Made by a program: the position numbers and the translations under genes. Positions 1 through 64,000 of a DNA stretch of 64,000 nt are shown one piece after another. Under the pieces are notes generated by a model. The model was not told the origin of the DNA, did not search any database, and saw only the letters and a list, made by a program, of their open reading frames with translations. The DNA is from Desulfamplus sp. (GTDB lineage Bacteria > Desulfobacterota > Desulfobacteria > Desulfobacterales > Desulfobacteraceae), in assembly GCA_015232555.1 (NCBI GenBank), contig JADFZJ010000007.1, positions 24,731 through 88,730 of the forward strand, written 5' to 3'. The stretch's first letter is position 1. The number at the start of each line of letters is the position of its first letter.

Positions 1-1
1 T

Positions 2-2479
2 CTAAATTCGGGAAATATTTCAAACTCTGCAAATATTCCAAATTCAGTAAAACTCACTGATCTTGAAAAAGAGTGGATAAAGGCACATCCAGTAATTCGC
101 CTTGCACCTGATCCTGAGTTTCAGCCGATTGAATTTTTTGATGAAAATGGCAATTATACAGGTATTGGTGCTGATTATGTGAGGCTGATCGAGCAGAAAC
201 TTGGTATAAAGTTTCAAATTGTCCGTTGTAAAAATTGGGATGAGGTAATTGAACAGGCAAAAAACAGAGAAGTTGATGTCTTAGGAAATGCTGTCAAAAC
301 TCCTCAACGAGAGGAGTATTTGCTCTTTCCCACACCTTATCTCAAAATACCGTCAGTTATTATTGTCAGAAATAAGGTTACTGCAAATCTCACTTTTGAG
401 ATGTTAAAAGGTATGAATGTTGTAATGGTCTCCGGCTATGGCTATGTTGATCTTCTCCGCAATAAATATCCTGAAATTAATATCGAACTTCTTCCTGATC
501 TTAAATCCGCATTAAGAAAAGTCTCTTTTGGTATGGCAGATGCCTTTGTAGGTGATCTTGCCACAGCAAGTTTTTATATAGAATCAGAAGGTATCTCAAA
601 TTTAAGACTTGCTGGAGAGACTGAACCACCAAACATTTCAGGTTTTGCTGTCCGCTCTGACTGGCTTGCACTGAGCGAGATTTTAGAAAAAGGTATAGCT
701 CTTTTAACTGAAGAGGAGCAGAAGGAAATTTTCAGCAGATGGATCCGTTTAGGACCAGAACCCGGGGTTACAATGGCTCAACTCAAAAAGATAATCCTGA
801 TAATAATTAGTATTGTGTTCATTATTATTGTTATATTTTTGTTCTGGAACCGAATGTTGCAAAGTGTAGTAAGACTTAAAACCGAAGATTTAAGAAAAGA
901 GATTGAAGAGCGTAAACATGCAGAAAGTGCACTTATAAAGAGCGAAGCTCATCTTAGGGCACTAATTAAAACAATTCCCGATCTTGTGTGGTTTAAAGAT
1001 ATTGACGGAATTTACCTTGCCTGTAATCTGAAGTTTGAAAATTTTGTAAATATGGAAGAGAAAGATGTTATAGGAAAAACTGATTACGATTTGGTACCAA
1101 AAGAGATGGCAGATATATATAGAAGAGACGATAAGATATCTATGGAACAGAGAACTATATTTATACGAGAAGAACAACTTACATACCATGATGGACATAC
1201 TGAAATTGTCGAAACTATAAAGACGCCTTTTTACGGAAGCGATGGGCATGTTATCGGAGTGCTTGGAATTGCCCGTGATATAACAGAGCGAAAAAAGGCA
1301 GAGGAGGAGAGACAGAAACTTCAAGAGCAGCTTTTTCAAGCTCGAAAGATGGACGCTATAGGTCATCTTGCAGGTGGAGTTGCCCACGATTTTAATAACA
1401 TGCTGTCAATAATTATAGGGCGAACAGAATTGGCAAGATTAAGTATATCTGTCTCTGATCCGCTTTATAATTCTCTGTTTGAAATAGAATCTGTAGCTAA
1501 ACGTTCTGCTGATCTGACTAATCAACTTCTTGCTTTTGCACGAAAACAGACAATAGCTCCTCAAGTAATCAATCTTAATAACTCTATTGAAGAAATGCTA
1601 AATATGTTGAGACGGCTTATAGGCGAAGATATTGAGTTTGTTTGGAGACCTTTTTCTGAGTTGTTTTTAGTAAAAATGGATACTGCCCAGCTTGACCAAG
1701 TTTTTGCCAATCTCATTATTAATGCAAGAGATGCTATAATAAACGGTGGTGGTAAAATCATTATAGAGACCAATAACGTAATAGTTGATAATAGTTACTG
1801 TGAATTAAATTCTTGCTCTATACCAGGTGAGTATGTCGTTATGGCAGTGAGCGACAACGGCTGTGGTATGGATAAAAAGACTTTGGATAATATTTTTGAA
1901 CCATTTTTCACAACTAAAGAGCTTGGCAAAGGGACAGGTCTTGGACTTGCAACAATATACGGTATTGTTAAACAGAACGGTGGTTTCATAAATGTTTATA
2001 GCGAATTGGGGAGCGGAACTACTTTTAGAATATACCTGCCTCGAATTTATGATGAAGAAAATCAAAGAGAGCTTGCTTCATATGAAATTGTTGATAAAGA
2101 GGCAATGGGCGGAACTGAGACCATACTGCTGGTAGAGGATGAATCAGCAATCTTAGAAGTCAGCCAAGTAATGCTTGAGATGCTGGGGTATAACGTAATT
2201 GCTGCTGATCGACCTGACGAAGCTATTCGTTTAGCAAACGACTACAAAGGAGAAATTGATCTGCTGATTACTGACGTTATAATGCCTGAAATGAACGGTC
2301 AGGAGGTTGCCAATAAACTTCGCTCTATTTTTCCAGACATCAAACTTATGTTCATGTCTGGTTACACTGCCAATGTTATATCTCATCATGGGGTTCTTGA
2401 TAGTGGAGTAAATTTTATCCAAAAACCCTTCTCTATGAAAGAACTCGCAGAAAAGGTAAGATGGACAATATTGACTTAG
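2..2479 (+). CDS. Hybrid sensor histidine kinase, 5' end outside window (SBP_bac_3-like domain, TM, PAS, HisKA/HATPase, receiver)
   Basis: Frame is open from nt 2 (...LEKEWIKAHPVIRLAPDPEFQPIEFFDENGNYTGIGADYV), so the listed start at 179 is internal; GGVAHDFNNMLSIIIG H-box, DNGCGMD, GKGTGLGLA, receiver LLITDVIMPEMNG. Confidence 0.9.
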   Translation, partial: LNSGNISNSANIPNSVKLTDLEKEWIKAHPVIRLAPDPEFQPIEFFDENGNYTGIGADYVRLIEQKLGIKFQIVRCKNWDEVIEQAKNREVDVLGNAVKTPQREEYLLFPTPYLKIPSVIIVRNKVTANLTFEMLKGMNVVMVSGYGYVDLLRNKYPEINIELLPDLKSALRKVSFGMADAFVGDLATASFYIESEGISNLRLAGETEPPNISGFAVRSDWLALSEILEKGIALLTEEEQKEIFSRWIRLGPEPGVTMAQLKKIILIIISIVFIIIVIFLFWNRMLQSVVRLKTEDLRKEIEERKHAESALIKSEAHLRALIKTIPDLVWFKDIDGIYLACNLKFENFVNMEEKDVIGKTDYDLVPKEMADIYRRDDKISMEQRTIFIREEQLTYHDGHTEIVETIKTPFYGSDGHVIGVLGIARDITERKKAEEERQKLQEQLFQARKMDAIGHLAGGVAHDFNNMLSIIIGRTELARLSISVSDPLYNSLFEIESVAKRSADLTNQLLAFARKQTIAPQVINLNNSIEEMLNMLRRLIGEDIEFVWRPFSELFLVKMDTAQLDQVFANLIINARDAIINGGGKIIIETNNVIVDNSYCELNSCSIPGEYVVMAVSDNGCGMDKKTLDNIFEPFFTTKELGKGTGLGLATIYGIVKQNGGFINVYSELGSGTTFRIYLPRIYDEENQRELASYEIVDKEAMGGTETILLVEDESAILEVSQVMLEMLGYNVIAADRPDEAIRLANDYKGEIDLLITDVIMPEMNGQEVANKLRSIFPDIKLMFMSGYTANVISHHGVLDSGVNFIQKPFSMKELAEKVRWTILT

Positions 2480-4752
2480 AAAAGAGCAGGCGGAAAAAAG
2501 AGCTGATAATGATAGCTGTTATTTTGCTCACTGTTTCTCTTCTCACCTTTGCTGAAATGAAGATAACTGGTCTTGGTGAGGCTATTCCTGTATCAAATGC
2601 TGTGTTGATGTTTATTCTTATCAACACCAACCTTTTACTCCTGCTTGCCCTTATTCTCCTTGTATTCAGAAATTTAGCCAAACTATACTATGAAAAAAAG
2701 AGCAAAATACTTGGAAGTAAATTTAAAACAAAATTAGTTGCTGCATTTATAACTCTCTCACTTGTTCCAACAAGTGTTCTCTTTTTTTTCTCCATCCATT
2801 TTATCTCAACAAGTCTTGCATTCTGGTTCAATGCTCCTGTAGAGCAGGCACTTGTGAACTCTCTATCAGTGGGGAGGCTTCTTTACAAACATTTAGAAAA
2901 TAAAAATATCTATTTTGCAGAACGGGCTGTAGAGCATATAGATACGGACAATTTTTTATCTCCTGATAAGAAAGATACCTTGAATCTTTATGGCGATGTA
3001 CTCCGCCGAACCTTTGATCTTCATGCTCTGGAGATATATAAAAAAGATGGCAGCCGTGTAATTGTATCACTCTCGCCCGATATTGCTACGCTTGATCCTA
3101 TGACTACTGATGCTCTTATGCAGGTTGATCCTTTGACTGGCACAAAAACATTTTCCGAGCATATACCTACAGGCGAGATAATCAAAACAGTTGCGATCAT
3201 ACCTTCAGGTTCTACTGTTGAAAAGGCTCGTGCATTTCTCGTTGCTTCTGCACTAATCTCTTCTGAACTCTCCTCTCATCTTGCATCTATATCCAAAGGG
3301 GTGGAGGAGTATCAGCAGCTTACTATGATTAAAAAACCTGTGCAGTTATCAAATTATATTGCTCTTTCCATAGTTGCACTTTTAGTCGTCTTTTGTGCCA
3401 TCTGGTTTGGATTTCATCTTGCAAAATCAATTACCATTCCAATTATGAAATTTGCAGAAGGCACTCAAAGGGTAACTCAAGGAGATTTGAGTTATACCAT
3501 AGATTTTGAAGGGGATGACGAAATCGCAACGCTTGTTGACTCGTTTAACTCCATGACAAGAGAGCTTGCAAGCGGCAGGGCAAAACTTGCAGAGTCAAAG
3601 AAGATGGTGGAAAAACAGAATGAAGAGATTGAGAAGAGCAGGCAGTACATGGAGATTGTATTAAGAAACATATCTGCTGGTGTAATCTCTGTTGACCGTG
3701 ACGGAATTATTACAACCATAAACAAAGCTGCTGAAAAGATGCTTAACATCATCAGCGAAAATATACTTAACCGCCACTATCGGGAGACCTTAAAAGATGA
3801 ACTTTTAGAGTTAGCTGAAAAAATTTATAGGGAGATACCATCTTCATTAAATCATGTTCAGCTTCCTCTCACTTTTACAATAAACGGCTCCCCAAGATAT
3901 TTTCTTGCACATTTCACGGCTTTAAGGGCTGAAGGTTTAGATAATAAGCAGCAACGCCCCCATGATGCTGATGTAATTAATAGCGGAAGTAATACAGAAA
4001 ACAGTAACAGGCTGAATGTAGATGCAAATACAGTAGAGATCGTAGGCACAGTAATGGTGTTTGATGATGTAACGGAACTTGAAAAAGCACAGCGTATTGT
4101 GGCATGGCGTGAAGTCGCCCGCCGTATTGCCCATGAGGTTAAAAATCCTCTTACACCCATAAAGCTGTCAGCCCAGAGGTTAAAACGGAAATACTCGAAA
4201 ATTATTCAAGAGGATGTTTTTGATCAATGTACAGAGACAATTGTTGAGCACGTTGATCTTATCAGAAATCTTGTGAACGAATTTTCAACCTTTGCAAAAT
4301 TTCCTGATACAAGGATGGTTTCAGCAAGAATAGAGACTATTATTCAAGAGACTATTGCCCTTTATAAGGAGGGACTTGAGAATGTGGATATACAATTTTC
4401 ATATCCATCTGATCTTCCAGAGCTTCAACTTGATCGCCAGCAGATGAAACAGGCATTTATAAATCTTTTTGACAATGCTGTTGCTGCACTAAATAAACAT
4501 GGCACAATCAACATTGATATTACTTATGACCGTATCTTGAAATTTGTAAGAATTGAGATGGCTGATAATGGAAAAGGTATTTCAGATAACGAAAAGACAA
4601 GGCTGTTTGAGCCTTATTTCTCGACTAAAAAGTCAGGCATGGGTTTAGGTCTTGCTATTGTAAACTCAATCATTACCGATCATAAGGGGATGATAAGGGT
4701 TCAAGATAATAAACCCACAGGTGCAAAGTTTATTATAGAGCTGCCTGTCTAA
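2461..4752 (+). CDS. NtrY-like sensor histidine kinase (TM, HAMP, PAS, HisKA, HATPase)
   Basis: RIAHEVKNPLTPIKLSAQRL H-box, DNGKGIS, GMGLGLAIV; overlaps preceding CDS by 19 nt. Confidence 0.88.
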   Translation: MDNIDLEKSRRKKELIMIAVILLTVSLLTFAEMKITGLGEAIPVSNAVLMFILINTNLLLLLALILLVFRNLAKLYYEKKSKILGSKFKTKLVAAFITLSLVPTSVLFFFSIHFISTSLAFWFNAPVEQALVNSLSVGRLLYKHLENKNIYFAERAVEHIDTDNFLSPDKKDTLNLYGDVLRRTFDLHALEIYKKDGSRVIVSLSPDIATLDPMTTDALMQVDPLTGTKTFSEHIPTGEIIKTVAIIPSGSTVEKARAFLVASALISSELSSHLASISKGVEEYQQLTMIKKPVQLSNYIALSIVALLVVFCAIWFGFHLAKSITIPIMKFAEGTQRVTQGDLSYTIDFEGDDEIATLVDSFNSMTRELASGRAKLAESKKMVEKQNEEIEKSRQYMEIVLRNISAGVISVDRDGIITTINKAAEKMLNIISENILNRHYRETLKDELLELAEKIYREIPSSLNHVQLPLTFTINGSPRYFLAHFTALRAEGLDNKQQRPHDADVINSGSNTENSNRLNVDANTVEIVGTVMVFDDVTELEKAQRIVAWREVARRIAHEVKNPLTPIKLSAQRLKRKYSKIIQEDVFDQCTETIVEHVDLIRNLVNEFSTFAKFPDTRMVSARIETIIQETIALYKEGLENVDIQFSYPSDLPELQLDRQQMKQAFINLFDNAVAALNKHGTINIDITYDRILKFVRIEMADNGKGISDNEKTRLFEPYFSTKKSGMGLGLAIVNSIITDHKGMIRVQDNKPTGAKFIIELPV

Positions 4753-4806
4753 GAGGAAATATTTAAGAGACGTTTATTCTTTACAATCTTATAACTGCTT
4801 CCACTA

Positions 4807-5457
4807 TCAAAAACTTAACTTTTCAAAATCCTCTTTTTTACAAAGACACAAAATAATAGAATCCGGCTCTATCTTTGAGTCAGGGTCAGGCATCAATCTC
4901 ATGGTGTCTGTTAAGATATTTTTCATAGAGAGTATTTCAATATGATACTTTTTACGAAATCCAATCTCTTTGATTGTTTTACCGCTGAGTTTATCAGGCA
5001 AGGCAATTTCAAAGATACCGTATTCAGGTGCAAGTGGAATATATTCAATAAGATTTGGTGAGCTTAGTCGCTCTGCTAACCTCTCACCAGCCATCTTTTC
5101 AGGATTGATAATTTCAGTTGCACCTATTTTTTGATATAGTATTGCCTGAATCTCATTCACTGCTTTTACGATAATGTTTTTTATTCCGATTTTCTTTAAA
5201 TGGTAAATTGCAAGACTGTTTGCTTCAATTGTCTCACCGAGATTTAGTATAACAGTATCTATGTTTCCATTAAGATACTCTTTAAGATATTCACCTGTTT
5301 TTACATCATGCACTATGGCATTAGTTACCAAATCCTTAATCGCTTCGATTCTACTGCTGTCAGAATCAATAACTAAAACTTCATGACCTTTACGAGCAAG
5401 AGATACGGCAAGGCTGAATCCAAAATTACCCAACCCTATAACTGCAAATTGACGCAT
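4807..5457 (-). CDS. TrkA/KtrA-type K+ uptake regulatory protein (RCK_N, RCK_C)
   Basis: MRQFAVIGLGNFGFSLAVSLARKGHEVLVIDSD Rossmann N-terminus; beside a TrkH/KtrB gene. Confidence 0.9.
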   Translation of the reverse strand: MRQFAVIGLGNFGFSLAVSLARKGHEVLVIDSDSSRIEAIKDLVTNAIVHDVKTGEYLKEYLNGNIDTVILNLGETIEANSLAIYHLKKIGIKNIIVKAVNEIQAILYQKIGATEIINPEKMAGERLAERLSSPNLIEYIPLAPEYGIFEIALPDKLSGKTIKEIGFRKKYHIEILSMKNILTDTMRLMPDPDSKIEPDSIILCLCKKEDFEKLSF

Positions 5458-5572
5458 AAAAAAACTCCTTAATTTCTGTTATTTTCATAAAAAACTCAGA
5501 AAACATAATGAACCCGTTGAACTTCATAATATCACAAAAGCTAAGAAAACAATGGCATTTAAAAACAACCTT

Positions 5573-6934
5573 TTATCCTACATAAATATCACCAATAGGA
5601 TATTGATATTTATCTTTCTGTTGTTTAAACAATGAAAGCCCAACAGATAGACCTATTCCTAAAGGACCTATTCGTCCAATGAGCATAGTAATGATAATAA
5701 CCCATTTCCCAATAAAGGTCAGATTTGCGGTGATGCCTGTAGAAAGCCCAACAGTACCCAATGCAGAACCGACTTCAAATAAAACTTGAATAAATGTTCC
5801 GCTTTTCGTAGCTGATAATACAAGAGTTGCTATAAACATCCACAAGCCTGACAGAAGTCCTATGGCTAAAGAGTGTCTAATAACTTCTGAACTTACACGC
5901 CGCTTGAATATGTTGACCTCCTCTTTTTGTTTTAATACAGAATAGAGCAAAGAGAGCAACACGCCAAATGTGGGTATTTTAATACCGCCTCCTGTGCTTC
6001 CAGAACCAGAGCCAATAAACATCAAGCCAGTAAGCAGAAACAGGCTTGTCTCGCTCATTTTTCCTATATCAATCGTATTGAACCCTGTTGTACTGACAGC
6101 AGTCAAAACCTGGAAACTTGAGTTGAGCGTTTTTTCTTTAAATGACAAGTCAGAATCTCCATATTCCGCAAAATAGACTATTAGTGTCCCAGTGACAGAA
6201 AGAGCTATGGTTATAAAATAAACTAATTTGCTGTGTACCGATAATGTATTAGGTCTCTTTTTTTTTATTGTATTATAAATATACTCAAAACTGTCAAAAA
6301 CAACACAGAATCCTATACATCCCGCTATGCAGATCAAATTTACAATAATATGTAGTAATATATTATTGTTATATCTGACAAAACTATCTACATAAATTGA
6401 AAAACCTGCCGTATTAAATGCAGAAATAGAGTGAAATATGGCGGAATATATAGCCTCAGATAGTGGGAAATCTTTAGAAAGATAAAACGCTAATAAAATA
6501 GCACCAACCAATTCTGTTATAAACGTATATGCTATAATAAATATAGTAAATTTCGTTACCTCAACCGTAAAAGGTCGCTTGACTGACTCACGAAGCAGTA
6601 ATGTACTTTTCATGGAAAGCTCGTTTCCTAAAAGTAGAACAAAGAAGACAAAGAAGAGCATGTATCCAAGTCCACCTATCTGGATAAGTATCATAATCAC
6701 AATCTGTCCGAACATACTATAGTAAGAACCTGTATCCACAACAATCAGTCCTGTAGTAGTGACGGCAGAAGAGGCAGTAAACACGGCATCAGTGAATGGA
6801 GTCATTTCACCTGAACAGGACGAAACAGGCAGAGATAATAAAATACCGCCGATAAGACTTATCAGAATAAATCCTACTGATAAAATCTGAATCGGAGGTC
6901 GTCTGTTCAATTTTATAATACGACTTATATTCAT
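5573..6934 (-). CDS. TrkH/KtrB family potassium transporter
   Basis: Multi-TM; selectivity-filter-like segments SSAVTTTGL, SAFNTAGFS, TAVSTTGFNT, SALGTVGLSTG. Confidence 0.9.
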   Translation of the reverse strand: MNISRIIKLNRRPPIQILSVGFILISLIGGILLSLPVSSCSGEMTPFTDAVFTASSAVTTTGLIVVDTGSYYSMFGQIVIMILIQIGGLGYMLFFVFFVLLLGNELSMKSTLLLRESVKRPFTVEVTKFTIFIIAYTFITELVGAILLAFYLSKDFPLSEAIYSAIFHSISAFNTAGFSIYVDSFVRYNNNILLHIIVNLICIAGCIGFCVVFDSFEYIYNTIKKKRPNTLSVHSKLVYFITIALSVTGTLIVYFAEYGDSDLSFKEKTLNSSFQVLTAVSTTGFNTIDIGKMSETSLFLLTGLMFIGSGSGSTGGGIKIPTFGVLLSLLYSVLKQKEEVNIFKRRVSSEVIRHSLAIGLLSGLWMFIATLVLSATKSGTFIQVLFEVGSALGTVGLSTGITANLTFIGKWVIIITMLIGRIGPLGIGLSVGLSLFKQQKDKYQYPIGDIYVG

Positions 6935-7042
6935 TTTGTTCGGTTTCCTTTATTTTAGCTGTTTTATCAGAATAGCCTAAGTTGTGGTGTGAGAGAGCGA
7001 ACAACTCAACTGTTAGATAAAAGAATATCTGTAAATTAAATC

Positions 7043-8590
7043 TTAATTATAAATTGGAAGAGTAAAGGTAAAAGTGCTTCCACTCCCAGACTCAGATTCC
7101 ACCCAGATAGTTCCGCCATGAGCACGCACAATCTCTTTGCAGATCGCAAGCCCTAATCCCGATCCTCCAGTAGAACGCTCTTTTACCTGAACAAACTTCT
7201 GGAAAATTTTTGTCTGGTATTCATGAGGAATGCCGGGTCCATTATCACGAACAGAGATATGAATATTTCTACCCATTCTGGCTGCCATAAGTTCAATGAT
7301 GCCACCTTCTTGAACATATCGAAGTGCGTTTGATATAAGATTACTAAGTACCCATGTGATTTTATTAGCATCTGCACGGACATTTGGAAGAACAGCATCA
7401 GTATCAGTTAAAAATTCCTTACAAACAGCCAGAGTAACCCGCTTTATCTCACTCTGCCCTTTGAAAATAGCCTGAACGTGCTGAAAAAGTGTATTAACAG
7501 GAACGCTTTCAAACTCCATTTTTATATTACCGCTTTCACTTTTAGAGAGTTCAAGAAGGTCATTAACAAGAACTTTCATTCTATCTATCTCCTCTTGAGT
7601 AACCTTGAGAAGTTCCTGCTCTTTTTCAGCAAGGGAATCAATAGCATGTTCCATAAGCAGATCAACACTCATACCCATACTGGTCAGTGGAGTTCTTAAT
7701 TCATGTGATACTGCCATGATAAATTCATTCTTCATACGTTCCACTTCTTTGTTTATTGTCATCTCATTGTAATCTTTAAGCTGTGAAGCCATAATGTTGA
7801 ACTCTCCTGCAAGTGTTCCAAGCTCATCTATAGTCTCAACGGGCACCTGAACCTCATAGTTACCGGAAGATATTTTCCTTGACGCATCTATTAATTGCCT
7901 GACAGGTCTGACAATGCGTTCCGAGATAAACAGGCTGAAACTCAATGCAATAATAAATGCGGAAAGAGCCACAAATACGGTTGACCAGATGGCACGATCT
8001 GCAACCTGTTCTGCTCTGACGCTTGCTGAATACATTGTCTTTTCATTCAGATTAAGAAGCTGTGTGCAGGTATCACGGATTTGAATAAACAGGGGATAAA
8101 CAGAATTCTTGTATAGCTTCAGTGCAGCAGTCAAAGAAGATGTGTCTATCTCCTTAAGTTCAGTTATTTTTGAATATAGTTGTCGATATGATTCATAATC
8201 TGTATCAATGGAATGAACAAGCTCGGATTCACCGTTAATCGTGATGTTTCCTTTTGCCCGTTCTAACCATTGAAGAAAATTGGCATCATTTTGACGAAAC
8301 TGTGCTATCCCCATTTTACTATCACCAAGAAAGGTGAGCAGCATTGCACTGTCTTGCCGTTCAAGGGAGTTGAGCATATTGTGAGCTGCTAAAATACTTC
8401 TGTAGTTTTCGTGTAAAATGGCATCACTTGCTTTTCCTAAAGAGACAAGATTGATAACTCCCCATGCAACCACAAAACCCATAAGGGCAAACGCGACACC
8501 ATAACCAAGAAGTATTTTTTTCTTAAGAGCCTGTTTAAAAATTATTTGTAACATGTAAAAATCTTTCCTCACGAACCAATATAGAGCCAA
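7043..8590 (-). CDS. HAMP-containing sensor histidine kinase (KinB-like); start may be the internal ATG at about 8554
   Basis: HAMP, MAVSHELRTPLTSM H-box, DNGPGIP, GGSGLGLAICKEIV. Confidence 0.88.
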   Translation of the reverse strand: MALYWFVRKDFYMLQIIFKQALKKKILLGYGVAFALMGFVVAWGVINLVSLGKASDAILHENYRSILAAHNMLNSLERQDSAMLLTFLGDSKMGIAQFRQNDANFLQWLERAKGNITINGESELVHSIDTDYESYRQLYSKITELKEIDTSSLTAALKLYKNSVYPLFIQIRDTCTQLLNLNEKTMYSASVRAEQVADRAIWSTVFVALSAFIIALSFSLFISERIVRPVRQLIDASRKISSGNYEVQVPVETIDELGTLAGEFNIMASQLKDYNEMTINKEVERMKNEFIMAVSHELRTPLTSMGMSVDLLMEHAIDSLAEKEQELLKVTQEEIDRMKVLVNDLLELSKSESGNIKMEFESVPVNTLFQHVQAIFKGQSEIKRVTLAVCKEFLTDTDAVLPNVRADANKITWVLSNLISNALRYVQEGGIIELMAARMGRNIHISVRDNGPGIPHEYQTKIFQKFVQVKERSTGGSGLGLAICKEIVRAHGGTIWVESESGSGSTFTFTLPIYN

Positions 8591-8745
8591 AAGAGCCTTT
8601 TGTGACTCAAGCAGATTCTACACAGTAATCCATTAAGACGGACAAGGTTGCAATATAAAGACTTCATTTGAGCAAACATGTTAAAAATTGTGATTACTTG
8701 CAAAGCAAACTGAGGGTTACAATTAATTTTTAAACAGGCTCTAAG
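8522..8745. repeat. About 30-bp inverted repeat pair bounding about 224 bp (MITE-like)
   Basis: CTTAAGAGCCTGTTTAAAAATTATTTGTAAC at 8522-8552 against GTTACAATTAATTTTTAAACAGGCTCTAAG at 8716-8745; core shared with the 26-nt palindrome. Confidence 0.7.
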
Positions 8746-9155
8746 AGTCATTAAACCCATCCTGAATTATATTATGTCAGAACAACTCACTATTTGTAAT
8801 CTGTTCTGATAACAACACCTATGCCATTATTAGCAATACCCATGCCATAGAGTTTTAACACAAAATAACTGCTTGCTATAAATAGAAATCAAGAAAAAGA
8901 TACTGATAATTTATTGTTTTTTTAAATAATACTTTGTAGTTGGGGATTAGGGAATTAGATAAATATAGGGTTATGAGCGTAGAGTTATATATAGTAGCTG
9001 CACGAAAGATTGCATATTGCAGTAAGAGGGGGGGATTTACCTTGCATTATGCAAGGTTCAAAAAGAAGCAACTTAATTGGTAACAGAAGATAGAAGAATT
9101 TGATACCAGAAGGTGGGAAGATTAAACAGTCAAATATATAGCTATTAATCACCAC

Positions 9156-10520
9156 TCATATACCATAAATCTTTCTTCTTCTCCATAAGGTAGCCTGATC
9201 AATACCGAGAATCTCTGCTGCCTCTTGGATTGATGAAGTTCTAGCAAGTAATCTTCTGATGTGCATCTCCTCAATTGCTGCGAGAGCTACAGGATCGCCA
9301 ATTGACGGGCTATTTTGTCTGCTGCCTGAAGGATAAAGTGTGATGTTGTCAGGCAGATCACCTGCACCGATATACCTGCCGCTACCAAGTATTACTGCCC
9401 TCTCAACAGCATTCCTAAGTTCTCGTATATTTCCTGCCCAATTATGCTTTATAAGCATATTTTCTGCTTCTGGTTCAAATCCTAAAAAGTTTTTGTGGTT
9501 CGTACGGCAGAACAAAACCATGAAATCCAGTGCCATAGGAACTATATCTTCAGGGTGTTCTCTCAGAGGGGGAAGTGTAAGTGTTATCACATTAATTCTG
9601 TAAAATAGGTCTTCACGAAACAGCCCTTCAGACACTCGAGCTGCAAGATCAACATTGGTTGCGGTAATGATACGTACATTTGCTTTTCTGGTTGTTGCAT
9701 CACCAAGGCGTTCATACTCTTTATCCTGAATAAAACGCAGTAATTTAGGCTGTAAAGATAGTGCCATATCGCCGATTTCATCTAAAAAAAGAGTTCCTCC
9801 TTCACATGCTGCAATACGACCGAGATTGTCTTTAACCGCACCTGTAAAAGCACCTTTAACATGTCCAAAAAGTTCACTCTCAAGCAGTTCTGATGGAACA
9901 GATGGACATGATACAACTGCAATAGGTTTAGATGCTCTTAGACTCCAGCCATGAATAGCCCTTGCCAACACAGACTTTCCAGTACCGCTCTCTCCCTGAA
10001 TAAGGATAATAGCTTCTGAAGATGCTGCCTTTTTTGCATTTTCTATAACCCTTTGCACCCCTGAATTATGGCTGGTCAGAATATCTGGTGTATCGATACT
10101 CCTAACATTTTCCTTAAGAACAGCAATCTGGTTTTCAAGCTCACGTATTTTTCCTATCTTGTTGGTTAAAAGCCTTATCTGAGCAGGAGTAAAAGGTTTT
10201 TCAATGTAATCGGCAGCTCCCCGCCGCATCGCCTCAACTGCATTTTTAATTGAAGCGTATGCAGTTATTACAACTATTTTTGTCCAGGGAGAGCTTGCAA
10301 GTAGAGGTGATATTAAATCCATTCCACTCTCTTCACCAAGTCTAATATCTATAAGAGCCATATCAAAAGCTCTTTGACGTACTTCATCAAGAGCATCTGC
10401 AGGGTTGCTGACAGAAATAACATGATGTTTTTCTGATGTCAGACAGTATGATAGCGTTCTGCGTATATTGATTTCATCGTCAACCACAAGAATATTTAAA
10501 GTCATATTTTCATTAAGCAT
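9156..10520 (-). CDS. Sigma-54 dependent NtrC/AlgB-family response regulator
   Basis: Receiver, AAA+ ([21 protein letters not shown]), C-terminal Fis-type HTH. Confidence 0.93.
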
Positions 10521-10540
10521 ATGGAATATTTCAATCGGCT

Positions 10541-11419
10541 TTAAATAAAAAGCCTGTAAAGAGCTTGAGTTCCATCATACTCATAACCCTTTTGGGCAAG
10601 TTTATCATACAGTGATTTTGCAAGCATAAGTCCTGGCAAATCAAGCCCCATCTCCTGTGCAGATTCAATAGCAATACCCATATCCTTGATAAAATGTCTG
10701 ACATAAAAGCCAGGTGCAAAATCGCCTTTTATGATTCGGGGACCTAAGTTATTCAATGTCCAGCTTGCTGCTGCACCAGCTCCAATGCTTCGTAGAACCG
10801 TTTCAGGATCAAGCCCCGATTTTACAGCGTATGCAAGCGATTCGCACAAACCTACCATTCCAGCAGCAATCGATATCTGATTGACCATTTTTGTGTGCTG
10901 ACCGCTGCCAGACTTGCCTTGAAAATGGATATTTTTCCCCATTATCTCAAAAAGCGGCATAACAGCCTCAAAGCTCGCTGTATCGCCTCCTACCATTATA
11001 GAAAGAGCTGCGTTTCTTGCTCCAATATCTCCGCCTGATACAGGTGCATCCAAAGCATGAATCGAACGTTTTTGTGCGGTATCATATATTTTAACAGCAA
11101 GAGAAGGGCTTGATGTTGTCATGTCAATCACTATAGCTTCTGGGGCAGCGTTTTCAATAATACCGTCTGGTCCTAAATAAACCTCTTCAACATCTTTTGG
11201 AAAGCCAACAATTGTTATAATGACATTACATTTTTTTGCAAGCTGTGAGGTTGTATCTTCCCATACCGCACCTTTTTGACATATTAGCTCTGCCTTTGCT
11301 CTGCTGCGGCTGTAAACATGAAGCTCATATCCTGCATTAAGAATATGCCCTGCCATACTGTTACCCATCACTCCAATTCCAATAAATCCAACCACTGTGT
11401 TCTCTGGTGATACTTTCAT
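10541..11419 (-). CDS. NAD(P)-dependent beta-hydroxyacid dehydrogenase (3-hydroxyisobutyrate dehydrogenase / tartronate semialdehyde reductase family)
   Basis: GFIGIGVMGNSMAGHILNAGYELHVYSRS, DAPVSGGDIGA, GSGQHTKMVNQ. Confidence 0.9.
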   Translation of the reverse strand: MKVSPENTVVGFIGIGVMGNSMAGHILNAGYELHVYSRSRAKAELICQKGAVWEDTTSQLAKKCNVIITIVGFPKDVEEVYLGPDGIIENAAPEAIVIDMTTSSPSLAVKIYDTAQKRSIHALDAPVSGGDIGARNAALSIMVGGDTASFEAVMPLFEIMGKNIHFQGKSGSGQHTKMVNQISIAAGMVGLCESLAYAVKSGLDPETVLRSIGAGAAASWTLNNLGPRIIKGDFAPGFYVRHFIKDMGIAIESAQEMGLDLPGLMLAKSLYDKLAQKGYEYDGTQALYRLFI

Positions 11420-11594
11420 CTCTTGCTTCCTCTTGAATTATAGTATGCTTTAGTAAGCTGTTATTATGGTATGCTTTAGAAGCGGTTAACTATTATATAA
11501 ATATATATGTTACTTTGATATATATTACTTTGTAAAAAAATATGAAAAATATGTGAGAATATCATAATAAAGTCAAGAACCATTTGAGTATATT

Positions 11595-11620
11595 AGAGCC
11601 TGTTTAAATATTCAGGCTCT
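11595..11620. repeat. 26-nt palindromic repeat
   Basis: AGAGCCTGTTTAAATATTCAGGCTCT; outer 8-bp arms AGAGCCTG / CAGGCTCT perfectly complementary. Confidence 0.9.
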
Positions 11621-11806
11621 AAATGGTTAAGTGCATTATTGATGCTCTGTGCTCAAGTATCTTTTTATTTAGACGATTAGATTATAATAGAGATTATTTG
11701 ACATACACATTGTGTCTAATTGGTTAGGTGTGCATTGCCAAGATTTATGTGAAAAAAAAGTAAATTATAGATACAACCCTTAACTTTAAAAAACAGGAGG
11801 TTCATC

Positions 11807-12313
11807 ATGGAAACAGGAAATATCAGCAACACAATGTCAGCAAATTTAAGCTATGAGGCACGTAAATTTTCAGGTTCTGTAAGAAGCTCTTACGGAAGCA
11901 ATGAAGGCGGCAGCAAAGTAGAAAAAGATACTGCATTCAATGTAATGATGAGCAGTTTCAAGGTTCAGGTATCTTTAAATACTTATGAAAACCTTAACAC
12001 CCAATCATCTGATTTTTCTGCTGCATCAGCTAAACCATCAAGCAAACCAGACGATCTTTTTGGAGAAGACGGCTATTGGGGAGTTAATAAGACAGCGGGT
12101 CGAATCAGCGATTTTGTAATGAGCGGTGCTGGCGATGACATTGAAAAGCTCAAAGCAGGCAGAGAGGGTATTCAGCGGGGGTTGAGGGATGCAGAAAAGG
12201 TTTGGGGAGGAAAAATGCCTGATATAGCCTACCAGACTATTGAAAAATCACTTGAAGCTATTGATGAGAAGATAAAAAAGCTCGGCGGAAATGTAGTCGA
12301 TATTACTGCCTGA
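11807..12313 (+). CDS. Small DUF5610-like protein of unknown function
   Basis: RBS (aggaggttcatc); YWGVNKTAGRISDFVMSGAGDDIEKLKAGREGIQRG...KVWGGKMPDIAYQT pattern. Confidence 0.6.
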   Translation: METGNISNTMSANLSYEARKFSGSVRSSYGSNEGGSKVEKDTAFNVMMSSFKVQVSLNTYENLNTQSSDFSAASAKPSSKPDDLFGEDGYWGVNKTAGRISDFVMSGAGDDIEKLKAGREGIQRGLRDAEKVWGGKMPDIAYQTIEKSLEAIDEKIKKLGGNVVDITA

Positions 12314-12380
12314 AAGAAAAAAAATGTATTTCATGTTGCTTGAATATGAGACCTGTGCTATGGAATCTTAATACACTTTT

Positions 12381-12415
12381 GAACATAAGCAGCTTCGCTG
12401 CAATTAGTGTTATCC
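12381..12415 (+). repeat. GCAGCTTCGCTGC interspersed repeat
   Basis: GAACATAAGCAGCTTCGCTGCAATTAGTGTTATCC. Confidence 0.75.
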
Positions 12416-12438
12416 TTTCTCCACTGGAATAAACAAAC

Positions 12439-14325
12439 ATGATTGATACTTTTTATAGAGTTGTCCTGAAAAAGTGTGGCACAGAGGACAATATTAAGGC
12501 TCTATCTCGTTTTTTGGTTAAAGATTTCAAACTCACCTATGAAAAGGCGGAGTTTATAGTTCATAATCCACCTGCTATATTGGGTGATATGAGTAATCAG
12601 GAAAATGCAGAACTTGCTCTTCAGCATCTTAAAGGGTTTAACGCAGAATGTTGTGTCAATACAGTTGTTAAAGACAAAAGACTTCCATTCAGCATAAGAC
12701 AGCAGCAGTTGAAATGGATATCCAAGGAGTTCAGCAAAACTCTGAGGGCGTGCGTAGAAACAACTCTTTTTTATGTAACTGTTGAACCTATCCGTAAAGA
12801 TATATTTTTACCCTCTCTTATCGGAAAAAAAGAGACACTTGAAGATGCTTTTAGATACAGTGACTCAGTTTTTGTAATTGATGACACAACTTTTATTCTT
12901 CTTGGTTTTGCAAGTGACAGGGATGGTTCTGATGTTATCTTTGAGAAAATTGTCAATTCTATGGAGACGCACATATACCGCGAGATTATTGTCCACATAG
13001 GTATGTCAATTATACCTGAAGACGGCAAATCTTTTTATGATCTCATGGCAGTTGCGAAGAAGAACCGTTTTTCATTCAGGAAAGATGAGGCTGGAATATC
13101 CCAGAAAATTGAAGTTCTTCAAGATACTTCTCAGCCTCGTAAAAAAGAGGCATCTCTTTCTGATATTCAGGTTTTCACCCTCTGTTTTAACAAGGCAAGG
13201 GGGAAATTCTATAATGAGCTTACGGCACTTCCACCTGATGTCTTATGGGGTGCTTTAAGCCGTATCTCAATATCAGATCAGAAGAAATTTTTTCTAAAAC
13301 TTCCCCATGACTCTCATTTGACATCGTTTTTAGCTGAAAAGATAAAGAACCAGTCTGATCAGGCAGATGTTGAAACTGCAAGAAAAAAGGTCCGCAGGGT
13401 TATAAGCGAAATGCAGCTTGTAGAAAATCTTAAAGAGCGAAGCGAGAACCAGAAACAGATAGTTGCATCTCTCCAGCATGTGGAGTCTATTTTCAACATA
13501 CCAGATGTTGCATTACGGGTATATCGGTTGGCATCTGATCCTGAATCTGATACAGATGATGTTGCTGAAAGTATTCTGATTGACCCATCCCTTACCATGA
13601 AAATACTTAAAATTGTAAACTCTCCGTTTTATAGACGATCAGGTCAGATGAATTCAATCAAAGAGGCTGTTGTTCTGCTTGGCAGAGAAGAGGTTATCAA
13701 TATGGCGTTTGGACTCTCTCTCTCTAAATCTTTTTTAGATGCAGACCTTAAAGGGCTTCTTAATCCTGAAACTCTTTGGAAACACTCATTGGAAACAGCA
13801 TTTATTGCAAGATATCTCTGCTATGATATTCCTGAATTTAAAAATTTAGGTGCTTTTACTGCTGGTCTTCTCCATGATCTTGGCAAGGTCTATTTGATAG
13901 AGAATTTTTCAGAACTCTACACATTGGTCATTGATAGGTCAGAAGATCACGATATACTAATAAGTGCTATTGAGCAGGAGCTGCTTGGCATGGATCATGG
14001 AGCAATCGGGCGTATGATAGGTGATCACTGGAATCTTCCAGGTGCTCTTGTTCAAGCAATAGGCTTTCACCATCAGCCGTCAGGAGCTCCTGACTATCCC
14101 ACATTTGCAGCTATAATAGGTTTTGCAGATTATTTAGTGAATATGGCTTCAGCCGAACAAGATATAAAGCACTCAAAGCTCAAACAGCTTTTCAAAGTTG
14201 ATCACATGATTATGATGAAAAAAGTTTTCAGTGACTTTGGCACAAAATTTATTGAAAATGCTTTTGAAGAGACATCAAAAATTCTTAGTGATAGTGCTGA
14301 CATTTTAAAACGATTGGATAATTAA
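12439..14325 (+). CDS. HDOD domain protein with N-terminal extension
   Basis: HDOD signature from VESIFNIPDVALRVYRLASDPES...IVNSPFYRRSGQMNSIKEAVVLLG...HDLGK. Confidence 0.85.
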   Translation: MIDTFYRVVLKKCGTEDNIKALSRFLVKDFKLTYEKAEFIVHNPPAILGDMSNQENAELALQHLKGFNAECCVNTVVKDKRLPFSIRQQQLKWISKEFSKTLRACVETTLFYVTVEPIRKDIFLPSLIGKKETLEDAFRYSDSVFVIDDTTFILLGFASDRDGSDVIFEKIVNSMETHIYREIIVHIGMSIIPEDGKSFYDLMAVAKKNRFSFRKDEAGISQKIEVLQDTSQPRKKEASLSDIQVFTLCFNKARGKFYNELTALPPDVLWGALSRISISDQKKFFLKLPHDSHLTSFLAEKIKNQSDQADVETARKKVRRVISEMQLVENLKERSENQKQIVASLQHVESIFNIPDVALRVYRLASDPESDTDDVAESILIDPSLTMKILKIVNSPFYRRSGQMNSIKEAVVLLGREEVINMAFGLSLSKSFLDADLKGLLNPETLWKHSLETAFIARYLCYDIPEFKNLGAFTAGLLHDLGKVYLIENFSELYTLVIDRSEDHDILISAIEQELLGMDHGAIGRMIGDHWNLPGALVQAIGFHHQPSGAPDYPTFAAIIGFADYLVNMASAEQDIKHSKLKQLFKVDHMIMMKKVFSDFGTKFIENAFEETSKILSDSADILKRLDN

Positions 14326-14338
14326 AAAGCTAAATTCA

Positions 14339-15781
14339 ATGGATGAAAAATATATAACTGCGTCTCAATTTGCAATATTTAGAAAAAACTATCTCTCTGT
14401 TCAGGCAAAATATGAGGAGAAGATTGGTGAGTTGTCAATAATAAAAGAGATGAACACTACCATGCAGCAGATTGACCATATTGATCAAGACCTTATATGG
14501 ATACGCCATCTTGAGTGTATTAAAAAATATAAGAACCTTGCTGCTGCTGTACTATATTTTTCTACACACAATGCAATTAAACGGGATCATTTTTTTTATA
14601 CTGATTTTGAAGAACCGTTTGACTGCACCTCATTCAAAAATATCTCTTTTTTTAAAAAAATATTGCTAGAAAAAACGACCGTAGTAATAGACTCTCTTGA
14701 TGAACCCTACCTTTTTAATGACCTTAGCTATTCATTTTATGGGCAGCCCATTTTATCTGGTGGAAAAGTTATCGCTGTGCTGATGCTCTTTTCAAGGCAT
14801 AAAAAGGCATTTGAGCAGTCAAACCAATTCTTTTATACTATTGTCTGTGAGCATCTTTATAACCATATCCTATTTTTAAGGCTCTACTACGGGAAATTGG
14901 ATGAAGAGAAGCAGATGATTCAGCTTAGCCGATTTTTTTCAAAAAATGTAATTGCAGAGATATTTAAAAGAGGACAGCTCAAATTAGGCGGGGAAAAAAA
15001 GCAAGTTGCAGTTATGTTTGTTGATTTAAAAGGATTTACAAGGCTTTCAGAGAATATGGAGCCAGAAGATGTAGTAACTTTGCTTAACCGTTTCTTCTCC
15101 TACATGATCCCAATTATTTTCAGGCATAAGGGAACGCTTGATAAGCTGCTTGGCGATGGAATAATGGCGGTTTTCGGAAGCCCCATTGAGGATACTGAGA
15201 GCTGCCTTAATGCTGTGAAGGCTGCTCTTGAAATGTTTACAGTGCTTAATACCTTTAATAGAGACCTGCAACATGCACAGAACTCTCTTAGAACGCAAAA
15301 CGTTATGTCTCATAGGAAAAGCTTTGTTGAAGCGGGAGACTTTTCTGATATTAATGTTGATATTGAACCATCCACAGATATTAATAATATTTTAGTTGAA
15401 GGTAATATCGAAATAGTCAGTGGCATAGAGAGAGGTAGTATTGAAATGGTCAGTGGCATAGAGATGAGAAGAGAATTTGAGATAAAAAATGGTCTTGAGA
15501 TGGGTATCGGCATAAATTATGGGGAGTTGGTCGCTGGCTTTATGGGATCAGAGCAGCATCTTAACTATACAGTTGTCGGAGATGTAGTCAACGCTGCCCA
15601 AAGAATTCAGTCGTTAGCTGGAAGCAATGAAATTTTTCTGTCAGGCAGCGTATATGACAAGATAGATAACCACCTTGAAAACCTTGAAAACCTTGAAAAT
15701 GTTACACGGCTTAATGATGTAAAATTAAAGGGTAAGGAAAAGATGGTCTCTCTTTACAGGCTCAAGCCTATATTGAAATAA
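14339..15781 (+). CDS. Class III adenylate/guanylate cyclase with N-terminal GAF-like region
   Basis: VAVMFVDLKGFTRLSENMEPEDVVTLLNRFF, DKLLGDGIMAVFGSP, YTVVGDVVNAAQRIQ; catalytic domain carries a long insertion. Confidence 0.88.
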   Translation: MDEKYITASQFAIFRKNYLSVQAKYEEKIGELSIIKEMNTTMQQIDHIDQDLIWIRHLECIKKYKNLAAAVLYFSTHNAIKRDHFFYTDFEEPFDCTSFKNISFFKKILLEKTTVVIDSLDEPYLFNDLSYSFYGQPILSGGKVIAVLMLFSRHKKAFEQSNQFFYTIVCEHLYNHILFLRLYYGKLDEEKQMIQLSRFFSKNVIAEIFKRGQLKLGGEKKQVAVMFVDLKGFTRLSENMEPEDVVTLLNRFFSYMIPIIFRHKGTLDKLLGDGIMAVFGSPIEDTESCLNAVKAALEMFTVLNTFNRDLQHAQNSLRTQNVMSHRKSFVEAGDFSDINVDIEPSTDINNILVEGNIEIVSGIERGSIEMVSGIEMRREFEIKNGLEMGIGINYGELVAGFMGSEQHLNYTVVGDVVNAAQRIQSLAGSNEIFLSGSVYDKIDNHLENLENLENVTRLNDVKLKGKEKMVSLYRLKPILK

Positions 15782-15836
15782 AAGGTTCTATCTAACTTAG
15801 TATGGTCAGTTTGGCAATGGCACAACAACAAATTTT

Positions 15837-17303
15837 TCAGAAATAGCCATCAATGTCTGCTGCTTCTGGAAATCTCTCTATAAAACGGTAAAGCGTTGCC
15901 CGACCAACTTTGAGGTAACGGGCAGCTTTTGCTTTGTTACCGCCTGTAATTTTAAGTGCTCTTTTTACTGAATCTGCATCAAGTTTACCTGCATAATTAT
16001 CCTCATAACTTTGTTGCTTATCTGAATAAACTTCTCTTTGCTCTTCCAGTTGCTTATAATTTTCCCCCATGTTTCTAAGCTCCATCGGCAAATCTGATGG
16101 CATAATCTGACTCTGTTTGGATCTGACAATTGCAAACTGCACCGCATTTTGAAGCTCTCGCACATTTCCTGGCCACGAATAATCCATCATCACACGGACA
16201 GCATCTTTTGAAAAATTAGGAATTACAGCACCATTACCATTTTTATTCTCACTTCTTGCCATTTCAAGAAAATGGGCAGTTAAAAGCGGAATATCGTTAC
16301 GCCGTTTTCGCAATGGAGGCAGTTCAATAGGAATAACATTAAGCCTGTAATATAAATCTTTTCTAAAATTGCCTTTTCCCACCTCTTTGGCAAGGTCTTT
16401 GTTGGTTGCACTGATGATCCTTGCATCAACTTGTATGCTCTTTTCTCCTCCTACCCTCTCAAGAATCCCCTCTTGAAGAAATCTTAATAATTTAACCTGA
16501 ATCTGTTTGGGAAGCTCTGCCACCTCATCAAGAAAAAGAGTGCCTTTGTGAGCAAGTTCAAACCTTCCTTTCCGATCCTTGACTGCTCCTGAAAAAGCAC
16601 CTTTTACATGACCAAAAAGCTCACTCTCCACAAGTCCTTCAGGAATTGCACCGCAGTTGACAGGAACAAACATAGCACCAGCACGCCTGCTTTCATTGTG
16701 CAGAGCATAAGCAACTCTCTCTTTGCCTGTGCCAGTCTCTCCATGAATATGAACTGGATAGTCATAAGATGCAGCATCGCGTATCTGCTGAAAAAGATTC
16801 AGCATCACCTTATCTTTTCCAACTATTCCTGCAAACGATGTCATCTCTTGAGCCTTTACACTTAGAGCTTCATAAGCTGTCATATCTCTAAATGAGGCAA
16901 CAACACCTTTTAAGATTTGATTATCAATAATTCCAGTAACACTCATTTCAACACGGCGAAGCTCTCCATCTTTTGTTGTTATGGTAATTGGATATTCAAG
17001 ACATCTATCCAATTTTAATTTACAATTTAGAAATTTATTTAATATTGCTGAGTCAGAGTCATCTTTATTTGATTCATCTATTGCAGTTTTATTGCAAAAT
17101 GAGCAGTGTTCCCCGCAAAAAGGTGCACCAAAAATATCATGACAATCTTTCCCTATAACGTCTGATTTTGAGTATCCAGTTATATTTTCTGCTGCCTTAT
17201 TGAAAAAGATGATTTTTCGTTTAATATCATGTGCAATAATACCATCTCTCAAGTTATCCAGCACAAGCTCAAGGTTTCTTCTATCAAGTATGAATTCGTC
17301 CAT
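15837..17303 (-). CDS. PAS-containing sigma-54 activator
   Basis: PAS, AAA+ [22 protein letters not shown]-terminal Fis HTH. Confidence 0.92.
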   Translation of the reverse strand: MDEFILDRRNLELVLDNLRDGIIAHDIKRKIIFFNKAAENITGYSKSDVIGKDCHDIFGAPFCGEHCSFCNKTAIDESNKDDSDSAILNKFLNCKLKLDRCLEYPITITTKDGELRRVEMSVTGIIDNQILKGVVASFRDMTAYEALSVKAQEMTSFAGIVGKDKVMLNLFQQIRDAASYDYPVHIHGETGTGKERVAYALHNESRRAGAMFVPVNCGAIPEGLVESELFGHVKGAFSGAVKDRKGRFELAHKGTLFLDEVAELPKQIQVKLLRFLQEGILERVGGEKSIQVDARIISATNKDLAKEVGKGNFRKDLYYRLNVIPIELPPLRKRRNDIPLLTAHFLEMARSENKNGNGAVIPNFSKDAVRVMMDYSWPGNVRELQNAVQFAIVRSKQSQIMPSDLPMELRNMGENYKQLEEQREVYSDKQQSYEDNYAGKLDADSVKRALKITGGNKAKAARYLKVGRATLYRFIERFPEAADIDGYF

Positions 17304-17403
17304 TCTTATTTTCCAATTTTATGTTCTATTTTCATTTTTTTGCCTAAAATTAATACAATACAACATAAAATGATAGTCAAAACAATTGCTTTTAATTTTT
17401 ATC

Positions 17404-17496
17404 GCCCAAGAGCTAAAGCTCAGGGCTAATTTTTTACCCAAGCTCTCTTAAGGGGGCTTCTTTTATTGGTTAGCCGAGGGCTTTAGCCCCACGGCT
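17404..17496. repeat. Two (A)GCC..TTTAGC..GGC(T)-type palindromes upstream of flagellin
   Basis: GCCCAAGAGCTAAAGCTCAGGGC (17404-17426) and AGCCGAGGGCTTTAGCCCCACGGCT (17472-17496). Confidence 0.65.
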
Positions 17497-17542
17497 GCAA
17501 AGATTGATAAAAACTAAATTTATCTAATCGCTATTTTTTTTA

Positions 17543-17569
17543 TAAAGTTATAAAAGGTGATGACGATAC
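17543..17569 (+). promoter_or_regulatory. Candidate sigma-28 (FliA) promoter for flagellin
   Basis: TAAA-N15-GACGATAC, 10/12 to the TAAA-N15-GCCGATAA consensus, about 90 nt upstream of the flagellin ATG. Confidence 0.55.
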
Positions 17570-17658
17570 TGTATTTTAAGTGATGTTTTAATTAGGTTTT
17601 AGTTTTAACAAAAGGGCAATGACGCCCGCATAAATTAAATTCATGGAGGAGAACGACT

Positions 17659-20061
17659 ATGGCACTTACGATTAATACGAATGTGGCTGCATTAAATGCA
17701 CACATGAACATGAAAAAGAATGATAACGCCCTTTCCGGCTCTTTGGAAAGACTTTCTACTGGTATGAGAATCAACAAGGCTGCTGACGATGCGTCAGGCA
17801 TGGCAATTGCCGATTCTCTAAAGGCTCAGGGGCTTGGTCTTGGACAGGCTATACGTAATGCAAATGACGGTATTAACATTGTTCAGACTGCTGACGGTGC
17901 TCTTGATGAAGCTATCAAAATTACCAACACAATTAAAACCAAATCAATTCAGGCAGCTCAAGATGGTCAGACTTTTGAATCAAGAAAGATCATTCAGGAA
18001 GATATAAATAAACTTTTGGAAGAGGTTGATCTGCTTGCATCTTCAACATCTTTTAACGGAAAGAAGCTGCTCTCTGGTGAGTTTACCAACAAGAGTTTCC
18101 AGATTGGTGCGAGTTCTGGCGAAGTAGCAAAAATCTCTATTGGTTCAGCAGAGACTTCAAAAACTGGTCATGTAACCACATCCAATATGCAACTCAATGA
18201 CACAGGACCACTCTCTCTTGTTATCCACAGTAATACAGAAAATAAAGATTATACACTTCAAAGTGTAAATTTACAGTTTAATAACTCCTCAGAAAGTGGT
18301 GCTGCTGCTGTTGCGGCAGGAATCAACAAAATGTCAGATCAGCTTGGTATTACTGCTCAGGCAGTTGTTGAGACATCTTCAAGCGGCAGTGTAAGTGCTG
18401 GTAGTATTGGTGATGATTTCAAAATTAATGGTATTGAGATTGGAGCTGTTACTGTTCAAGAAAACGATACAGACGGAGCATTAGCAAAGGCAATAAATTC
18501 AAAAAGCGACCAGACTGGAGTTTCAGCATCAGTAGACTCAACTGGAAAACTTACACTTTCTTCTGCTGATGGAAGAGGAATTGAGCTTACTGGCGATGTA
18601 GCAGATGTTATGAACAAAAATGCTGCTGATATGTCAACATTTGGTGAGATAAAGCTGACACAGTTCGGTTCAAATTCACTGCTGATTAAAGATTCAGACA
18701 GTGGAATTCTTACCAAAGTTTCTACATTGGCGGTAGAGAATACACTTATTGTTTCTAATGATATGTTGGCTGCCAAAGGTTCTAATATTGCAACTGGAAC
18801 AGTTCTTCATACTGGTACAGAACTGGGAGCAACTTATACAACGGTTACAGGTGGTATAACTTCTATAATGGATCATAAAATCACCGCAGGCTCAACATTA
18901 TTTACTGGAAGCTCAATAAAAAGTGGAACAACTGTTGGAGGCAATGTACTTGGATTAACAATCCAGACAATTAGTGCCGACGCAACACTTGCTAAAGGTT
19001 CACTCATTGCAAGTGGCAGTGTCCTTGCTGCTGGTACTGTCATTACAGATGATATCACAAATAGTAGTAATGAGCTAATTAAAGCTGGAACAACTCTTGC
19101 TGTTTCAACTACTACCAAAGGTGATGTAACTCTGAGTTCAGATATGATTCTCAAGGGTAGTGCTGCTTTGAACAGTACACTTAGTACCAATTCTGTTATT
19201 GCTGCTGGCTCAACTTTAAATGATGATATAGTTCTTGATACAACTTCTACCATAATTCAAGATTCCACACTTCTCAAAGGTTCAGTTTTATCTACCGGTA
19301 CAATATTGCAAACGGGTTCTGTTATGGGATACGCTGAAACAACAGCTGCTGGTATCACAGTTACATCATCGGAAGGAATGACACTATCAGCGGGCTCAAG
19401 TCTTGCTACTAACTCGGTTTTAAATTCCGGTTCAACTATTGGAGGAAAAATTGTCAATACTACTACCAACAAAACTATTGATGCAGAATTGACTCTTGGG
19501 TCAGGTTCTACTCTTGAATCAGGCTCAGTGATTGCTGCTGGAACTTATCTGACAAACGGTATTATGACAGCCAACGGGCAGGTAGGGCCTGGGGTAACTC
19601 TGGAGCAGGATGCCACAATAAACCAAGACCTTTTTCTTACAGAGAATATGACATTGTCAAAAAACTCTACTCTTGCAACGAACAGCATTATTGCCTCAAC
19701 CGGCGGAGGTACGGCATCTGACATCTCGTTTGAAGACACCAAGGTAACTCGACTCAAAGATATTGACGTAACCAGTCAGGAGGGGGCACAGATTGCCATT
19801 GCGGTCGCAGACTCAGCCTTGAAAGATTACGACAAGATAAGGGCAAATTTGGGTTCTACTCAGAATCAGTTGACAGCAACCATTAACAACATAAGCGTAA
19901 CTCAGGTTAATGTTCAGGCTGCTGAATCTGCGATAAGAGATGTTGACTTTGCCGCAGAATCACAGAACTTCTCAAAACTTCAGATTCTTGCTCAATCAGG
20001 CTCTTATGCAATGTCTCAGGCAAATGCTTCTTCACAGAATGTAATGAGCTTGCTGCAGTAA
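17659..20061 (+). CDS. fliC: Flagellin with very long central variable domain
   Basis: Canonical N-terminus MALTINTNVAALNAH...LERLSTGMRINKAADDASGMAIADSL and C-terminus AAESAIRDVDFAAESQNFSKLQILAQSGSYAMSQANASSQNVMSLLQ; RBS ggaggag. Confidence 0.95.
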   Translation: MALTINTNVAALNAHMNMKKNDNALSGSLERLSTGMRINKAADDASGMAIADSLKAQGLGLGQAIRNANDGINIVQTADGALDEAIKITNTIKTKSIQAAQDGQTFESRKIIQEDINKLLEEVDLLASSTSFNGKKLLSGEFTNKSFQIGASSGEVAKISIGSAETSKTGHVTTSNMQLNDTGPLSLVIHSNTENKDYTLQSVNLQFNNSSESGAAAVAAGINKMSDQLGITAQAVVETSSSGSVSAGSIGDDFKINGIEIGAVTVQENDTDGALAKAINSKSDQTGVSASVDSTGKLTLSSADGRGIELTGDVADVMNKNAADMSTFGEIKLTQFGSNSLLIKDSDSGILTKVSTLAVENTLIVSNDMLAAKGSNIATGTVLHTGTELGATYTTVTGGITSIMDHKITAGSTLFTGSSIKSGTTVGGNVLGLTIQTISADATLAKGSLIASGSVLAAGTVITDDITNSSNELIKAGTTLAVSTTTKGDVTLSSDMILKGSAALNSTLSTNSVIAAGSTLNDDIVLDTTSTIIQDSTLLKGSVLSTGTILQTGSVMGYAETTAAGITVTSSEGMTLSAGSSLATNSVLNSGSTIGGKIVNTTTNKTIDAELTLGSGSTLESGSVIAAGTYLTNGIMTANGQVGPGVTLEQDATINQDLFLTENMTLSKNSTLATNSIIASTGGGTASDISFEDTKVTRLKDIDVTSQEGAQIAIAVADSALKDYDKIRANLGSTQNQLTATINNISVTQVNVQAAESAIRDVDFAAESQNFSKLQILAQSGSYAMSQANASSQNVMSLLQ

Positions 20062-20120
20062 CAACAAATTAGGACTTGATAACTTAAATTAATTCCTGAT
20101 AAATTGATTTAATCCGAAGA

Positions 20121-20156
20121 CGCCTCTGGAGATAAACTTTCCAGAGGCGTTTTTTA
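20121..20156 (+). terminator. Rho-independent terminator after flagellin
   Basis: CGCCTCTGGA-gataaactt-TCCAGAGGCG followed by TTTTTT. Confidence 0.92.
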
Positions 20157-20231
20157 TTATTTTATCTCTATTGTTTATTCATAGATTATATAAGCTCAAC
20201 GGCTATAAATTGTGTTACCATTCAATCTTTC

Positions 20232-20253
20232 AGCCGTAGGCTAAAGCCCCCCC
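20232..20253. repeat. Related palindrome downstream of flagellin
   Basis: AGCCGTAGGCTAAAGCCCCCCC, inverse orientation to the 17472 copy. Confidence 0.55.
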
Positions 20254-20277
20254 AATGCCATTATAGCGTTTCCCGAT

Positions 20278-20450
20278 TTATTCAACAATATTACCGGACT
20301 TCTCTTCATAACGACCGCAAAGCTCCTCCAGCGTCAAGTCTATATTACATCTGACAAGGTCAGTAATATAACGGCATCCTTCATCATCTATTGCCAAATT
20401 TCTGCCTCCTCCGTGTGGTTTGGGATTAATATGACCGTTCTGGTTTTTTT
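20278..20450 (-). pseudogene. IS630-family transposase N-terminal (HTH) relic
   Basis: Minus-strand translation QNGHINPKPHGGGRNLAIDDEGCRYITDLVRCNIDLTLEELCGRYEEKSGNIVE* resembles IS630 N-termini; no full-length ORF. Confidence 0.6.
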
Positions 20451-20575
20451 AGTTCCGCAACTAAAAAGTGGTAATGTGGTAATATGTGATAATGTAGCAG
20501 CCCATAAAGTAGATATAGATCGTATCAGTTACTTCCTTAACTCAAGCTCTTACTTCTTGATTTTATAATTATTTT
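20440..20575 (+). pseudogene. IS630-family transposase DDE-region relic, opposite orientation to the adjacent relic
   Basis: Plus-strand translation LVFLVPQLKSGNVVICDNVAAHKVDIDRISYFL matches the LKpGdVVVMDNlsaHK-type core of IS630 DDE domains; degenerate after it. Confidence 0.55.
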
Positions 20576-20678
20576 CATATATTTAGATTGATCTAATTAT
20601 ATATTTGATTGATTTTAAATTTAAGAATCGTTATTGACAAATCTGATTTGACATTCATCTGATGACGGATAAAATTTT

Positions 20679-21374
20679 ATGGAGAAAAATCTGAAAAGAG
20701 TAACAAAAAAAAGAGATAGAGAAGATTATACCCATGAAGCATATATAGGTATAAGAAGAATGTTTTTTCACAATGAGATTATACCCGGTCAGAAGATATC
20801 CTACCGAGATCTTGCAGAAAGACTTAACATGAGTTCTACACCTATTATTCAGGCACTAAAAAGGCTTGAATTTCAAGGATTTGTCAGACATGAACCAAAT
20901 CGTGGCTACTATACAGAGAAAATAAGCCTTAACGAGATAACTGAAATATACGATTTTAGAGAACTTATTGAACTGTCTCTGCTGCCTGTAACGATCAGAA
21001 ATATGACATCTGACGGACTTCAAATACTAAAACAAGCCTTGAACAGCCATCTATCTGCTGTGAGAGATATATATCTTAAAGAGCGTCTGATGAAAGATAT
21101 GGAGTTTCACCTGACTTTGGCAGAACTCTCCAAATGTACACTTCAAATAAATACTCTCAAACACCTGTTTGATCTACTTTATCTCAAATACAGAGGAAAT
21201 ATTCTATTTGTAACTCCAATGGAGAGGGTTGATGATGAGCATAGCAGACTCTATGATCGTATTGCTCATGGAGATGTGTCTGGAGCATCTGAGATACTTA
21301 GGCAGCATATTTCCAATGTCAAGCAACATGCTATTGTAAGCATCCAGAGAGTTCTTGAGGAAAAACACTATTGA
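20679..21374 (+). CDS. GntR family (FadR/FCD-type) transcriptional regulator
   Basis: GQKISYRDLAERLNMSSTPIIQALKRLEFQGFVRHEPNRGYYTEKISLNEITEIYDFRELIE. Confidence 0.9.
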   Translation: MEKNLKRVTKKRDREDYTHEAYIGIRRMFFHNEIIPGQKISYRDLAERLNMSSTPIIQALKRLEFQGFVRHEPNRGYYTEKISLNEITEIYDFRELIELSLLPVTIRNMTSDGLQILKQALNSHLSAVRDIYLKERLMKDMEFHLTLAELSKCTLQINTLKHLFDLLYLKYRGNILFVTPMERVDDEHSRLYDRIAHGDVSGASEILRQHISNVKQHAIVSIQRVLEEKHY

Positions 21375-21430
21375 AACAATTGATTAACCTCACTTGAATA
21401 TAAAAAGCCGATTTAACAGGATTAAAACAA

Positions 21431-22579
21431 ATGCAAATAAAGCGAATGATATCAACCATTGATACTCATACGGCTGGAGAACCCACTCGTATTGTAACCG
21501 CCGGCATTCCCCATATTCATGGGCGAACAATGATGGAAAAGAAGCGGTGGCTTCAAAATAATGATGGTGTCAGAAGAATGGTGATGTTAGAGCCAAGAGG
21601 GCACAAAGATATGTTTGGAGCTATTATCACAGACCCAGTTTCTGAGGAGGCTGATATAGGAGTTATATTCATGGATGCCAAAGGTTACTTAGATATGTGC
21701 GGACATGGCTCTATTGGGTCTGTAACTATGCTTCTGAATACCGGCATGATACCCATTAAGCAGCTAAACCAAGTAGATAGTGAAAATAGCGATGAAAAAA
21801 ACAGTGCAGGTCAGAATAGAGCGAATAATAATAGCATATGTCAGAAAGTAGTTATTGATACGCCTGCCGGTAAAGTTACAGCACATGCGACCATTGAAAA
21901 TGGCGTCGTAACTGAGGTAAAAATCTGCAACGTGCCCGCGTTTTATTATGACAGTGTGGTCGTTGATTTGCCTGAAATTGGGAAAGTTAATGTAAATATC
22001 TCTTATGGAGGCAATTTCTTTGGTCTTGTCAATTCAAGAGATTTAAATATTGATGTTGACGTTGCAAACCTTAGGCAATTAACAGAGCTTGGTATGCAAA
22101 TCAGAGATCGTGTTAATGAGCTTATTATAGTAGTTCACCCTGTAACTGGTGAAAAAAATGAAGTTGGATTAACAGAAATTTATCAAGATGTTCTAACTGA
22201 TAAGGCTTTTAACAGAGATTCTTGTGTAGATGGTTTTTATAAAAATCTCTCTTCTGAAAATCACAATGAAACTTTATACAATTCTAAAAATGTTGTAGTC
22301 TTTGGTAATGGACAGATTGACCGTTCTCCCTGCGGCACAGGAACATGTGCCAAGATGGCATATCTTTACGAAAAAGGAAAACTTGCCATTGATGAGCCTT
22401 ACGTTAATGCAAGCATCATCAATACTCTTTTTACAGGAAAAATAATTGGAGAGACTAAAGTTGGAAACAGAAAGGCAATTCTTCCTGAGATTACAGGCAG
22501 AGCACATATCACGGGTTTTCATAATTTTATTGCAGACGATGACGATCCTTTTAAAGAAGGGTTTGCTTTATGTAGATGA
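21431..22579 (+). CDS. Proline racemase family (4-hydroxyproline 2-epimerase-like)
   Basis: STIDTHTAGEPTRIV; both catalytic Cys motifs present (MCGHGS, DRSPCGTGT). Confidence 0.92.
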   Translation: MQIKRMISTIDTHTAGEPTRIVTAGIPHIHGRTMMEKKRWLQNNDGVRRMVMLEPRGHKDMFGAIITDPVSEEADIGVIFMDAKGYLDMCGHGSIGSVTMLLNTGMIPIKQLNQVDSENSDEKNSAGQNRANNNSICQKVVIDTPAGKVTAHATIENGVVTEVKICNVPAFYYDSVVVDLPEIGKVNVNISYGGNFFGLVNSRDLNIDVDVANLRQLTELGMQIRDRVNELIIVVHPVTGEKNEVGLTEIYQDVLTDKAFNRDSCVDGFYKNLSSENHNETLYNSKNVVVFGNGQIDRSPCGTGTCAKMAYLYEKGKLAIDEPYVNASIINTLFTGKIIGETKVGNRKAILPEITGRAHITGFHNFIADDDDPFKEGFALCR

Positions 22580-22668
22580 ACTTTGTGTATATAATCCGTA
22601 ATTTTGATATTAAATTAAATAAAATAAACAGTAATAAATTACATAACAAACATAAGGAATCTTTAACC

Positions 22669-22920
22669 ATGCCAATATTTGAATTTAAATGTTCAGACTG
22701 CAAAGAGTTTTTTGAAATACTTTTTATGAGCGGAGACGATGAAAAAGAGCTTAAATGCCCGAAATGCTCATCTTTTGCTATAGAGCGGGTTGTAAGTGCA
22801 ACAAACTATGTTATGGGAGGATCGGCTGTGAGTAAAGCTCAGGCAGTTGGAACTCAGACACGTCAATGTTCAAGCGGCTCGTGTACAACATATACTGTGC
22901 CGGGTGAAACAAGGGGTTGA
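22669..22920 (+). CDS. FmdB-type zinc ribbon protein (start revised from 22576)
   Basis: MPIFEFKCSDCKEFFEILFMSGDDEKELKCPKCSS. Confidence 0.85.
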   Translation: MPIFEFKCSDCKEFFEILFMSGDDEKELKCPKCSSFAIERVVSATNYVMGGSAVSKAQAVGTQTRQCSSGSCTTYTVPGETRG

Positions 22921-23046
22921 GCACGATAAGCCTTTGCCGATGAGCAGAGATATCCTATAATTTTAAGTTCAAATTAAGAAAATGAAATTAATATCACATG
23001 AAAAAGTTTTACCAAGTAGTTTATTGAAAAGGAGATAAAGAGAAAA

Positions 23047-24357
23047 ATGACTGAATTTGCAACGCTGCTTATTGACGGAAAAGAGTACAAACTGCCTGTA
23101 ATTGTGGGGAGTGAAGGGGAAAGAGCAATTGACATACGAAAACTTCGTCAGGAGACCAGCCTCATTACCTTTGACCCTGGATTTGGAAATACTGGCAGTT
23201 GCAAAAGTGCTATAACATTTATGGATGGAGAAAAAGGTATCCTACGGTACAGAGGAATCCCGATTGAACAGCTTGCCGAGAACTCTACATTTGTTGAGAC
23301 AGCCTTTCTTCTTATAAACGGCTATCTGCCTGACAGGGCTGCTCTTACACGAACGAGTGTTATGCTCAACGATTTTTCTCTTCTTCATGAAGATATGAAG
23401 TTCTTTTATCAAAATTTTCCGAGCAAAGCCCACCCTATGGGGATTCTTTCCGCTATGGTCAATGCTCTTAGAAGTTTTTATCCTGAACTTGTTGATTTAG
23501 AAGATGATGTAAACAGCACCTTTTTGCGTATCATATCAAAAGTTAGAACAATGGCTGCTATGGCGTATAAGATTTCAAGAGGGCACGCCACAGTATATCC
23601 AAGACCAGACTACTCTTATTGTGCCAATTTTCTGCACATGATGTTTGATAACCCTGTTATTCCCTATAGAATGGATCAAGACCTTGTAGATGCTCTAAAT
23701 GCCTTTTGGATACTCCATGCAGATCATGAGCAGAACTGTTCAACAGCGGCGGTAAGAGTTGTTGGCAGCGGAAAGGTCAATATATATGCAGCTCTTTCTG
23801 CTGGTATTTCTGCTCTTTGGGGACCTCTGCACGGAGGAGCAAATCAGGCAGTCATTCAAATGCTTGAAACTATGGAAACAGAGAAACTTACACCTGCACA
23901 GGTGATTGAAAAAGCTAAGGATAAAAATGATCCGTTCAAGCTCATGGGATTTGGACATCGAGTTTATAAAACTTACGATCCAAGGGCAAAAATTATGAAA
24001 AAGATGTGTGACAAGATTCTCAACAGACTTCAGATAAAAGACGATCTGCTTGACATTGCAATGGAGCTTGAAGAGGCTGCATTGAAAGATGCCTATTTTA
24101 AGGATAAAAATTTATATCCAAATGTCGATTTTTACAGTGGCATTGTATTGCGGGCTATGGGGATTCCTACTAAAATGTTTACAGTGATGTTTGCAATTGG
24201 AAGGCTTCCTGGCTGGATTGCCCAGTGGAGAGAGGATGCTCTTGATCCCAACCAGAGAATAAGCAGACCAAGACAGATTTATACTGGTGAGACTGCAAGA
24301 GAATATATTCCAATGGAGGAGCGAGGAGTGAATTCAACACTGCTTTACAAAGTTTAG
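23047..24357 (+). CDS. gltA: Citrate synthase
   Basis: GILRYRGIPIEQLAENS, GPLHGGANQAV, MGFGHRVYKTYDPRAKIMKK, PNVDFYSG. Confidence 0.96.
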   Translation: MTEFATLLIDGKEYKLPVIVGSEGERAIDIRKLRQETSLITFDPGFGNTGSCKSAITFMDGEKGILRYRGIPIEQLAENSTFVETAFLLINGYLPDRAALTRTSVMLNDFSLLHEDMKFFYQNFPSKAHPMGILSAMVNALRSFYPELVDLEDDVNSTFLRIISKVRTMAAMAYKISRGHATVYPRPDYSYCANFLHMMFDNPVIPYRMDQDLVDALNAFWILHADHEQNCSTAAVRVVGSGKVNIYAALSAGISALWGPLHGGANQAVIQMLETMETEKLTPAQVIEKAKDKNDPFKLMGFGHRVYKTYDPRAKIMKKMCDKILNRLQIKDDLLDIAMELEEAALKDAYFKDKNLYPNVDFYSGIVLRAMGIPTKMFTVMFAIGRLPGWIAQWREDALDPNQRISRPRQIYTGETAREYIPMEERGVNSTLLYKV

Positions 24358-24592
24358 CTTATACTAAATTACATTTATCGTTGGCATTCTTCATATGTCC
24401 CCAAAATTAGTCGACACTTTACATTGTCATAATAACCTTCTGCAATTTCAAGATAAAAAGATTCATTGTCTTAACAGTAATGACTAAGTGAGTCTCTTTT
24501 GGCTTTTATACACTTTTTGTGCCTTTTTTAAAAAAACATCCCTCTCGATTTTTAAGGGGCATATCCTGACCGTCACAACAGAAAACGAAAAA

Positions 24593-24642
24593 GTAGAGAT
24601 GCACAGCCTTTTAGATACAAACGCACAGCTGTGCGTCTCTAC
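24593..24642. repeat. GTAGAGACGCAC...GTGCGTCTCTAC inverted repeat, copy 1
   Basis: GTAGAGATGCACAGC...GCACAGCTGTGCGTCTCTAC. Confidence 0.75.
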
Positions 24643-24674
24643 TGAAAAAAGGATTATCCTTACGGAATGGACAA

Positions 24675-25454
24675 ATGATTGAGATTAAAGATTTGACAAA
24701 ACAGTATGGCAAACTTACGGCAGTGGATAACTTGACCCTTTCAATTCCTGCTGGTGAGATATTTGGCTTTATAGGTCCAAATGGTGCAGGAAAAACCACA
24801 ACAATCAGCATGATTGCAGGACTTCTTGCACCAACTTCGGGTTCAGTTGAAATCTGCGGGATTGATATGCTTAAAGAGCCTAAGCAGGCAAAACAGAATA
24901 TTGGTTATATTCCTGATCGCCCCTACATATACGAAAAACTGACTGCAATCGAGTTTCTGCAATTTACAGCGGATCTCTTTTCTATGACAAATTCCATGAC
25001 AAAAGAGGAGTTTAGACAGAGAGCAGAGTCACAGTTAAAAATATTTTCTCTTCTTGACTGGGCAGATGCGTTGATTGAATCGTTTTCACACGGCATGAAG
25101 CAGCGTCTGATAATGGCAGCAGCACTTATTCATGAACCAAAGGTGCTTGTGGTGGACGAACCAATGGTGGGGCTTGATCCATCAGCCATCAAAATGGTCA
25201 AGCAGATGCTTATCGAGCTTGCTGATTCAGGCACTACGATTTTTATGTCAACGCATACTCTTAAAATTGCCGAGGATGTCTGCGATCGTATTGGAGTTAT
25301 CCATAAGGGCAGATTGATTGCAAAGGGGAGCGTGAAGGAACTCAAGCAGCAGGCAGTATTGAAGAGGCAGGCAAAAAACCAACAGCATGAAAACGGAGAT
25401 AATGTTGATCTGGAGCAGCTATTCATGATGCTGACAGAATCCGAACAGATTTGA
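24675..25454 (+). CDS. ABC transporter ATP-binding protein
   Basis: GPNGAGKTTT Walker A, FSHGMKQRL signature, VLVVDEP Walker B. Confidence 0.95.
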   Translation: MIEIKDLTKQYGKLTAVDNLTLSIPAGEIFGFIGPNGAGKTTTISMIAGLLAPTSGSVEICGIDMLKEPKQAKQNIGYIPDRPYIYEKLTAIEFLQFTADLFSMTNSMTKEEFRQRAESQLKIFSLLDWADALIESFSHGMKQRLIMAAALIHEPKVLVVDEPMVGLDPSAIKMVKQMLIELADSGTTIFMSTHTLKIAEDVCDRIGVIHKGRLIAKGSVKELKQQAVLKRQAKNQQHENGDNVDLEQLFMMLTESEQI

Positions 25455-25531
25455 TAATTTTTTCATCTGAAATCGAAAAGTCAAAATCTAACACCTAAAA
25501 CCCTTAATCTTAAGAACAAGAAATTTATACA

Positions 25532-27232
25532 ATGCAGGATATAATTACACTTTTAACTCCCCGTTTTCGCTCCATTTATAATCAGGGACGTGCCTCGTCA
25601 GGCAGTGGAGGCATCTATAAATACATTCTAATCATCTCGCTCGGAGTGAGCTTCTGGGGGGGGGCTCTCTATGTATCTCTTCGGGTTTTACGATATTTCA
25701 GCCAGATTGAGGAGATGGGCGATATTCTTGCATTCAAGCTCCTCTCAATGGTTATTATCACAATATTTTCTCTGCTGATATTTAGCAATATCTTAAATGC
25801 TCTCTCAAAGCTTTATCTTGCAAAAGACCTCAAACTTGTCCATTCCATGCCTGTTCATAGTTATAGGATTTTTCTTGCCCGATGGATTGAGACCACAATT
25901 GACAGTTCGTGGATGGTAATTCTCTATACTTTACCTGTATTTGTTGGCTATGGCTGGATATATTCTCCCGGAATCTCTTTTTATCTGATCACTATAATCT
26001 CGCTTTTGCTTCTTGCCATCGGTGCATCAGAAATCGGCTCAATTTTAGTAATGGCTGCTGTGGTGATTGTGCCTGCCAGCCGTATCCGCACACTGTTTGT
26101 ATTTTTGGGGCTGTCGCTTTTTATACTGCTTTATATTTCATTCAGAATTTTAAGACCTGAACGCCTTGTTGATCCAGAGGTCTTTTCAGCTACGCTATTC
26201 TATTTTAAATCAATGAGCACGCCATCTTCACCATTTTTGCCAAGCACATGGTGTTATGACGCTGTTTTGGCAGCTCTTAAAAGCGAAATCTTGATTGCCT
26301 ATTTTCATATAATCATAGCATTAAGTTTTGTTCTGTTTGTCGGATTCATAATTGTGTTTATAGCAGATATGGTCTATTTCAACGGAGTTTCCAAGGCACA
26401 GACATCTGCTGCACGTCTCTTTGGATCAGCAAGATTTCGGATTCCATTTACAGGATGGTTGTCATCTCCTGTTCGGGCACTTGTAGAAAAGGAGATTAAA
26501 ACCTTTTTTAGAGATCAGACGCAGTGGTCACAGCTTTTTTTAATAGGAGCCTTAATCTGTATTTATATCTATAATTTCAAGGTACTGCCATTGGAGAGAT
26601 CGCCGATTCAGACCATATATCTTCAGAACATGCTTGCATTTCTTAATATGGGGCTTGCCTTTTTTGTTCTTATTGCAATAACAGGCAGATTTGCTTTTCC
26701 AGCGATCAGCATGGAAGGAGAGGCAATATGGATTATCCGCTCCTGCCCTATAAATCTAAATTCCTTTATGTGGATAAAATATTTTATCTATCTGTTTCCT
26801 TTGATGATTCTTACTTTAATACTTATTATCGGCACAAATATTTTACTTAAAGTTGTTCCGTTTATGATGGTATTATCTTGTATCAACACAATTTTTATTG
26901 TTCCGGGAGTTTTATCTCTTGGTATTGGACTTGGTGCTGCCTTTCCCTCTTTTAAGTCTGAAAATCCTGCACAGAGTGTTACAAGCTACGGTGGACTTCT
27001 TTTTATGATTTTAAGTGCTCTATTTATTGGTGTAGTGATCATACTTCAAGCAGGTCCTGTCTATATGATTCTCTCATCTCAGTTTAAATCAAAGCCGTTA
27101 GCTCTTTTTGACATTGCGTGGATTGGTATCTCGTTTGTAGGTGCTCTGCTTATCTGCATTCTTACAACAATTCTACCTGTAAAATTTGGAGAAAAACGTC
27201 TCAAAAAAATTTTGTTTGATATTCACTCTTAA
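25532..27232 (+). CDS. ABC-2 type permease, partner of upstream ATPase
   Basis: Multi-TM 566 aa protein directly downstream of the ATPase. Confidence 0.75.
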   Translation: MQDIITLLTPRFRSIYNQGRASSGSGGIYKYILIISLGVSFWGGALYVSLRVLRYFSQIEEMGDILAFKLLSMVIITIFSLLIFSNILNALSKLYLAKDLKLVHSMPVHSYRIFLARWIETTIDSSWMVILYTLPVFVGYGWIYSPGISFYLITIISLLLLAIGASEIGSILVMAAVVIVPASRIRTLFVFLGLSLFILLYISFRILRPERLVDPEVFSATLFYFKSMSTPSSPFLPSTWCYDAVLAALKSEILIAYFHIIIALSFVLFVGFIIVFIADMVYFNGVSKAQTSAARLFGSARFRIPFTGWLSSPVRALVEKEIKTFFRDQTQWSQLFLIGALICIYIYNFKVLPLERSPIQTIYLQNMLAFLNMGLAFFVLIAITGRFAFPAISMEGEAIWIIRSCPINLNSFMWIKYFIYLFPLMILTLILIIGTNILLKVVPFMMVLSCINTIFIVPGVLSLGIGLGAAFPSFKSENPAQSVTSYGGLLFMILSALFIGVVIILQAGPVYMILSSQFKSKPLALFDIAWIGISFVGALLICILTTILPVKFGEKRLKKILFDIHS

Positions 27233-27325
27233 ATACTGCTAAATAGGTTATTCATGGTCTATACTTAAAAAGTATGACCGTCATATGTCATATAAACATC
27301 AATCAATCGAAAAGGAGAACGACAA

Positions 27326-27799
27326 GTGCAAAAAATCATTAGTAGAATTTTTGGGATTATGGCTCTGTTTATCTGCTTGTGTTTTGCTGTAAACGCTTTT
27401 GCAGGTGACAAAGCCACAAAAGAGGAGTGCGTCGCTAAATGCAAAGAGGCGGCAGCATTAGTTAAAGAGATAGGCTTTGATGCAACTATGGCAAAAATAA
27501 ATGATCCTAAGGGTCCGTTTGTATGGAAAGATTCCTATGTTTTCTGCATAGACACAGAATCTGGTATTATTTTGGCACATCTAAATCCTAAAATGCTTGG
27601 AAGACCGATGAAAGGGTTGAAAGATGTGAATGGAAAACTCTTTTTTGTTGAATTCATCAATGTTGCCAAAGAAAAAGGCGAAGGCTGGGTTGACTACATG
27701 TGGCCCAAACCAGGAGAAAAAGAGCCGAGTAAAAAATCAAGTTATGTTCTAAAAGTTGATGGGCATAATATTTTGATGGGTGCTGGTATAAACGAATAA
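27326..27799 (+). CDS. Secreted single-Cache domain protein
   Basis: Signal peptide; CVAKCKEAAALVKEIGFDATMAKINDPKGPFVWKDSYVFCIDTESGIILAHLNPKMLGRPM. Confidence 0.8.
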   Translation: MQKIISRIFGIMALFICLCFAVNAFAGDKATKEECVAKCKEAAALVKEIGFDATMAKINDPKGPFVWKDSYVFCIDTESGIILAHLNPKMLGRPMKGLKDVNGKLFFVEFINVAKEKGEGWVDYMWPKPGEKEPSKKSSYVLKVDGHNILMGAGINE

Positions 27800-27872
27800 T
27801 ACGTAACTTTTAGATTTAAATCATAATTCTCTTAACCACATTCTTTTTTCATCACAGCGTTGTAATATATTT

Positions 27873-27918
27873 CATGTATGCCATAAAAACTTAAATATTA
27901 TGGCATACATGATTTTTA
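27873..27918 (+). terminator. Hairpin terminator after the Cache gene
   Basis: Perfect 14-bp stem CATGTATGCCATAA / TTATGGCATACATG followed by AT-rich tract. Confidence 0.7.
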
Positions 27919-27980
27919 TATTTTTTATCTGCATATCGTATTCTTTATAGTGCACTTTCCTTTTTAACAATTTTAGACGA

Positions 27981-30002
27981 TTGAGGTTTCTAATGATTTC
28001 AAATAAAAGTATAAAATTTAGGATTATTCTTCTCTCCTTCTTGGGAATGTTAGGAATGTGTGTAATTACAGGAGCAAATAAATATTTAGATTCTATAAAA
28101 AATATCGAGATTGAGATTGCCCGTCAAAGTGATGATATAGCAAAAAGTGTTCTGCACAACAGTCAGATTGAGGAAAAGTTTCGTAATTCACCAGATCAGG
28201 CACTTTTGAATAACCACGATACAAATAATAAAAAGATAGAGAGTTTAGTTGGAGAAATTGAAGCACTATCTTACGATGATGATATTACATCTCTTGCAAA
28301 AAAGATTGTTCAGGTTCAGCAGAAACATAGCAAAAATTTTAGAACAGTCGGCTCAAATACTTTTGAAATCAATAGTGCAAAAGATGAAATTATAAAAAAT
28401 ATCCAGTCTATAAATACAATTCTTACACAAATGGTTCAAGATATTGACAAAGAGGAGGCAATGCTTGTTCCTACTGGAGATGTTCTTGATGCTTCAAAAG
28501 CAAATCTTCGAGTAGAGTTTAAGGATTTTACAACTTACTGGTATTCAAAACTTATTATAATCCAAAATCTCTTTTTAAACAGTAATGGTGAAGATTACCA
28601 GACAAAAACAAAATATATAGACGATAAAATAAAACTTAAAGACAGCAATATAATCGAGATAATTAAATCTATAAATTCTGAAGAGTCTGAAAAAATAAAA
28701 CCTATTTGGGCAGAAGTAGACAAACTATTACCTATAATTAAAGAGATTGAAGCGAAATTATATTCTCTCTGGCAGAACAATAACGCTTTAGCCAAAGAGC
28801 TTGAGCAAACATCAGCAGAAATGCAGTCTTCAACCTCAACGATTGCAAGTATGGTTCAAAATAAGATGGCAGAGCAGAGTCGTAAAGGTGATATATTTAG
28901 TATTACAGTATCGGCAGCAGGGATCGCAGTTTTATTTCTTTTTAGTTTGATTATAACAAGAGCCATTATACGCCCTCTTAACAATGCAGTTTCAATGCTC
29001 AAAGATATTGCTGAAGGTGAAGGCGATCTTACGAAACGGCTAAATGTTGCCTCAAAGGACGAAATTGGTGAGATGGCATCATGGTTCAACACTTTTATAG
29101 CAAAAATTCAAACCATAATATCTGATGTTGCAGGTAATGCAAAGGCTCTCAATCAATCGTCAGTCAGCCTTGCAAAGGTGTCTGACGAGATGGCAAAAGG
29201 CACAGAACAGACAAGCATTAAGGCAGAATCTGCAGCTTCTGCTGGTGAAGAGATGCACTCAAATATGAGTTCTATTGCTGCTGCCATGGAGGAGGCATCT
29301 GTAAATATAAATATGGTAGCATCATCTTCAGAGCAGATGTCTATGAGTATAAGCGAAGTGGCAAAAAGTACTGAAAATGCAAGAACAACGACAGGCAGTG
29401 CGGTATCGATTGCAAAAAGTGCATCTGAACAGGTAAACAAACTTGGTATAGCTGCAAAAGAGATTGGCAAGGTGGTTGAGTCCATTACTGATATTTCTAA
29501 TCAGGTTAATCTTCTTGCACTAAATGCCACAATTGAGGCTGCAAGAGCAGGGGAGGCTGGAAAAGGGTTTGCAGTAGTTGCAAATGAAATTAAGGAGCTT
29601 GCTAAACAGACATCTGATGCCGCAGGAGAGATAAAATCAAGAGTAGAAGGGATTCAAAGTTCAACAGAATCTACAGTCAGCCAGATTCTAAGTATTTCCA
29701 AGATTGTTACAGATATTAATGATACAGTATCTTCAATAGCAGCAGCGGTGGAAGAACAGTCTGTTACGACAAAAGAGATTACTGCAAATATTACTCAAGC
29801 ATCAACAGGTATCAGCGAAATCAATGACAATGTTTCTCAAAGCAACCTACTTTCTGGCACAATTGCAAAAGATATATCTGATGTTACCTATGCAGCAGAT
29901 ATGATGTCAAAAAGCAGTGTAAAAGTCAGCAGTAGTGCAGACGAGCTTTCAGAGCTTGCAGGCAGGTTGGCTTCGATGGTTGGAAAGTTCAAGATTGTTT
30001 AA
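27981..30002 (+). CDS. Methyl-accepting chemotaxis protein
   Basis: TM, HAMP, hairpin tip [40 protein letters not shown]. Confidence 0.95.
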
Positions 30003-30013
30003 TTTTATATTTT

Positions 30014-30124
30014 TATTCGGAAATTTAAATCTGACAATAATTGCAGAGAATCTGCTTATCTTAATGATTATTCAGAAATTTCAATCCAACAATAATTGCA
30101 GCAGAGCCGATTATGTTCTTTAAG
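30014..30124 (-). repeat. Two adjacent copies of the GCAGCTTCGCTGC interspersed repeat (minus orientation)
   Basis: Reverse complement of the second copy (GAACATAATCGGCTCTGCTGCAATTATTGTTGGATTGAAATTTCTGAATAA) matches copies at 32808 and 54484; the first copy is diverged. Confidence 0.75.
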
Positions 30125-30159
30125 AAGATAAATGCAATATTTAAACAGGCGGTGTAAAA

Positions 30160-30627
30160 ATGGTAAAAGGATATGTTGATGAACAAAATAAGACGGTTTT
30201 TATCTGCCCTAACTGCGGATTTGAAAAACAGTTTGATGCATCTCCTTTTAAGACCAAAAAGAAAACCATTACTATTAAATGCAGGTGTGGCAATGCTACT
30301 GAAATGGAGATTGAGTTTAGAAAACATTTCAGGAAAAAAGTGGAGCTTTTTGGAATCTGTCTTTTAAAGAAAAATAACAAAAAATGTGAAATCATTGTAA
30401 GAGACCTCTCTATGCAGGGCATAAGATTTGAGTTTCTCCATATTTGCAGCAAATATATGGCATCTATTGATATAGATGATGTAGTTGAGATTGAATTTAA
30501 ATTAGACACAAAACAAGAAGAGCTGATAACAAAAAGATGTATAGTTCGTGCAAAAACAGAGAAATTTATTGGAGCAAAATTTCAGGATGACAATTTTTCA
30601 AAAAGGTTAGGATTTTATCTTGGGTGA
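30160..30627 (+). CDS. Zinc-ribbon plus PilZ-like domain protein
   Basis: CPNC...CRC pairs at N-terminus, then a PilZ-like segment (RDLSMQGIRFEF...). Confidence 0.65.
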   Translation: MVKGYVDEQNKTVFICPNCGFEKQFDASPFKTKKKTITIKCRCGNATEMEIEFRKHFRKKVELFGICLLKKNNKKCEIIVRDLSMQGIRFEFLHICSKYMASIDIDDVVEIEFKLDTKQEELITKRCIVRAKTEKFIGAKFQDDNFSKRLGFYLG

Positions 30628-30744
30628 TATTATTTTGCCTCGTTCATTTTATTATGGTGAGGGAGCAATGGGAGTGGGTGGGGTATATTAATGCGTAACA
30701 TGACCAAATAATTGAAATGTTGATTTAACAGGAGAAGATAAAAA

Positions 30745-31545
30745 ATGAACAAAGATTTTTATTGCAAATCTATTACTCTGTTTATTACTGCGATTGCCTT
30801 AGTAATGCTGTTTGTCTCGTCTGGATTCTCTGGTCAGTTGACTATTTATACAGAAGATTCGCCAAAAGCCCATTTTAAAGATAAAGATGGAAAAATCACA
30901 GGATATGTTTATGAATTTGTTTTAGCTATGCAGAAAAAGATGGGCGATAAAACTCCTATTCAAATGGTTTCATGGGATCAAGGGTATAATCTTGCATCAA
31001 CAAAACCAAATGTTGTCCTTTTTTCAACCACTTTTACAGAAGAGAGACGTACTCTATTTAAATGGGTAGGTCCTGTTGCAGAATCTGTCTGGGTTCTTTA
31101 CGCTAAAGCTGGATCAGGCATTAAACTGAAATCTCTTGAAGCTGCAAAGCGTTTGAAAAAAATTGGTACATACAAAGATGATGTTCGTGAGCAATTTTTG
31201 AAAGAAAAGGGCTTTACAAACTTAGAGAGTGTAACCGACGATTCTCTTAATCTTAAAAAACTTATGGATAACAGCATTGATCTATGGGTCTCCAGCCGTG
31301 ACAGGGTACCCTTTGTTGCCAATGAAATGGGAATTCCTATGGAGAGTATTGAGCCTGTTTTAAAAATGGTCGAAAAGGGGTTGTTTATCGTATTTAACGC
31401 AGAGACTCCTGATGATATTGTTGATAAATGGGCAGTAGCCTATGACCAGCTTAAATCTGGTGGTACAATGGAGGCTATTTATAAAAAATGGAATGTGACT
31501 GTTCCAACTTATCAAATTCCTGTTATTCAGGTAATTGAAGATTAG
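30745..31545 (+). CDS. Periplasmic solute-binding protein (SBP_bac_3-like)
   Basis: Signal peptide, LTIYTEDSPKAHFKDKDGKITGYVYEFVLAMQKKMG, ERRTLFKWVGPV. Confidence 0.88.
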   Translation: MNKDFYCKSITLFITAIALVMLFVSSGFSGQLTIYTEDSPKAHFKDKDGKITGYVYEFVLAMQKKMGDKTPIQMVSWDQGYNLASTKPNVVLFSTTFTEERRTLFKWVGPVAESVWVLYAKAGSGIKLKSLEAAKRLKKIGTYKDDVREQFLKEKGFTNLESVTDDSLNLKKLMDNSIDLWVSSRDRVPFVANEMGIPMESIEPVLKMVEKGLFIVFNAETPDDIVDKWAVAYDQLKSGGTMEAIYKKWNVTVPTYQIPVIQVIED

Positions 31546-31615
31546 TTGTTTTGTATAATAAACATGCAATAACTTACACAACGAAAAATGAAAGTTAGTT
31601 AAGAGACTTTCATAT

Positions 31616-31641
31616 AGAGTCTGAATATTTAAACAGGCTCT
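31616..31641. repeat. 26-nt palindromic repeat (AGAGCCTGTTTAAATATTCAGGCTCT family)
   Basis: AGAGTCTGAATATTTAAACAGGCTCT, one mismatch to the 11595 copy in the opposite orientation. Confidence 0.85.
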
Positions 31642-31677
31642 ACAGGTTTATAGGACAACAAGACAGTTAATTGATTA

Positions 31678-31695
31678 AGAGCCTGTTTAAATATT
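31678..31695. repeat. Half copy of the 26-nt palindromic repeat
   Basis: AGAGCCTGTTTAAATATT. Confidence 0.8.
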
Positions 31696-31777
31696 ATTTC
31701 TGACAGACCTTTCCTCTGGGGTTTTCAGAAAAAAAACATTTTTAAAATTGACTATAATTTAAAATAGTTGCATTTTC

Positions 31778-31803
31778 AGAGCCTGTTTAAATATTCAGGC
31801 TCT
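31778..31803. repeat. 26-nt palindromic repeat
   Basis: AGAGCCTGTTTAAATATTCAGGCTCT, identical to 11595-11620. Confidence 0.9.
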
Positions 31804-31871
31804 AAATTATCTCCCTGATATCATCACTATCAAAGCTCAATAAAAATGTAATTATAAAGGAGCAAGATAAA

Positions 31872-32804
31872 GTGGAAATTGAGCAAGATATAAATAGAAA
31901 TGAATCCGTTGATGTTAATAATACCCAATCTTCCCTTACAAGTGGGCAGGCAAGTTCTGATTTAATTTCACTTAGTAATCTGCTCCGTTTTTTCAGTGCA
32001 CCTCAGAGATATTTTCTTGAAAACACTCTGGGAATCCACCTCAAAGATCAGGGAGAAACTCTTGATGATTGTGAACCATTCTGTCTGGATTATCTTGAGA
32101 ATTATAATCTAAAAGATGAGATGCTAAACCGAATGATAAAAGGAAGCGATATAAAAATAGATACATACAGAGCTAAAGGTGTGCTTCCACACGGAACAGC
32201 AGGGGCAGCTTTCTTTGAGGATACAGTAAACAAAGTCAAAGCCTTTTACACTAAAATAAACCAATATGTTGCACAGGGTAGATCAGAGTCTATTGAAGTT
32301 GATATTACAGGCAATGGCTGGCGGTTAAAGGGTATAGTTGCTGATATATGGGGTGATAGATTGGTAAGATTTAGAATTGCATCTGTAAAACCAAAAGATA
32401 TTTTACGGGCATGGATTATACATCTATCCTGCCTCTGCTCTCCTAAATGCAAGATAGATATAAATAGCACACTACTCATAGGCAGTGATAAGCATTGTTA
32501 TTTTACAACTCCAGAAGAGCCTCTTGCGATTCTGGATAGCCTCATAAAACTGTATAAACATGGAATTAAGACTCCTCTCCGTTTTTTTCCAGCAGCATCA
32601 AAGGTTTATGCAGAGGGAAAGGGGATTGAGAAAGCTGAAAAAGAGTTTCAAGGTAATAATATTAGTTATACAAGTAATGCTGAAGGTCAATCAGAAGAGG
32701 TAAAGCTTTGTTTTAGACACCTTGAGACACCATTGGACAATGAGTTCTGTTCACTATCTAATTCTGTTTGGCTGCCAGTGATTGAGCATTTAGAATGCAA
32801 CTAA
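31872..32804 (+). CDS. RecC C-terminal domain protein (orphan fragment, GTG start)
   Basis: SNLLRFFSAPQRYFLENTLGIHL...EPFCLDYLENYNLKDEML...YRAKGVLPHGTAGAAFFE...ITGNGWRLKGIV match the RecC C-terminal region; only about 310 aa present; in-frame stop TAA at 31803-31805. Confidence 0.75.
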   Translation: MEIEQDINRNESVDVNNTQSSLTSGQASSDLISLSNLLRFFSAPQRYFLENTLGIHLKDQGETLDDCEPFCLDYLENYNLKDEMLNRMIKGSDIKIDTYRAKGVLPHGTAGAAFFEDTVNKVKAFYTKINQYVAQGRSESIEVDITGNGWRLKGIVADIWGDRLVRFRIASVKPKDILRAWIIHLSCLCSPKCKIDINSTLLIGSDKHCYFTTPEEPLAILDSLIKLYKHGIKTPLRFFPAASKVYAEGKGIEKAEKEFQGNNISYTSNAEGQSEEVKLCFRHLETPLDNEFCSLSNSVWLPVIEHLECN

Positions 32805-32807
32805 CAA

Positions 32808-32860
32808 AACATAAGCAGCTTCGTTGCAATTATTGTTGGATTGAAATTTCTGAATAATAA
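32808..32860 (+). repeat. GCAGCTTCGCTGC interspersed repeat
   Basis: AACATAAGCAGCTTCGTTGCAATTATTGTTGGATTGAAATTTCTGAATAATAA. Confidence 0.8.
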
Positions 32861-32877
32861 AATAGGAACACCTTGAT

Positions 32878-33451
32878 TATGAACAATAAAATTACCCTTG
32901 TAATTGGCGGATGTAGAAGCGGCAAAAGCAGCCATGCCCTATATCTTGCCAATCAGATTGCACAAAACAAAAAACAGATAGAATGCAATAATAAGAGTCT
33001 ATCCAGTAGAAGAAAAATATTTATGGCAACATCAGTGCCTACAGATAAAGAGATGGATGCCCGCGTGATAAAACACCAAAAAGAGCGGGGAGATGATTGG
33101 ATTACTGCTGAAGTGCCAGTTGAAGTTCCATTAAAAATTAAAGAATTCTTTAAATCTGCTGACGTTATTCTTGTTGACTGCCTCACCTTGTGGGTATCTA
33201 ACCTTATGTTTAACAACTTTGATGATGATGCAATCTTAAAAATAACCCAAGAGTTCCAAGATTTGCTTACAAATTCGACATCACCAATTTTTTTGGTCTC
33301 AAACGAGGTTGGAATGGGTGTTGTACCAGAAAACGCTTTAGCACGGCGTTTTAGAGATATGGCAGGCATGGTCAATCAAAAGATTGCACAGACAGCGGAT
33401 CAGGTTATCTACACAGTTGCGGGAATTCCCATGACTATAAAAAATCGGTAA
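32878..33451 (+). CDS. cobU: Adenosylcobinamide kinase / adenosylcobinamide-phosphate guanylyltransferase
   Basis: ITLVIGGCRSGKSSHAL P-loop, ATSVPTDKEMDARVIKHQKERGDDWITAEVP, LVDCLTLWVSNL, VSNEVGMGVVPENALARRFRDMAGMVNQKIA. Confidence 0.92.
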
Positions 33452-33499
33452 CTTCTCAATAAGTCAGGGTTGATTTTTAAAAATTTTGGAAATATACAC

Positions 33500-33545
33500 T
33501 CCAGTGGAGCGGCTATTACCGTCCACTGGATTTTGTATTAATGGT
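33500..33545. terminator. Putative terminator between convergent cobU and receiver-DUF342 gene
   Basis: TCCAGTGGA (33500-33508) ... TCCACTGGA (33532-33540) followed by TTTTG. Confidence 0.5.
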
Positions 33546-36473
33546 TCATGTCCTATAAACATGAGGTTTACCTGCTGCACTCAGAGGCACTACAAGCATT
33601 TCATTAAATGGATTATTGGGGTCATTCATATTTACAGTTTGTTGAATTATGGAGTTCTTAATGTTGTTCTTTACAGTCATGGAACAATTATTACCTGTAA
33701 TTTGTGTGCCTGCAAAGACGGTTCCATGAACAGTAAGCCCCACACCCTGTTTACTGCTTAACTCTTTTTGCTCCTGATGCCATTTCTTAAAACCGTTCTT
33801 ATCTTTTAAAATGCCCTGCATATCTGTTCTGATAGATTTTAGTTTAGCTTTGAGTTCAGAAATTTTTGTCTGGAGAGTATCATTTTCATCAAACAGGCTA
33901 TTAATCGTCTCATCCATTTTCAACGCCCTTTTGTCAAGATCAGCCAAAAATTCATCCATCTGTTTTTTGACAATAGAACTTGTGGCAAATTTTTTGTCTT
34001 CTAATGTCTTTTGTCTTTCGACTGCAAGCCTCTCTTGAAGTCTGGAAAGTTCCGACAGATCGTTCAACTGCCTCAAGCTCTGATGTTGATATTGCTTTTC
34101 CACAGCTTCAAGTTTGACTATATTCTCTTTATGGCGGTTAATGTTTTCATCAAAAGCCTTAATAATATCTCTTGCATGGTCATCAGCCCCAGGAAACAGA
34201 CGGCAGGGAGGAGATACCTCGCTGCCGATATTCATCGCCTCTATCCCTTTTGCCGCATAAATTGTAGATGCCACAATTCTTCCCCGCGGCACAATAACCT
34301 TACCGCTTGTAATAATTGTGCAGTCAATTATCTCTTTTTGTACCACAACATCACCAAGTGCAATAACTTTGCTCTTTTTTATTGTTTGGGCTGTTAAAAG
34401 AACCCCCGTTTTAATCAGCGAGCCGTTGATATTATTTTTAACAGATAAACTGTTGCTGATATTTACATCAGCCTCATCAATATCGTTTACTGTAAGATTT
34501 CCTCCAGTTACGCTAAATCCTGGAAGTATGCTTCCATGAATAATGATATCTCCACTAAACTTTACGTTTCCAGTTCTAAAATCAACGTTTCCCTTAATGA
34601 TCTTTTCTGGAAAAACACTTATCTTACCAGTAAGGCTGATATCTGGTCTGCCATTTGCGGCTGCAACAGCTTTTAATCCATCTTTTGATATCTCTACGCC
34701 TTGTCCGCAATCAAGATTCACATCAGTCGGAGTTGGAACTGTAATCTCTGTTCCCCTGACCGTAATCCCGTTAATTGGTAGTATAGGGGGAATCTTTTCA
34801 GCTAAAATCGTCCCTTGTGTTACATTAGGAATCTCTCCTCTATCCCTGTAATCAAATCTGCCAGACGCAAGCTCTTTGCCAAAATGGCTGTTTTCACTCT
34901 CAAACAGATATTTTATAACTCCATTACGACCGCTCTTTGCCGGCTTTCCTCTTGCAATTATAAACTTATCTTTTTTTGATGCTACTTGACGAAGAAACAG
35001 CTCAATTGATACATCATCAACAAGTCCATAAACTATCTGATGTTTAATGCCAAGCGTCTTTTTTAGAGCTTCTACACTCATATTTTTTGGCATATCACCA
35101 GCAAGCCTTATAGTTGCGTCCAAGCCATCTTCTGATACAGATATCTCAAATGGTTCTCTTTTATCTGTTGAAATTATATTTCCAATTGAATCTGCATGAT
35201 CTGTCTGCTCTTGCTTTTGTGTTGAAGTATGTTGTTGATGGGGCTGTGCAATAGAATTGCTAATATCATCTGCTTGAGTTTGTGAGATTATAGAGCGTTC
35301 AACTAAAATATCTTTAATTAACCTTAGCTGAAATGTCTTTGTAAAATGGAGCATTTGAAATTCAAGAGCATTTAATATTTCAGATTCAGTTGAAAAATTT
35401 CTGTTAATAACTGCTTTGGAAAATATTTTATCAAGAGCACGCTGTCTTAAAAAACTCTTTTTCTTCCGTTTGAGTATAAGTTCGTTGCTTCTATCGCTAA
35501 TACCTACACCTACTACGCCATCTTCTATGTTATCGTTTGGCAAGGAAGCCGTTTCATTGCCACCCTCAGAGGCAAGCATCTCTCTTTCTGAGTATATCTG
35601 ATCAATTATAATGGACTCTTTCTGCTCTTCTGTAATTATCTTTTCTGCAACAAGAATATCACCAAGAAGGCGGCAGGTAGTTGTGTTGTTGAACTCTTGA
35701 GCCTGAATCTGAAGCCCTCGTTCAATATCAAACTGTGTGACTCCAAAGTTCTGAATAGCTGTTTTGGCAAAAGTTTTACCCATTCTTCTACGGGTAACAG
35801 CAACAATTTTGCTCATATCCTCTGATGATATGAGATTTTTTTCAAACAAGATATTTTCAAGAGAGACATTTCTTCCAGATTGGCGGGCGATCTGCATGGC
35901 AGTGAGTGAGCTATCGAGCTGATCTTGTGTAATAAACCCATGATGAAGAGCTACTCTTCCTAAAAATAGATCTTTTCTATGCTCTTCAAACTTTTGGATC
36001 TCCATATCCATTCTGTTTATCTCTGGAAGTTCAGATTCGGCAGGACGAGAAATTGCAAGTTCACGTACCTTGTCAGGAGATTCAAGTGCCTGACTGATCA
36101 TAATAATAAGCTCGTCACTGTTCCATGGTTTAGTAAGATATCTGTGAGTAACTCCCTGATTGATTGATTGTAAAATATCATCTCTATCTGCATATCCAGA
36201 CAGAATAAATCTCATGGCATTAGGAAGCATGTTTACAGTCTTTTCTAAAAACTGTGTGCCAGTCATATTTGGCATTCTCTGATCAGAGATTATTAAAAAG
36301 ATATTTTTTCGCTCCTCTTCAATCGATTGATTATTTTTTTTAATAATCTCAAGTGCATCATCTCCTCCTGAAGCAGATAAGATATGATATGGTTCTGGCA
36401 ATAGAAGTCTTTTTAAGGATTTTATGATAGATTCCTGATCATCAACAATTATTATGGTATTTTTTTCTTCCAT
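33546..36473 (-). CDS. Response regulator with central helical repeats and C-terminal DUF342/FapA-like domain, paralog 1
   Basis: Receiver LIISDQRMPNMTG, YLTKPW; C-terminal VTGGNLTVNDIDEADVNISNSLSVKNNINGSLIKTG..IIDCTIITSGKVIVPRGRIVAS as in DUF342 proteins. Confidence 0.82.
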   Translation of the reverse strand: MEEKNTIIIVDDQESIIKSLKRLLLPEPYHILSASGGDDALEIIKKNNQSIEEERKNIFLIISDQRMPNMTGTQFLEKTVNMLPNAMRFILSGYADRDDILQSINQGVTHRYLTKPWNSDELIIMISQALESPDKVRELAISRPAESELPEINRMDMEIQKFEEHRKDLFLGRVALHHGFITQDQLDSSLTAMQIARQSGRNVSLENILFEKNLISSEDMSKIVAVTRRRMGKTFAKTAIQNFGVTQFDIERGLQIQAQEFNNTTTCRLLGDILVAEKIITEEQKESIIIDQIYSEREMLASEGGNETASLPNDNIEDGVVGVGISDRSNELILKRKKKSFLRQRALDKIFSKAVINRNFSTESEILNALEFQMLHFTKTFQLRLIKDILVERSIISQTQADDISNSIAQPHQQHTSTQKQEQTDHADSIGNIISTDKREPFEISVSEDGLDATIRLAGDMPKNMSVEALKKTLGIKHQIVYGLVDDVSIELFLRQVASKKDKFIIARGKPAKSGRNGVIKYLFESENSHFGKELASGRFDYRDRGEIPNVTQGTILAEKIPPILPINGITVRGTEITVPTPTDVNLDCGQGVEISKDGLKAVAAANGRPDISLTGKISVFPEKIIKGNVDFRTGNVKFSGDIIIHGSILPGFSVTGGNLTVNDIDEADVNISNSLSVKNNINGSLIKTGVLLTAQTIKKSKVIALGDVVVQKEIIDCTIITSGKVIVPRGRIVASTIYAAKGIEAMNIGSEVSPPCRLFPGADDHARDIIKAFDENINRHKENIVKLEAVEKQYQHQSLRQLNDLSELSRLQERLAVERQKTLEDKKFATSSIVKKQMDEFLADLDKRALKMDETINSLFDENDTLQTKISELKAKLKSIRTDMQGILKDKNGFKKWHQEQKELSSKQGVGLTVHGTVFAGTQITGNNCSMTVKNNIKNSIIQQTVNMNDPNNPFNEMLVVPLSAAGKPHVYRT

Positions 36474-36555
36474 ATTTTTTCCTTAAATTCAGTTAAATTC
36501 CACTGACCACATCAAATTATTTGATAAAATTGATTTGCAGGATTTTCACTGTTAA

Positions 36556-39500
36556 TCATGTGTTTCTGTAAACATGAGCCTGATTTGTCTTTGCACTGAG
36601 CGGGTCTATCCTCATCTCATAGAATGGATTTGCAGGATTTTCACTGTTCATAACCTGATGGATTGTAGAATTTTTAATAGAGTTTTTCAGCGTAACAGAA
36701 CAGTTGCTGCTTGTGATTTGAGTTCTGGCAAATATTGTTCCTTGGACAACAACAGCAACAGAACCCTCTTTGCGAGTATCCTCTTTTTGAGCCTTGAACC
36801 ATGTTTCAAATGTGTTTTTCTCTTTAAGAACTGCCTGTATCTGACTCTGCAGCTCTTTTATTCTTGCTTTTGTTTCATTAGCTCTATTTTCTGTATTATC
36901 ATGTTCATCAAACAGTCTATTTACGGTTTCATCTGCCCTTAATATTTTTTTATCAATATCTGCTATGGATTCAGCCATCTGTTTTTTTACAGCTTCGTTT
37001 GTCACACTCTTTATCTGATTTAAAATATTTTTTTTGTTTATTGCAAGCTGCTCTTGCACTTTAGATAGTTCTGATAAATTATTCAACTGATTCCAGCTCT
37101 GCTGTTCATATTGCTCTTTAGATGCCTCAAATTTTACTAATTGCTCTTTTTTAGAATCAATTTTATCATTAAACTGCTTGATAATATCAAGTGCATGATC
37201 ATCAACACCAGGAAAAAGATGACATGGAGAGGAGACATCACTTCCGATATTCATAGCTTCGATCCCTTTTGCAGCACGAATCTGGCTTGCCACAATTCTG
37301 CCTCGAGGCACTTTTACTTTACCGCTCGTTATAATGATACAGTCGATAATCTCTTTTTGTACTACAACATCACCTTGTGCAATAACTGTGCATTTTTTCA
37401 ATATTTGGGCTGTAACTGTTCCGCCTGTTTTGATTTTGGAATCATTCGCACCGCTTTTGACAACAAGAGTGTTTTTAATATTAACCTCAGCCTCCTCAAT
37501 ATCACTGACAGTAAGGTTATTAGCGGCTACGCTGAACCCCGCCAGTATATTACCCTTTACAGTTACATCTCCGTTGAATTTGACATTGCCTGTTTTAAAA
37601 TCAACATCCCCCTTGATTAACAGTTCAGGCAGTACGCTTATTTTACCTGTAAGTGAGATATCTGGGCGACCATTAGCCGTGGCAATTACCTTTAAGCCGT
37701 CTTTGGATACCTCAGCTCCTTTTCCACAGTCAAGAAGAGCGTCAACCGAAGCAAAAGCCTCAATTTCAGTGCCCCGTACAGTAACACCATTGACTCCTGA
37801 TATAAGTGGAATTTTTTCAGCCAAAATTGCCCCTTGTTCAACCATGGGCATCTCCCCTCTTTCACGATAATCAAATTGTCCTGAATCAAGCTCTTTACCA
37901 AAATCAGCATTATGATTTTCAAAAAAATATTTAATTGAGGCATTGCGTCCAAATTTTACAGGCTTGCCTTTTGCAATAGTAAAACTATTATGAGACGTTG
38001 ATTTATCTTTACAGGTACGTAAGAAAAGTTCAATTGATAGATCATCAGCTAAACCGTAACTTATCTGATTTTCGGCAACAAGTTTTTTCAATTTTTCTGC
38101 TGTCATATCTTCAGACAGATCACCACTAATATTTATTGATGCCTCCATCTCATCATCACTTAAGGTTAATTCAAATACCCCGTTCTGACCAATTGTTATG
38201 GTATTTTTCTGCTTCCCCCTCGTTGGTTCTTCAGATGCCCTTTGGGATTCAATAGCACTCTCTTTTTTCTTTTCACTCTTTAGGGAACTCGGCGGTTCAT
38301 CTTTGTTTTGTAATGGTGTTTTATCTGTTTGAGTCTGAATATGTTGAGATGTTTGATGAGCCGTATCTCCTGAGATCAAGGTAGCAATGTCGTAAGATTG
38401 TGCTGGTGAAATTATGGCTCGTTCAAGCAAGATATCCTTGATTAGCTTGATTTCAAATGTTTTCGTAAAGTGGAGAAGCTGCTCTTCAAGGGCTTTGAGC
38501 ACCTCTGATTCTGTTACAAAGTTCTTTTTTATAGCAGATTTACAGAATATCTTATCAAGAGCACGCTGCCTGAAAAATTTTTTTTTCCTTTGATTCAGTA
38601 TGAGCTTCTCATTTACCTTATTAGCTATAACACTTTCACCCCCTGATGTATCAGTACTCACATCTTTTTGCGATTGAGAGGGCATATTACTATCAGAGCC
38701 TAACATCTCTCTTTCCGAGTATGTCATATCAATTACAATAGAATCTTTCTGATCCTCTGTAAGTATTTTCTCTGCAACAAGAATATCCCCAAGAAGACGG
38801 CAGGTGGTGGTGTTACTGAATTCTTTTGCCTGAATAGCAAAGCACCTGTCAATATCTTCTAACTTAACGCCATAATCTTTTATTGCAATAGAGCCGAACG
38901 ATTTCCCAAGTTTTCTGCGTGTGGCTGCAACGAGTTTTCCTATAGCATCTGATGAGATAAAACCCTTCTCAAACAGTATGTTTTCAAGAGAGACATTTCT
39001 TCCAGCCTGACGTTCAATCTGCATTGCGGTCATTGATGCTTCCAACTGCTTTTGATCAATGAATCCATGATGAACTGCCATTCTTCCAAGCGAGCGGTCC
39101 TTGCTGCGTTGATCAAATTCTCTTATCTCCCGCTCCATGATATTAGACTCCTGCTCTCGGAAAGCCCCATCATTGGGATAATTTGAAGTTATAAGACTTC
39201 TTATCTTATCAGGAGATTTAAATGCCTGATTAATGAGAAACAAAAGTTCATCATTTTTCCATGGCTTGGTAATGTAGCGTTGTACAATGCCTTGCTTCAT
39301 TGCATTTACTGCACTGTGTTCGTCAGAATATCCTGATAGGATAAATCTTATGGCATCAGGCAGCATATCTACTGTCTTTTCTAAAAACTGAACTCCTGTC
39401 ATATTTGGCATACGCTGATCAGATATGATTAGAAAAATATTCTCTTTATCTTCCTTAATGCTATTTTGATGCTTCTTGATAAGTTCAAGTGCACTCTGTC

Positions 39501-39618
39501 CGTCTGTTGCAGAGAGAATAATGTATGGTTCTGGAAGTAATAGCCTCTTTAAAGATTTTATAATAGATTCCTGATCATCAACAATCAGTATGATGTTTTG
39601 GGTGGCGGTATCTCTCAT
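36556..39618 (-). CDS. Response regulator with central helical repeats and C-terminal DUF342/FapA-like domain, paralog 2
   Basis: Same architecture and high similarity to 33546-36473. Confidence 0.82.
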   Translation of the reverse strand: MRDTATQNIILIVDDQESIIKSLKRLLLPEPYIILSATDGQSALELIKKHQNSIKEDKENIFLIISDQRMPNMTGVQFLEKTVDMLPDAIRFILSGYSDEHSAVNAMKQGIVQRYITKPWKNDELLFLINQAFKSPDKIRSLITSNYPNDGAFREQESNIMEREIREFDQRSKDRSLGRMAVHHGFIDQKQLEASMTAMQIERQAGRNVSLENILFEKGFISSDAIGKLVAATRRKLGKSFGSIAIKDYGVKLEDIDRCFAIQAKEFSNTTTCRLLGDILVAEKILTEDQKDSIVIDMTYSEREMLGSDSNMPSQSQKDVSTDTSGGESVIANKVNEKLILNQRKKKFFRQRALDKIFCKSAIKKNFVTESEVLKALEEQLLHFTKTFEIKLIKDILLERAIISPAQSYDIATLISGDTAHQTSQHIQTQTDKTPLQNKDEPPSSLKSEKKKESAIESQRASEEPTRGKQKNTITIGQNGVFELTLSDDEMEASINISGDLSEDMTAEKLKKLVAENQISYGLADDLSIELFLRTCKDKSTSHNSFTIAKGKPVKFGRNASIKYFFENHNADFGKELDSGQFDYRERGEMPMVEQGAILAEKIPLISGVNGVTVRGTEIEAFASVDALLDCGKGAEVSKDGLKVIATANGRPDISLTGKISVLPELLIKGDVDFKTGNVKFNGDVTVKGNILAGFSVAANNLTVSDIEEAEVNIKNTLVVKSGANDSKIKTGGTVTAQILKKCTVIAQGDVVVQKEIIDCIIITSGKVKVPRGRIVASQIRAAKGIEAMNIGSDVSSPCHLFPGVDDHALDIIKQFNDKIDSKKEQLVKFEASKEQYEQQSWNQLNNLSELSKVQEQLAINKKNILNQIKSVTNEAVKKQMAESIADIDKKILRADETVNRLFDEHDNTENRANETKARIKELQSQIQAVLKEKNTFETWFKAQKEDTRKEGSVAVVVQGTIFARTQITSSNCSVTLKNSIKNSTIHQVMNSENPANPFYEMRIDPLSAKTNQAHVYRNT

Positions 39619-39798
39619 ATTTTAGCTCCTTACAGTTATAAGTAGAGCAGTTTTTAGAGCAATTTTTATCAGTATCGAAGATTTTGAATTGTAATTTCTT
39701 CTATTTTTTATCGGCAGTTTTTTATGAATACTGGTAGGTTTTCTCAATTGCAAGATTTTTTTACATTTTATTGTGGGTGAAGCGTTATACACATTATA

Positions 39799-39838
39799 AA
39801 AAAAGCCTGTTACAGAATCATCTGTAACAGGCTTTTTT
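39799..39838. terminator. Bidirectional rho-independent terminator
   Basis: AAAAAAGCCTGTTACAG-aatcat-CTGTAACAGGCTTTTTTT. Confidence 0.9.
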
Positions 39839-39890
39839 TATATTAATAAATTTTGTTCTTTTTGATGTAGCCTTTGCATTTTTATTGAAA

Positions 39891-39918
39891 GTAGAGACGC
39901 ACCGCCGTGCGTCTCTAC
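39891..39918. repeat. GTAGAGACGCAC...GTGCGTCTCTAC inverted repeat, copy 2
   Basis: GTAGAGACGCAC-CGCC-GTGCGTCTCTAC, perfect 12-bp arms. Confidence 0.85.
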
Positions 39919-39933
39919 GGTTTATTTTAGGTT

Positions 39934-41256
39934 TTACTCGTCTGCCATTTCAGGATGGAATACATCAACATCAACAAGATCATCACCAAGATAAGCTCTT
40001 TCTTTAGGACCAAGAATACCAAGAGAGAGGCACAGCAGTGTCCAGAGATGAACTGTCTGCCATGCATGTCCATGCACATCACTCAGATCATGCACCTGAG
40101 CATGGCAATTATGACATGGAGTGATGCAGTAAGCAGCTTTTGTTGCAAGTATCTGATTTGCTTTTGTCTCTCCATAAGCCCGTCTTGCCTCGGTAAAACC
40201 TGACTGAAGGAAACCTCCACCGCCGCCGCAGCAGAAGTTGTTGGATTTGTTGGGAGTCATATCAACAAAGTTCTCTTCACCAACAACAGCCTTGACTATA
40301 TAACGCAGATCATCAGCAACAGGGTCTCCAAAGGTTTTTCTTACAAGCTGACATGGATCTTGTACCGTGAATTTGATTTTTCTATCTTTATTCCACTCTG
40401 AACTTGGTTTGAGCTTTCCTTCTTTTATCCACTGGGCGTAAAGTTGAATTATACTTTTAATCTCAAATTTATGTTCAATTTTAAATTTTTTCAGTCCTGC
40501 CAGGACTGCAAATAGTTCGTGCCCTCACTCAGTGTTGAGCCACACTTTGGCTCCAAGATCATCTACTGCCTTTGCTTTTATTCTTACAATCTTTTCCCAA
40601 TTTTCATCTTCTGCCATGAAAAGACAATAGTTTTCTGCTGCAAATCCTTTTGAGCTGTATGTCCAGTCTGCTCCTGCAAGATGGAGGATTTTCCATAAAG
40701 GCACCATCTCATCTGGTTCTGTTACAGGCTCTCTTGAGTTCTGGTTAAGAACATAATATGCCCCTTCTCGGTTGATATCTGCTGTCATTTCAGCAAATTC
40801 TGGCTGACCTTCTCTGTATTCCTCAAGAACATCATTAACAACAAATTCAAAATCCTCTTCTGTTGCACCCATGGCACTACATGTGTCATTTTTCAAGGCT
40901 TGGTCACAAGAACCCGCAATACCTCTGGGCTTCTTTTCTCTGGGCCAGGATTTTCTTGCATGAAATACTAATTGTGGAATGTTGATTTCCATGGGGCACA
41001 CATAAATGCACCTCTGGCACATGGAGCACATCCATACCCAGTTTGTACTCAATATCTCCTCATCCATTCCAAGTGCTGCCATTCTCAGGAATTTTCTTGG
41101 GTCCATTCCCTCAAGACCTGTGGCAGGACAGCCTGACGCACATGCACCGCATGTAAGACAGGCATTGAGATTGCCGCCGTTTGGCAGAATCTCCATAACC
41201 TTGTCTTTGAAAACACTCTTGTGTTTTCTTCCAATTTTAATTGCCGCTTCCCCCAT
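39934..41256 (-). CDS. CCG-domain Fe-S oxidoreductase (HdrD/TmcB/DsrK-like), predicted selenoprotein with in-frame TGA read as Sec
   Basis: N-terminal 4Fe-4S motifs CLTCGACASGCPATG and CSMCQRCIYVCP; KVWLNTE-TGA-GHELFAVLAGLKKF...VQDPCQLVR...NNFCCGGGGGF...CHNCH in one frame. Merges ORFs 40525-41256 and 39934-40260. Confidence 0.85.
40492..40527 (-). promoter_or_regulatory. Candidate bacterial SECIS element downstream of UGA
   Basis: UGA (40527-40525), 16-nt spacer, CAGUCC-UGGCA-GGACUG hairpin (40508-40492) with G at loop position 2. Confidence 0.7.
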
Positions 41257-41605
41257 GCTTTAAATTTCCTCCATATTATATTAAAAATGGTAGTTCGTTT
41301 ACATATTGGTCATATTATGTAAAATCAATTTAAGAACTAATATTACTTTAAAACTACGTTTAATAAATTAAAAACTTTTATGATAAATATTGTTAAAAGT
41401 TTCTGATGCACATATTTTTGTAAAATTTATAAAGCATCATTTAAATTTTTATATTTTTCTCTTATTATCAACTTCATGTCAACCAATTTTAACAAAATCA
41501 ATAACCAATTTTAACAAAACTAATAACTTTATTGAAAACTTTAGCTTTAATAAAATTAAATACGTTTCAAATCATCTATTTAAAAGAGATTTATTAACTG
41601 GAAGT

Positions 41606-44600
41606 ATGAATAAAAATAAAAGTAGAGATAAAAAAATAGTCAAACATAAGAACCTACCAGCAATCAGCTATATCCCTGAATTGCCTATCACTGACAAAAA
41701 AGATGAGATTATTGAAGCTATAAAAAATCATCGGGTAGTTATTATTGCTGGTGAAACAGGTTCAGGAAAAACCACTCAGATTCCCAAATTTTGCATTGCA
41801 GCAGGCAGAGGAGTTGATGGAAAGATTGGCTGTACACAGCCTCGAAGAATTGCTGCAATCAATGTTGCTGCAAGAATAGCTGAAGAACTAAGATTTGGAA
41901 ATGATGTTCAACAGCAGTTTGTAGGATATAAAATCCGTTTTGATGACACGTCCGTATCAGATACAATCATAAAAGTTATGACAGACGGCATTCTTCTCGC
42001 CGAAACCCAGCGAGATCCGTTTTTGAATGAGTATGACACCATAATCGTTGATGAGGCACACGAAAGAAGTCTAAACATAGATTTTACCCTCGGCATTTTA
42101 AGAACCCTGATAAGAAAGAGAAAAAATCTTAAAGTTATAATAACCTCAGCGACTATTGATACTGAAAAGTTCTCCAAAGCCTTTGACAGTGCACCCATAA
42201 TTGAGGTTTCAGGCAGAATGTATCCAGTTGAGTTGCGTTATCTTCCTCCTCAAGGATTATCTGAACAGAGTCAAGATAACTTATTGTTATCAGAAGGATA
42301 TATATGTCAAAGTCAGATCGGTTATAATAACTCTAATTATAGTTCTAACCAATTTAATAGAGCTAAATATGATCCTGATCAAGATGACCAGAGCTATGTT
42401 GAGGCAGCAGTTGAAGCTGTTGAGTCAATTAACAGGGAATCACGGAATGGCGATATTTTGATGTTCATGCCAACTGAACAGGATATCACAGAGACAATTG
42501 AGCTTTTACGAGGCAGAAACTGGGTTGGTGTAACTGTTCTTCCCCTTTATGCACGGCTCTCGGCTTCTGAACAGGCAAAGATATTTCACCGTGGTCCTGG
42601 CAGAAAAATTATTGTCTCAACAAATGTGGCTGAAACATCTTTAACTATTCCGGGTATTAAATATGTAATTGATACAGGACTTGCAAGAATTCCACACTAC
42701 TCGCCAAGAACCAGAACAACTGCTTTACCTGTAACGCCCATATCAAGAAGCAGTGCGGATCAGCGTAAAGGCAGATGCGGTCGTGTCGAAAACGGTATAT
42801 GTATCAGGCTCTATGATGAGGAAAACTACAACTCAAGGGCGTTGTTCACATCTCCTGAAATCTTAAGAAGCAATCTTGCTGAGGTTATCTTGAGGATGAT
42901 ATCGCTCAATCTTGGTGATGTATCAGCATTTCCATTTATTGACATGCCTTCCCCTAAATCTATAAAAGATGGTTTTGACACTCTGCTTGAGCTTGGGGCA
43001 ATTGAGCTTGAAAGAAAAATATCGAACAGTCTATTATCAGAAGAGGGAGGGCAGGGTAGTAGTCAAAACAGATCGGGGGAAAGCTCTGTAGATGGGCAAC
43101 CTGCTAAATCTGCAATAAGAAAATCAAAAAGTCGAAAAAAATCGGCAAGAGGTTATATTCTCACAAAGAAAGGTGAGATAATGGCACGTATTCCAGTTGA
43201 TCCTAAGCTGTCTCGAATTCTTATTGAAGCCGATGAGAGAGGCTGTCTTGAAGAGGCAGTAATTATTGCATCTGCCCTCTCAATATCTGACCCAAGGCAG
43301 AGACCTCAAGATAAAGCACAGCAGGCAGACCAGAAACATGCTATTTTTAAAGACCCTGCTTCTGATTTTATCTCTCTTTTAAATATATGGAATAGCTGTT
43401 ACGGTGAACAAGGTAGTTTCAAAGGGTCTCAGAGCAAAAAGGGTGAAATGCAAAATACTTTGAAAAGCAGGAACAGTATCAGAAAATTCTGCAAGGAACA
43501 CTATCTCTCATTTAGACGTATGAGAGAGTGGAGCGATATATATAGTCAAATCATCTCTGTGTTAAATGAACATGGAATCAAGGGCAGTAGAAAAACAGCA
43601 GAACCGCTTAATCCAACAATAAACAACGAGCCAAAAACAAACGTCAATTCAAAAACCAATAGTGCTTCAAAGACAAACAGCAATTTAAAAACAGGTAATA
43701 ATTCACAAATAAGCACGGATTCAAAAAAGTTTGATATTGGAGGAGAGTTTTACGCCCAGCTTCACAAATCTATTCTTGCAGGCTATCTTGGTAATATTGC
43801 CAATAAAAAGGAGAAAAATCTCTATCACGCTGCAAAAGGTCAAAAAGCGATGATATTTCCGGGTTCCTCGATATTTAATAAAGCTGGAAACTGGATTGTT
43901 GCTGCTGAATATGTCGAAACATCTCAGTTGTTTGCAAGAACTGCTGCAACCATTGATGTTGACTGGCTTGAGGAGCTTGGCAAATCTCTTTGTACCTATA
44001 CATGGTCGTCTCCTCATTGGGAGAAAAAGCGTGGTGAGGTGGTGGCAAAGGAGCAGGTATCTCTTTTTGGGCTTGTGATTGTACCAGAAAGAACAGTAGC
44101 TTATGGCAAGATAAATCCTGTGGAGGCTGGAGAAATTTTTATCCGTCACGCTCTTGTTCAGTGTGAAATTGATATGCAATTCCCATTTATGGTGCACAAT
44201 CAGCGGTTGATTGAGGAGATTCAGGAACTGGAGGAGAAGACGCGTAAACGGGATATTCTTGTTACTGATGAGGATATTTATCTCTTTTACCAGAAACATC
44301 TTGATCGAGATTTCTATAACATCAGGACATTTGCAAAATATCTCAAGGATAGAATGACCGATAAGACCAATAAAAATAGAGATAAAACTGATGACTCTTT
44401 TCTTTACATGACCTTAGAAGATTTACGCCAAAAATCGGTTGACGAGGAGCATCTTGCGGGATTTCCAGATACAATTAAGATAGGTAATTTAGCCTTTCAT
44501 TTAGAATACGATTTTAATCCTGGTTCTGAAAAAGACGGAGTTACAATCAAAGTGCCTGCTCTATCTGCCGGTAATCTTATCTCTTCATGGTATGACCAAT

Positions 44601-46030
44601 TGGGAGATTCAAGCTGTTCAAATATTTCAAGTTATCCAACTACTAATAAAACTGTATCCGCAATAGATTGGTTAGTTCCTGGTCTTTTCCGTGAAAAAAT
44701 GATGGCTCTTATAAAAAATCTTCCCAAATCTTACAGAATAAAACTTCTGCCTGCATCGGAAAAGGCTGATATTATTTCACAAGAGATTGAGAACAGAGGT
44801 CGCCCGCTTTTTTCTGAATTGAGCAGATTTGTAAAGATGCGTTTTAATGCAGATATCCCCCCCTCTGTCTGGTCAGATGAGGGGCTTGAGCCGCATCTTA
44901 AAATGAGGATATCTCTAAGAGATGAGGAGGATAAAGAGATAGTTGCATCAAGAAGCTGGGAGGCTTTGCAGGATTATGTTGACTCTGCAAACTCTTCTCT
45001 TAATCCAGGAGATGGTTTTAAAACAGCAAAAAAACGGTGGGAGATAGAAAATATAACATCTTGGGATTGTATAAAATTGTCAGATTGGTCTGAGTTTGGG
45101 TTGTATGACCCTGCTTTGGTGCCTTGTTCCATAACCTTGAAGCAAGATGATCTGATTTTATATGAGCTGTTTCCAGCACTTACGGCTGAAAATAGCACTT
45201 CTGGACAGGTGCGGCTTGCACTGCGTCTGTTCAAGAGAGAAGATATTGCAAATATATCTCATGTTGAGGGGGTAAGAACACTGTTTATTCTCTGTTATGA
45301 AAATGATATGAATGCCCTAAAAAAAGATATAAAAGGTACTGCAAGGCTTAAAGGTTACTCCCCGTTTTTCGGAGGGGTTGACCGACTCAATCAGGCTCTC
45401 TTTAACTGTATCACAAGTTATCTTTTTTCTTATAACATAAGATCAAAAGATGCGTTTAAATCTCATGCAGCCGCAACTGTACCAAAACTCTATCTGACAG
45501 GGCAGGAGCTTATTTCAAGGGTAACAGAAGTTTGTGAAGAGTATCAATCAACCATGACTGTTTTGCAGAACATCAGCATTAAAAATATGAACCGTGAACC
45601 GCTGACTGCCCTTATGAAAAGTTTGAAGCAAAACCTTGAGGAGCTTGTGCCACCTGATTTTCTTCAAATATATAAGTATGGTAGAATTCCAGAACTTAAA
45701 CGCTATATTGCAGCCATCAAGATGAGGGCAGAGCGGGCTGTTGTAGATATGGCAAGAGATCAAAAACGGTGGGCAGATGTAGTAAAGTATGTCCAGCAGC
45801 TTGAAACAATACGAAAAAGCATATCATATCAGCCATCAGAATCGTCATCAGGGGATTTGAGATCAGAGAGATCATACTGCTCAAAGGAGAAGGTAGATGC
45901 AGTGGAAAATCTTTTTTGGATGGTTGAAGAGTATAAAGTCTCTCTGTTTGCTCAAGAGCTTAAAACAGCGGTAAAGGTCTCTGCCAGCAGATTAGATAAA
46001 ATATGTGAAGATATTGACAGGATGATATGA
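41606..46030 (+). CDS. hrpA: ATP-dependent RNA helicase HrpA (start revised from 41390)
   Basis: GETGSGKTTQIPKFC, DEAHERSLNIDF, SATIDTEKFSK, STNVAETSLTIPGI, QRKGRCGR; long C-terminal region as in HrpA. Confidence 0.93.
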   Translation: MNKNKSRDKKIVKHKNLPAISYIPELPITDKKDEIIEAIKNHRVVIIAGETGSGKTTQIPKFCIAAGRGVDGKIGCTQPRRIAAINVAARIAEELRFGNDVQQQFVGYKIRFDDTSVSDTIIKVMTDGILLAETQRDPFLNEYDTIIVDEAHERSLNIDFTLGILRTLIRKRKNLKVIITSATIDTEKFSKAFDSAPIIEVSGRMYPVELRYLPPQGLSEQSQDNLLLSEGYICQSQIGYNNSNYSSNQFNRAKYDPDQDDQSYVEAAVEAVESINRESRNGDILMFMPTEQDITETIELLRGRNWVGVTVLPLYARLSASEQAKIFHRGPGRKIIVSTNVAETSLTIPGIKYVIDTGLARIPHYSPRTRTTALPVTPISRSSADQRKGRCGRVENGICIRLYDEENYNSRALFTSPEILRSNLAEVILRMISLNLGDVSAFPFIDMPSPKSIKDGFDTLLELGAIELERKISNSLLSEEGGQGSSQNRSGESSVDGQPAKSAIRKSKSRKKSARGYILTKKGEIMARIPVDPKLSRILIEADERGCLEEAVIIASALSISDPRQRPQDKAQQADQKHAIFKDPASDFISLLNIWNSCYGEQGSFKGSQSKKGEMQNTLKSRNSIRKFCKEHYLSFRRMREWSDIYSQIISVLNEHGIKGSRKTAEPLNPTINNEPKTNVNSKTNSASKTNSNLKTGNNSQISTDSKKFDIGGEFYAQLHKSILAGYLGNIANKKEKNLYHAAKGQKAMIFPGSSIFNKAGNWIVAAEYVETSQLFARTAATIDVDWLEELGKSLCTYTWSSPHWEKKRGEVVAKEQVSLFGLVIVPERTVAYGKINPVEAGEIFIRHALVQCEIDMQFPFMVHNQRLIEEIQELEEKTRKRDILVTDEDIYLFYQKHLDRDFYNIRTFAKYLKDRMTDKTNKNRDKTDDSFLYMTLEDLRQKSVDEEHLAGFPDTIKIGNLAFHLEYDFNPGSEKDGVTIKVPALSAGNLISSWYDQLGDSSCSNISSYPTTNKTVSAIDWLVPGLFREKMMALIKNLPKSYRIKLLPASEKADIISQEIENRGRPLFSELSRFVKMRFNADIPPSVWSDEGLEPHLKMRISLRDEEDKEIVASRSWEALQDYVDSANSSLNPGDGFKTAKKRWEIENITSWDCIKLSDWSEFGLYDPALVPCSITLKQDDLILYELFPALTAENSTSGQVRLALRLFKREDIANISHVEGVRTLFILCYENDMNALKKDIKGTARLKGYSPFFGGVDRLNQALFNCITSYLFSYNIRSKDAFKSHAAATVPKLYLTGQELISRVTEVCEEYQSTMTVLQNISIKNMNREPLTALMKSLKQNLEELVPPDFLQIYKYGRIPELKRYIAAIKMRAERAVVDMARDQKRWADVVKYVQQLETIRKSISYQPSESSSGDLRSERSYCSKEKVDAVENLFWMVEEYKVSLFAQELKTAVKVSASRLDKICEDIDRMI

Positions 46031-46031
46031 G

Positions 46032-46766
46032 ATGAACAAAGATTATATGGTTTTGATTGTTGATGATGAGGTACAGATTGGCATGGTAATATCTAATCTT
46101 CTCAAAAAAATTCCAGTTGCCTCATTATACGCATCAAATGGCAAGGAGGCTCTGGAGATAATTAAAAACAGCCTAAAGCCCTTTGCCCTGATTATTTCAG
46201 ATCATAGGATGCCCGAGATGAATGGAACAGAGTTTTTTGAAAAGGTTACTATGATTGCTCCTAACTCAATAAGGTTTATGATCACAGGCTATGCCAATAT
46301 CCACTCCATGATTGATGCTGTAAACAGAGGCGAAGTTCATAAATATATTACCAAACCGTGGCAGAATGAAGATTTTTTGGCATGTGTAAAAGAGGGGCTT
46401 GAGCAGTATGAACTTACAATGGAGAATATAAGGCTTTTTAATCTTGCCAAAGAGCAAAATACCAAATTGGTTGAGCTTAATCGTATGTTGAGTGAGTCAG
46501 CCGAAAAACAGGCAAGGAAGCTTCAAGAGTTGGATGCAAGGATAGCAGAAGAGTCGAGTCGCAAAAACAAAACAGGAGAAAAAAGTAGCAGGGAAAAACA
46601 TTTCGGAGCAGAAAAAAATAGCAGAAGTGAACAGGATATTGATGCCACTGTAAAAAGGATTAGAGAGTTGCTTAAGAAAAACGGTCTGCTTGACTATGAA
46701 AGCATGAGCATGTTTTATGGTATTGTACTCGGTGAACTGGCAAATCGTTTACAACAAAAAAGATAG
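46032..46766 (+). CDS. Response regulator with C-terminal coiled coil
   Basis: MVLIVDDEVQIG, LIISDHRMPEMNG, KYITKPW. Confidence 0.87.
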   Translation: MNKDYMVLIVDDEVQIGMVISNLLKKIPVASLYASNGKEALEIIKNSLKPFALIISDHRMPEMNGTEFFEKVTMIAPNSIRFMITGYANIHSMIDAVNRGEVHKYITKPWQNEDFLACVKEGLEQYELTMENIRLFNLAKEQNTKLVELNRMLSESAEKQARKLQELDARIAEESSRKNKTGEKSSREKHFGAEKNSRSEQDIDATVKRIRELLKKNGLLDYESMSMFYGIVLGELANRLQQKR

Positions 46767-46778
46767 AACGGAAAAATA

Positions 46779-48983
46779 ATGGCAGATAAAAAAAATGAAA
46801 AAATACTTGTTGTAGAGAGTCAGAAGAGCATGGGGGAGAGAATCGAAAGATTATTAACTCATGCAGGGTATGAGGTAAGATTGTTAAAATCGTCATATCC
46901 AGCCATTGCCACACTTGAAGGCTCTGCTGCCCTGCCTTTTGCACTTGTGATATCGTCTTACAGAATACCCGGAATGAATGGTGATGATCTGCTTGAACAT
47001 GCCCGCTCTATCGCCCCTGATACCCAAAGGATGCTCTTTGCAGAGACTTCTGACATGGAGATACTGCTTAACGCCATTAACCGAGCGGCTATACACAGTT
47101 GTATTGCTGTACCGTTTGAAGATGAAATGTTTATCTCCGAAGTTTCAAGAAGATGCGAACACTTCAGACAGATTCAGAAACGGGAGAGTTTAAGAAAGCT
47201 GACAGAACATCAGAACCGCCAGATGTATAAAATTGCATTAAGCCTTAAAAGAAAGAGAGAGCAGTTCAAACGGCAGATTGACGACAAACAGAACATAATC
47301 AAGATGTTAATATCTGTTAATCCACCCGAAATAGAGCCACAGATGCAAGCAGATATTCAAATTCAGAATGACTTTATGTTCAATGAATTTAAAAAAGCTG
47401 AGAATTACATCAAGACTTTTCTTGAATATGTGGCATTTGACAATAAACTCCAAATTAATCCCACCAATGCACCATCTGAATATACTCTGACAGAGTCTTA
47501 CAGAGAGCTTGTTGATACTATCATCAATCTATTTTTTGATAATCAAATACCACAAATTAATAAATACAACTCGTTAACCATTGAATCTGACCTTGAGCAT
47601 AGAACTTCAATTTTAAAAACTCCAGCAGAGAGAAGTGACAGCACTATCGTATATTTTTTTAAAAATTTTAACAGCAGCGGAGAGAAATCTTTTGTCAGTA
47701 AAAACAGCCTGTTAGCAGAAAAAGTCCCCGGCAGGGCAGGGCTTTTGGATGTTGATGAGTCAAATAATTTAATACGATTGTCAGAATCACAAGAGCCTCT
47801 TTTCACTACAGGGATAAATACCCGTTTTTCTGATGATAAACTTAAAATATTTGCCACTGCCGATGGTCAGCCTCATCTTGATTTCATGGGTGCTGTATCT
47901 GTCTTTCCTGAACTTACTATCAAAGGAGATTTAAATTATGAGACAGGAGATATCAATTTTAATGGTAACATCACTGTAGATGGAGTTGTAAAGGCTGGAT
48001 GCAGCGTAAAATGTGCAAATCTTACAGCACAGGCAGTTGAAATGGCACAAATCAATATAATTGGTGATCTTAACATCTCATCAGGAATTATTGATGCTGA
48101 TATTGTAAATGTTCAAGGCAATGTGAATGCAAGGTATATTCATAATTCAAGAATCAAGGCTTTGGGAGATATTGTTGTTCAAAAGGAGATTATTGATTCT
48201 GAGCTGTTCACAGCAGGTCAATGTATTAATAAAAACGGACGGATCACTTCATCATTTATCAACGCCAGAAGAGGAGTATCTGCGGGAAAAATTGGCACTG
48301 CAAAATCATCTCCCTCCAAAATTGAAGTTGGAACAGAAGGTATAATTGAGATGATGATTGCTGATTTGGATGAGAGGATTCAAAAAAAATCAGATGAGAT
48401 TAAATCGCTCAAAGGTGAAATATTAAGTTTTGAATCCGAAGAGAATATATTGCATGGTAAAATTTCTGACTCTGTCTCTATTCAGGACAGGGCACAGATA
48501 GATTTGAAAGGAATTGCAAAACAGCTTCCCCAAATAGAGGCATCTGAAGATATTATGGAGGTTCAGCAGATGCTCAAGATGGTCAGCGAACTCCATGAAC
48601 AGATAGAGAGTTCAGAAAAAGTTATTAATGAAGCATTTGAACGTCAGGATATAATTGTTGAACAGACATTGATAAAGCAGCGTAAAATTGATGAGATTGA
48701 GAGTGAAATCAGCAACATCCAGCTTAAGCAGAGGGGATTAAAAGAATTTTCCCTGAGAAGTGAAGCAACGGCAGAGTTAAGCGTCAATCATAATATTATG
48801 GCTGGAACAGTTGTAGCAGGCAGCAAATCTCGGATTCTACTTAAACGTGATTTGGCGGGCTGCAAAATATATGAAGAGAACAGAAAACACTCTTCCCAAC
48901 AAAGTTATAGGAACATTGATAGTGAAAGATTGCGGGAAACTACTGGTGCTGTTTATGAGATGGTGGTTTTGCCGTTTGTTTAG
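46779..48983 (+). CDS. Pseudo-receiver plus DUF342/FapA-like protein, paralog 3
   Basis: Receiver fold with LVISSYRIPGMNG and IAVPF; C-terminal FNGNITVDGVVKAGCSVKCANLTAQAVEMAQINIIGDLNIS..ALGDIVVQKEIIDSELFTAGQ. Confidence 0.8.
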   Translation: MADKKNEKILVVESQKSMGERIERLLTHAGYEVRLLKSSYPAIATLEGSAALPFALVISSYRIPGMNGDDLLEHARSIAPDTQRMLFAETSDMEILLNAINRAAIHSCIAVPFEDEMFISEVSRRCEHFRQIQKRESLRKLTEHQNRQMYKIALSLKRKREQFKRQIDDKQNIIKMLISVNPPEIEPQMQADIQIQNDFMFNEFKKAENYIKTFLEYVAFDNKLQINPTNAPSEYTLTESYRELVDTIINLFFDNQIPQINKYNSLTIESDLEHRTSILKTPAERSDSTIVYFFKNFNSSGEKSFVSKNSLLAEKVPGRAGLLDVDESNNLIRLSESQEPLFTTGINTRFSDDKLKIFATADGQPHLDFMGAVSVFPELTIKGDLNYETGDINFNGNITVDGVVKAGCSVKCANLTAQAVEMAQINIIGDLNISSGIIDADIVNVQGNVNARYIHNSRIKALGDIVVQKEIIDSELFTAGQCINKNGRITSSFINARRGVSAGKIGTAKSSPSKIEVGTEGIIEMMIADLDERIQKKSDEIKSLKGEILSFESEENILHGKISDSVSIQDRAQIDLKGIAKQLPQIEASEDIMEVQQMLKMVSELHEQIESSEKVINEAFERQDIIVEQTLIKQRKIDEIESEISNIQLKQRGLKEFSLRSEATAELSVNHNIMAGTVVAGSKSRILLKRDLAGCKIYEENRKHSSQQSYRNIDSERLRETTGAVYEMVVLPFV

Positions 48984-49043
48984 TGTTATAGTTCTTGAGT
49001 TTCAAAACAGTGGACATTAATAATCTTATAAAGGACAAAACAG

Positions 49044-50096
49044 ATGTTCGGTATAATAAAAGATAGAAAAATAAAATCTGCACTTATAGGCTGTGGGCGT
49101 ATTTCAAAAAACCATTTCGATTCCATTGAAAAACATGCAGATAATATGAAATTAGTTGCAGTGTGCGACACCAGCAGAGCTATACTTTCAGAGATGGAAA
49201 AAAAATATAATGTGGCAGCATATCATAACTATGATGAACTTCTGATTAAATCTGATGCAGATATTATTATTCTTTGTACCCCCAGCGGAATACATCCTGC
49301 CCAGACAATTGCTGCTGCAAAAGCTGGTAAACACGTTATGACAGAAAAACCCATGGCTACACGATGGAAAGATGGTATGGATATGGTTAGAGCGTGTGAT
49401 GAGGCAAGAGTGAGGCTTTTTGTAATTAAACAGAATCGTCGTAATGCCACGTTACAGCTTCTTAAACGTGCTGTAACAGAGAAACGGTTTGGACGCATAT
49501 ATATGGTACATATTAATGTTTTCTGGACTCGCCCTCAATCATACTATGATCAAGGTGGCTGGCGAGGTACCTGGGAGCTTGATGGTGGGGCATTAATGAA
49601 TCAATCTTCCCATTATGTCGATCTGTTGGAGTGGTTGATAGGACCTATTGCTGATGTCCAGGCTATGACTGGAACACTTGCAAGAGATATTGAGGTTGAA
49701 GATACTGGTGTTTTAAATGTCCGTTGGCGTACAGGTGCTCTTGGCTCAATGGCTGTAACCATGCTCGCATATCCAAAAAACTACGAAGGTTCTATAACGA
49801 TTTTAGGTGAAAAAGGTACTGTCAGAATAGGCGGTATGGCTGTTAATGATATTCAGACATGGGAGTTTGATGAAGCAAAAGATTATGATGCTGACATTAA
49901 ATCTGCCAACTACCAGACCACATCTGTTTACGGTTTTGGTCATCCACTTTACTATAAAAATGTAATTGATGTACTTCGTGGTGAGGCTGAACCTGAAACA
50001 GACGGCAGAGAGGGGTTAAAGAGCTTAGAAGTTCTGATTGCAGCATATCTTTCTGCCAGAGATGGTAAAACGGTATCCCTGCCTTTGGAGTATTAA
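49044..50096 (+). CDS. Gfo/Idh/MocA family oxidoreductase (WbpB/WlbA-like)
   Basis: [51 protein letters not shown]. Confidence 0.92.
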
Positions 50097-50097
50097 A

Positions 50098-50697
50098 ATG
50101 ACTTATCAAACTCATCCTACTGCTATTATAGACTCTGGTGCCCGTATTGGAGAGGAAACCCGTATCTGGCACTGGGTACACATCTCATCAGGTGCATCAA
50201 TTGGTAAGAGCTGCTCATTAGGACAGAATGTTTTTGTTGGAAACAGTGTTGTTATAGGCAATAATGTCAAAATTCAGAATAATGTCTCTGTATATGATAA
50301 TGTGACCTTAGAAGATGACGTATTCTGCGGTCCAAGCATGGTATTTACTAATGTTTATAATCCCCGTTCTGCAATCTCCCGAAAAGATGAGTACCGCAAC
50401 ACCATTGTAAAACAGGGGGCTACACTTGGGGCTAACTGCACTATTGTTTGTGGGGTTACAATTGGTAGATATGCTTTTGTAGCTGCTGGTGCTGTGATTA
50501 ACAGAGACGTGCCTGATTTTGCCCTTATGGCTGGCGTTCCAGCTAAACAGATTGGATGGATGAGCAAGTTTGGCGAACGTCTTGACCTGCCAATTGAGGG
50601 CGATGGCGTGGCAATCTGTCCACATACAGGAGAGCAATATGAACTTGAAAATAGTATATGTAGCTGTGTAGAAAAGGAGAGGAAATCATGCAAATAG
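50098..50697 (+). CDS. Left-handed beta-helix N-acetyltransferase (WbpD/WlbB-like; start revised)
   Basis: [55 protein letters not shown] hexapeptide repeats. Confidence 0.92.
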
Positions 50698-50933
50698 AAG
50701 CCATTTATGATCAAGGTGAAGTAAAAATTATTACTCCAATAAAATTAAAAAGAGATCATGTAAAGTTTGTTCTGGAAATACCAGATGAGCTTCTTGATAC
50801 AATAATAGAAAATATAGATCCAATGTTAAACGAAATTTACAATATGCTTGGGAATGATTATAAATATGTACCATCAGGTTTGACAGACAATGATATACTA
50901 CTTGATGCCCTTGAGGAGAAATATAGTCGATGA
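50688..50933 (+). CDS. AF2212/VapB-like antitoxin candidate
   Basis: [34 protein letters not shown] small N-terminal motif; overlaps the following PIN-domain ORF start. Confidence 0.6.
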
Positions 50934-52501
50934 ATCCCAGTATAGTTATGGATGTTAGTATTGTGCTTGATCTGCTACTGAAACGTCCTCCGGCTGCAAG
51001 TGCAAAAGCAACCCTTTTTTCTCAATTGAAACAGTCAGGTGCCATTTTTTATGTTGCCACCTGTTCGCTTCCGAGTTTAGAGTATATTCATCAAAGGGAA
51101 GTTGCAAGGCTTATTCGGGAAGGTTGTCTGAAAACAGATATATCTGCCCGTATCTTTGCAAAAAAACAACTTGATACTTTTTTTGGACAAGTTCAGATTC
51201 TCTCTTCTCCAGGGTATATCTGGAAAGATATACCACCTGACCATACTGACAGGGAAGATGCAATGATTGGTCTTTCTGCCTCAGCATTACCTGAACCGGT
51301 TTATATTTGGACAAACGATAGAGAGTTTGATCCAGTATCAAAAAATGTTCATGTTATTAATGACATTTATGCAGCAAACCTTTTGTCAAAAAGTGATTCT
51401 GACACTATCTCTTTTATTGATTTGAATCTGCAACAATCTATTATTAGAAATCCTATTGAAAAAAGCATCTTTACAGTACTGCGTCATGGACAATATATCA
51501 TGGGTAAAGAGATAGGTGAGTTGGAAAGCCAGCTTCAAGAATATACTGAGGTAAAACACTGCATAACCTGTTCAAGCGGAACTGATGCCCTGCTCATGGC
51601 TTTGATGGCTCTTGATATTGCCCCTGATGATGAAGTTATTACAGTTCCATATACATGGATATCCACAGCCGAAGTTATAGCTTTACTGCACGCAAAACCT
51701 GTATTTGTAGATATACTGCCCGATACCTTTAATATGGACCCTGAGCGATTAGAATCTGCCATCACACCACGCACCCGAGCTATAATACCTGTTGGAATTT
51801 ACGGGCAGTGTGCAGATATGACACGAATAAATGCAATAGCAAACAGACATAACATTCCAGTTATAGAAGATGCTGCCCAATGTTTTGGTGCTACCCATAA
51901 CGGGAAAAAAGCCTGTAACCAGTCGATAATCGGCTGTACATCCTTTTTCCCAACCAAGCCATTGGGCTGCTATGGCGATGGTGGTGCAATCTTTACCCAT
52001 GATGACACCATAGCTGAAAAGCTGCGTCAAATCCGAATTCACGGTCAGAAGATCAAACATCAGCACCCTTTAATTGGAATTAACGGCAGATTGGATACGC
52101 TTCAGGCTGCCATATTACTTGAAAAATTTCGCATTTTTCCTCAAGAGTGTGAACTGAGAGCAACTGTAGGAAATAGATACAGTGAGCTTCTATCATCAGC
52201 TTATGAAATCAGAACTCCAGTTATTTCAGAGGGTAACACCTCAGTCTATGCACAATATACAATCCTGACTCCTGATAGAGATGAAGTTATAAACAGACTC
52301 AAATCAAACAAAATTCCCTCTGTAGCCTACTACACAGCTCCTTTGCATCTGCAAGGTGCATTTTTATATTTAGGCTATAAATCAGGTGATTTTCCAGTCG
52401 CTGAACAGGTATCAGCTCAATGCTTAAGTCTGCCAATGTCTCCATATCTAACAGAGGCGGAACAGGAGAAAGTTGCAAGTGTTTTTTCTCAAAAGCAATG
52501 A
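50930..52501 (+). CDS. PIN domain fused to DegT/DnrJ/EryC1 (WbpE-like) PLP sugar aminotransferase
   Basis: PIN: VMDVSIVLDLL, LPSLEYI, DREDAMIGLSAS, TNDREFD. Aminotransferase from ISFIDLNLQQSIIRNPIEKSIFTVLRHGQYIMGKEIGELESQL with SFFPTKPLGCYGDGGAI. Confidence 0.88.
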   Translation: MNPSIVMDVSIVLDLLLKRPPAASAKATLFSQLKQSGAIFYVATCSLPSLEYIHQREVARLIREGCLKTDISARIFAKKQLDTFFGQVQILSSPGYIWKDIPPDHTDREDAMIGLSASALPEPVYIWTNDREFDPVSKNVHVINDIYAANLLSKSDSDTISFIDLNLQQSIIRNPIEKSIFTVLRHGQYIMGKEIGELESQLQEYTEVKHCITCSSGTDALLMALMALDIAPDDEVITVPYTWISTAEVIALLHAKPVFVDILPDTFNMDPERLESAITPRTRAIIPVGIYGQCADMTRINAIANRHNIPVIEDAAQCFGATHNGKKACNQSIIGCTSFFPTKPLGCYGDGGAIFTHDDTIAEKLRQIRIHGQKIKHQHPLIGINGRLDTLQAAILLEKFRIFPQECELRATVGNRYSELLSSAYEIRTPVISEGNTSVYAQYTILTPDRDEVINRLKSNKIPSVAYYTAPLHLQGAFLYLGYKSGDFPVAEQVSAQCLSLPMSPYLTEAEQEKVASVFSQKQ

Positions 52502-52537
52502 GGTTAGTTTTATCTGTACCAGCAAGGTAAATGAATT

Positions 52538-54445
52538 ATGATAACTCAACTGAGAAACCCTGATTTTTATCTCATCCTAACTATTGATCTCCTGCTTTTT
52601 CTCCTTGCCCATGCTGGTGCCTATGTGATCAGATTTGATCTGATGCTGGCTGGAACGGAATGGACTCATCTTTGGTCTCTGCTGCCTTTGATTATAGTGA
52701 TCAAACTTCTTTGTTTTATAACAACTGGGGTCTATCGGGGCATGTGGAGATATGTAAGTATAAATGATCTGTTTACGATCTTGAAGGCTACTACAGTTTC
52801 ATCTCTTATTTTGGTAACTATGATTCTTGGTATATATAGGTTTGAGGGTTTTTCCCGCGGAATGTTTATGCTGGACTGGTTGTTGACCTTTGTGCTGGTT
52901 GGAGGCTCAAGGATACTTATCAGACAGGGATTTAATTCTGAGTTCTTTAAAAACAGCCGCAATAAAGAATATATATATAAAACCAAACAGATAGAGAAAA
53001 ACGTAATTATTATTGGTGCGGGAGATGCAGGGGAAAAGATACTACGAGAGATCAGGGATAACAGGGCATTAGACTATCGTGTAGTAGGATTTGTTGATGA
53101 TGATGTTAAAAAAATCGGTAAATCCATACATGGTGTAAAAGTTATGGGAAGATTTGATGATCTGCCTGAGATTGCAGAGAAAAAGAAGATTGTAGAGGCA
53201 TTGATAGCCATACCATCTGCAAGCGGGGCACAGAAACTTAGAGTTGTGGATATTTGTAAATCATGCGGACTGCATTTCAAGACACTGCCGGGTATGAGTG
53301 AAATTATTGATGGCAGGGTCAGTATCAAATCACTTCGAGATGTCTGTTATGAGGATCTTTTGGGCAGACCACAAGTGACACTGCAAGGAGAGGCTATAAG
53401 AGGATATCTTGCTCAAAAGGTGGTGTTAGTAACAGGGGCAGGAGGTTCCATAGGTTCTGAATTGTGCAGGAGAATTATCAACTATAAACCTGCCCTGATG
53501 GTTTTAGTAGATGCGTCTGACTCGAATCTGTATGGAATTCAGATGGATATGAAGCATCATGTCAGATATCTTGATTATGTCACGGTTCTTGCAAATGTTA
53601 ATGATCGCAATGTCATGGAATGGACTATGAAAACATACAAGCCTGATGTGATATTTCATGCGGCTGCGTATAAACATGTACCAATGCTGGAGCGTAACCC
53701 TTGGCAGGCTGTCCAGAACAATATTCTTGGGGCACAGACCATGATGGAGCTCTCTGTTAAATATCTTGTAGAGAGGTTTATTTTAGTCTCAACTGACAAG
53801 GCGGTGAGACCAACAAACGTGATGGGAGCCAGTAAGCGTATTTGCGAACGCCTCATGTACTCTTTTATGGGCAACACCACTCGTCTCATGGCTGTACGGT
53901 TTGGCAATGTGGTAGGATCGGCAGGTTCTGTTATACCTCTTTTCCGCAAACAGATTGAAGCTGGCGGACCTGTTACTATAACTCACCCTGAAGTAACCCG
54001 TTTTTTTATGACAATCCCAGAGGCATCACAGCTTATTCTTCAGGCAGGTGCACTTGGAACTGGAGGTGAGGTTTTTATCCTCGAAATGGGTACACCCGTC
54101 AAAATTGCAGATATGGCAAGAGATTTGATAAGACTCTCTGGAAAAGAGCCAGATCGAGATATTGAAATCAGGTTTGACAAACTACGACCAGGGGAAAAAC
54201 TCTATGAGGAGCTTATTACAGAAGGCGAAGGAATTGTGGTTACGTCTCATAAAAAAATTATGGTATTAAAGCCCAATGGATGTTTTGAGAGCTATGGAGA
54301 TCAAAATGGGTACAAGTTCTGGCTTGATGAGAGGCTGTCGGAGCTTTATGCAGCAGCCGAAACTTGTGACGCATGCCTTATAAAAGAAAAACTTAAAGCC
54401 ATTGTTCCTGAATATGACATGCAAGATACAGAATGTGTGTTTTGA
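52538..54445 (+). CDS. Nucleoside-diphosphate-sugar 4,6-dehydratase/epimerase (WbpM/CapD/PglF-like)
   Basis: N-terminal TM region, VLVTGAGGSIGSELCRRI, HAAAYKHVPMLE, VSTDKAVRPTNVMGASKR. Confidence 0.94.
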   Translation: MITQLRNPDFYLILTIDLLLFLLAHAGAYVIRFDLMLAGTEWTHLWSLLPLIIVIKLLCFITTGVYRGMWRYVSINDLFTILKATTVSSLILVTMILGIYRFEGFSRGMFMLDWLLTFVLVGGSRILIRQGFNSEFFKNSRNKEYIYKTKQIEKNVIIIGAGDAGEKILREIRDNRALDYRVVGFVDDDVKKIGKSIHGVKVMGRFDDLPEIAEKKKIVEALIAIPSASGAQKLRVVDICKSCGLHFKTLPGMSEIIDGRVSIKSLRDVCYEDLLGRPQVTLQGEAIRGYLAQKVVLVTGAGGSIGSELCRRIINYKPALMVLVDASDSNLYGIQMDMKHHVRYLDYVTVLANVNDRNVMEWTMKTYKPDVIFHAAAYKHVPMLERNPWQAVQNNILGAQTMMELSVKYLVERFILVSTDKAVRPTNVMGASKRICERLMYSFMGNTTRLMAVRFGNVVGSAGSVIPLFRKQIEAGGPVTITHPEVTRFFMTIPEASQLILQAGALGTGGEVFILEMGTPVKIADMARDLIRLSGKEPDRDIEIRFDKLRPGEKLYEELITEGEGIVVTSHKKIMVLKPNGCFESYGDQNGYKFWLDERLSELYAAAETCDACLIKEKLKAIVPEYDMQDTECVF

Positions 54446-54483
54446 TAGTTATTATTCAAACTAAGTGCATTTGCCCTGATGCT

Positions 54484-54536
54484 TTAAAGAACATAAGCAG
54501 CTTTGCTGCAATTATTGTTGGATTGAAAATCCTGAG
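54484..54536 (+). repeat. GCAGCTTCGCTGC interspersed repeat
   Basis: TTAAAGAACATAAGCAGCTTTGCTGCAATTATTGTTGGATTGAAAATCCTGAG. Confidence 0.8.
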
Positions 54537-54636
54537 TATGACAATACTTGACAAAATATTGCCTATTGTTTAATCAGACAAAAATTCTAAAAAATTAAAC
54601 CCTCTAAAACTCTATAAAATTTTTCAAGGAGTCGTA

Positions 54637-57600
54637 GTGAAAAAGCAATACAGATTAACTATAATAATTCTATCTATTATAGTTTTAGGTACCATTGCTT
54701 CATTAATTGTAAAAAAGACATTATTTCGTTCCAGTGGCGAAGTCTATTATGTTGGAATATCAGCACCATTTGAAGAGGCAGACGCTGGTATTGGAGCTGC
54801 AATGGAGCGAGGCATCAGTATTTTAGTTGACGAAGTTAATGCAAATAAAGCTGTGTCAAGGCAGGATTTAGGTCTTGAAATTAAAAAAGCTGACAATCAA
54901 AACAGCCCTGATAGTGCTGTAAAATCTGCTGAAGAGTTGACTAAAATAGATAAAATGGTTGCAGTTGTAGGTTATATGGGGGGGAATGCAGTTAATTCTG
55001 TGAGCAAGATATATGAAAATGCCAATATTCCTCTTATAAATATCTCTTCCACAGAATCTATAATTAATATTAATAAATACCCAAATATATACTCAACAGT
55101 TACAGATTCCAATACAGAAACAGGATTTATTGCCAACTATACTCGAAATGTTCTTGGCAACAAAATAGTCACTATTATTCACTCTTCTTCTGATCATGGC
55201 AGAAAGATGGCTGATACTTTTACATCTGTTTATGCAAGATTTGGAACTCAGATTCACTATACGTATGAATTTAATGCTGAAAATTATGCTGCATCAATAG
55301 GGGATATAATAACTCAGATAAAAGACCTCAAAGATATGGGAACAATATTCTTTGCAGGAGAGACATCTTCTGCTGCAAACTTTGTAGTTCAGGCAAGAGA
55401 TGCCGGCATTAGAAACCTTATAGTCGGAACTAATGTTGTTGCAACCGCAGCCTTTAAAGATACAATTGAAGCCATTGTAAAGGATAAAGATAGAGTTTCT
55501 GCATACACTGACGGTATTTTTATATCTGCTCCTCTTCTTTACGATACAGCAGGAGCAAGGGCGCAGCAGTTTAAAAACCGTTATATGGAAAAATTCGGCA
55601 CTCCGCCTGACTGGCTCGCCGGTTATGCTTATGATGCTGTAAAGAGTTCTTTTATCGGCATATTAAAAGATGAGTCGGAAGACAAGCCTTCAGTAGAGAA
55701 ATGTCGTTTGGCAGTGATAAAATTTCTTAATGCACTAAAAACCCCTGAAAGTGCTGTTGATGGAGTTACTGGTAAAACATGGTTTTCAAATACAGATAAA
55801 CATCAAAAACCTGTGCAGGTTGGTATTTATAATGGATACAATATTATTGCAGCTCCGACTCAGCTTCAGCCGATTAAAAGCAGCAGTTCTGTCAACTATT
55901 TTGAAGAGATAAAAAGCGGCAGAATGCTCTATGTGAACGACCGATTTATGTATAAAACCAATGTTATCTATACTGGTATCGAGGTGCATGAAGTTACAGA
56001 TATCAGCATTGAAAACTACAGTGCAGTAATTGATTTCTCAATATGGTTTCGTTACAGAGGAAAGTTCAATCCAGCAGATGTAGAATTTACAAACGCCATT
56101 GAGGATATTAAAAATTCGGTTAAAGAGATAAAATTGACAGAGCCTGTTGAAAGCACTGAACAGAAAGGAATCTCATTTCAGCTTTATCGTGTAAAGGGGC
56201 GGTTTAATCTTGATTTTTTGGATACTAAATTAAGTTATGGCAAGTGGCTGGTGGGACTTTCATTTCACCATAAAAAATTAAACCGTAACAACGTTATATA
56301 TGTTGTTGATATGCTTGGAATGAATTTTGATAAACAGATGACTCTTAGACGGCAGCTAAACTCAAAAAGGGCACTAAACCCTTCACTTGGCTGGAGAATT
56401 GATGATGCATGGCTGTCACAGCGTATATTTACAACTTCATCTTTTGGTATTCCTATGTATGTGGGTTACGGCTCTACTGACCCTGATTTCTCACGCATTG
56501 ATTACGGTGTTGTGTTTAGCAAAAATAGAATTGATATCAGATCGCTTGTACCTAATGAGTATCTTATTTATATAGGGATATTTGGTTTTATAGGAAGCAT
56601 TGTGGCATGGATTATGGATCAACAGCTTAAAGGTATGTTTTGGCTCACCTCATCTTGGTTTATAAGGATAGCTTTTTGGCCCCTGTTTCTTATCTCGCTC
56701 GGCAATCTATCTGTCAATTATGCAATCAACCATAATATCTCTGTCCACTATATCCGTCAGTTGATAATGGGTTATGATATGTTATGGTGGATAATGGCTG
56801 CAAAGCTTATTAACATTGCTACCGTACGTTTTGTGTGGAATCCTCTTGAAAATAGGACAAAACGCAAAGTTCCCAACCTTATCCGCCATTTTACAGCAGC
56901 GATTGTATATCTATTTGCATTTTTCGCTATTGTTGCATTTGTGTTAAACAAACCACTTACAAGCCTTCTTGCTACAAGCGGTCTTTTTACCATGATTATA
57001 GGATTGGCTCTACAGGGAAATATTGCAAACATATTCTCTGGTATAATCATAAATTTAGAACGCCCTTTTTCAATCGGCGACTGGATTAAAGTTAAAGATA
57101 TTGATGCTGTAAATGTGGTTGATATGACATGGAGAACGGTACGGCTTCAAACGCTTACCAACCATGTTGTTGCAATTCCAAATGGAACTGTTGCAAACGA
57201 AGTGGTTATAAACTACTCAAAAGACAGCATACGTATTGATATACCAATCCAAATTTCTACTCAGCATGAACCAGAAAAAGTTCTAAAATATCTTAAAGAG
57301 GTGCTTGACAGTATTCCAGATGCAACTTCGGTAAAACCAGCTGCACACGCATTTCTTGGTACTAAAGCACTTGGAAATAGCTGGGTTGCAGAGTATGTGG
57401 TTCGTGTATGGGTGTCTAACTGGAAAAATCAATTTGCTTTAAAGGGAAAAATCTGGAGCGCTGTATGGAAAAAATTTACAGAAAACGGAATCTCTTTGGA
57501 TCCGATTGGAGATAATCAGCCTCAATATCTTCTGCCTGCACCATCTGAAGTTGAAAAGAGTTCTTCGATGAGTAAAAATGAGACCAATTTATCAAAATAA
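54637..57600 (+). CDS. Fusion: type I periplasmic (LIVBP-like) ligand-binding domain, beta-rich domain resembling prokaryotic Cys-loop receptor LBD, MscS channel
   Basis: N-term YYVGISAPFEEADAGIGAAMERGISILVDEVNA...VAVVGYMGGNAVNSVSKIYENANIPLINISST; middle YTGIEVHEVTDISIENYSAVIDFSIWFRYRGKFNPADVEFTNAIE; C-term MIIGLALQGNIANIFSGIIINLERPFSIGDWIKV...TLTNHVVAIPNGTVANEVVINYS. Confidence 0.85.
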   Translation: MKKQYRLTIIILSIIVLGTIASLIVKKTLFRSSGEVYYVGISAPFEEADAGIGAAMERGISILVDEVNANKAVSRQDLGLEIKKADNQNSPDSAVKSAEELTKIDKMVAVVGYMGGNAVNSVSKIYENANIPLINISSTESIININKYPNIYSTVTDSNTETGFIANYTRNVLGNKIVTIIHSSSDHGRKMADTFTSVYARFGTQIHYTYEFNAENYAASIGDIITQIKDLKDMGTIFFAGETSSAANFVVQARDAGIRNLIVGTNVVATAAFKDTIEAIVKDKDRVSAYTDGIFISAPLLYDTAGARAQQFKNRYMEKFGTPPDWLAGYAYDAVKSSFIGILKDESEDKPSVEKCRLAVIKFLNALKTPESAVDGVTGKTWFSNTDKHQKPVQVGIYNGYNIIAAPTQLQPIKSSSSVNYFEEIKSGRMLYVNDRFMYKTNVIYTGIEVHEVTDISIENYSAVIDFSIWFRYRGKFNPADVEFTNAIEDIKNSVKEIKLTEPVESTEQKGISFQLYRVKGRFNLDFLDTKLSYGKWLVGLSFHHKKLNRNNVIYVVDMLGMNFDKQMTLRRQLNSKRALNPSLGWRIDDAWLSQRIFTTSSFGIPMYVGYGSTDPDFSRIDYGVVFSKNRIDIRSLVPNEYLIYIGIFGFIGSIVAWIMDQQLKGMFWLTSSWFIRIAFWPLFLISLGNLSVNYAINHNISVHYIRQLIMGYDMLWWIMAAKLINIATVRFVWNPLENRTKRKVPNLIRHFTAAIVYLFAFFAIVAFVLNKPLTSLLATSGLFTMIIGLALQGNIANIFSGIIINLERPFSIGDWIKVKDIDAVNVVDMTWRTVRLQTLTNHVVAIPNGTVANEVVINYSKDSIRIDIPIQISTQHEPEKVLKYLKEVLDSIPDATSVKPAAHAFLGTKALGNSWVAEYVVRVWVSNWKNQFALKGKIWSAVWKKFTENGISLDPIGDNQPQYLLPAPSEVEKSSSMSKNETNLSK

Positions 57601-57691
57601 ATTGAGTGCAGCCGTTAAATTTTATCGTTTTTTTAACCTCAAACAGAACTTTTATTTAAAATTCTAAACAATATTTCTAATCAGGTAAACT

Positions 57692-59095
57692 ATGTTTTAC
57701 AAACAGATAAAAATTTCTCTTATATACTTATTATGTTCAATTGCTTTTTTAACTTTCGGGCTGACAGCATCTTTTGCGTCAGAGTCCAAAGATAAAACAG
57801 ATAAAGATAAAACAAATTTAGATTCTAAACACTCTGAATCAACCCTTCCTACCATACCTGAGACATCGGGGAATCAATATTTTTATAATCTTCTTAAACC
57901 CATTCTTACCTCAAATGAACGAATTTTGAGTGCCCAAGCAGGAGTCAGAGCTGCAAAAGAGCAGATACGGGTTAGACTTGGAGCTCGTTATCCAGAACTT
58001 GAACTTACACTTGAGGCAGGCAGAGAAGATGAGTATGAGGAGACAATTCCTGATCAATATAATCAAAGCAAGTTAAAGTTGACCCAGCTTCTTTGGGATT
58101 TTGGCAAAACTGATGCAGCAGTTGACAAGGCAAGACGTCAGCTTGTTGAACAGGAGTTAAACCTTAAAAAGACCCGCCAGCAGCTTATAGTTGATGCAGC
58201 CACAGCGTATCAGAGACTTCACAGGGCATACGTGGTGCTTCAGTATTCTATCGAATCAGAGGCTAACATCCGCCGCCAGACTGGTCTTGAGGAGATTCGT
58301 GTTGCTGAAGGTTATGGTTATACAACTGATGTTCTTCAATCTAAATCACAGCTTGCAGGTGCTATGTCAAGACGGCAGCGAAATGAAGGCGAGTATGGCT
58401 TAGCAGAGAGTGCATATTTGGAAATTTTTGATGCTCTTCCAGAAGATATCTCTAAGATGCAGCCGATTGAGCCTTATAAGATGCTCTCTGTTCCTGAAAA
58501 TCTTGAGTCAGTTGTTAATATTGCAAAAAATAATAACGTTGAAATTTTGTTAGCAAAGAATAGAGAGTCTGTTGTTGAAACTGATGTAAGAGCCGAAAAA
58601 AATAAGGCACTCTTCCCAGACATTGAGTTTGCACTTGAAGGAGATGTTTCAGACAATTACAACGCAACATTTGGAAATGTCAAAGAGTATAAGGCAAGCG
58701 TGATGCTTAGAAAAAGGATAAATTTAGGGTTAATAGAAAATAATAAGATAAGAGCTGCAAGAGAGACAATGCTAAAAGAGAAGAATTTGGTTGCAGACAA
58801 AGAGAAAGTTATTGAAAAGACAGCCCGAAGTGCATGGCAGCGGCTCAAAACAGCAGAAATAACAACTCAAACTTTAAGCGAGCAGGCAAATTTGACAGCA
58901 GCATTTTTGAAACTTGCAAGAGAGGAGAGAGATTTAGGCAACCGCTCATTAATGGACATTCTTGCTGGTGAAACATCTCTTATAAATGCTAAAAGTGATA
59001 GTTATGCTGCAAAAATAGATATCTCTTTTGGAGTGTTTGCCCTGCTTGAAATTATGGGAAATATAGATATAGAGATGTTTAACGAAAAGGAGTAA
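57692..59095 (+). CDS. TolC-family outer membrane efflux/secretion protein
   Basis: Signal peptide; ERILSAQAGVRAAKEQIRVRLGARYPELELTLEAGRE, TQLLWDFGKTDAAVDKARRQL. Confidence 0.9.
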   Translation: MFYKQIKISLIYLLCSIAFLTFGLTASFASESKDKTDKDKTNLDSKHSESTLPTIPETSGNQYFYNLLKPILTSNERILSAQAGVRAAKEQIRVRLGARYPELELTLEAGREDEYEETIPDQYNQSKLKLTQLLWDFGKTDAAVDKARRQLVEQELNLKKTRQQLIVDAATAYQRLHRAYVVLQYSIESEANIRRQTGLEEIRVAEGYGYTTDVLQSKSQLAGAMSRRQRNEGEYGLAESAYLEIFDALPEDISKMQPIEPYKMLSVPENLESVVNIAKNNNVEILLAKNRESVVETDVRAEKNKALFPDIEFALEGDVSDNYNATFGNVKEYKASVMLRKRINLGLIENNKIRAARETMLKEKNLVADKEKVIEKTARSAWQRLKTAEITTQTLSEQANLTAAFLKLAREERDLGNRSLMDILAGETSLINAKSDSYAAKIDISFGVFALLEIMGNIDIEMFNEKE

Positions 59096-59108
59096 GGAGA
59101 GCTTCTCC

Positions 59109-60893
59109 ATGAATGAACTGCTGCTTCGCCTGAAAAATCACCCTGTTATTACAATTGAACTTATCGTTGCCTCGTTTTTTGTCAACTTTCTTGGTCTTGC
59201 ATCTTCTCTTTACATTATCCAGCTTCTCAACCGTTATGTATCTCATGGCGTTGATGCTACTCTATACACACTTACAATTGGTGTATGTATAGCTATCCTG
59301 CTTGAATTTGGATTTAGACGAGCACGCTCATCTCTTGCTACATATCTTGGAGCTAAAAGAAACTATGAGTTGATGATAGGAACTTTTGGAATCTTAACTA
59401 ACGGCAAGATGAAATTTTTAGATAGGATTCCGCAGCGTCTTAGACAGGAGATCGTAAAAGGGACAAATACAGTTGAAGATGCTTATAAATCTTCTAACAT
59501 AGCAGCGATTTTCGATCTTCCGTTTGCATTCATTTTTATAGCTGTCTTAACATGGCTCTCATCAACTCTTAGCATAATAACGCTCATCTTCATGCTTTTG
59601 ATATTCATACTCGGCATAATAAGCAGACAGGTAGTTAAAAAAAATCTTAACAAAGTTACAGAGGCATCTGTAAAGGGTAATGGGCTTTTCAGCACTGCAA
59701 ATCAGTCGTTGGACACTGTCCGCCTTTTTGACAATAATCAGTTTATGCTCAATGAATGGGGTAAAAACTGCAATGAGTTTTTAGATAAAAGAGCAGCAGT
59801 ATCAGAACAGCAGGACCTTATCCAGAGCATTACCCGCAGTGCCCAATCATTGATGAGCGTTGCAATTTATGCGGCTGGTGCAGTTCTTACTGTAAACGGA
59901 GATATTACAGTCGGCTCTCTTATTGGTGCTAACATTCTTGCTATGCGTGCTCTTGGACCTATCAGCCGTTTTACATATCTTGGAGAGGCTTTTACTATGG
60001 CAGAGCAAGCTCTTGAACGGATAAAACAGTTTGGGCAAATTGAGACTGAACGTCAAGGAGGTATTGCCCTTAAAAGCTATCAAGGACGGATTCAGTTTAA
60101 AGATGTGGCTTTTACTCATCAAGGCATGTCCCACCCGCTGTTTGAATCTCTTGATCTTGAAATTCTACCCGGTGCGGTTCTTGTGGTTACTGGAGAGAAT
60201 GGAACAGGCAAAACTACGCTTTGCAGACTTATTGCTGGTCTTCTTGAGCCGGACAGAGGACAGATTCTTGCTGACGGGGTGGATCTGCGGCAATTATCTC
60301 CTGCATGGTGGAGATTACAGCTTACATATATGCCGCAAGATGTACAGTTTCTGCCTGCGTCAATTAGAGAGAACCTTTTAGCAGCAGTATCCTATTTTAA
60401 TGCTAAGAGAGCAGATGTAGATTTCAATGCAGTGAAAGCATCTGTAGATAAAGTATCTGATAATAAAATTGAAAATTCTAATTTGTCGGAGTCTGAAGAA
60501 CATGCGGTTGTAAATTTAAATAAGATAATCAAAGATGCAGGATTGATAAATTTTATTGATCAGAGCCAGCAAGGTCTTGATACTCAAATTATAAACAACG
60601 GAGCAAACCTTTCAACTGGTCATCGTAAACGGCTTGTACTTGCAAGGGCATTGGCAGTGGGCGGCAGATTGGTTCTTTTTGACGAGCCGACCGAAGGGCT
60701 TGACAGACAAGGCTGCAATACTATCTATTCACTGCTTGTAGAGCTTTCAAAAAAGGGGCATACCATGATCATATTTACGCAAGACTCCAATATAATCAGA
60801 GGTGCAACACGTATTCTTGATCTAAACAGCAAACCTGTTCCCAAAATAGTTATTTCGGATCCTAAAACTTTGGAAAGTAAATCGAATGGTTAA
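59109..60893 (+). CDS. Type I secretion ABC transporter, permease/ATPase (no N-terminal C39-like domain seen)
   Basis: TMs; GENGTGKTTLCRLIAG, LSTGHRKRLVLARAL, LVLFDEPTEGLD. Confidence 0.92.
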   Translation: MNELLLRLKNHPVITIELIVASFFVNFLGLASSLYIIQLLNRYVSHGVDATLYTLTIGVCIAILLEFGFRRARSSLATYLGAKRNYELMIGTFGILTNGKMKFLDRIPQRLRQEIVKGTNTVEDAYKSSNIAAIFDLPFAFIFIAVLTWLSSTLSIITLIFMLLIFILGIISRQVVKKNLNKVTEASVKGNGLFSTANQSLDTVRLFDNNQFMLNEWGKNCNEFLDKRAAVSEQQDLIQSITRSAQSLMSVAIYAAGAVLTVNGDITVGSLIGANILAMRALGPISRFTYLGEAFTMAEQALERIKQFGQIETERQGGIALKSYQGRIQFKDVAFTHQGMSHPLFESLDLEILPGAVLVVTGENGTGKTTLCRLIAGLLEPDRGQILADGVDLRQLSPAWWRLQLTYMPQDVQFLPASIRENLLAAVSYFNAKRADVDFNAVKASVDKVSDNKIENSNLSESEEHAVVNLNKIIKDAGLINFIDQSQQGLDTQIINNGANLSTGHRKRLVLARALAVGGRLVLFDEPTEGLDRQGCNTIYSLLVELSKKGHTMIIFTQDSNIIRGATRILDLNSKPVPKIVISDPKTLESKSNG

Positions 60894-60932
60894 AGTTATT
60901 TTTCACAATAACCCTGTAAAGAGCCAGTTATA

Positions 60933-62216
60933 ATGGTTAAAATTATATCTCATAATAAAACTGTAAAGAGCCAGTTTTTTCTTGTGATGGCAATGTTTAC
61001 AGTCATCTCTCTTGTTGTATGGTCTGCTTATGGAGAGCTTGATGTTGTAAGTTTTGCTCCTGGTGAAGTTGTTCCATCGAGCAGGGTTAAGACGATTCAG
61101 CATCTTGAAGGCGGGATAATCAGAGAGATTTTGGTTAAAGAAGGAGAAAAGGTAAAATCTGGGCAGTCTTTGGTAATTTTAGAATCTACAAGCAGCAATG
61201 CTGATGTTGCAGAGCAGACTATCCATCTGAAATCTCTTGAAATAACAATTATGAGACTCAATGCTGAAATAAGAGGAGAGAAAAATCTTATAATACCTGA
61301 AGAGATGAAAAAATCAGCACCAGATTTGGCAAGAAATGCAGTTGCAATGTTTCAGACAAGACAGCAGAGAGTTGAGAATCAGATAAGGGTGCAAAAAGAG
61401 CTTATAAATCAGTATAAATTTCAGATTGAGGAGATAAATGCAAGGCTTGAGGGCAATACAAGCATGAAAAATTTTGTTGAAGAGCAGGTAGGAATAAGCC
61501 AGAAACTTCTTCAGCACAGCCTTTCAAATCGTATGAACCACCTTGATCTATTAAAACAGCTTGCTGACATAAAAGGTCAGCAAAGAGTTGATCAAGCATC
61601 TTTAAAAAAGATTGCAGCATCAATTAAAGAGGCTGAAGGTCGTCTTGCTCTTGTTAAAAATACATTTATTGAAGAGGCACAAGATGAGCTTCGCGAGGTT
61701 CAAAGAACAGCCCAGATAATCTATGAGCGTTTAAATAAAAATGAGGACAGCTTAAGAAGAACGGTTCTTCGCTCTCCTGTAGATGGAACTATAAAATCTC
61801 TTCTTTTTGTAACTATCGGCGGAATAGTTCCCCCGGGCGGTGCAGTAGCAGAAGTTGTTCCAATAGATGATCGTCTGATTATTGAAGCCCGCCTTCCAAT
61901 TGGAGATATAGGCTATGTTCATACAGGACAGCCAGTTAATGTTCGTCTCACTTCAGCAGACGGGTCAAGATTTGGTCATATCAACGGAGAGGTTATACAC
62001 ATAAGCCCAGACTCTACAATATTAGAGGAAGGACCGCCATTTTATAAAATCAAAATAACTACAGAAAAAGATTACTTTGGCAAATCTGAAAAACCATACA
62101 ATCTTTTTCCGGGAATGCTTATGCAATGCAGTATTATAACCGATAAAAGAACTGTAATTGAGTATCTTCTTTCACCATTTCTGCTATCCTTTGAAACAGC
62201 CCTGCACGAAAGATAA
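60933..62216 (+). CDS. HlyD-family membrane fusion protein
   Basis: SSRVKTIQHLEGGIIREILVKEGEKVKSGQSLVILES; RSPVDGTIKSLLFVTIGGIVPPGGAVAEVVP. Confidence 0.93.
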   Translation: MVKIISHNKTVKSQFFLVMAMFTVISLVVWSAYGELDVVSFAPGEVVPSSRVKTIQHLEGGIIREILVKEGEKVKSGQSLVILESTSSNADVAEQTIHLKSLEITIMRLNAEIRGEKNLIIPEEMKKSAPDLARNAVAMFQTRQQRVENQIRVQKELINQYKFQIEEINARLEGNTSMKNFVEEQVGISQKLLQHSLSNRMNHLDLLKQLADIKGQQRVDQASLKKIAASIKEAEGRLALVKNTFIEEAQDELREVQRTAQIIYERLNKNEDSLRRTVLRSPVDGTIKSLLFVTIGGIVPPGGAVAEVVPIDDRLIIEARLPIGDIGYVHTGQPVNVRLTSADGSRFGHINGEVIHISPDSTILEEGPPFYKIKITTEKDYFGKSEKPYNLFPGMLMQCSIITDKRTVIEYLLSPFLLSFETALHER

Positions 62217-62230
62217 ACAAGGAGGAAACC

Positions 62231-64000
62231 ATGCCTGAGAACAACAATAATTTATCAGACAGCACACAGCAGAGTTCTGATTCAAATACGCAACCGCCTG
62301 CTACAGACAGTGGTGGACTCTTCGATACTCTTTTGATAAAACTAATGGAGAGCACCAGCACTGGCTCTGAATCTAAACTTGCCGAGATTAGAAAAATTGT
62401 CATGGATCACGTTGTTGCTCAAGGAGGCACTCCTAAAGAGGTTGAAGCCGCAGCTAATAACTTCATGGACAAGCTCTCAAATGATCTCAATCAAGGAATC
62501 TCACCAGAAGAGTCATTACGCCAAGCTGTGAATGAAGCCCAACTCTCTGTTGTTCAGGAGAAGATTGAACAACAGATTGAATCTGAATCAAAAGAAGATA
62601 GTCTAACCTCAGCACTTGCATCTGGTGAGAATGTTGATAGTGAAATAGATAAACATCTACCCGAAGGTGTATCTAAAGAGAGCGATGCTGCTGGTGAATT
62701 GATGTCAGATTTGCAGCGATCGCTTGATTCAGGAAAATCTACATCAGATGCACTCTTTGAGGCACAAACTGCATTAGAACAGAATATTCAGGCAGAATCT
62801 TCAACTCAAGGCGAGATCGGCGATGCTGGCAAATTGGTGATGTCGCTTGCTAATGGTGAAAATATTGATCAGGTTCTGGGTAAGTTTACAGAAGGAATGT
62901 CTCCTGATCAAATAGCCACGTTTATTGATGCTTTTATGAAATCTTTGGCATCAGGAGAATCGGCAGAACAGGCTGTTGAGTCTGCTAATGCTAAAGTAGA
63001 AGCTATGGATAGTGCCCAAAGTGCGATTCAAGGAGAGATGACTCCAGATGCAAAACTTGCTGCTGCTCTTGCCTCTGGTGAAAATGTCGCTGAAACTTTA
63101 TCCAACATTCAACAGGGGGGCGATTCCGAAGTTTTTGCACAAGCTATGACACAGGCACTTGCAGAAGGCTCGTCTGCTGCTGATGCTTTAAATCAGGCTC
63201 AAAGTGAATCTTCTCAGATGGCAGCCGCTGCTGGTGCTGTTCAATCAGAGTCATCAGGAAACAGTCAAGAGCTTCTTGCTGCTCTTGCCTCTGGTGAAAA
63301 TGTCGCAGCAATAGTTAATTCTATTATTCCGTCTGGTGCAGATGTCTCTCCTGAAGCTGCTGCTGCAATGGCTCAAGCCTTTCAGGAGAGTTTGATAAAT
63401 GCTTTAGAGAACGGCGGTAACGTTGAAAATGCTGTAACTCAAGCTGTTGAGGCAGCTTCGACCGTTATGGAGACTTTGGCAAATGTAGAGTCTGGCACGG
63501 TCAGTTCAGAAGCGGCACTTCTATCAGCACTTGCATCTGGTGAAAATGTCGCGGAAGTTGTTAGCAATCTTGTTCAAGCATTACAAGAGAACAGCAGAGC
63601 TGATAGCGGTGAAGCCCTGAATACTGCAAGTTTTGAACAGGCTTTGACTCAGTCTCTTTCGTCAGGAGAGAACATTGAGAATGCTGTCAGCAGTGCAGCT
63701 CAGTCTGTTTTATCTGAAACTGCTGCAGAAAATAGTGTCCAGACAGAAACTCAAAATGAGCTTTTAACCGCATTAGCTTCAGGAGAAAATGTAGCTGAAG
63801 TAATATCATCAATAGTCTCAGCGTCTGGTCAAGAAAATCTTTCCTCTGATTCAGGAGTTGTGAATACAGAAGCATTTCAACAGGCGTTAGTAGAATCTTT
63901 AGCTGCAGGAGAAAATATTGAGACAGCAATTGCTAATGCAGTCGAAGCAAGTCAGAATTCTGAAAATCAAAATACCCAAAATACACAAATTTCGGCTCAA
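62231..64000 (+). CDS. Large repetitive putative type I secretion substrate, 3' end outside window
   Basis: Not in ORF track because no stop in window. RBS ggaggaaacc then MPENNNNLSDSTQQSSDSNTQPP...; alternating repeats xALASGENVAEVV and SLSSGENIENAVSSA to the window end. Confidence 0.85.
   Translation, partial: MPENNNNLSDSTQQSSDSNTQPPATDSGGLFDTLLIKLMESTSTGSESKLAEIRKIVMDHVVAQGGTPKEVEAAANNFMDKLSNDLNQGISPEESLRQAVNEAQLSVVQEKIEQQIESESKEDSLTSALASGENVDSEIDKHLPEGVSKESDAAGELMSDLQRSLDSGKSTSDALFEAQTALEQNIQAESSTQGEIGDAGKLVMSLANGENIDQVLGKFTEGMSPDQIATFIDAFMKSLASGESAEQAVESANAKVEAMDSAQSAIQGEMTPDAKLAAALASGENVAETLSNIQQGGDSEVFAQAMTQALAEGSSAADALNQAQSESSQMAAAAGAVQSESSGNSQELLAALASGENVAAIVNSIIPSGADVSPEAAAAMAQAFQESLINALENGGNVENAVTQAVEAASTVMETLANVESGTVSSEAALLSALASGENVAEVVSNLVQALQENSRADSGEALNTASFEQALTQSLSSGENIENAVSSAAQSVLSETAAENSVQTETQNELLTALASGENVAEVISSIVSASGQENLSSDSGVVNTEAFQQALVESLAAGENIETAIANAVEASQNSENQNTQNTQISAQ

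Follow-up and report, generated by a model that had tools for sequence, protein, structure and literature searches.

A single open reading frame in Desulfamplus sp. raises the question of whether a type I periplasmic binding (PBP-I) domain, a Cys-loop-receptor LBD and an MscS pore can belong to one polypeptide, and, if so, how such a protein arose and what it might do. The initial annotation of the locus had read it as just such a three-part receptor-channel. Here we analyze this gene, its relatives and its neighbourhood; all coordinates are positions in a 64,000-nt stretch of Desulfamplus sp. contig JADFZJ010000007.1, referred to as the window.

The gene, its domains and its family

The gene lies at 54637-57600 on the plus strand and runs from a GTG start through 987 codons without an internal stop. 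Its parts are:

54626..54631, plus strand: Shine-Dalgarno-like AAGGAG ahead of the GTG start (from the sequence)
54637..57600, plus strand: whole gene, PBP-I / Cys-loop-type LBD / MscS receptor-channel, 987 aa (ORF, Pfam, orthologues)
54655..54711, plus strand: N-terminal hydrophobic segment, residues 7-25 (Kyte-Doolittle)
54748..55788, plus strand: type I periplasmic binding (LIVBP-like) domain, residues 38-384 (Pfam PF13458, E 8e-32; LIVBP-type PDB structures)
55924..56535, plus strand: Cys-loop-receptor-type LBD, residues 430-633 (profile comparisons, PDB and Foldseek matches)
56218..56256, plus strand: Pro-loop position (beta6-beta7), residues 528-540 (alignment)
56431..56502, plus strand: beta9-beta10 (loop C) region, residues 599-622 (alignment)
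56560..56829, plus strand: three extra TM helices before the MscS core, residues ~642-660, 675-693 and 706-731 (hydropathy, positive-inside rule, YnaI matches)
56857..57501, plus strand: MscS core, residues 741-955 (Pfam PF00924, PF21082; PDB MscS/YnaI matches)
56956..57051, plus strand: pore-lining TM3 region with the GLALQG...N motif, residues 774-805 (alignment to E. coli MscS)

The hydrophobic segment is either a signal peptide or a membrane anchor. The N-terminal domain belongs to the PBP-I family, with Pfam placing Peripla_BP_6 at residues 38-384 (8e-32), close to the residues (about 34-410) proposed in the initial annotation. MS_channel_2nd (796-862, 3e-17) and MS_channel_3rd (866-953, 8e-7) follow at the other end, and in the PDB the N-terminal part matches LIVBP-type structures, the C-terminal part MscS or YnaI, in agreement with the earlier reading of the last third as an MscS channel. 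The middle of the protein gives no Pfam match above cut-off.

Eight further genomes of the genus (G001, G002 and G004-G009) contain three-part orthologues with intact frames at 57-79% identity, and several of the genomes with orthologues carry the name Desulfamplus; in a ninth (G003) the gene is present as two pieces instead, covering residues 2-766 and 755-978. Homologues ∼30-33% identical across almost the entire length are found in other families of the order, and tblastn with the window protein retrieves nine Azospirillum plasmid records at 94-95% coverage and 34-36% identity. Because the orthologues span all three parts as intact frames, the single-polypeptide architecture claimed at the outset is real, and it occurs in two phyla. 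The initial annotation had itself raised the concern that an assembly frameshift might join two genes, and the genome of the window is indeed a draft of 106 contigs; such an artefact is ruled out, with a probability that we consider negligible, by intact full-length homologues in the eight genomes of the genus, in many genera of the order and in complete Azospirillum plasmid sequences.

The window gene is thus one member of a large family and no singleton. A profile of the MscS-type middle domain (A3, described below) matches 40 of 292 genomes sampled from the order, 27 of which contain an MscS-type protein as judged by a domain check and open-frame length. A 396-genome sample of the phylum yields five matching genomes, two of these within the order; in the three outside it the matches are weak and fall in short frames of 367-404 aa, which are not MscS-types. 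The phage records searched gave no match. Many MscS-types of the order end in a cNMP-binding domain (PF00027) after MscS, which the window protein and its orthologues lack. The genome of the window also encodes a second MscS-type paralogue (32% identity, L045:6150-9068 in G000:C13), which lacks the cNMP domain and is flanked by IF-2 and by a fusion of a cNMP-binding domain with a Na:sulfate symporter. The PBP-LBD-MscS protein of Azospirillum B510 (L124, WP_012976639.1) is annotated as an ABC transporter substrate-binding protein only.

The middle domain and its coupling residues

The identity of the middle domain had been guessed from the order of its motifs (∼55960-56550). A route to a homology-based assignment is provided by proteins of ∼710-880 aa, also present in the order, which share residues 1 to ∼560-650 with the window protein and then diverge. 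The diverging ends were read by eye as M1-M4, one of these proteins (L053) has Neur_chan_memb above the Pfam cut-off, and another (L055) is matched by GLIC over both LBD and TM regions (E 0.002); on these grounds they are PBP-fused pLGICs. Fusions of this kind have been described (Tasneem et al., PMC549065), as the initial annotation had noted. Adjacent PBP-pLGIC gene pairs were seen in several genomes of the order (L055, L057, L058, L060, L062 and L066).

Middle-domain alignments were built for the MscS-types (A3) and for the pLGIC-types (A4), with a pair trimmed of M1 (A7 and A6). The hhalign comparison of A3 with A4 gives an E-value of 5.4e-62, and without M1 (A7 against A6) the probability is still 100 and the E-value 4.9e-60. 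The A4 profile, M1 included, matches an ELIC/GABA-A chimera (2.6e-10) and GLIC (∼2e-6) in the PDB, and an LBD-only profile of both types matches ELIC (2e-4) and GLIC (3e-3); this last profile retrieves 97 sequences at E up to 0.1, the best 60 of which are all pLGICs (ELIC, GLIC and chimeras). The MscS-type profile alone finds no PDB match at E up to 1, and the assignment was therefore built via the pLGIC-type relatives and rechecked without M1. A3 alone does find a protein elsewhere in the phylum (L115), which Pfam puts in Neur_chan_LBD above cut-off. The LBD profile also picks out two further short proteins elsewhere in the phylum, neither of which matches the pLGIC TM profile. One (L117) is without a Pfam match; the other (L116) has only a weak Neur_chan_memb match, although phmmer pairs it with TM chains of GABA-A and glycine receptors.

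Structure prediction, the check proposed with the original guess, points the same way. An AlphaFold model of the middle domain from seven sequences is of low confidence (pLDDT 51.5), and the 50 Foldseek matches listed for it are all Cys-loop receptors or AChBP, at TM-scores of ∼0.3-0.45. The full-length model (pLDDT 41.8) is too poor for use; the models are weak because only seven close orthologues were usable. On homology, then, the middle domain (∼430-633) is a Cys-loop-receptor LBD, and Pfam together with the profile comparisons bears out the proposed sequence of PBP-I, Cys-loop LBD and MscS pore. That it might be an unrelated beta-sandwich merely resembling this LBD could be argued from the missing Pfam match in the window protein and the missing direct PDB match of the MscS-type profile, but we consider this very improbable, given that the comparison with LBDs preceding pLGIC TMs reaches an E-value of 4.9e-60 and that the LBD-only PDB matches listed are pLGICs without exception.

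The protein thus has the Cys-loop-type LBD of a pLGIC, while the four-helix M1-M4 pore is absent and an MscS core stands in its place. The consequences for the LBD-pore interface were followed in sets reduced to at most 80% identity (27 pLGIC-types and 37 MscS-types). Across the superfamily, a Pro, an Asp and an Arg are among the few conserved residues of this interface, the Pro alone being invariant, and a conserved Trp belongs to the core of the extracellular domain (Jaiteh et al., PMC4795631, from which pLGIC motif frequencies at the Pro-loop were also taken). The Pro-loop Pro is present in 27/27 pLGIC-types and in 5/37 MscS-types; it is absent from the window gene (S533), where SYGKW (YGKWLVG) replaces the canonical F/YPxD, and most MscS-types have FGxHxxG or YGxHxxG at this position. 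Two places past the Pro, an acidic residue occurs in 24 of the 27 pLGIC-types (Asp or Glu) against four of the 37 MscS-types (Asp), and the pre-M1 Arg in 25/27 against 1/37. The Arg noticed earlier just before the first TM does exist, if R635 is the one meant, and is invariant in A3 (27 MscS-type sequences), but it is not the pre-M1 Arg of pLGICs, the aligned position being K629. In contrast, the beta9 Trp is kept in both types (25/27 and 33/37), as are S619 and D558 (each 26/27 and 37/37), and the GxP and FSR motifs of the loop C region are common to the window protein and many pLGIC-type relatives. The LBD-to-pore coupling residues have been lost in the MscS-types, while core residues stayed.

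The pore, its topology and its origin

The C-terminal part has both the beta domain and the C-terminal domain of MscS above Pfam cut-offs, and its GLALQG motif aligns to E. coli MscS. Five TM helices follow the LBD, including the extra three; the first two of these were identified by hydropathy, while the third falls below the hydropathy threshold and was read by eye. The YnaI matches begin at about residue 676. With five TMs and with the basic loops facing the cytoplasm, the PBP and the LBD are placed in the periplasm. Matched MscS relatives in the PDB mostly have seven chains or multiples of seven, and matched ELIC and GLIC entries mostly five or ten. This mismatch of symmetries (five for the LBD, seven for MscS) counts against the explanation favoured below; an LBD on this pore would either sit in a seven-fold ring or be uncoupled from the ring symmetry.

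LBD trees of 77 and 87 rows (SH-aLRT support only, midpoint root, no firm outgroup) place all MscS-types in one clade (SH-aLRT 99), and a single change suffices to explain the pore labels, so that one pore exchange is indicated, with the loss of the coupling residues coming after it. Since the rows nearest the midpoint root are pLGIC-types or short relatives, the direction of this exchange would be from pLGIC to MscS. The best overall explanation, and one we think probable, is that the receptor-channel arose from a PBP-I-fused pLGIC in which an MscS-type pore took the place of the four-helix one.

We know of no such LBD in the MscS superfamily and of no bCNG channel with a PBP-I domain or a Cys-loop LBD, and in the open-access literature we found no description of an LBD-MscS fusion. 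Members of the MscS superfamily, including YnaI, share with the window protein the beta and C-terminal domains, the GLALQG of TM3 and extra N-terminal TMs, but lack the large two-domain periplasmic sensor that it adds in front. The bCNG channels, as summarized in PMC4560390 (citing Caldwell et al. 2010), combine MscS with a cNMP-binding domain; on that description, the many relatives in the order that end in PF00027 resemble them, whereas the window protein does not. Prokaryotic pLGICs with PBP-I (PMC549065, PMC4795631) have, like the window protein, PBP-I followed by a homologous LBD, and the bacterial forms preserve the LBD together with a four-TM core (Tasneem et al., PMC549065); the window protein differs in having an MscS pore and lacking the Pro-loop Pro and the pre-M1 Arg. 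DeCLIC (PMC12664993, PMC9897478) likewise comes from a deltaproteobacterium and carries additional periplasmic domains N-terminal to a Cys-loop LBD, but the lobes of its NTD resemble other domains (of a calcium-binding type) rather than PBP-I, and it has the pore of a pLGIC.

Secretion neighbourhood and possible function

Downstream of the channel gene, the window continues with:

57692..59095, plus strand: TolC-like outer-membrane protein, beside the channel in Desulfamplus and Azospirillum (Pfam OEP; synteny)
59109..60893, plus strand: type I secretion ABC transporter (Pfam PF00664, PF00005; synteny)
60933..62216, plus strand: HlyD-type membrane fusion protein (Pfam PF13437; synteny)
62231..64000, plus strand: large repetitive protein, ORF open at the end of window and contig (partial similarity to Azospirillum giant proteins)

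Neighbourhoods were compared by blastp using ORFs of at least 100 aa in flanks of a few kb and of unequal length. The full TolC-ABC-HlyD set is present at seven Desulfamplus-type loci (the window, L001, L002 with its twin L120, L003, L005, L006 and L127), and at L004, L007 and L024 the TolC gene is seen before the contigs end. The full set also accompanies the channel at all four Azospirillum loci examined (B510, Sp7, oryzae and argentinense), arranged in two further gene orders. At the B510 locus there is a 4-bp overlap between the channel gene and the ABC gene, and a giant gene with VCBS domains is divergently oriented. None of the TolC, ABC or HlyD genes occurs within the flanks compared (a few kb, unequal) at 21 MscS-type loci outside the Desulfamplus/Azospirillum clade. 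The clustering of channel and type I secretion genes thus spans two phyla within a single clade; the Desulfamplus and Azospirillum genes form this clade with support of 100, and because the link is confined to it, the two phyla are not independent. The protein at 62231..64000 is a possible secreted substrate. It has SGENVAEV-type repeats, and its counterparts beside L002 and L003 are 63% and 62% identical to it, respectively. The giant proteins of Desulfamplus and Azospirillum show weak similarity in repetitive stretches, and in G001 no giant gene was found beside the channel.

In this clade, the channel probably acts in the service of the adjacent type I secretion system or of its surface protein; it might, for instance, couple secretion to a periplasmic signal. 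The shared neighbourhood in two phyla and the 4-bp overlap in B510 would also suit a transceptor or scaffold, in which ligand bound by the PBP or LBD would govern, through contact and not through ion flow, whether the giant protein is secreted or kept at the surface; we rate this as quite unlikely, since MscS-type relatives without nearby secretion genes are common and the pore motif GLALQG is intact.

We favour a mechanism involving ion flow, in which the protein would assemble as a heptamer by analogy with solved MscS channels, and both periplasmic domains would bind small, possibly amino-acid-like, ligands. Ligand binding would move the LBD ring and, via the inserted N-terminal TM helices, bias opening of the MscS pore, on which tension and ligand may both act. 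The cNMP domain, a second ligand module in many relatives, counts in favour of such a receptor. The loss of the pLGIC coupling residues, and a TM region matching YnaI, a low-conductance mechanosensitive channel, could instead mean that the LBD and PBP were inherited but do not gate, leaving a tension-gated osmotic valve in which the periplasmic part acts as a structural spacer or on behalf of some other partner. This appears unlikely, as among six orthologues the identity of the LBD (81%) is close to that of the pore core (82%) and above that of the PBP (70%), core positions are kept family-wide, and new conserved positions (FGxHxxG, R635) arise in place of the old. For a natural class of ligand-gated channels, in which a Cys-loop LBD acts via a new coupling interface on an MscS pore of seven-fold symmetry, with some members under additional intracellular cNMP control and one clade devoted to type I secretion, we judge the chances to be about even.

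The pLGIC literature (PMC549065, PMC4795631) pairs the Cys-loop LBD with its own four-helix pore. Here, it appears that nature has transferred the receptor half of such a nerve-type channel to a pore of an unrelated kind, and the MscS-type family raises the question of whether the LBD functions in a seven-fold ring. A lineage that keeps the LBD with another pore, without the Pro and its interface neighbours, would separate residues required for folding from those required for coupling to the pore, and homologues in the cultivable species Azospirillum brasilense make the family testable.
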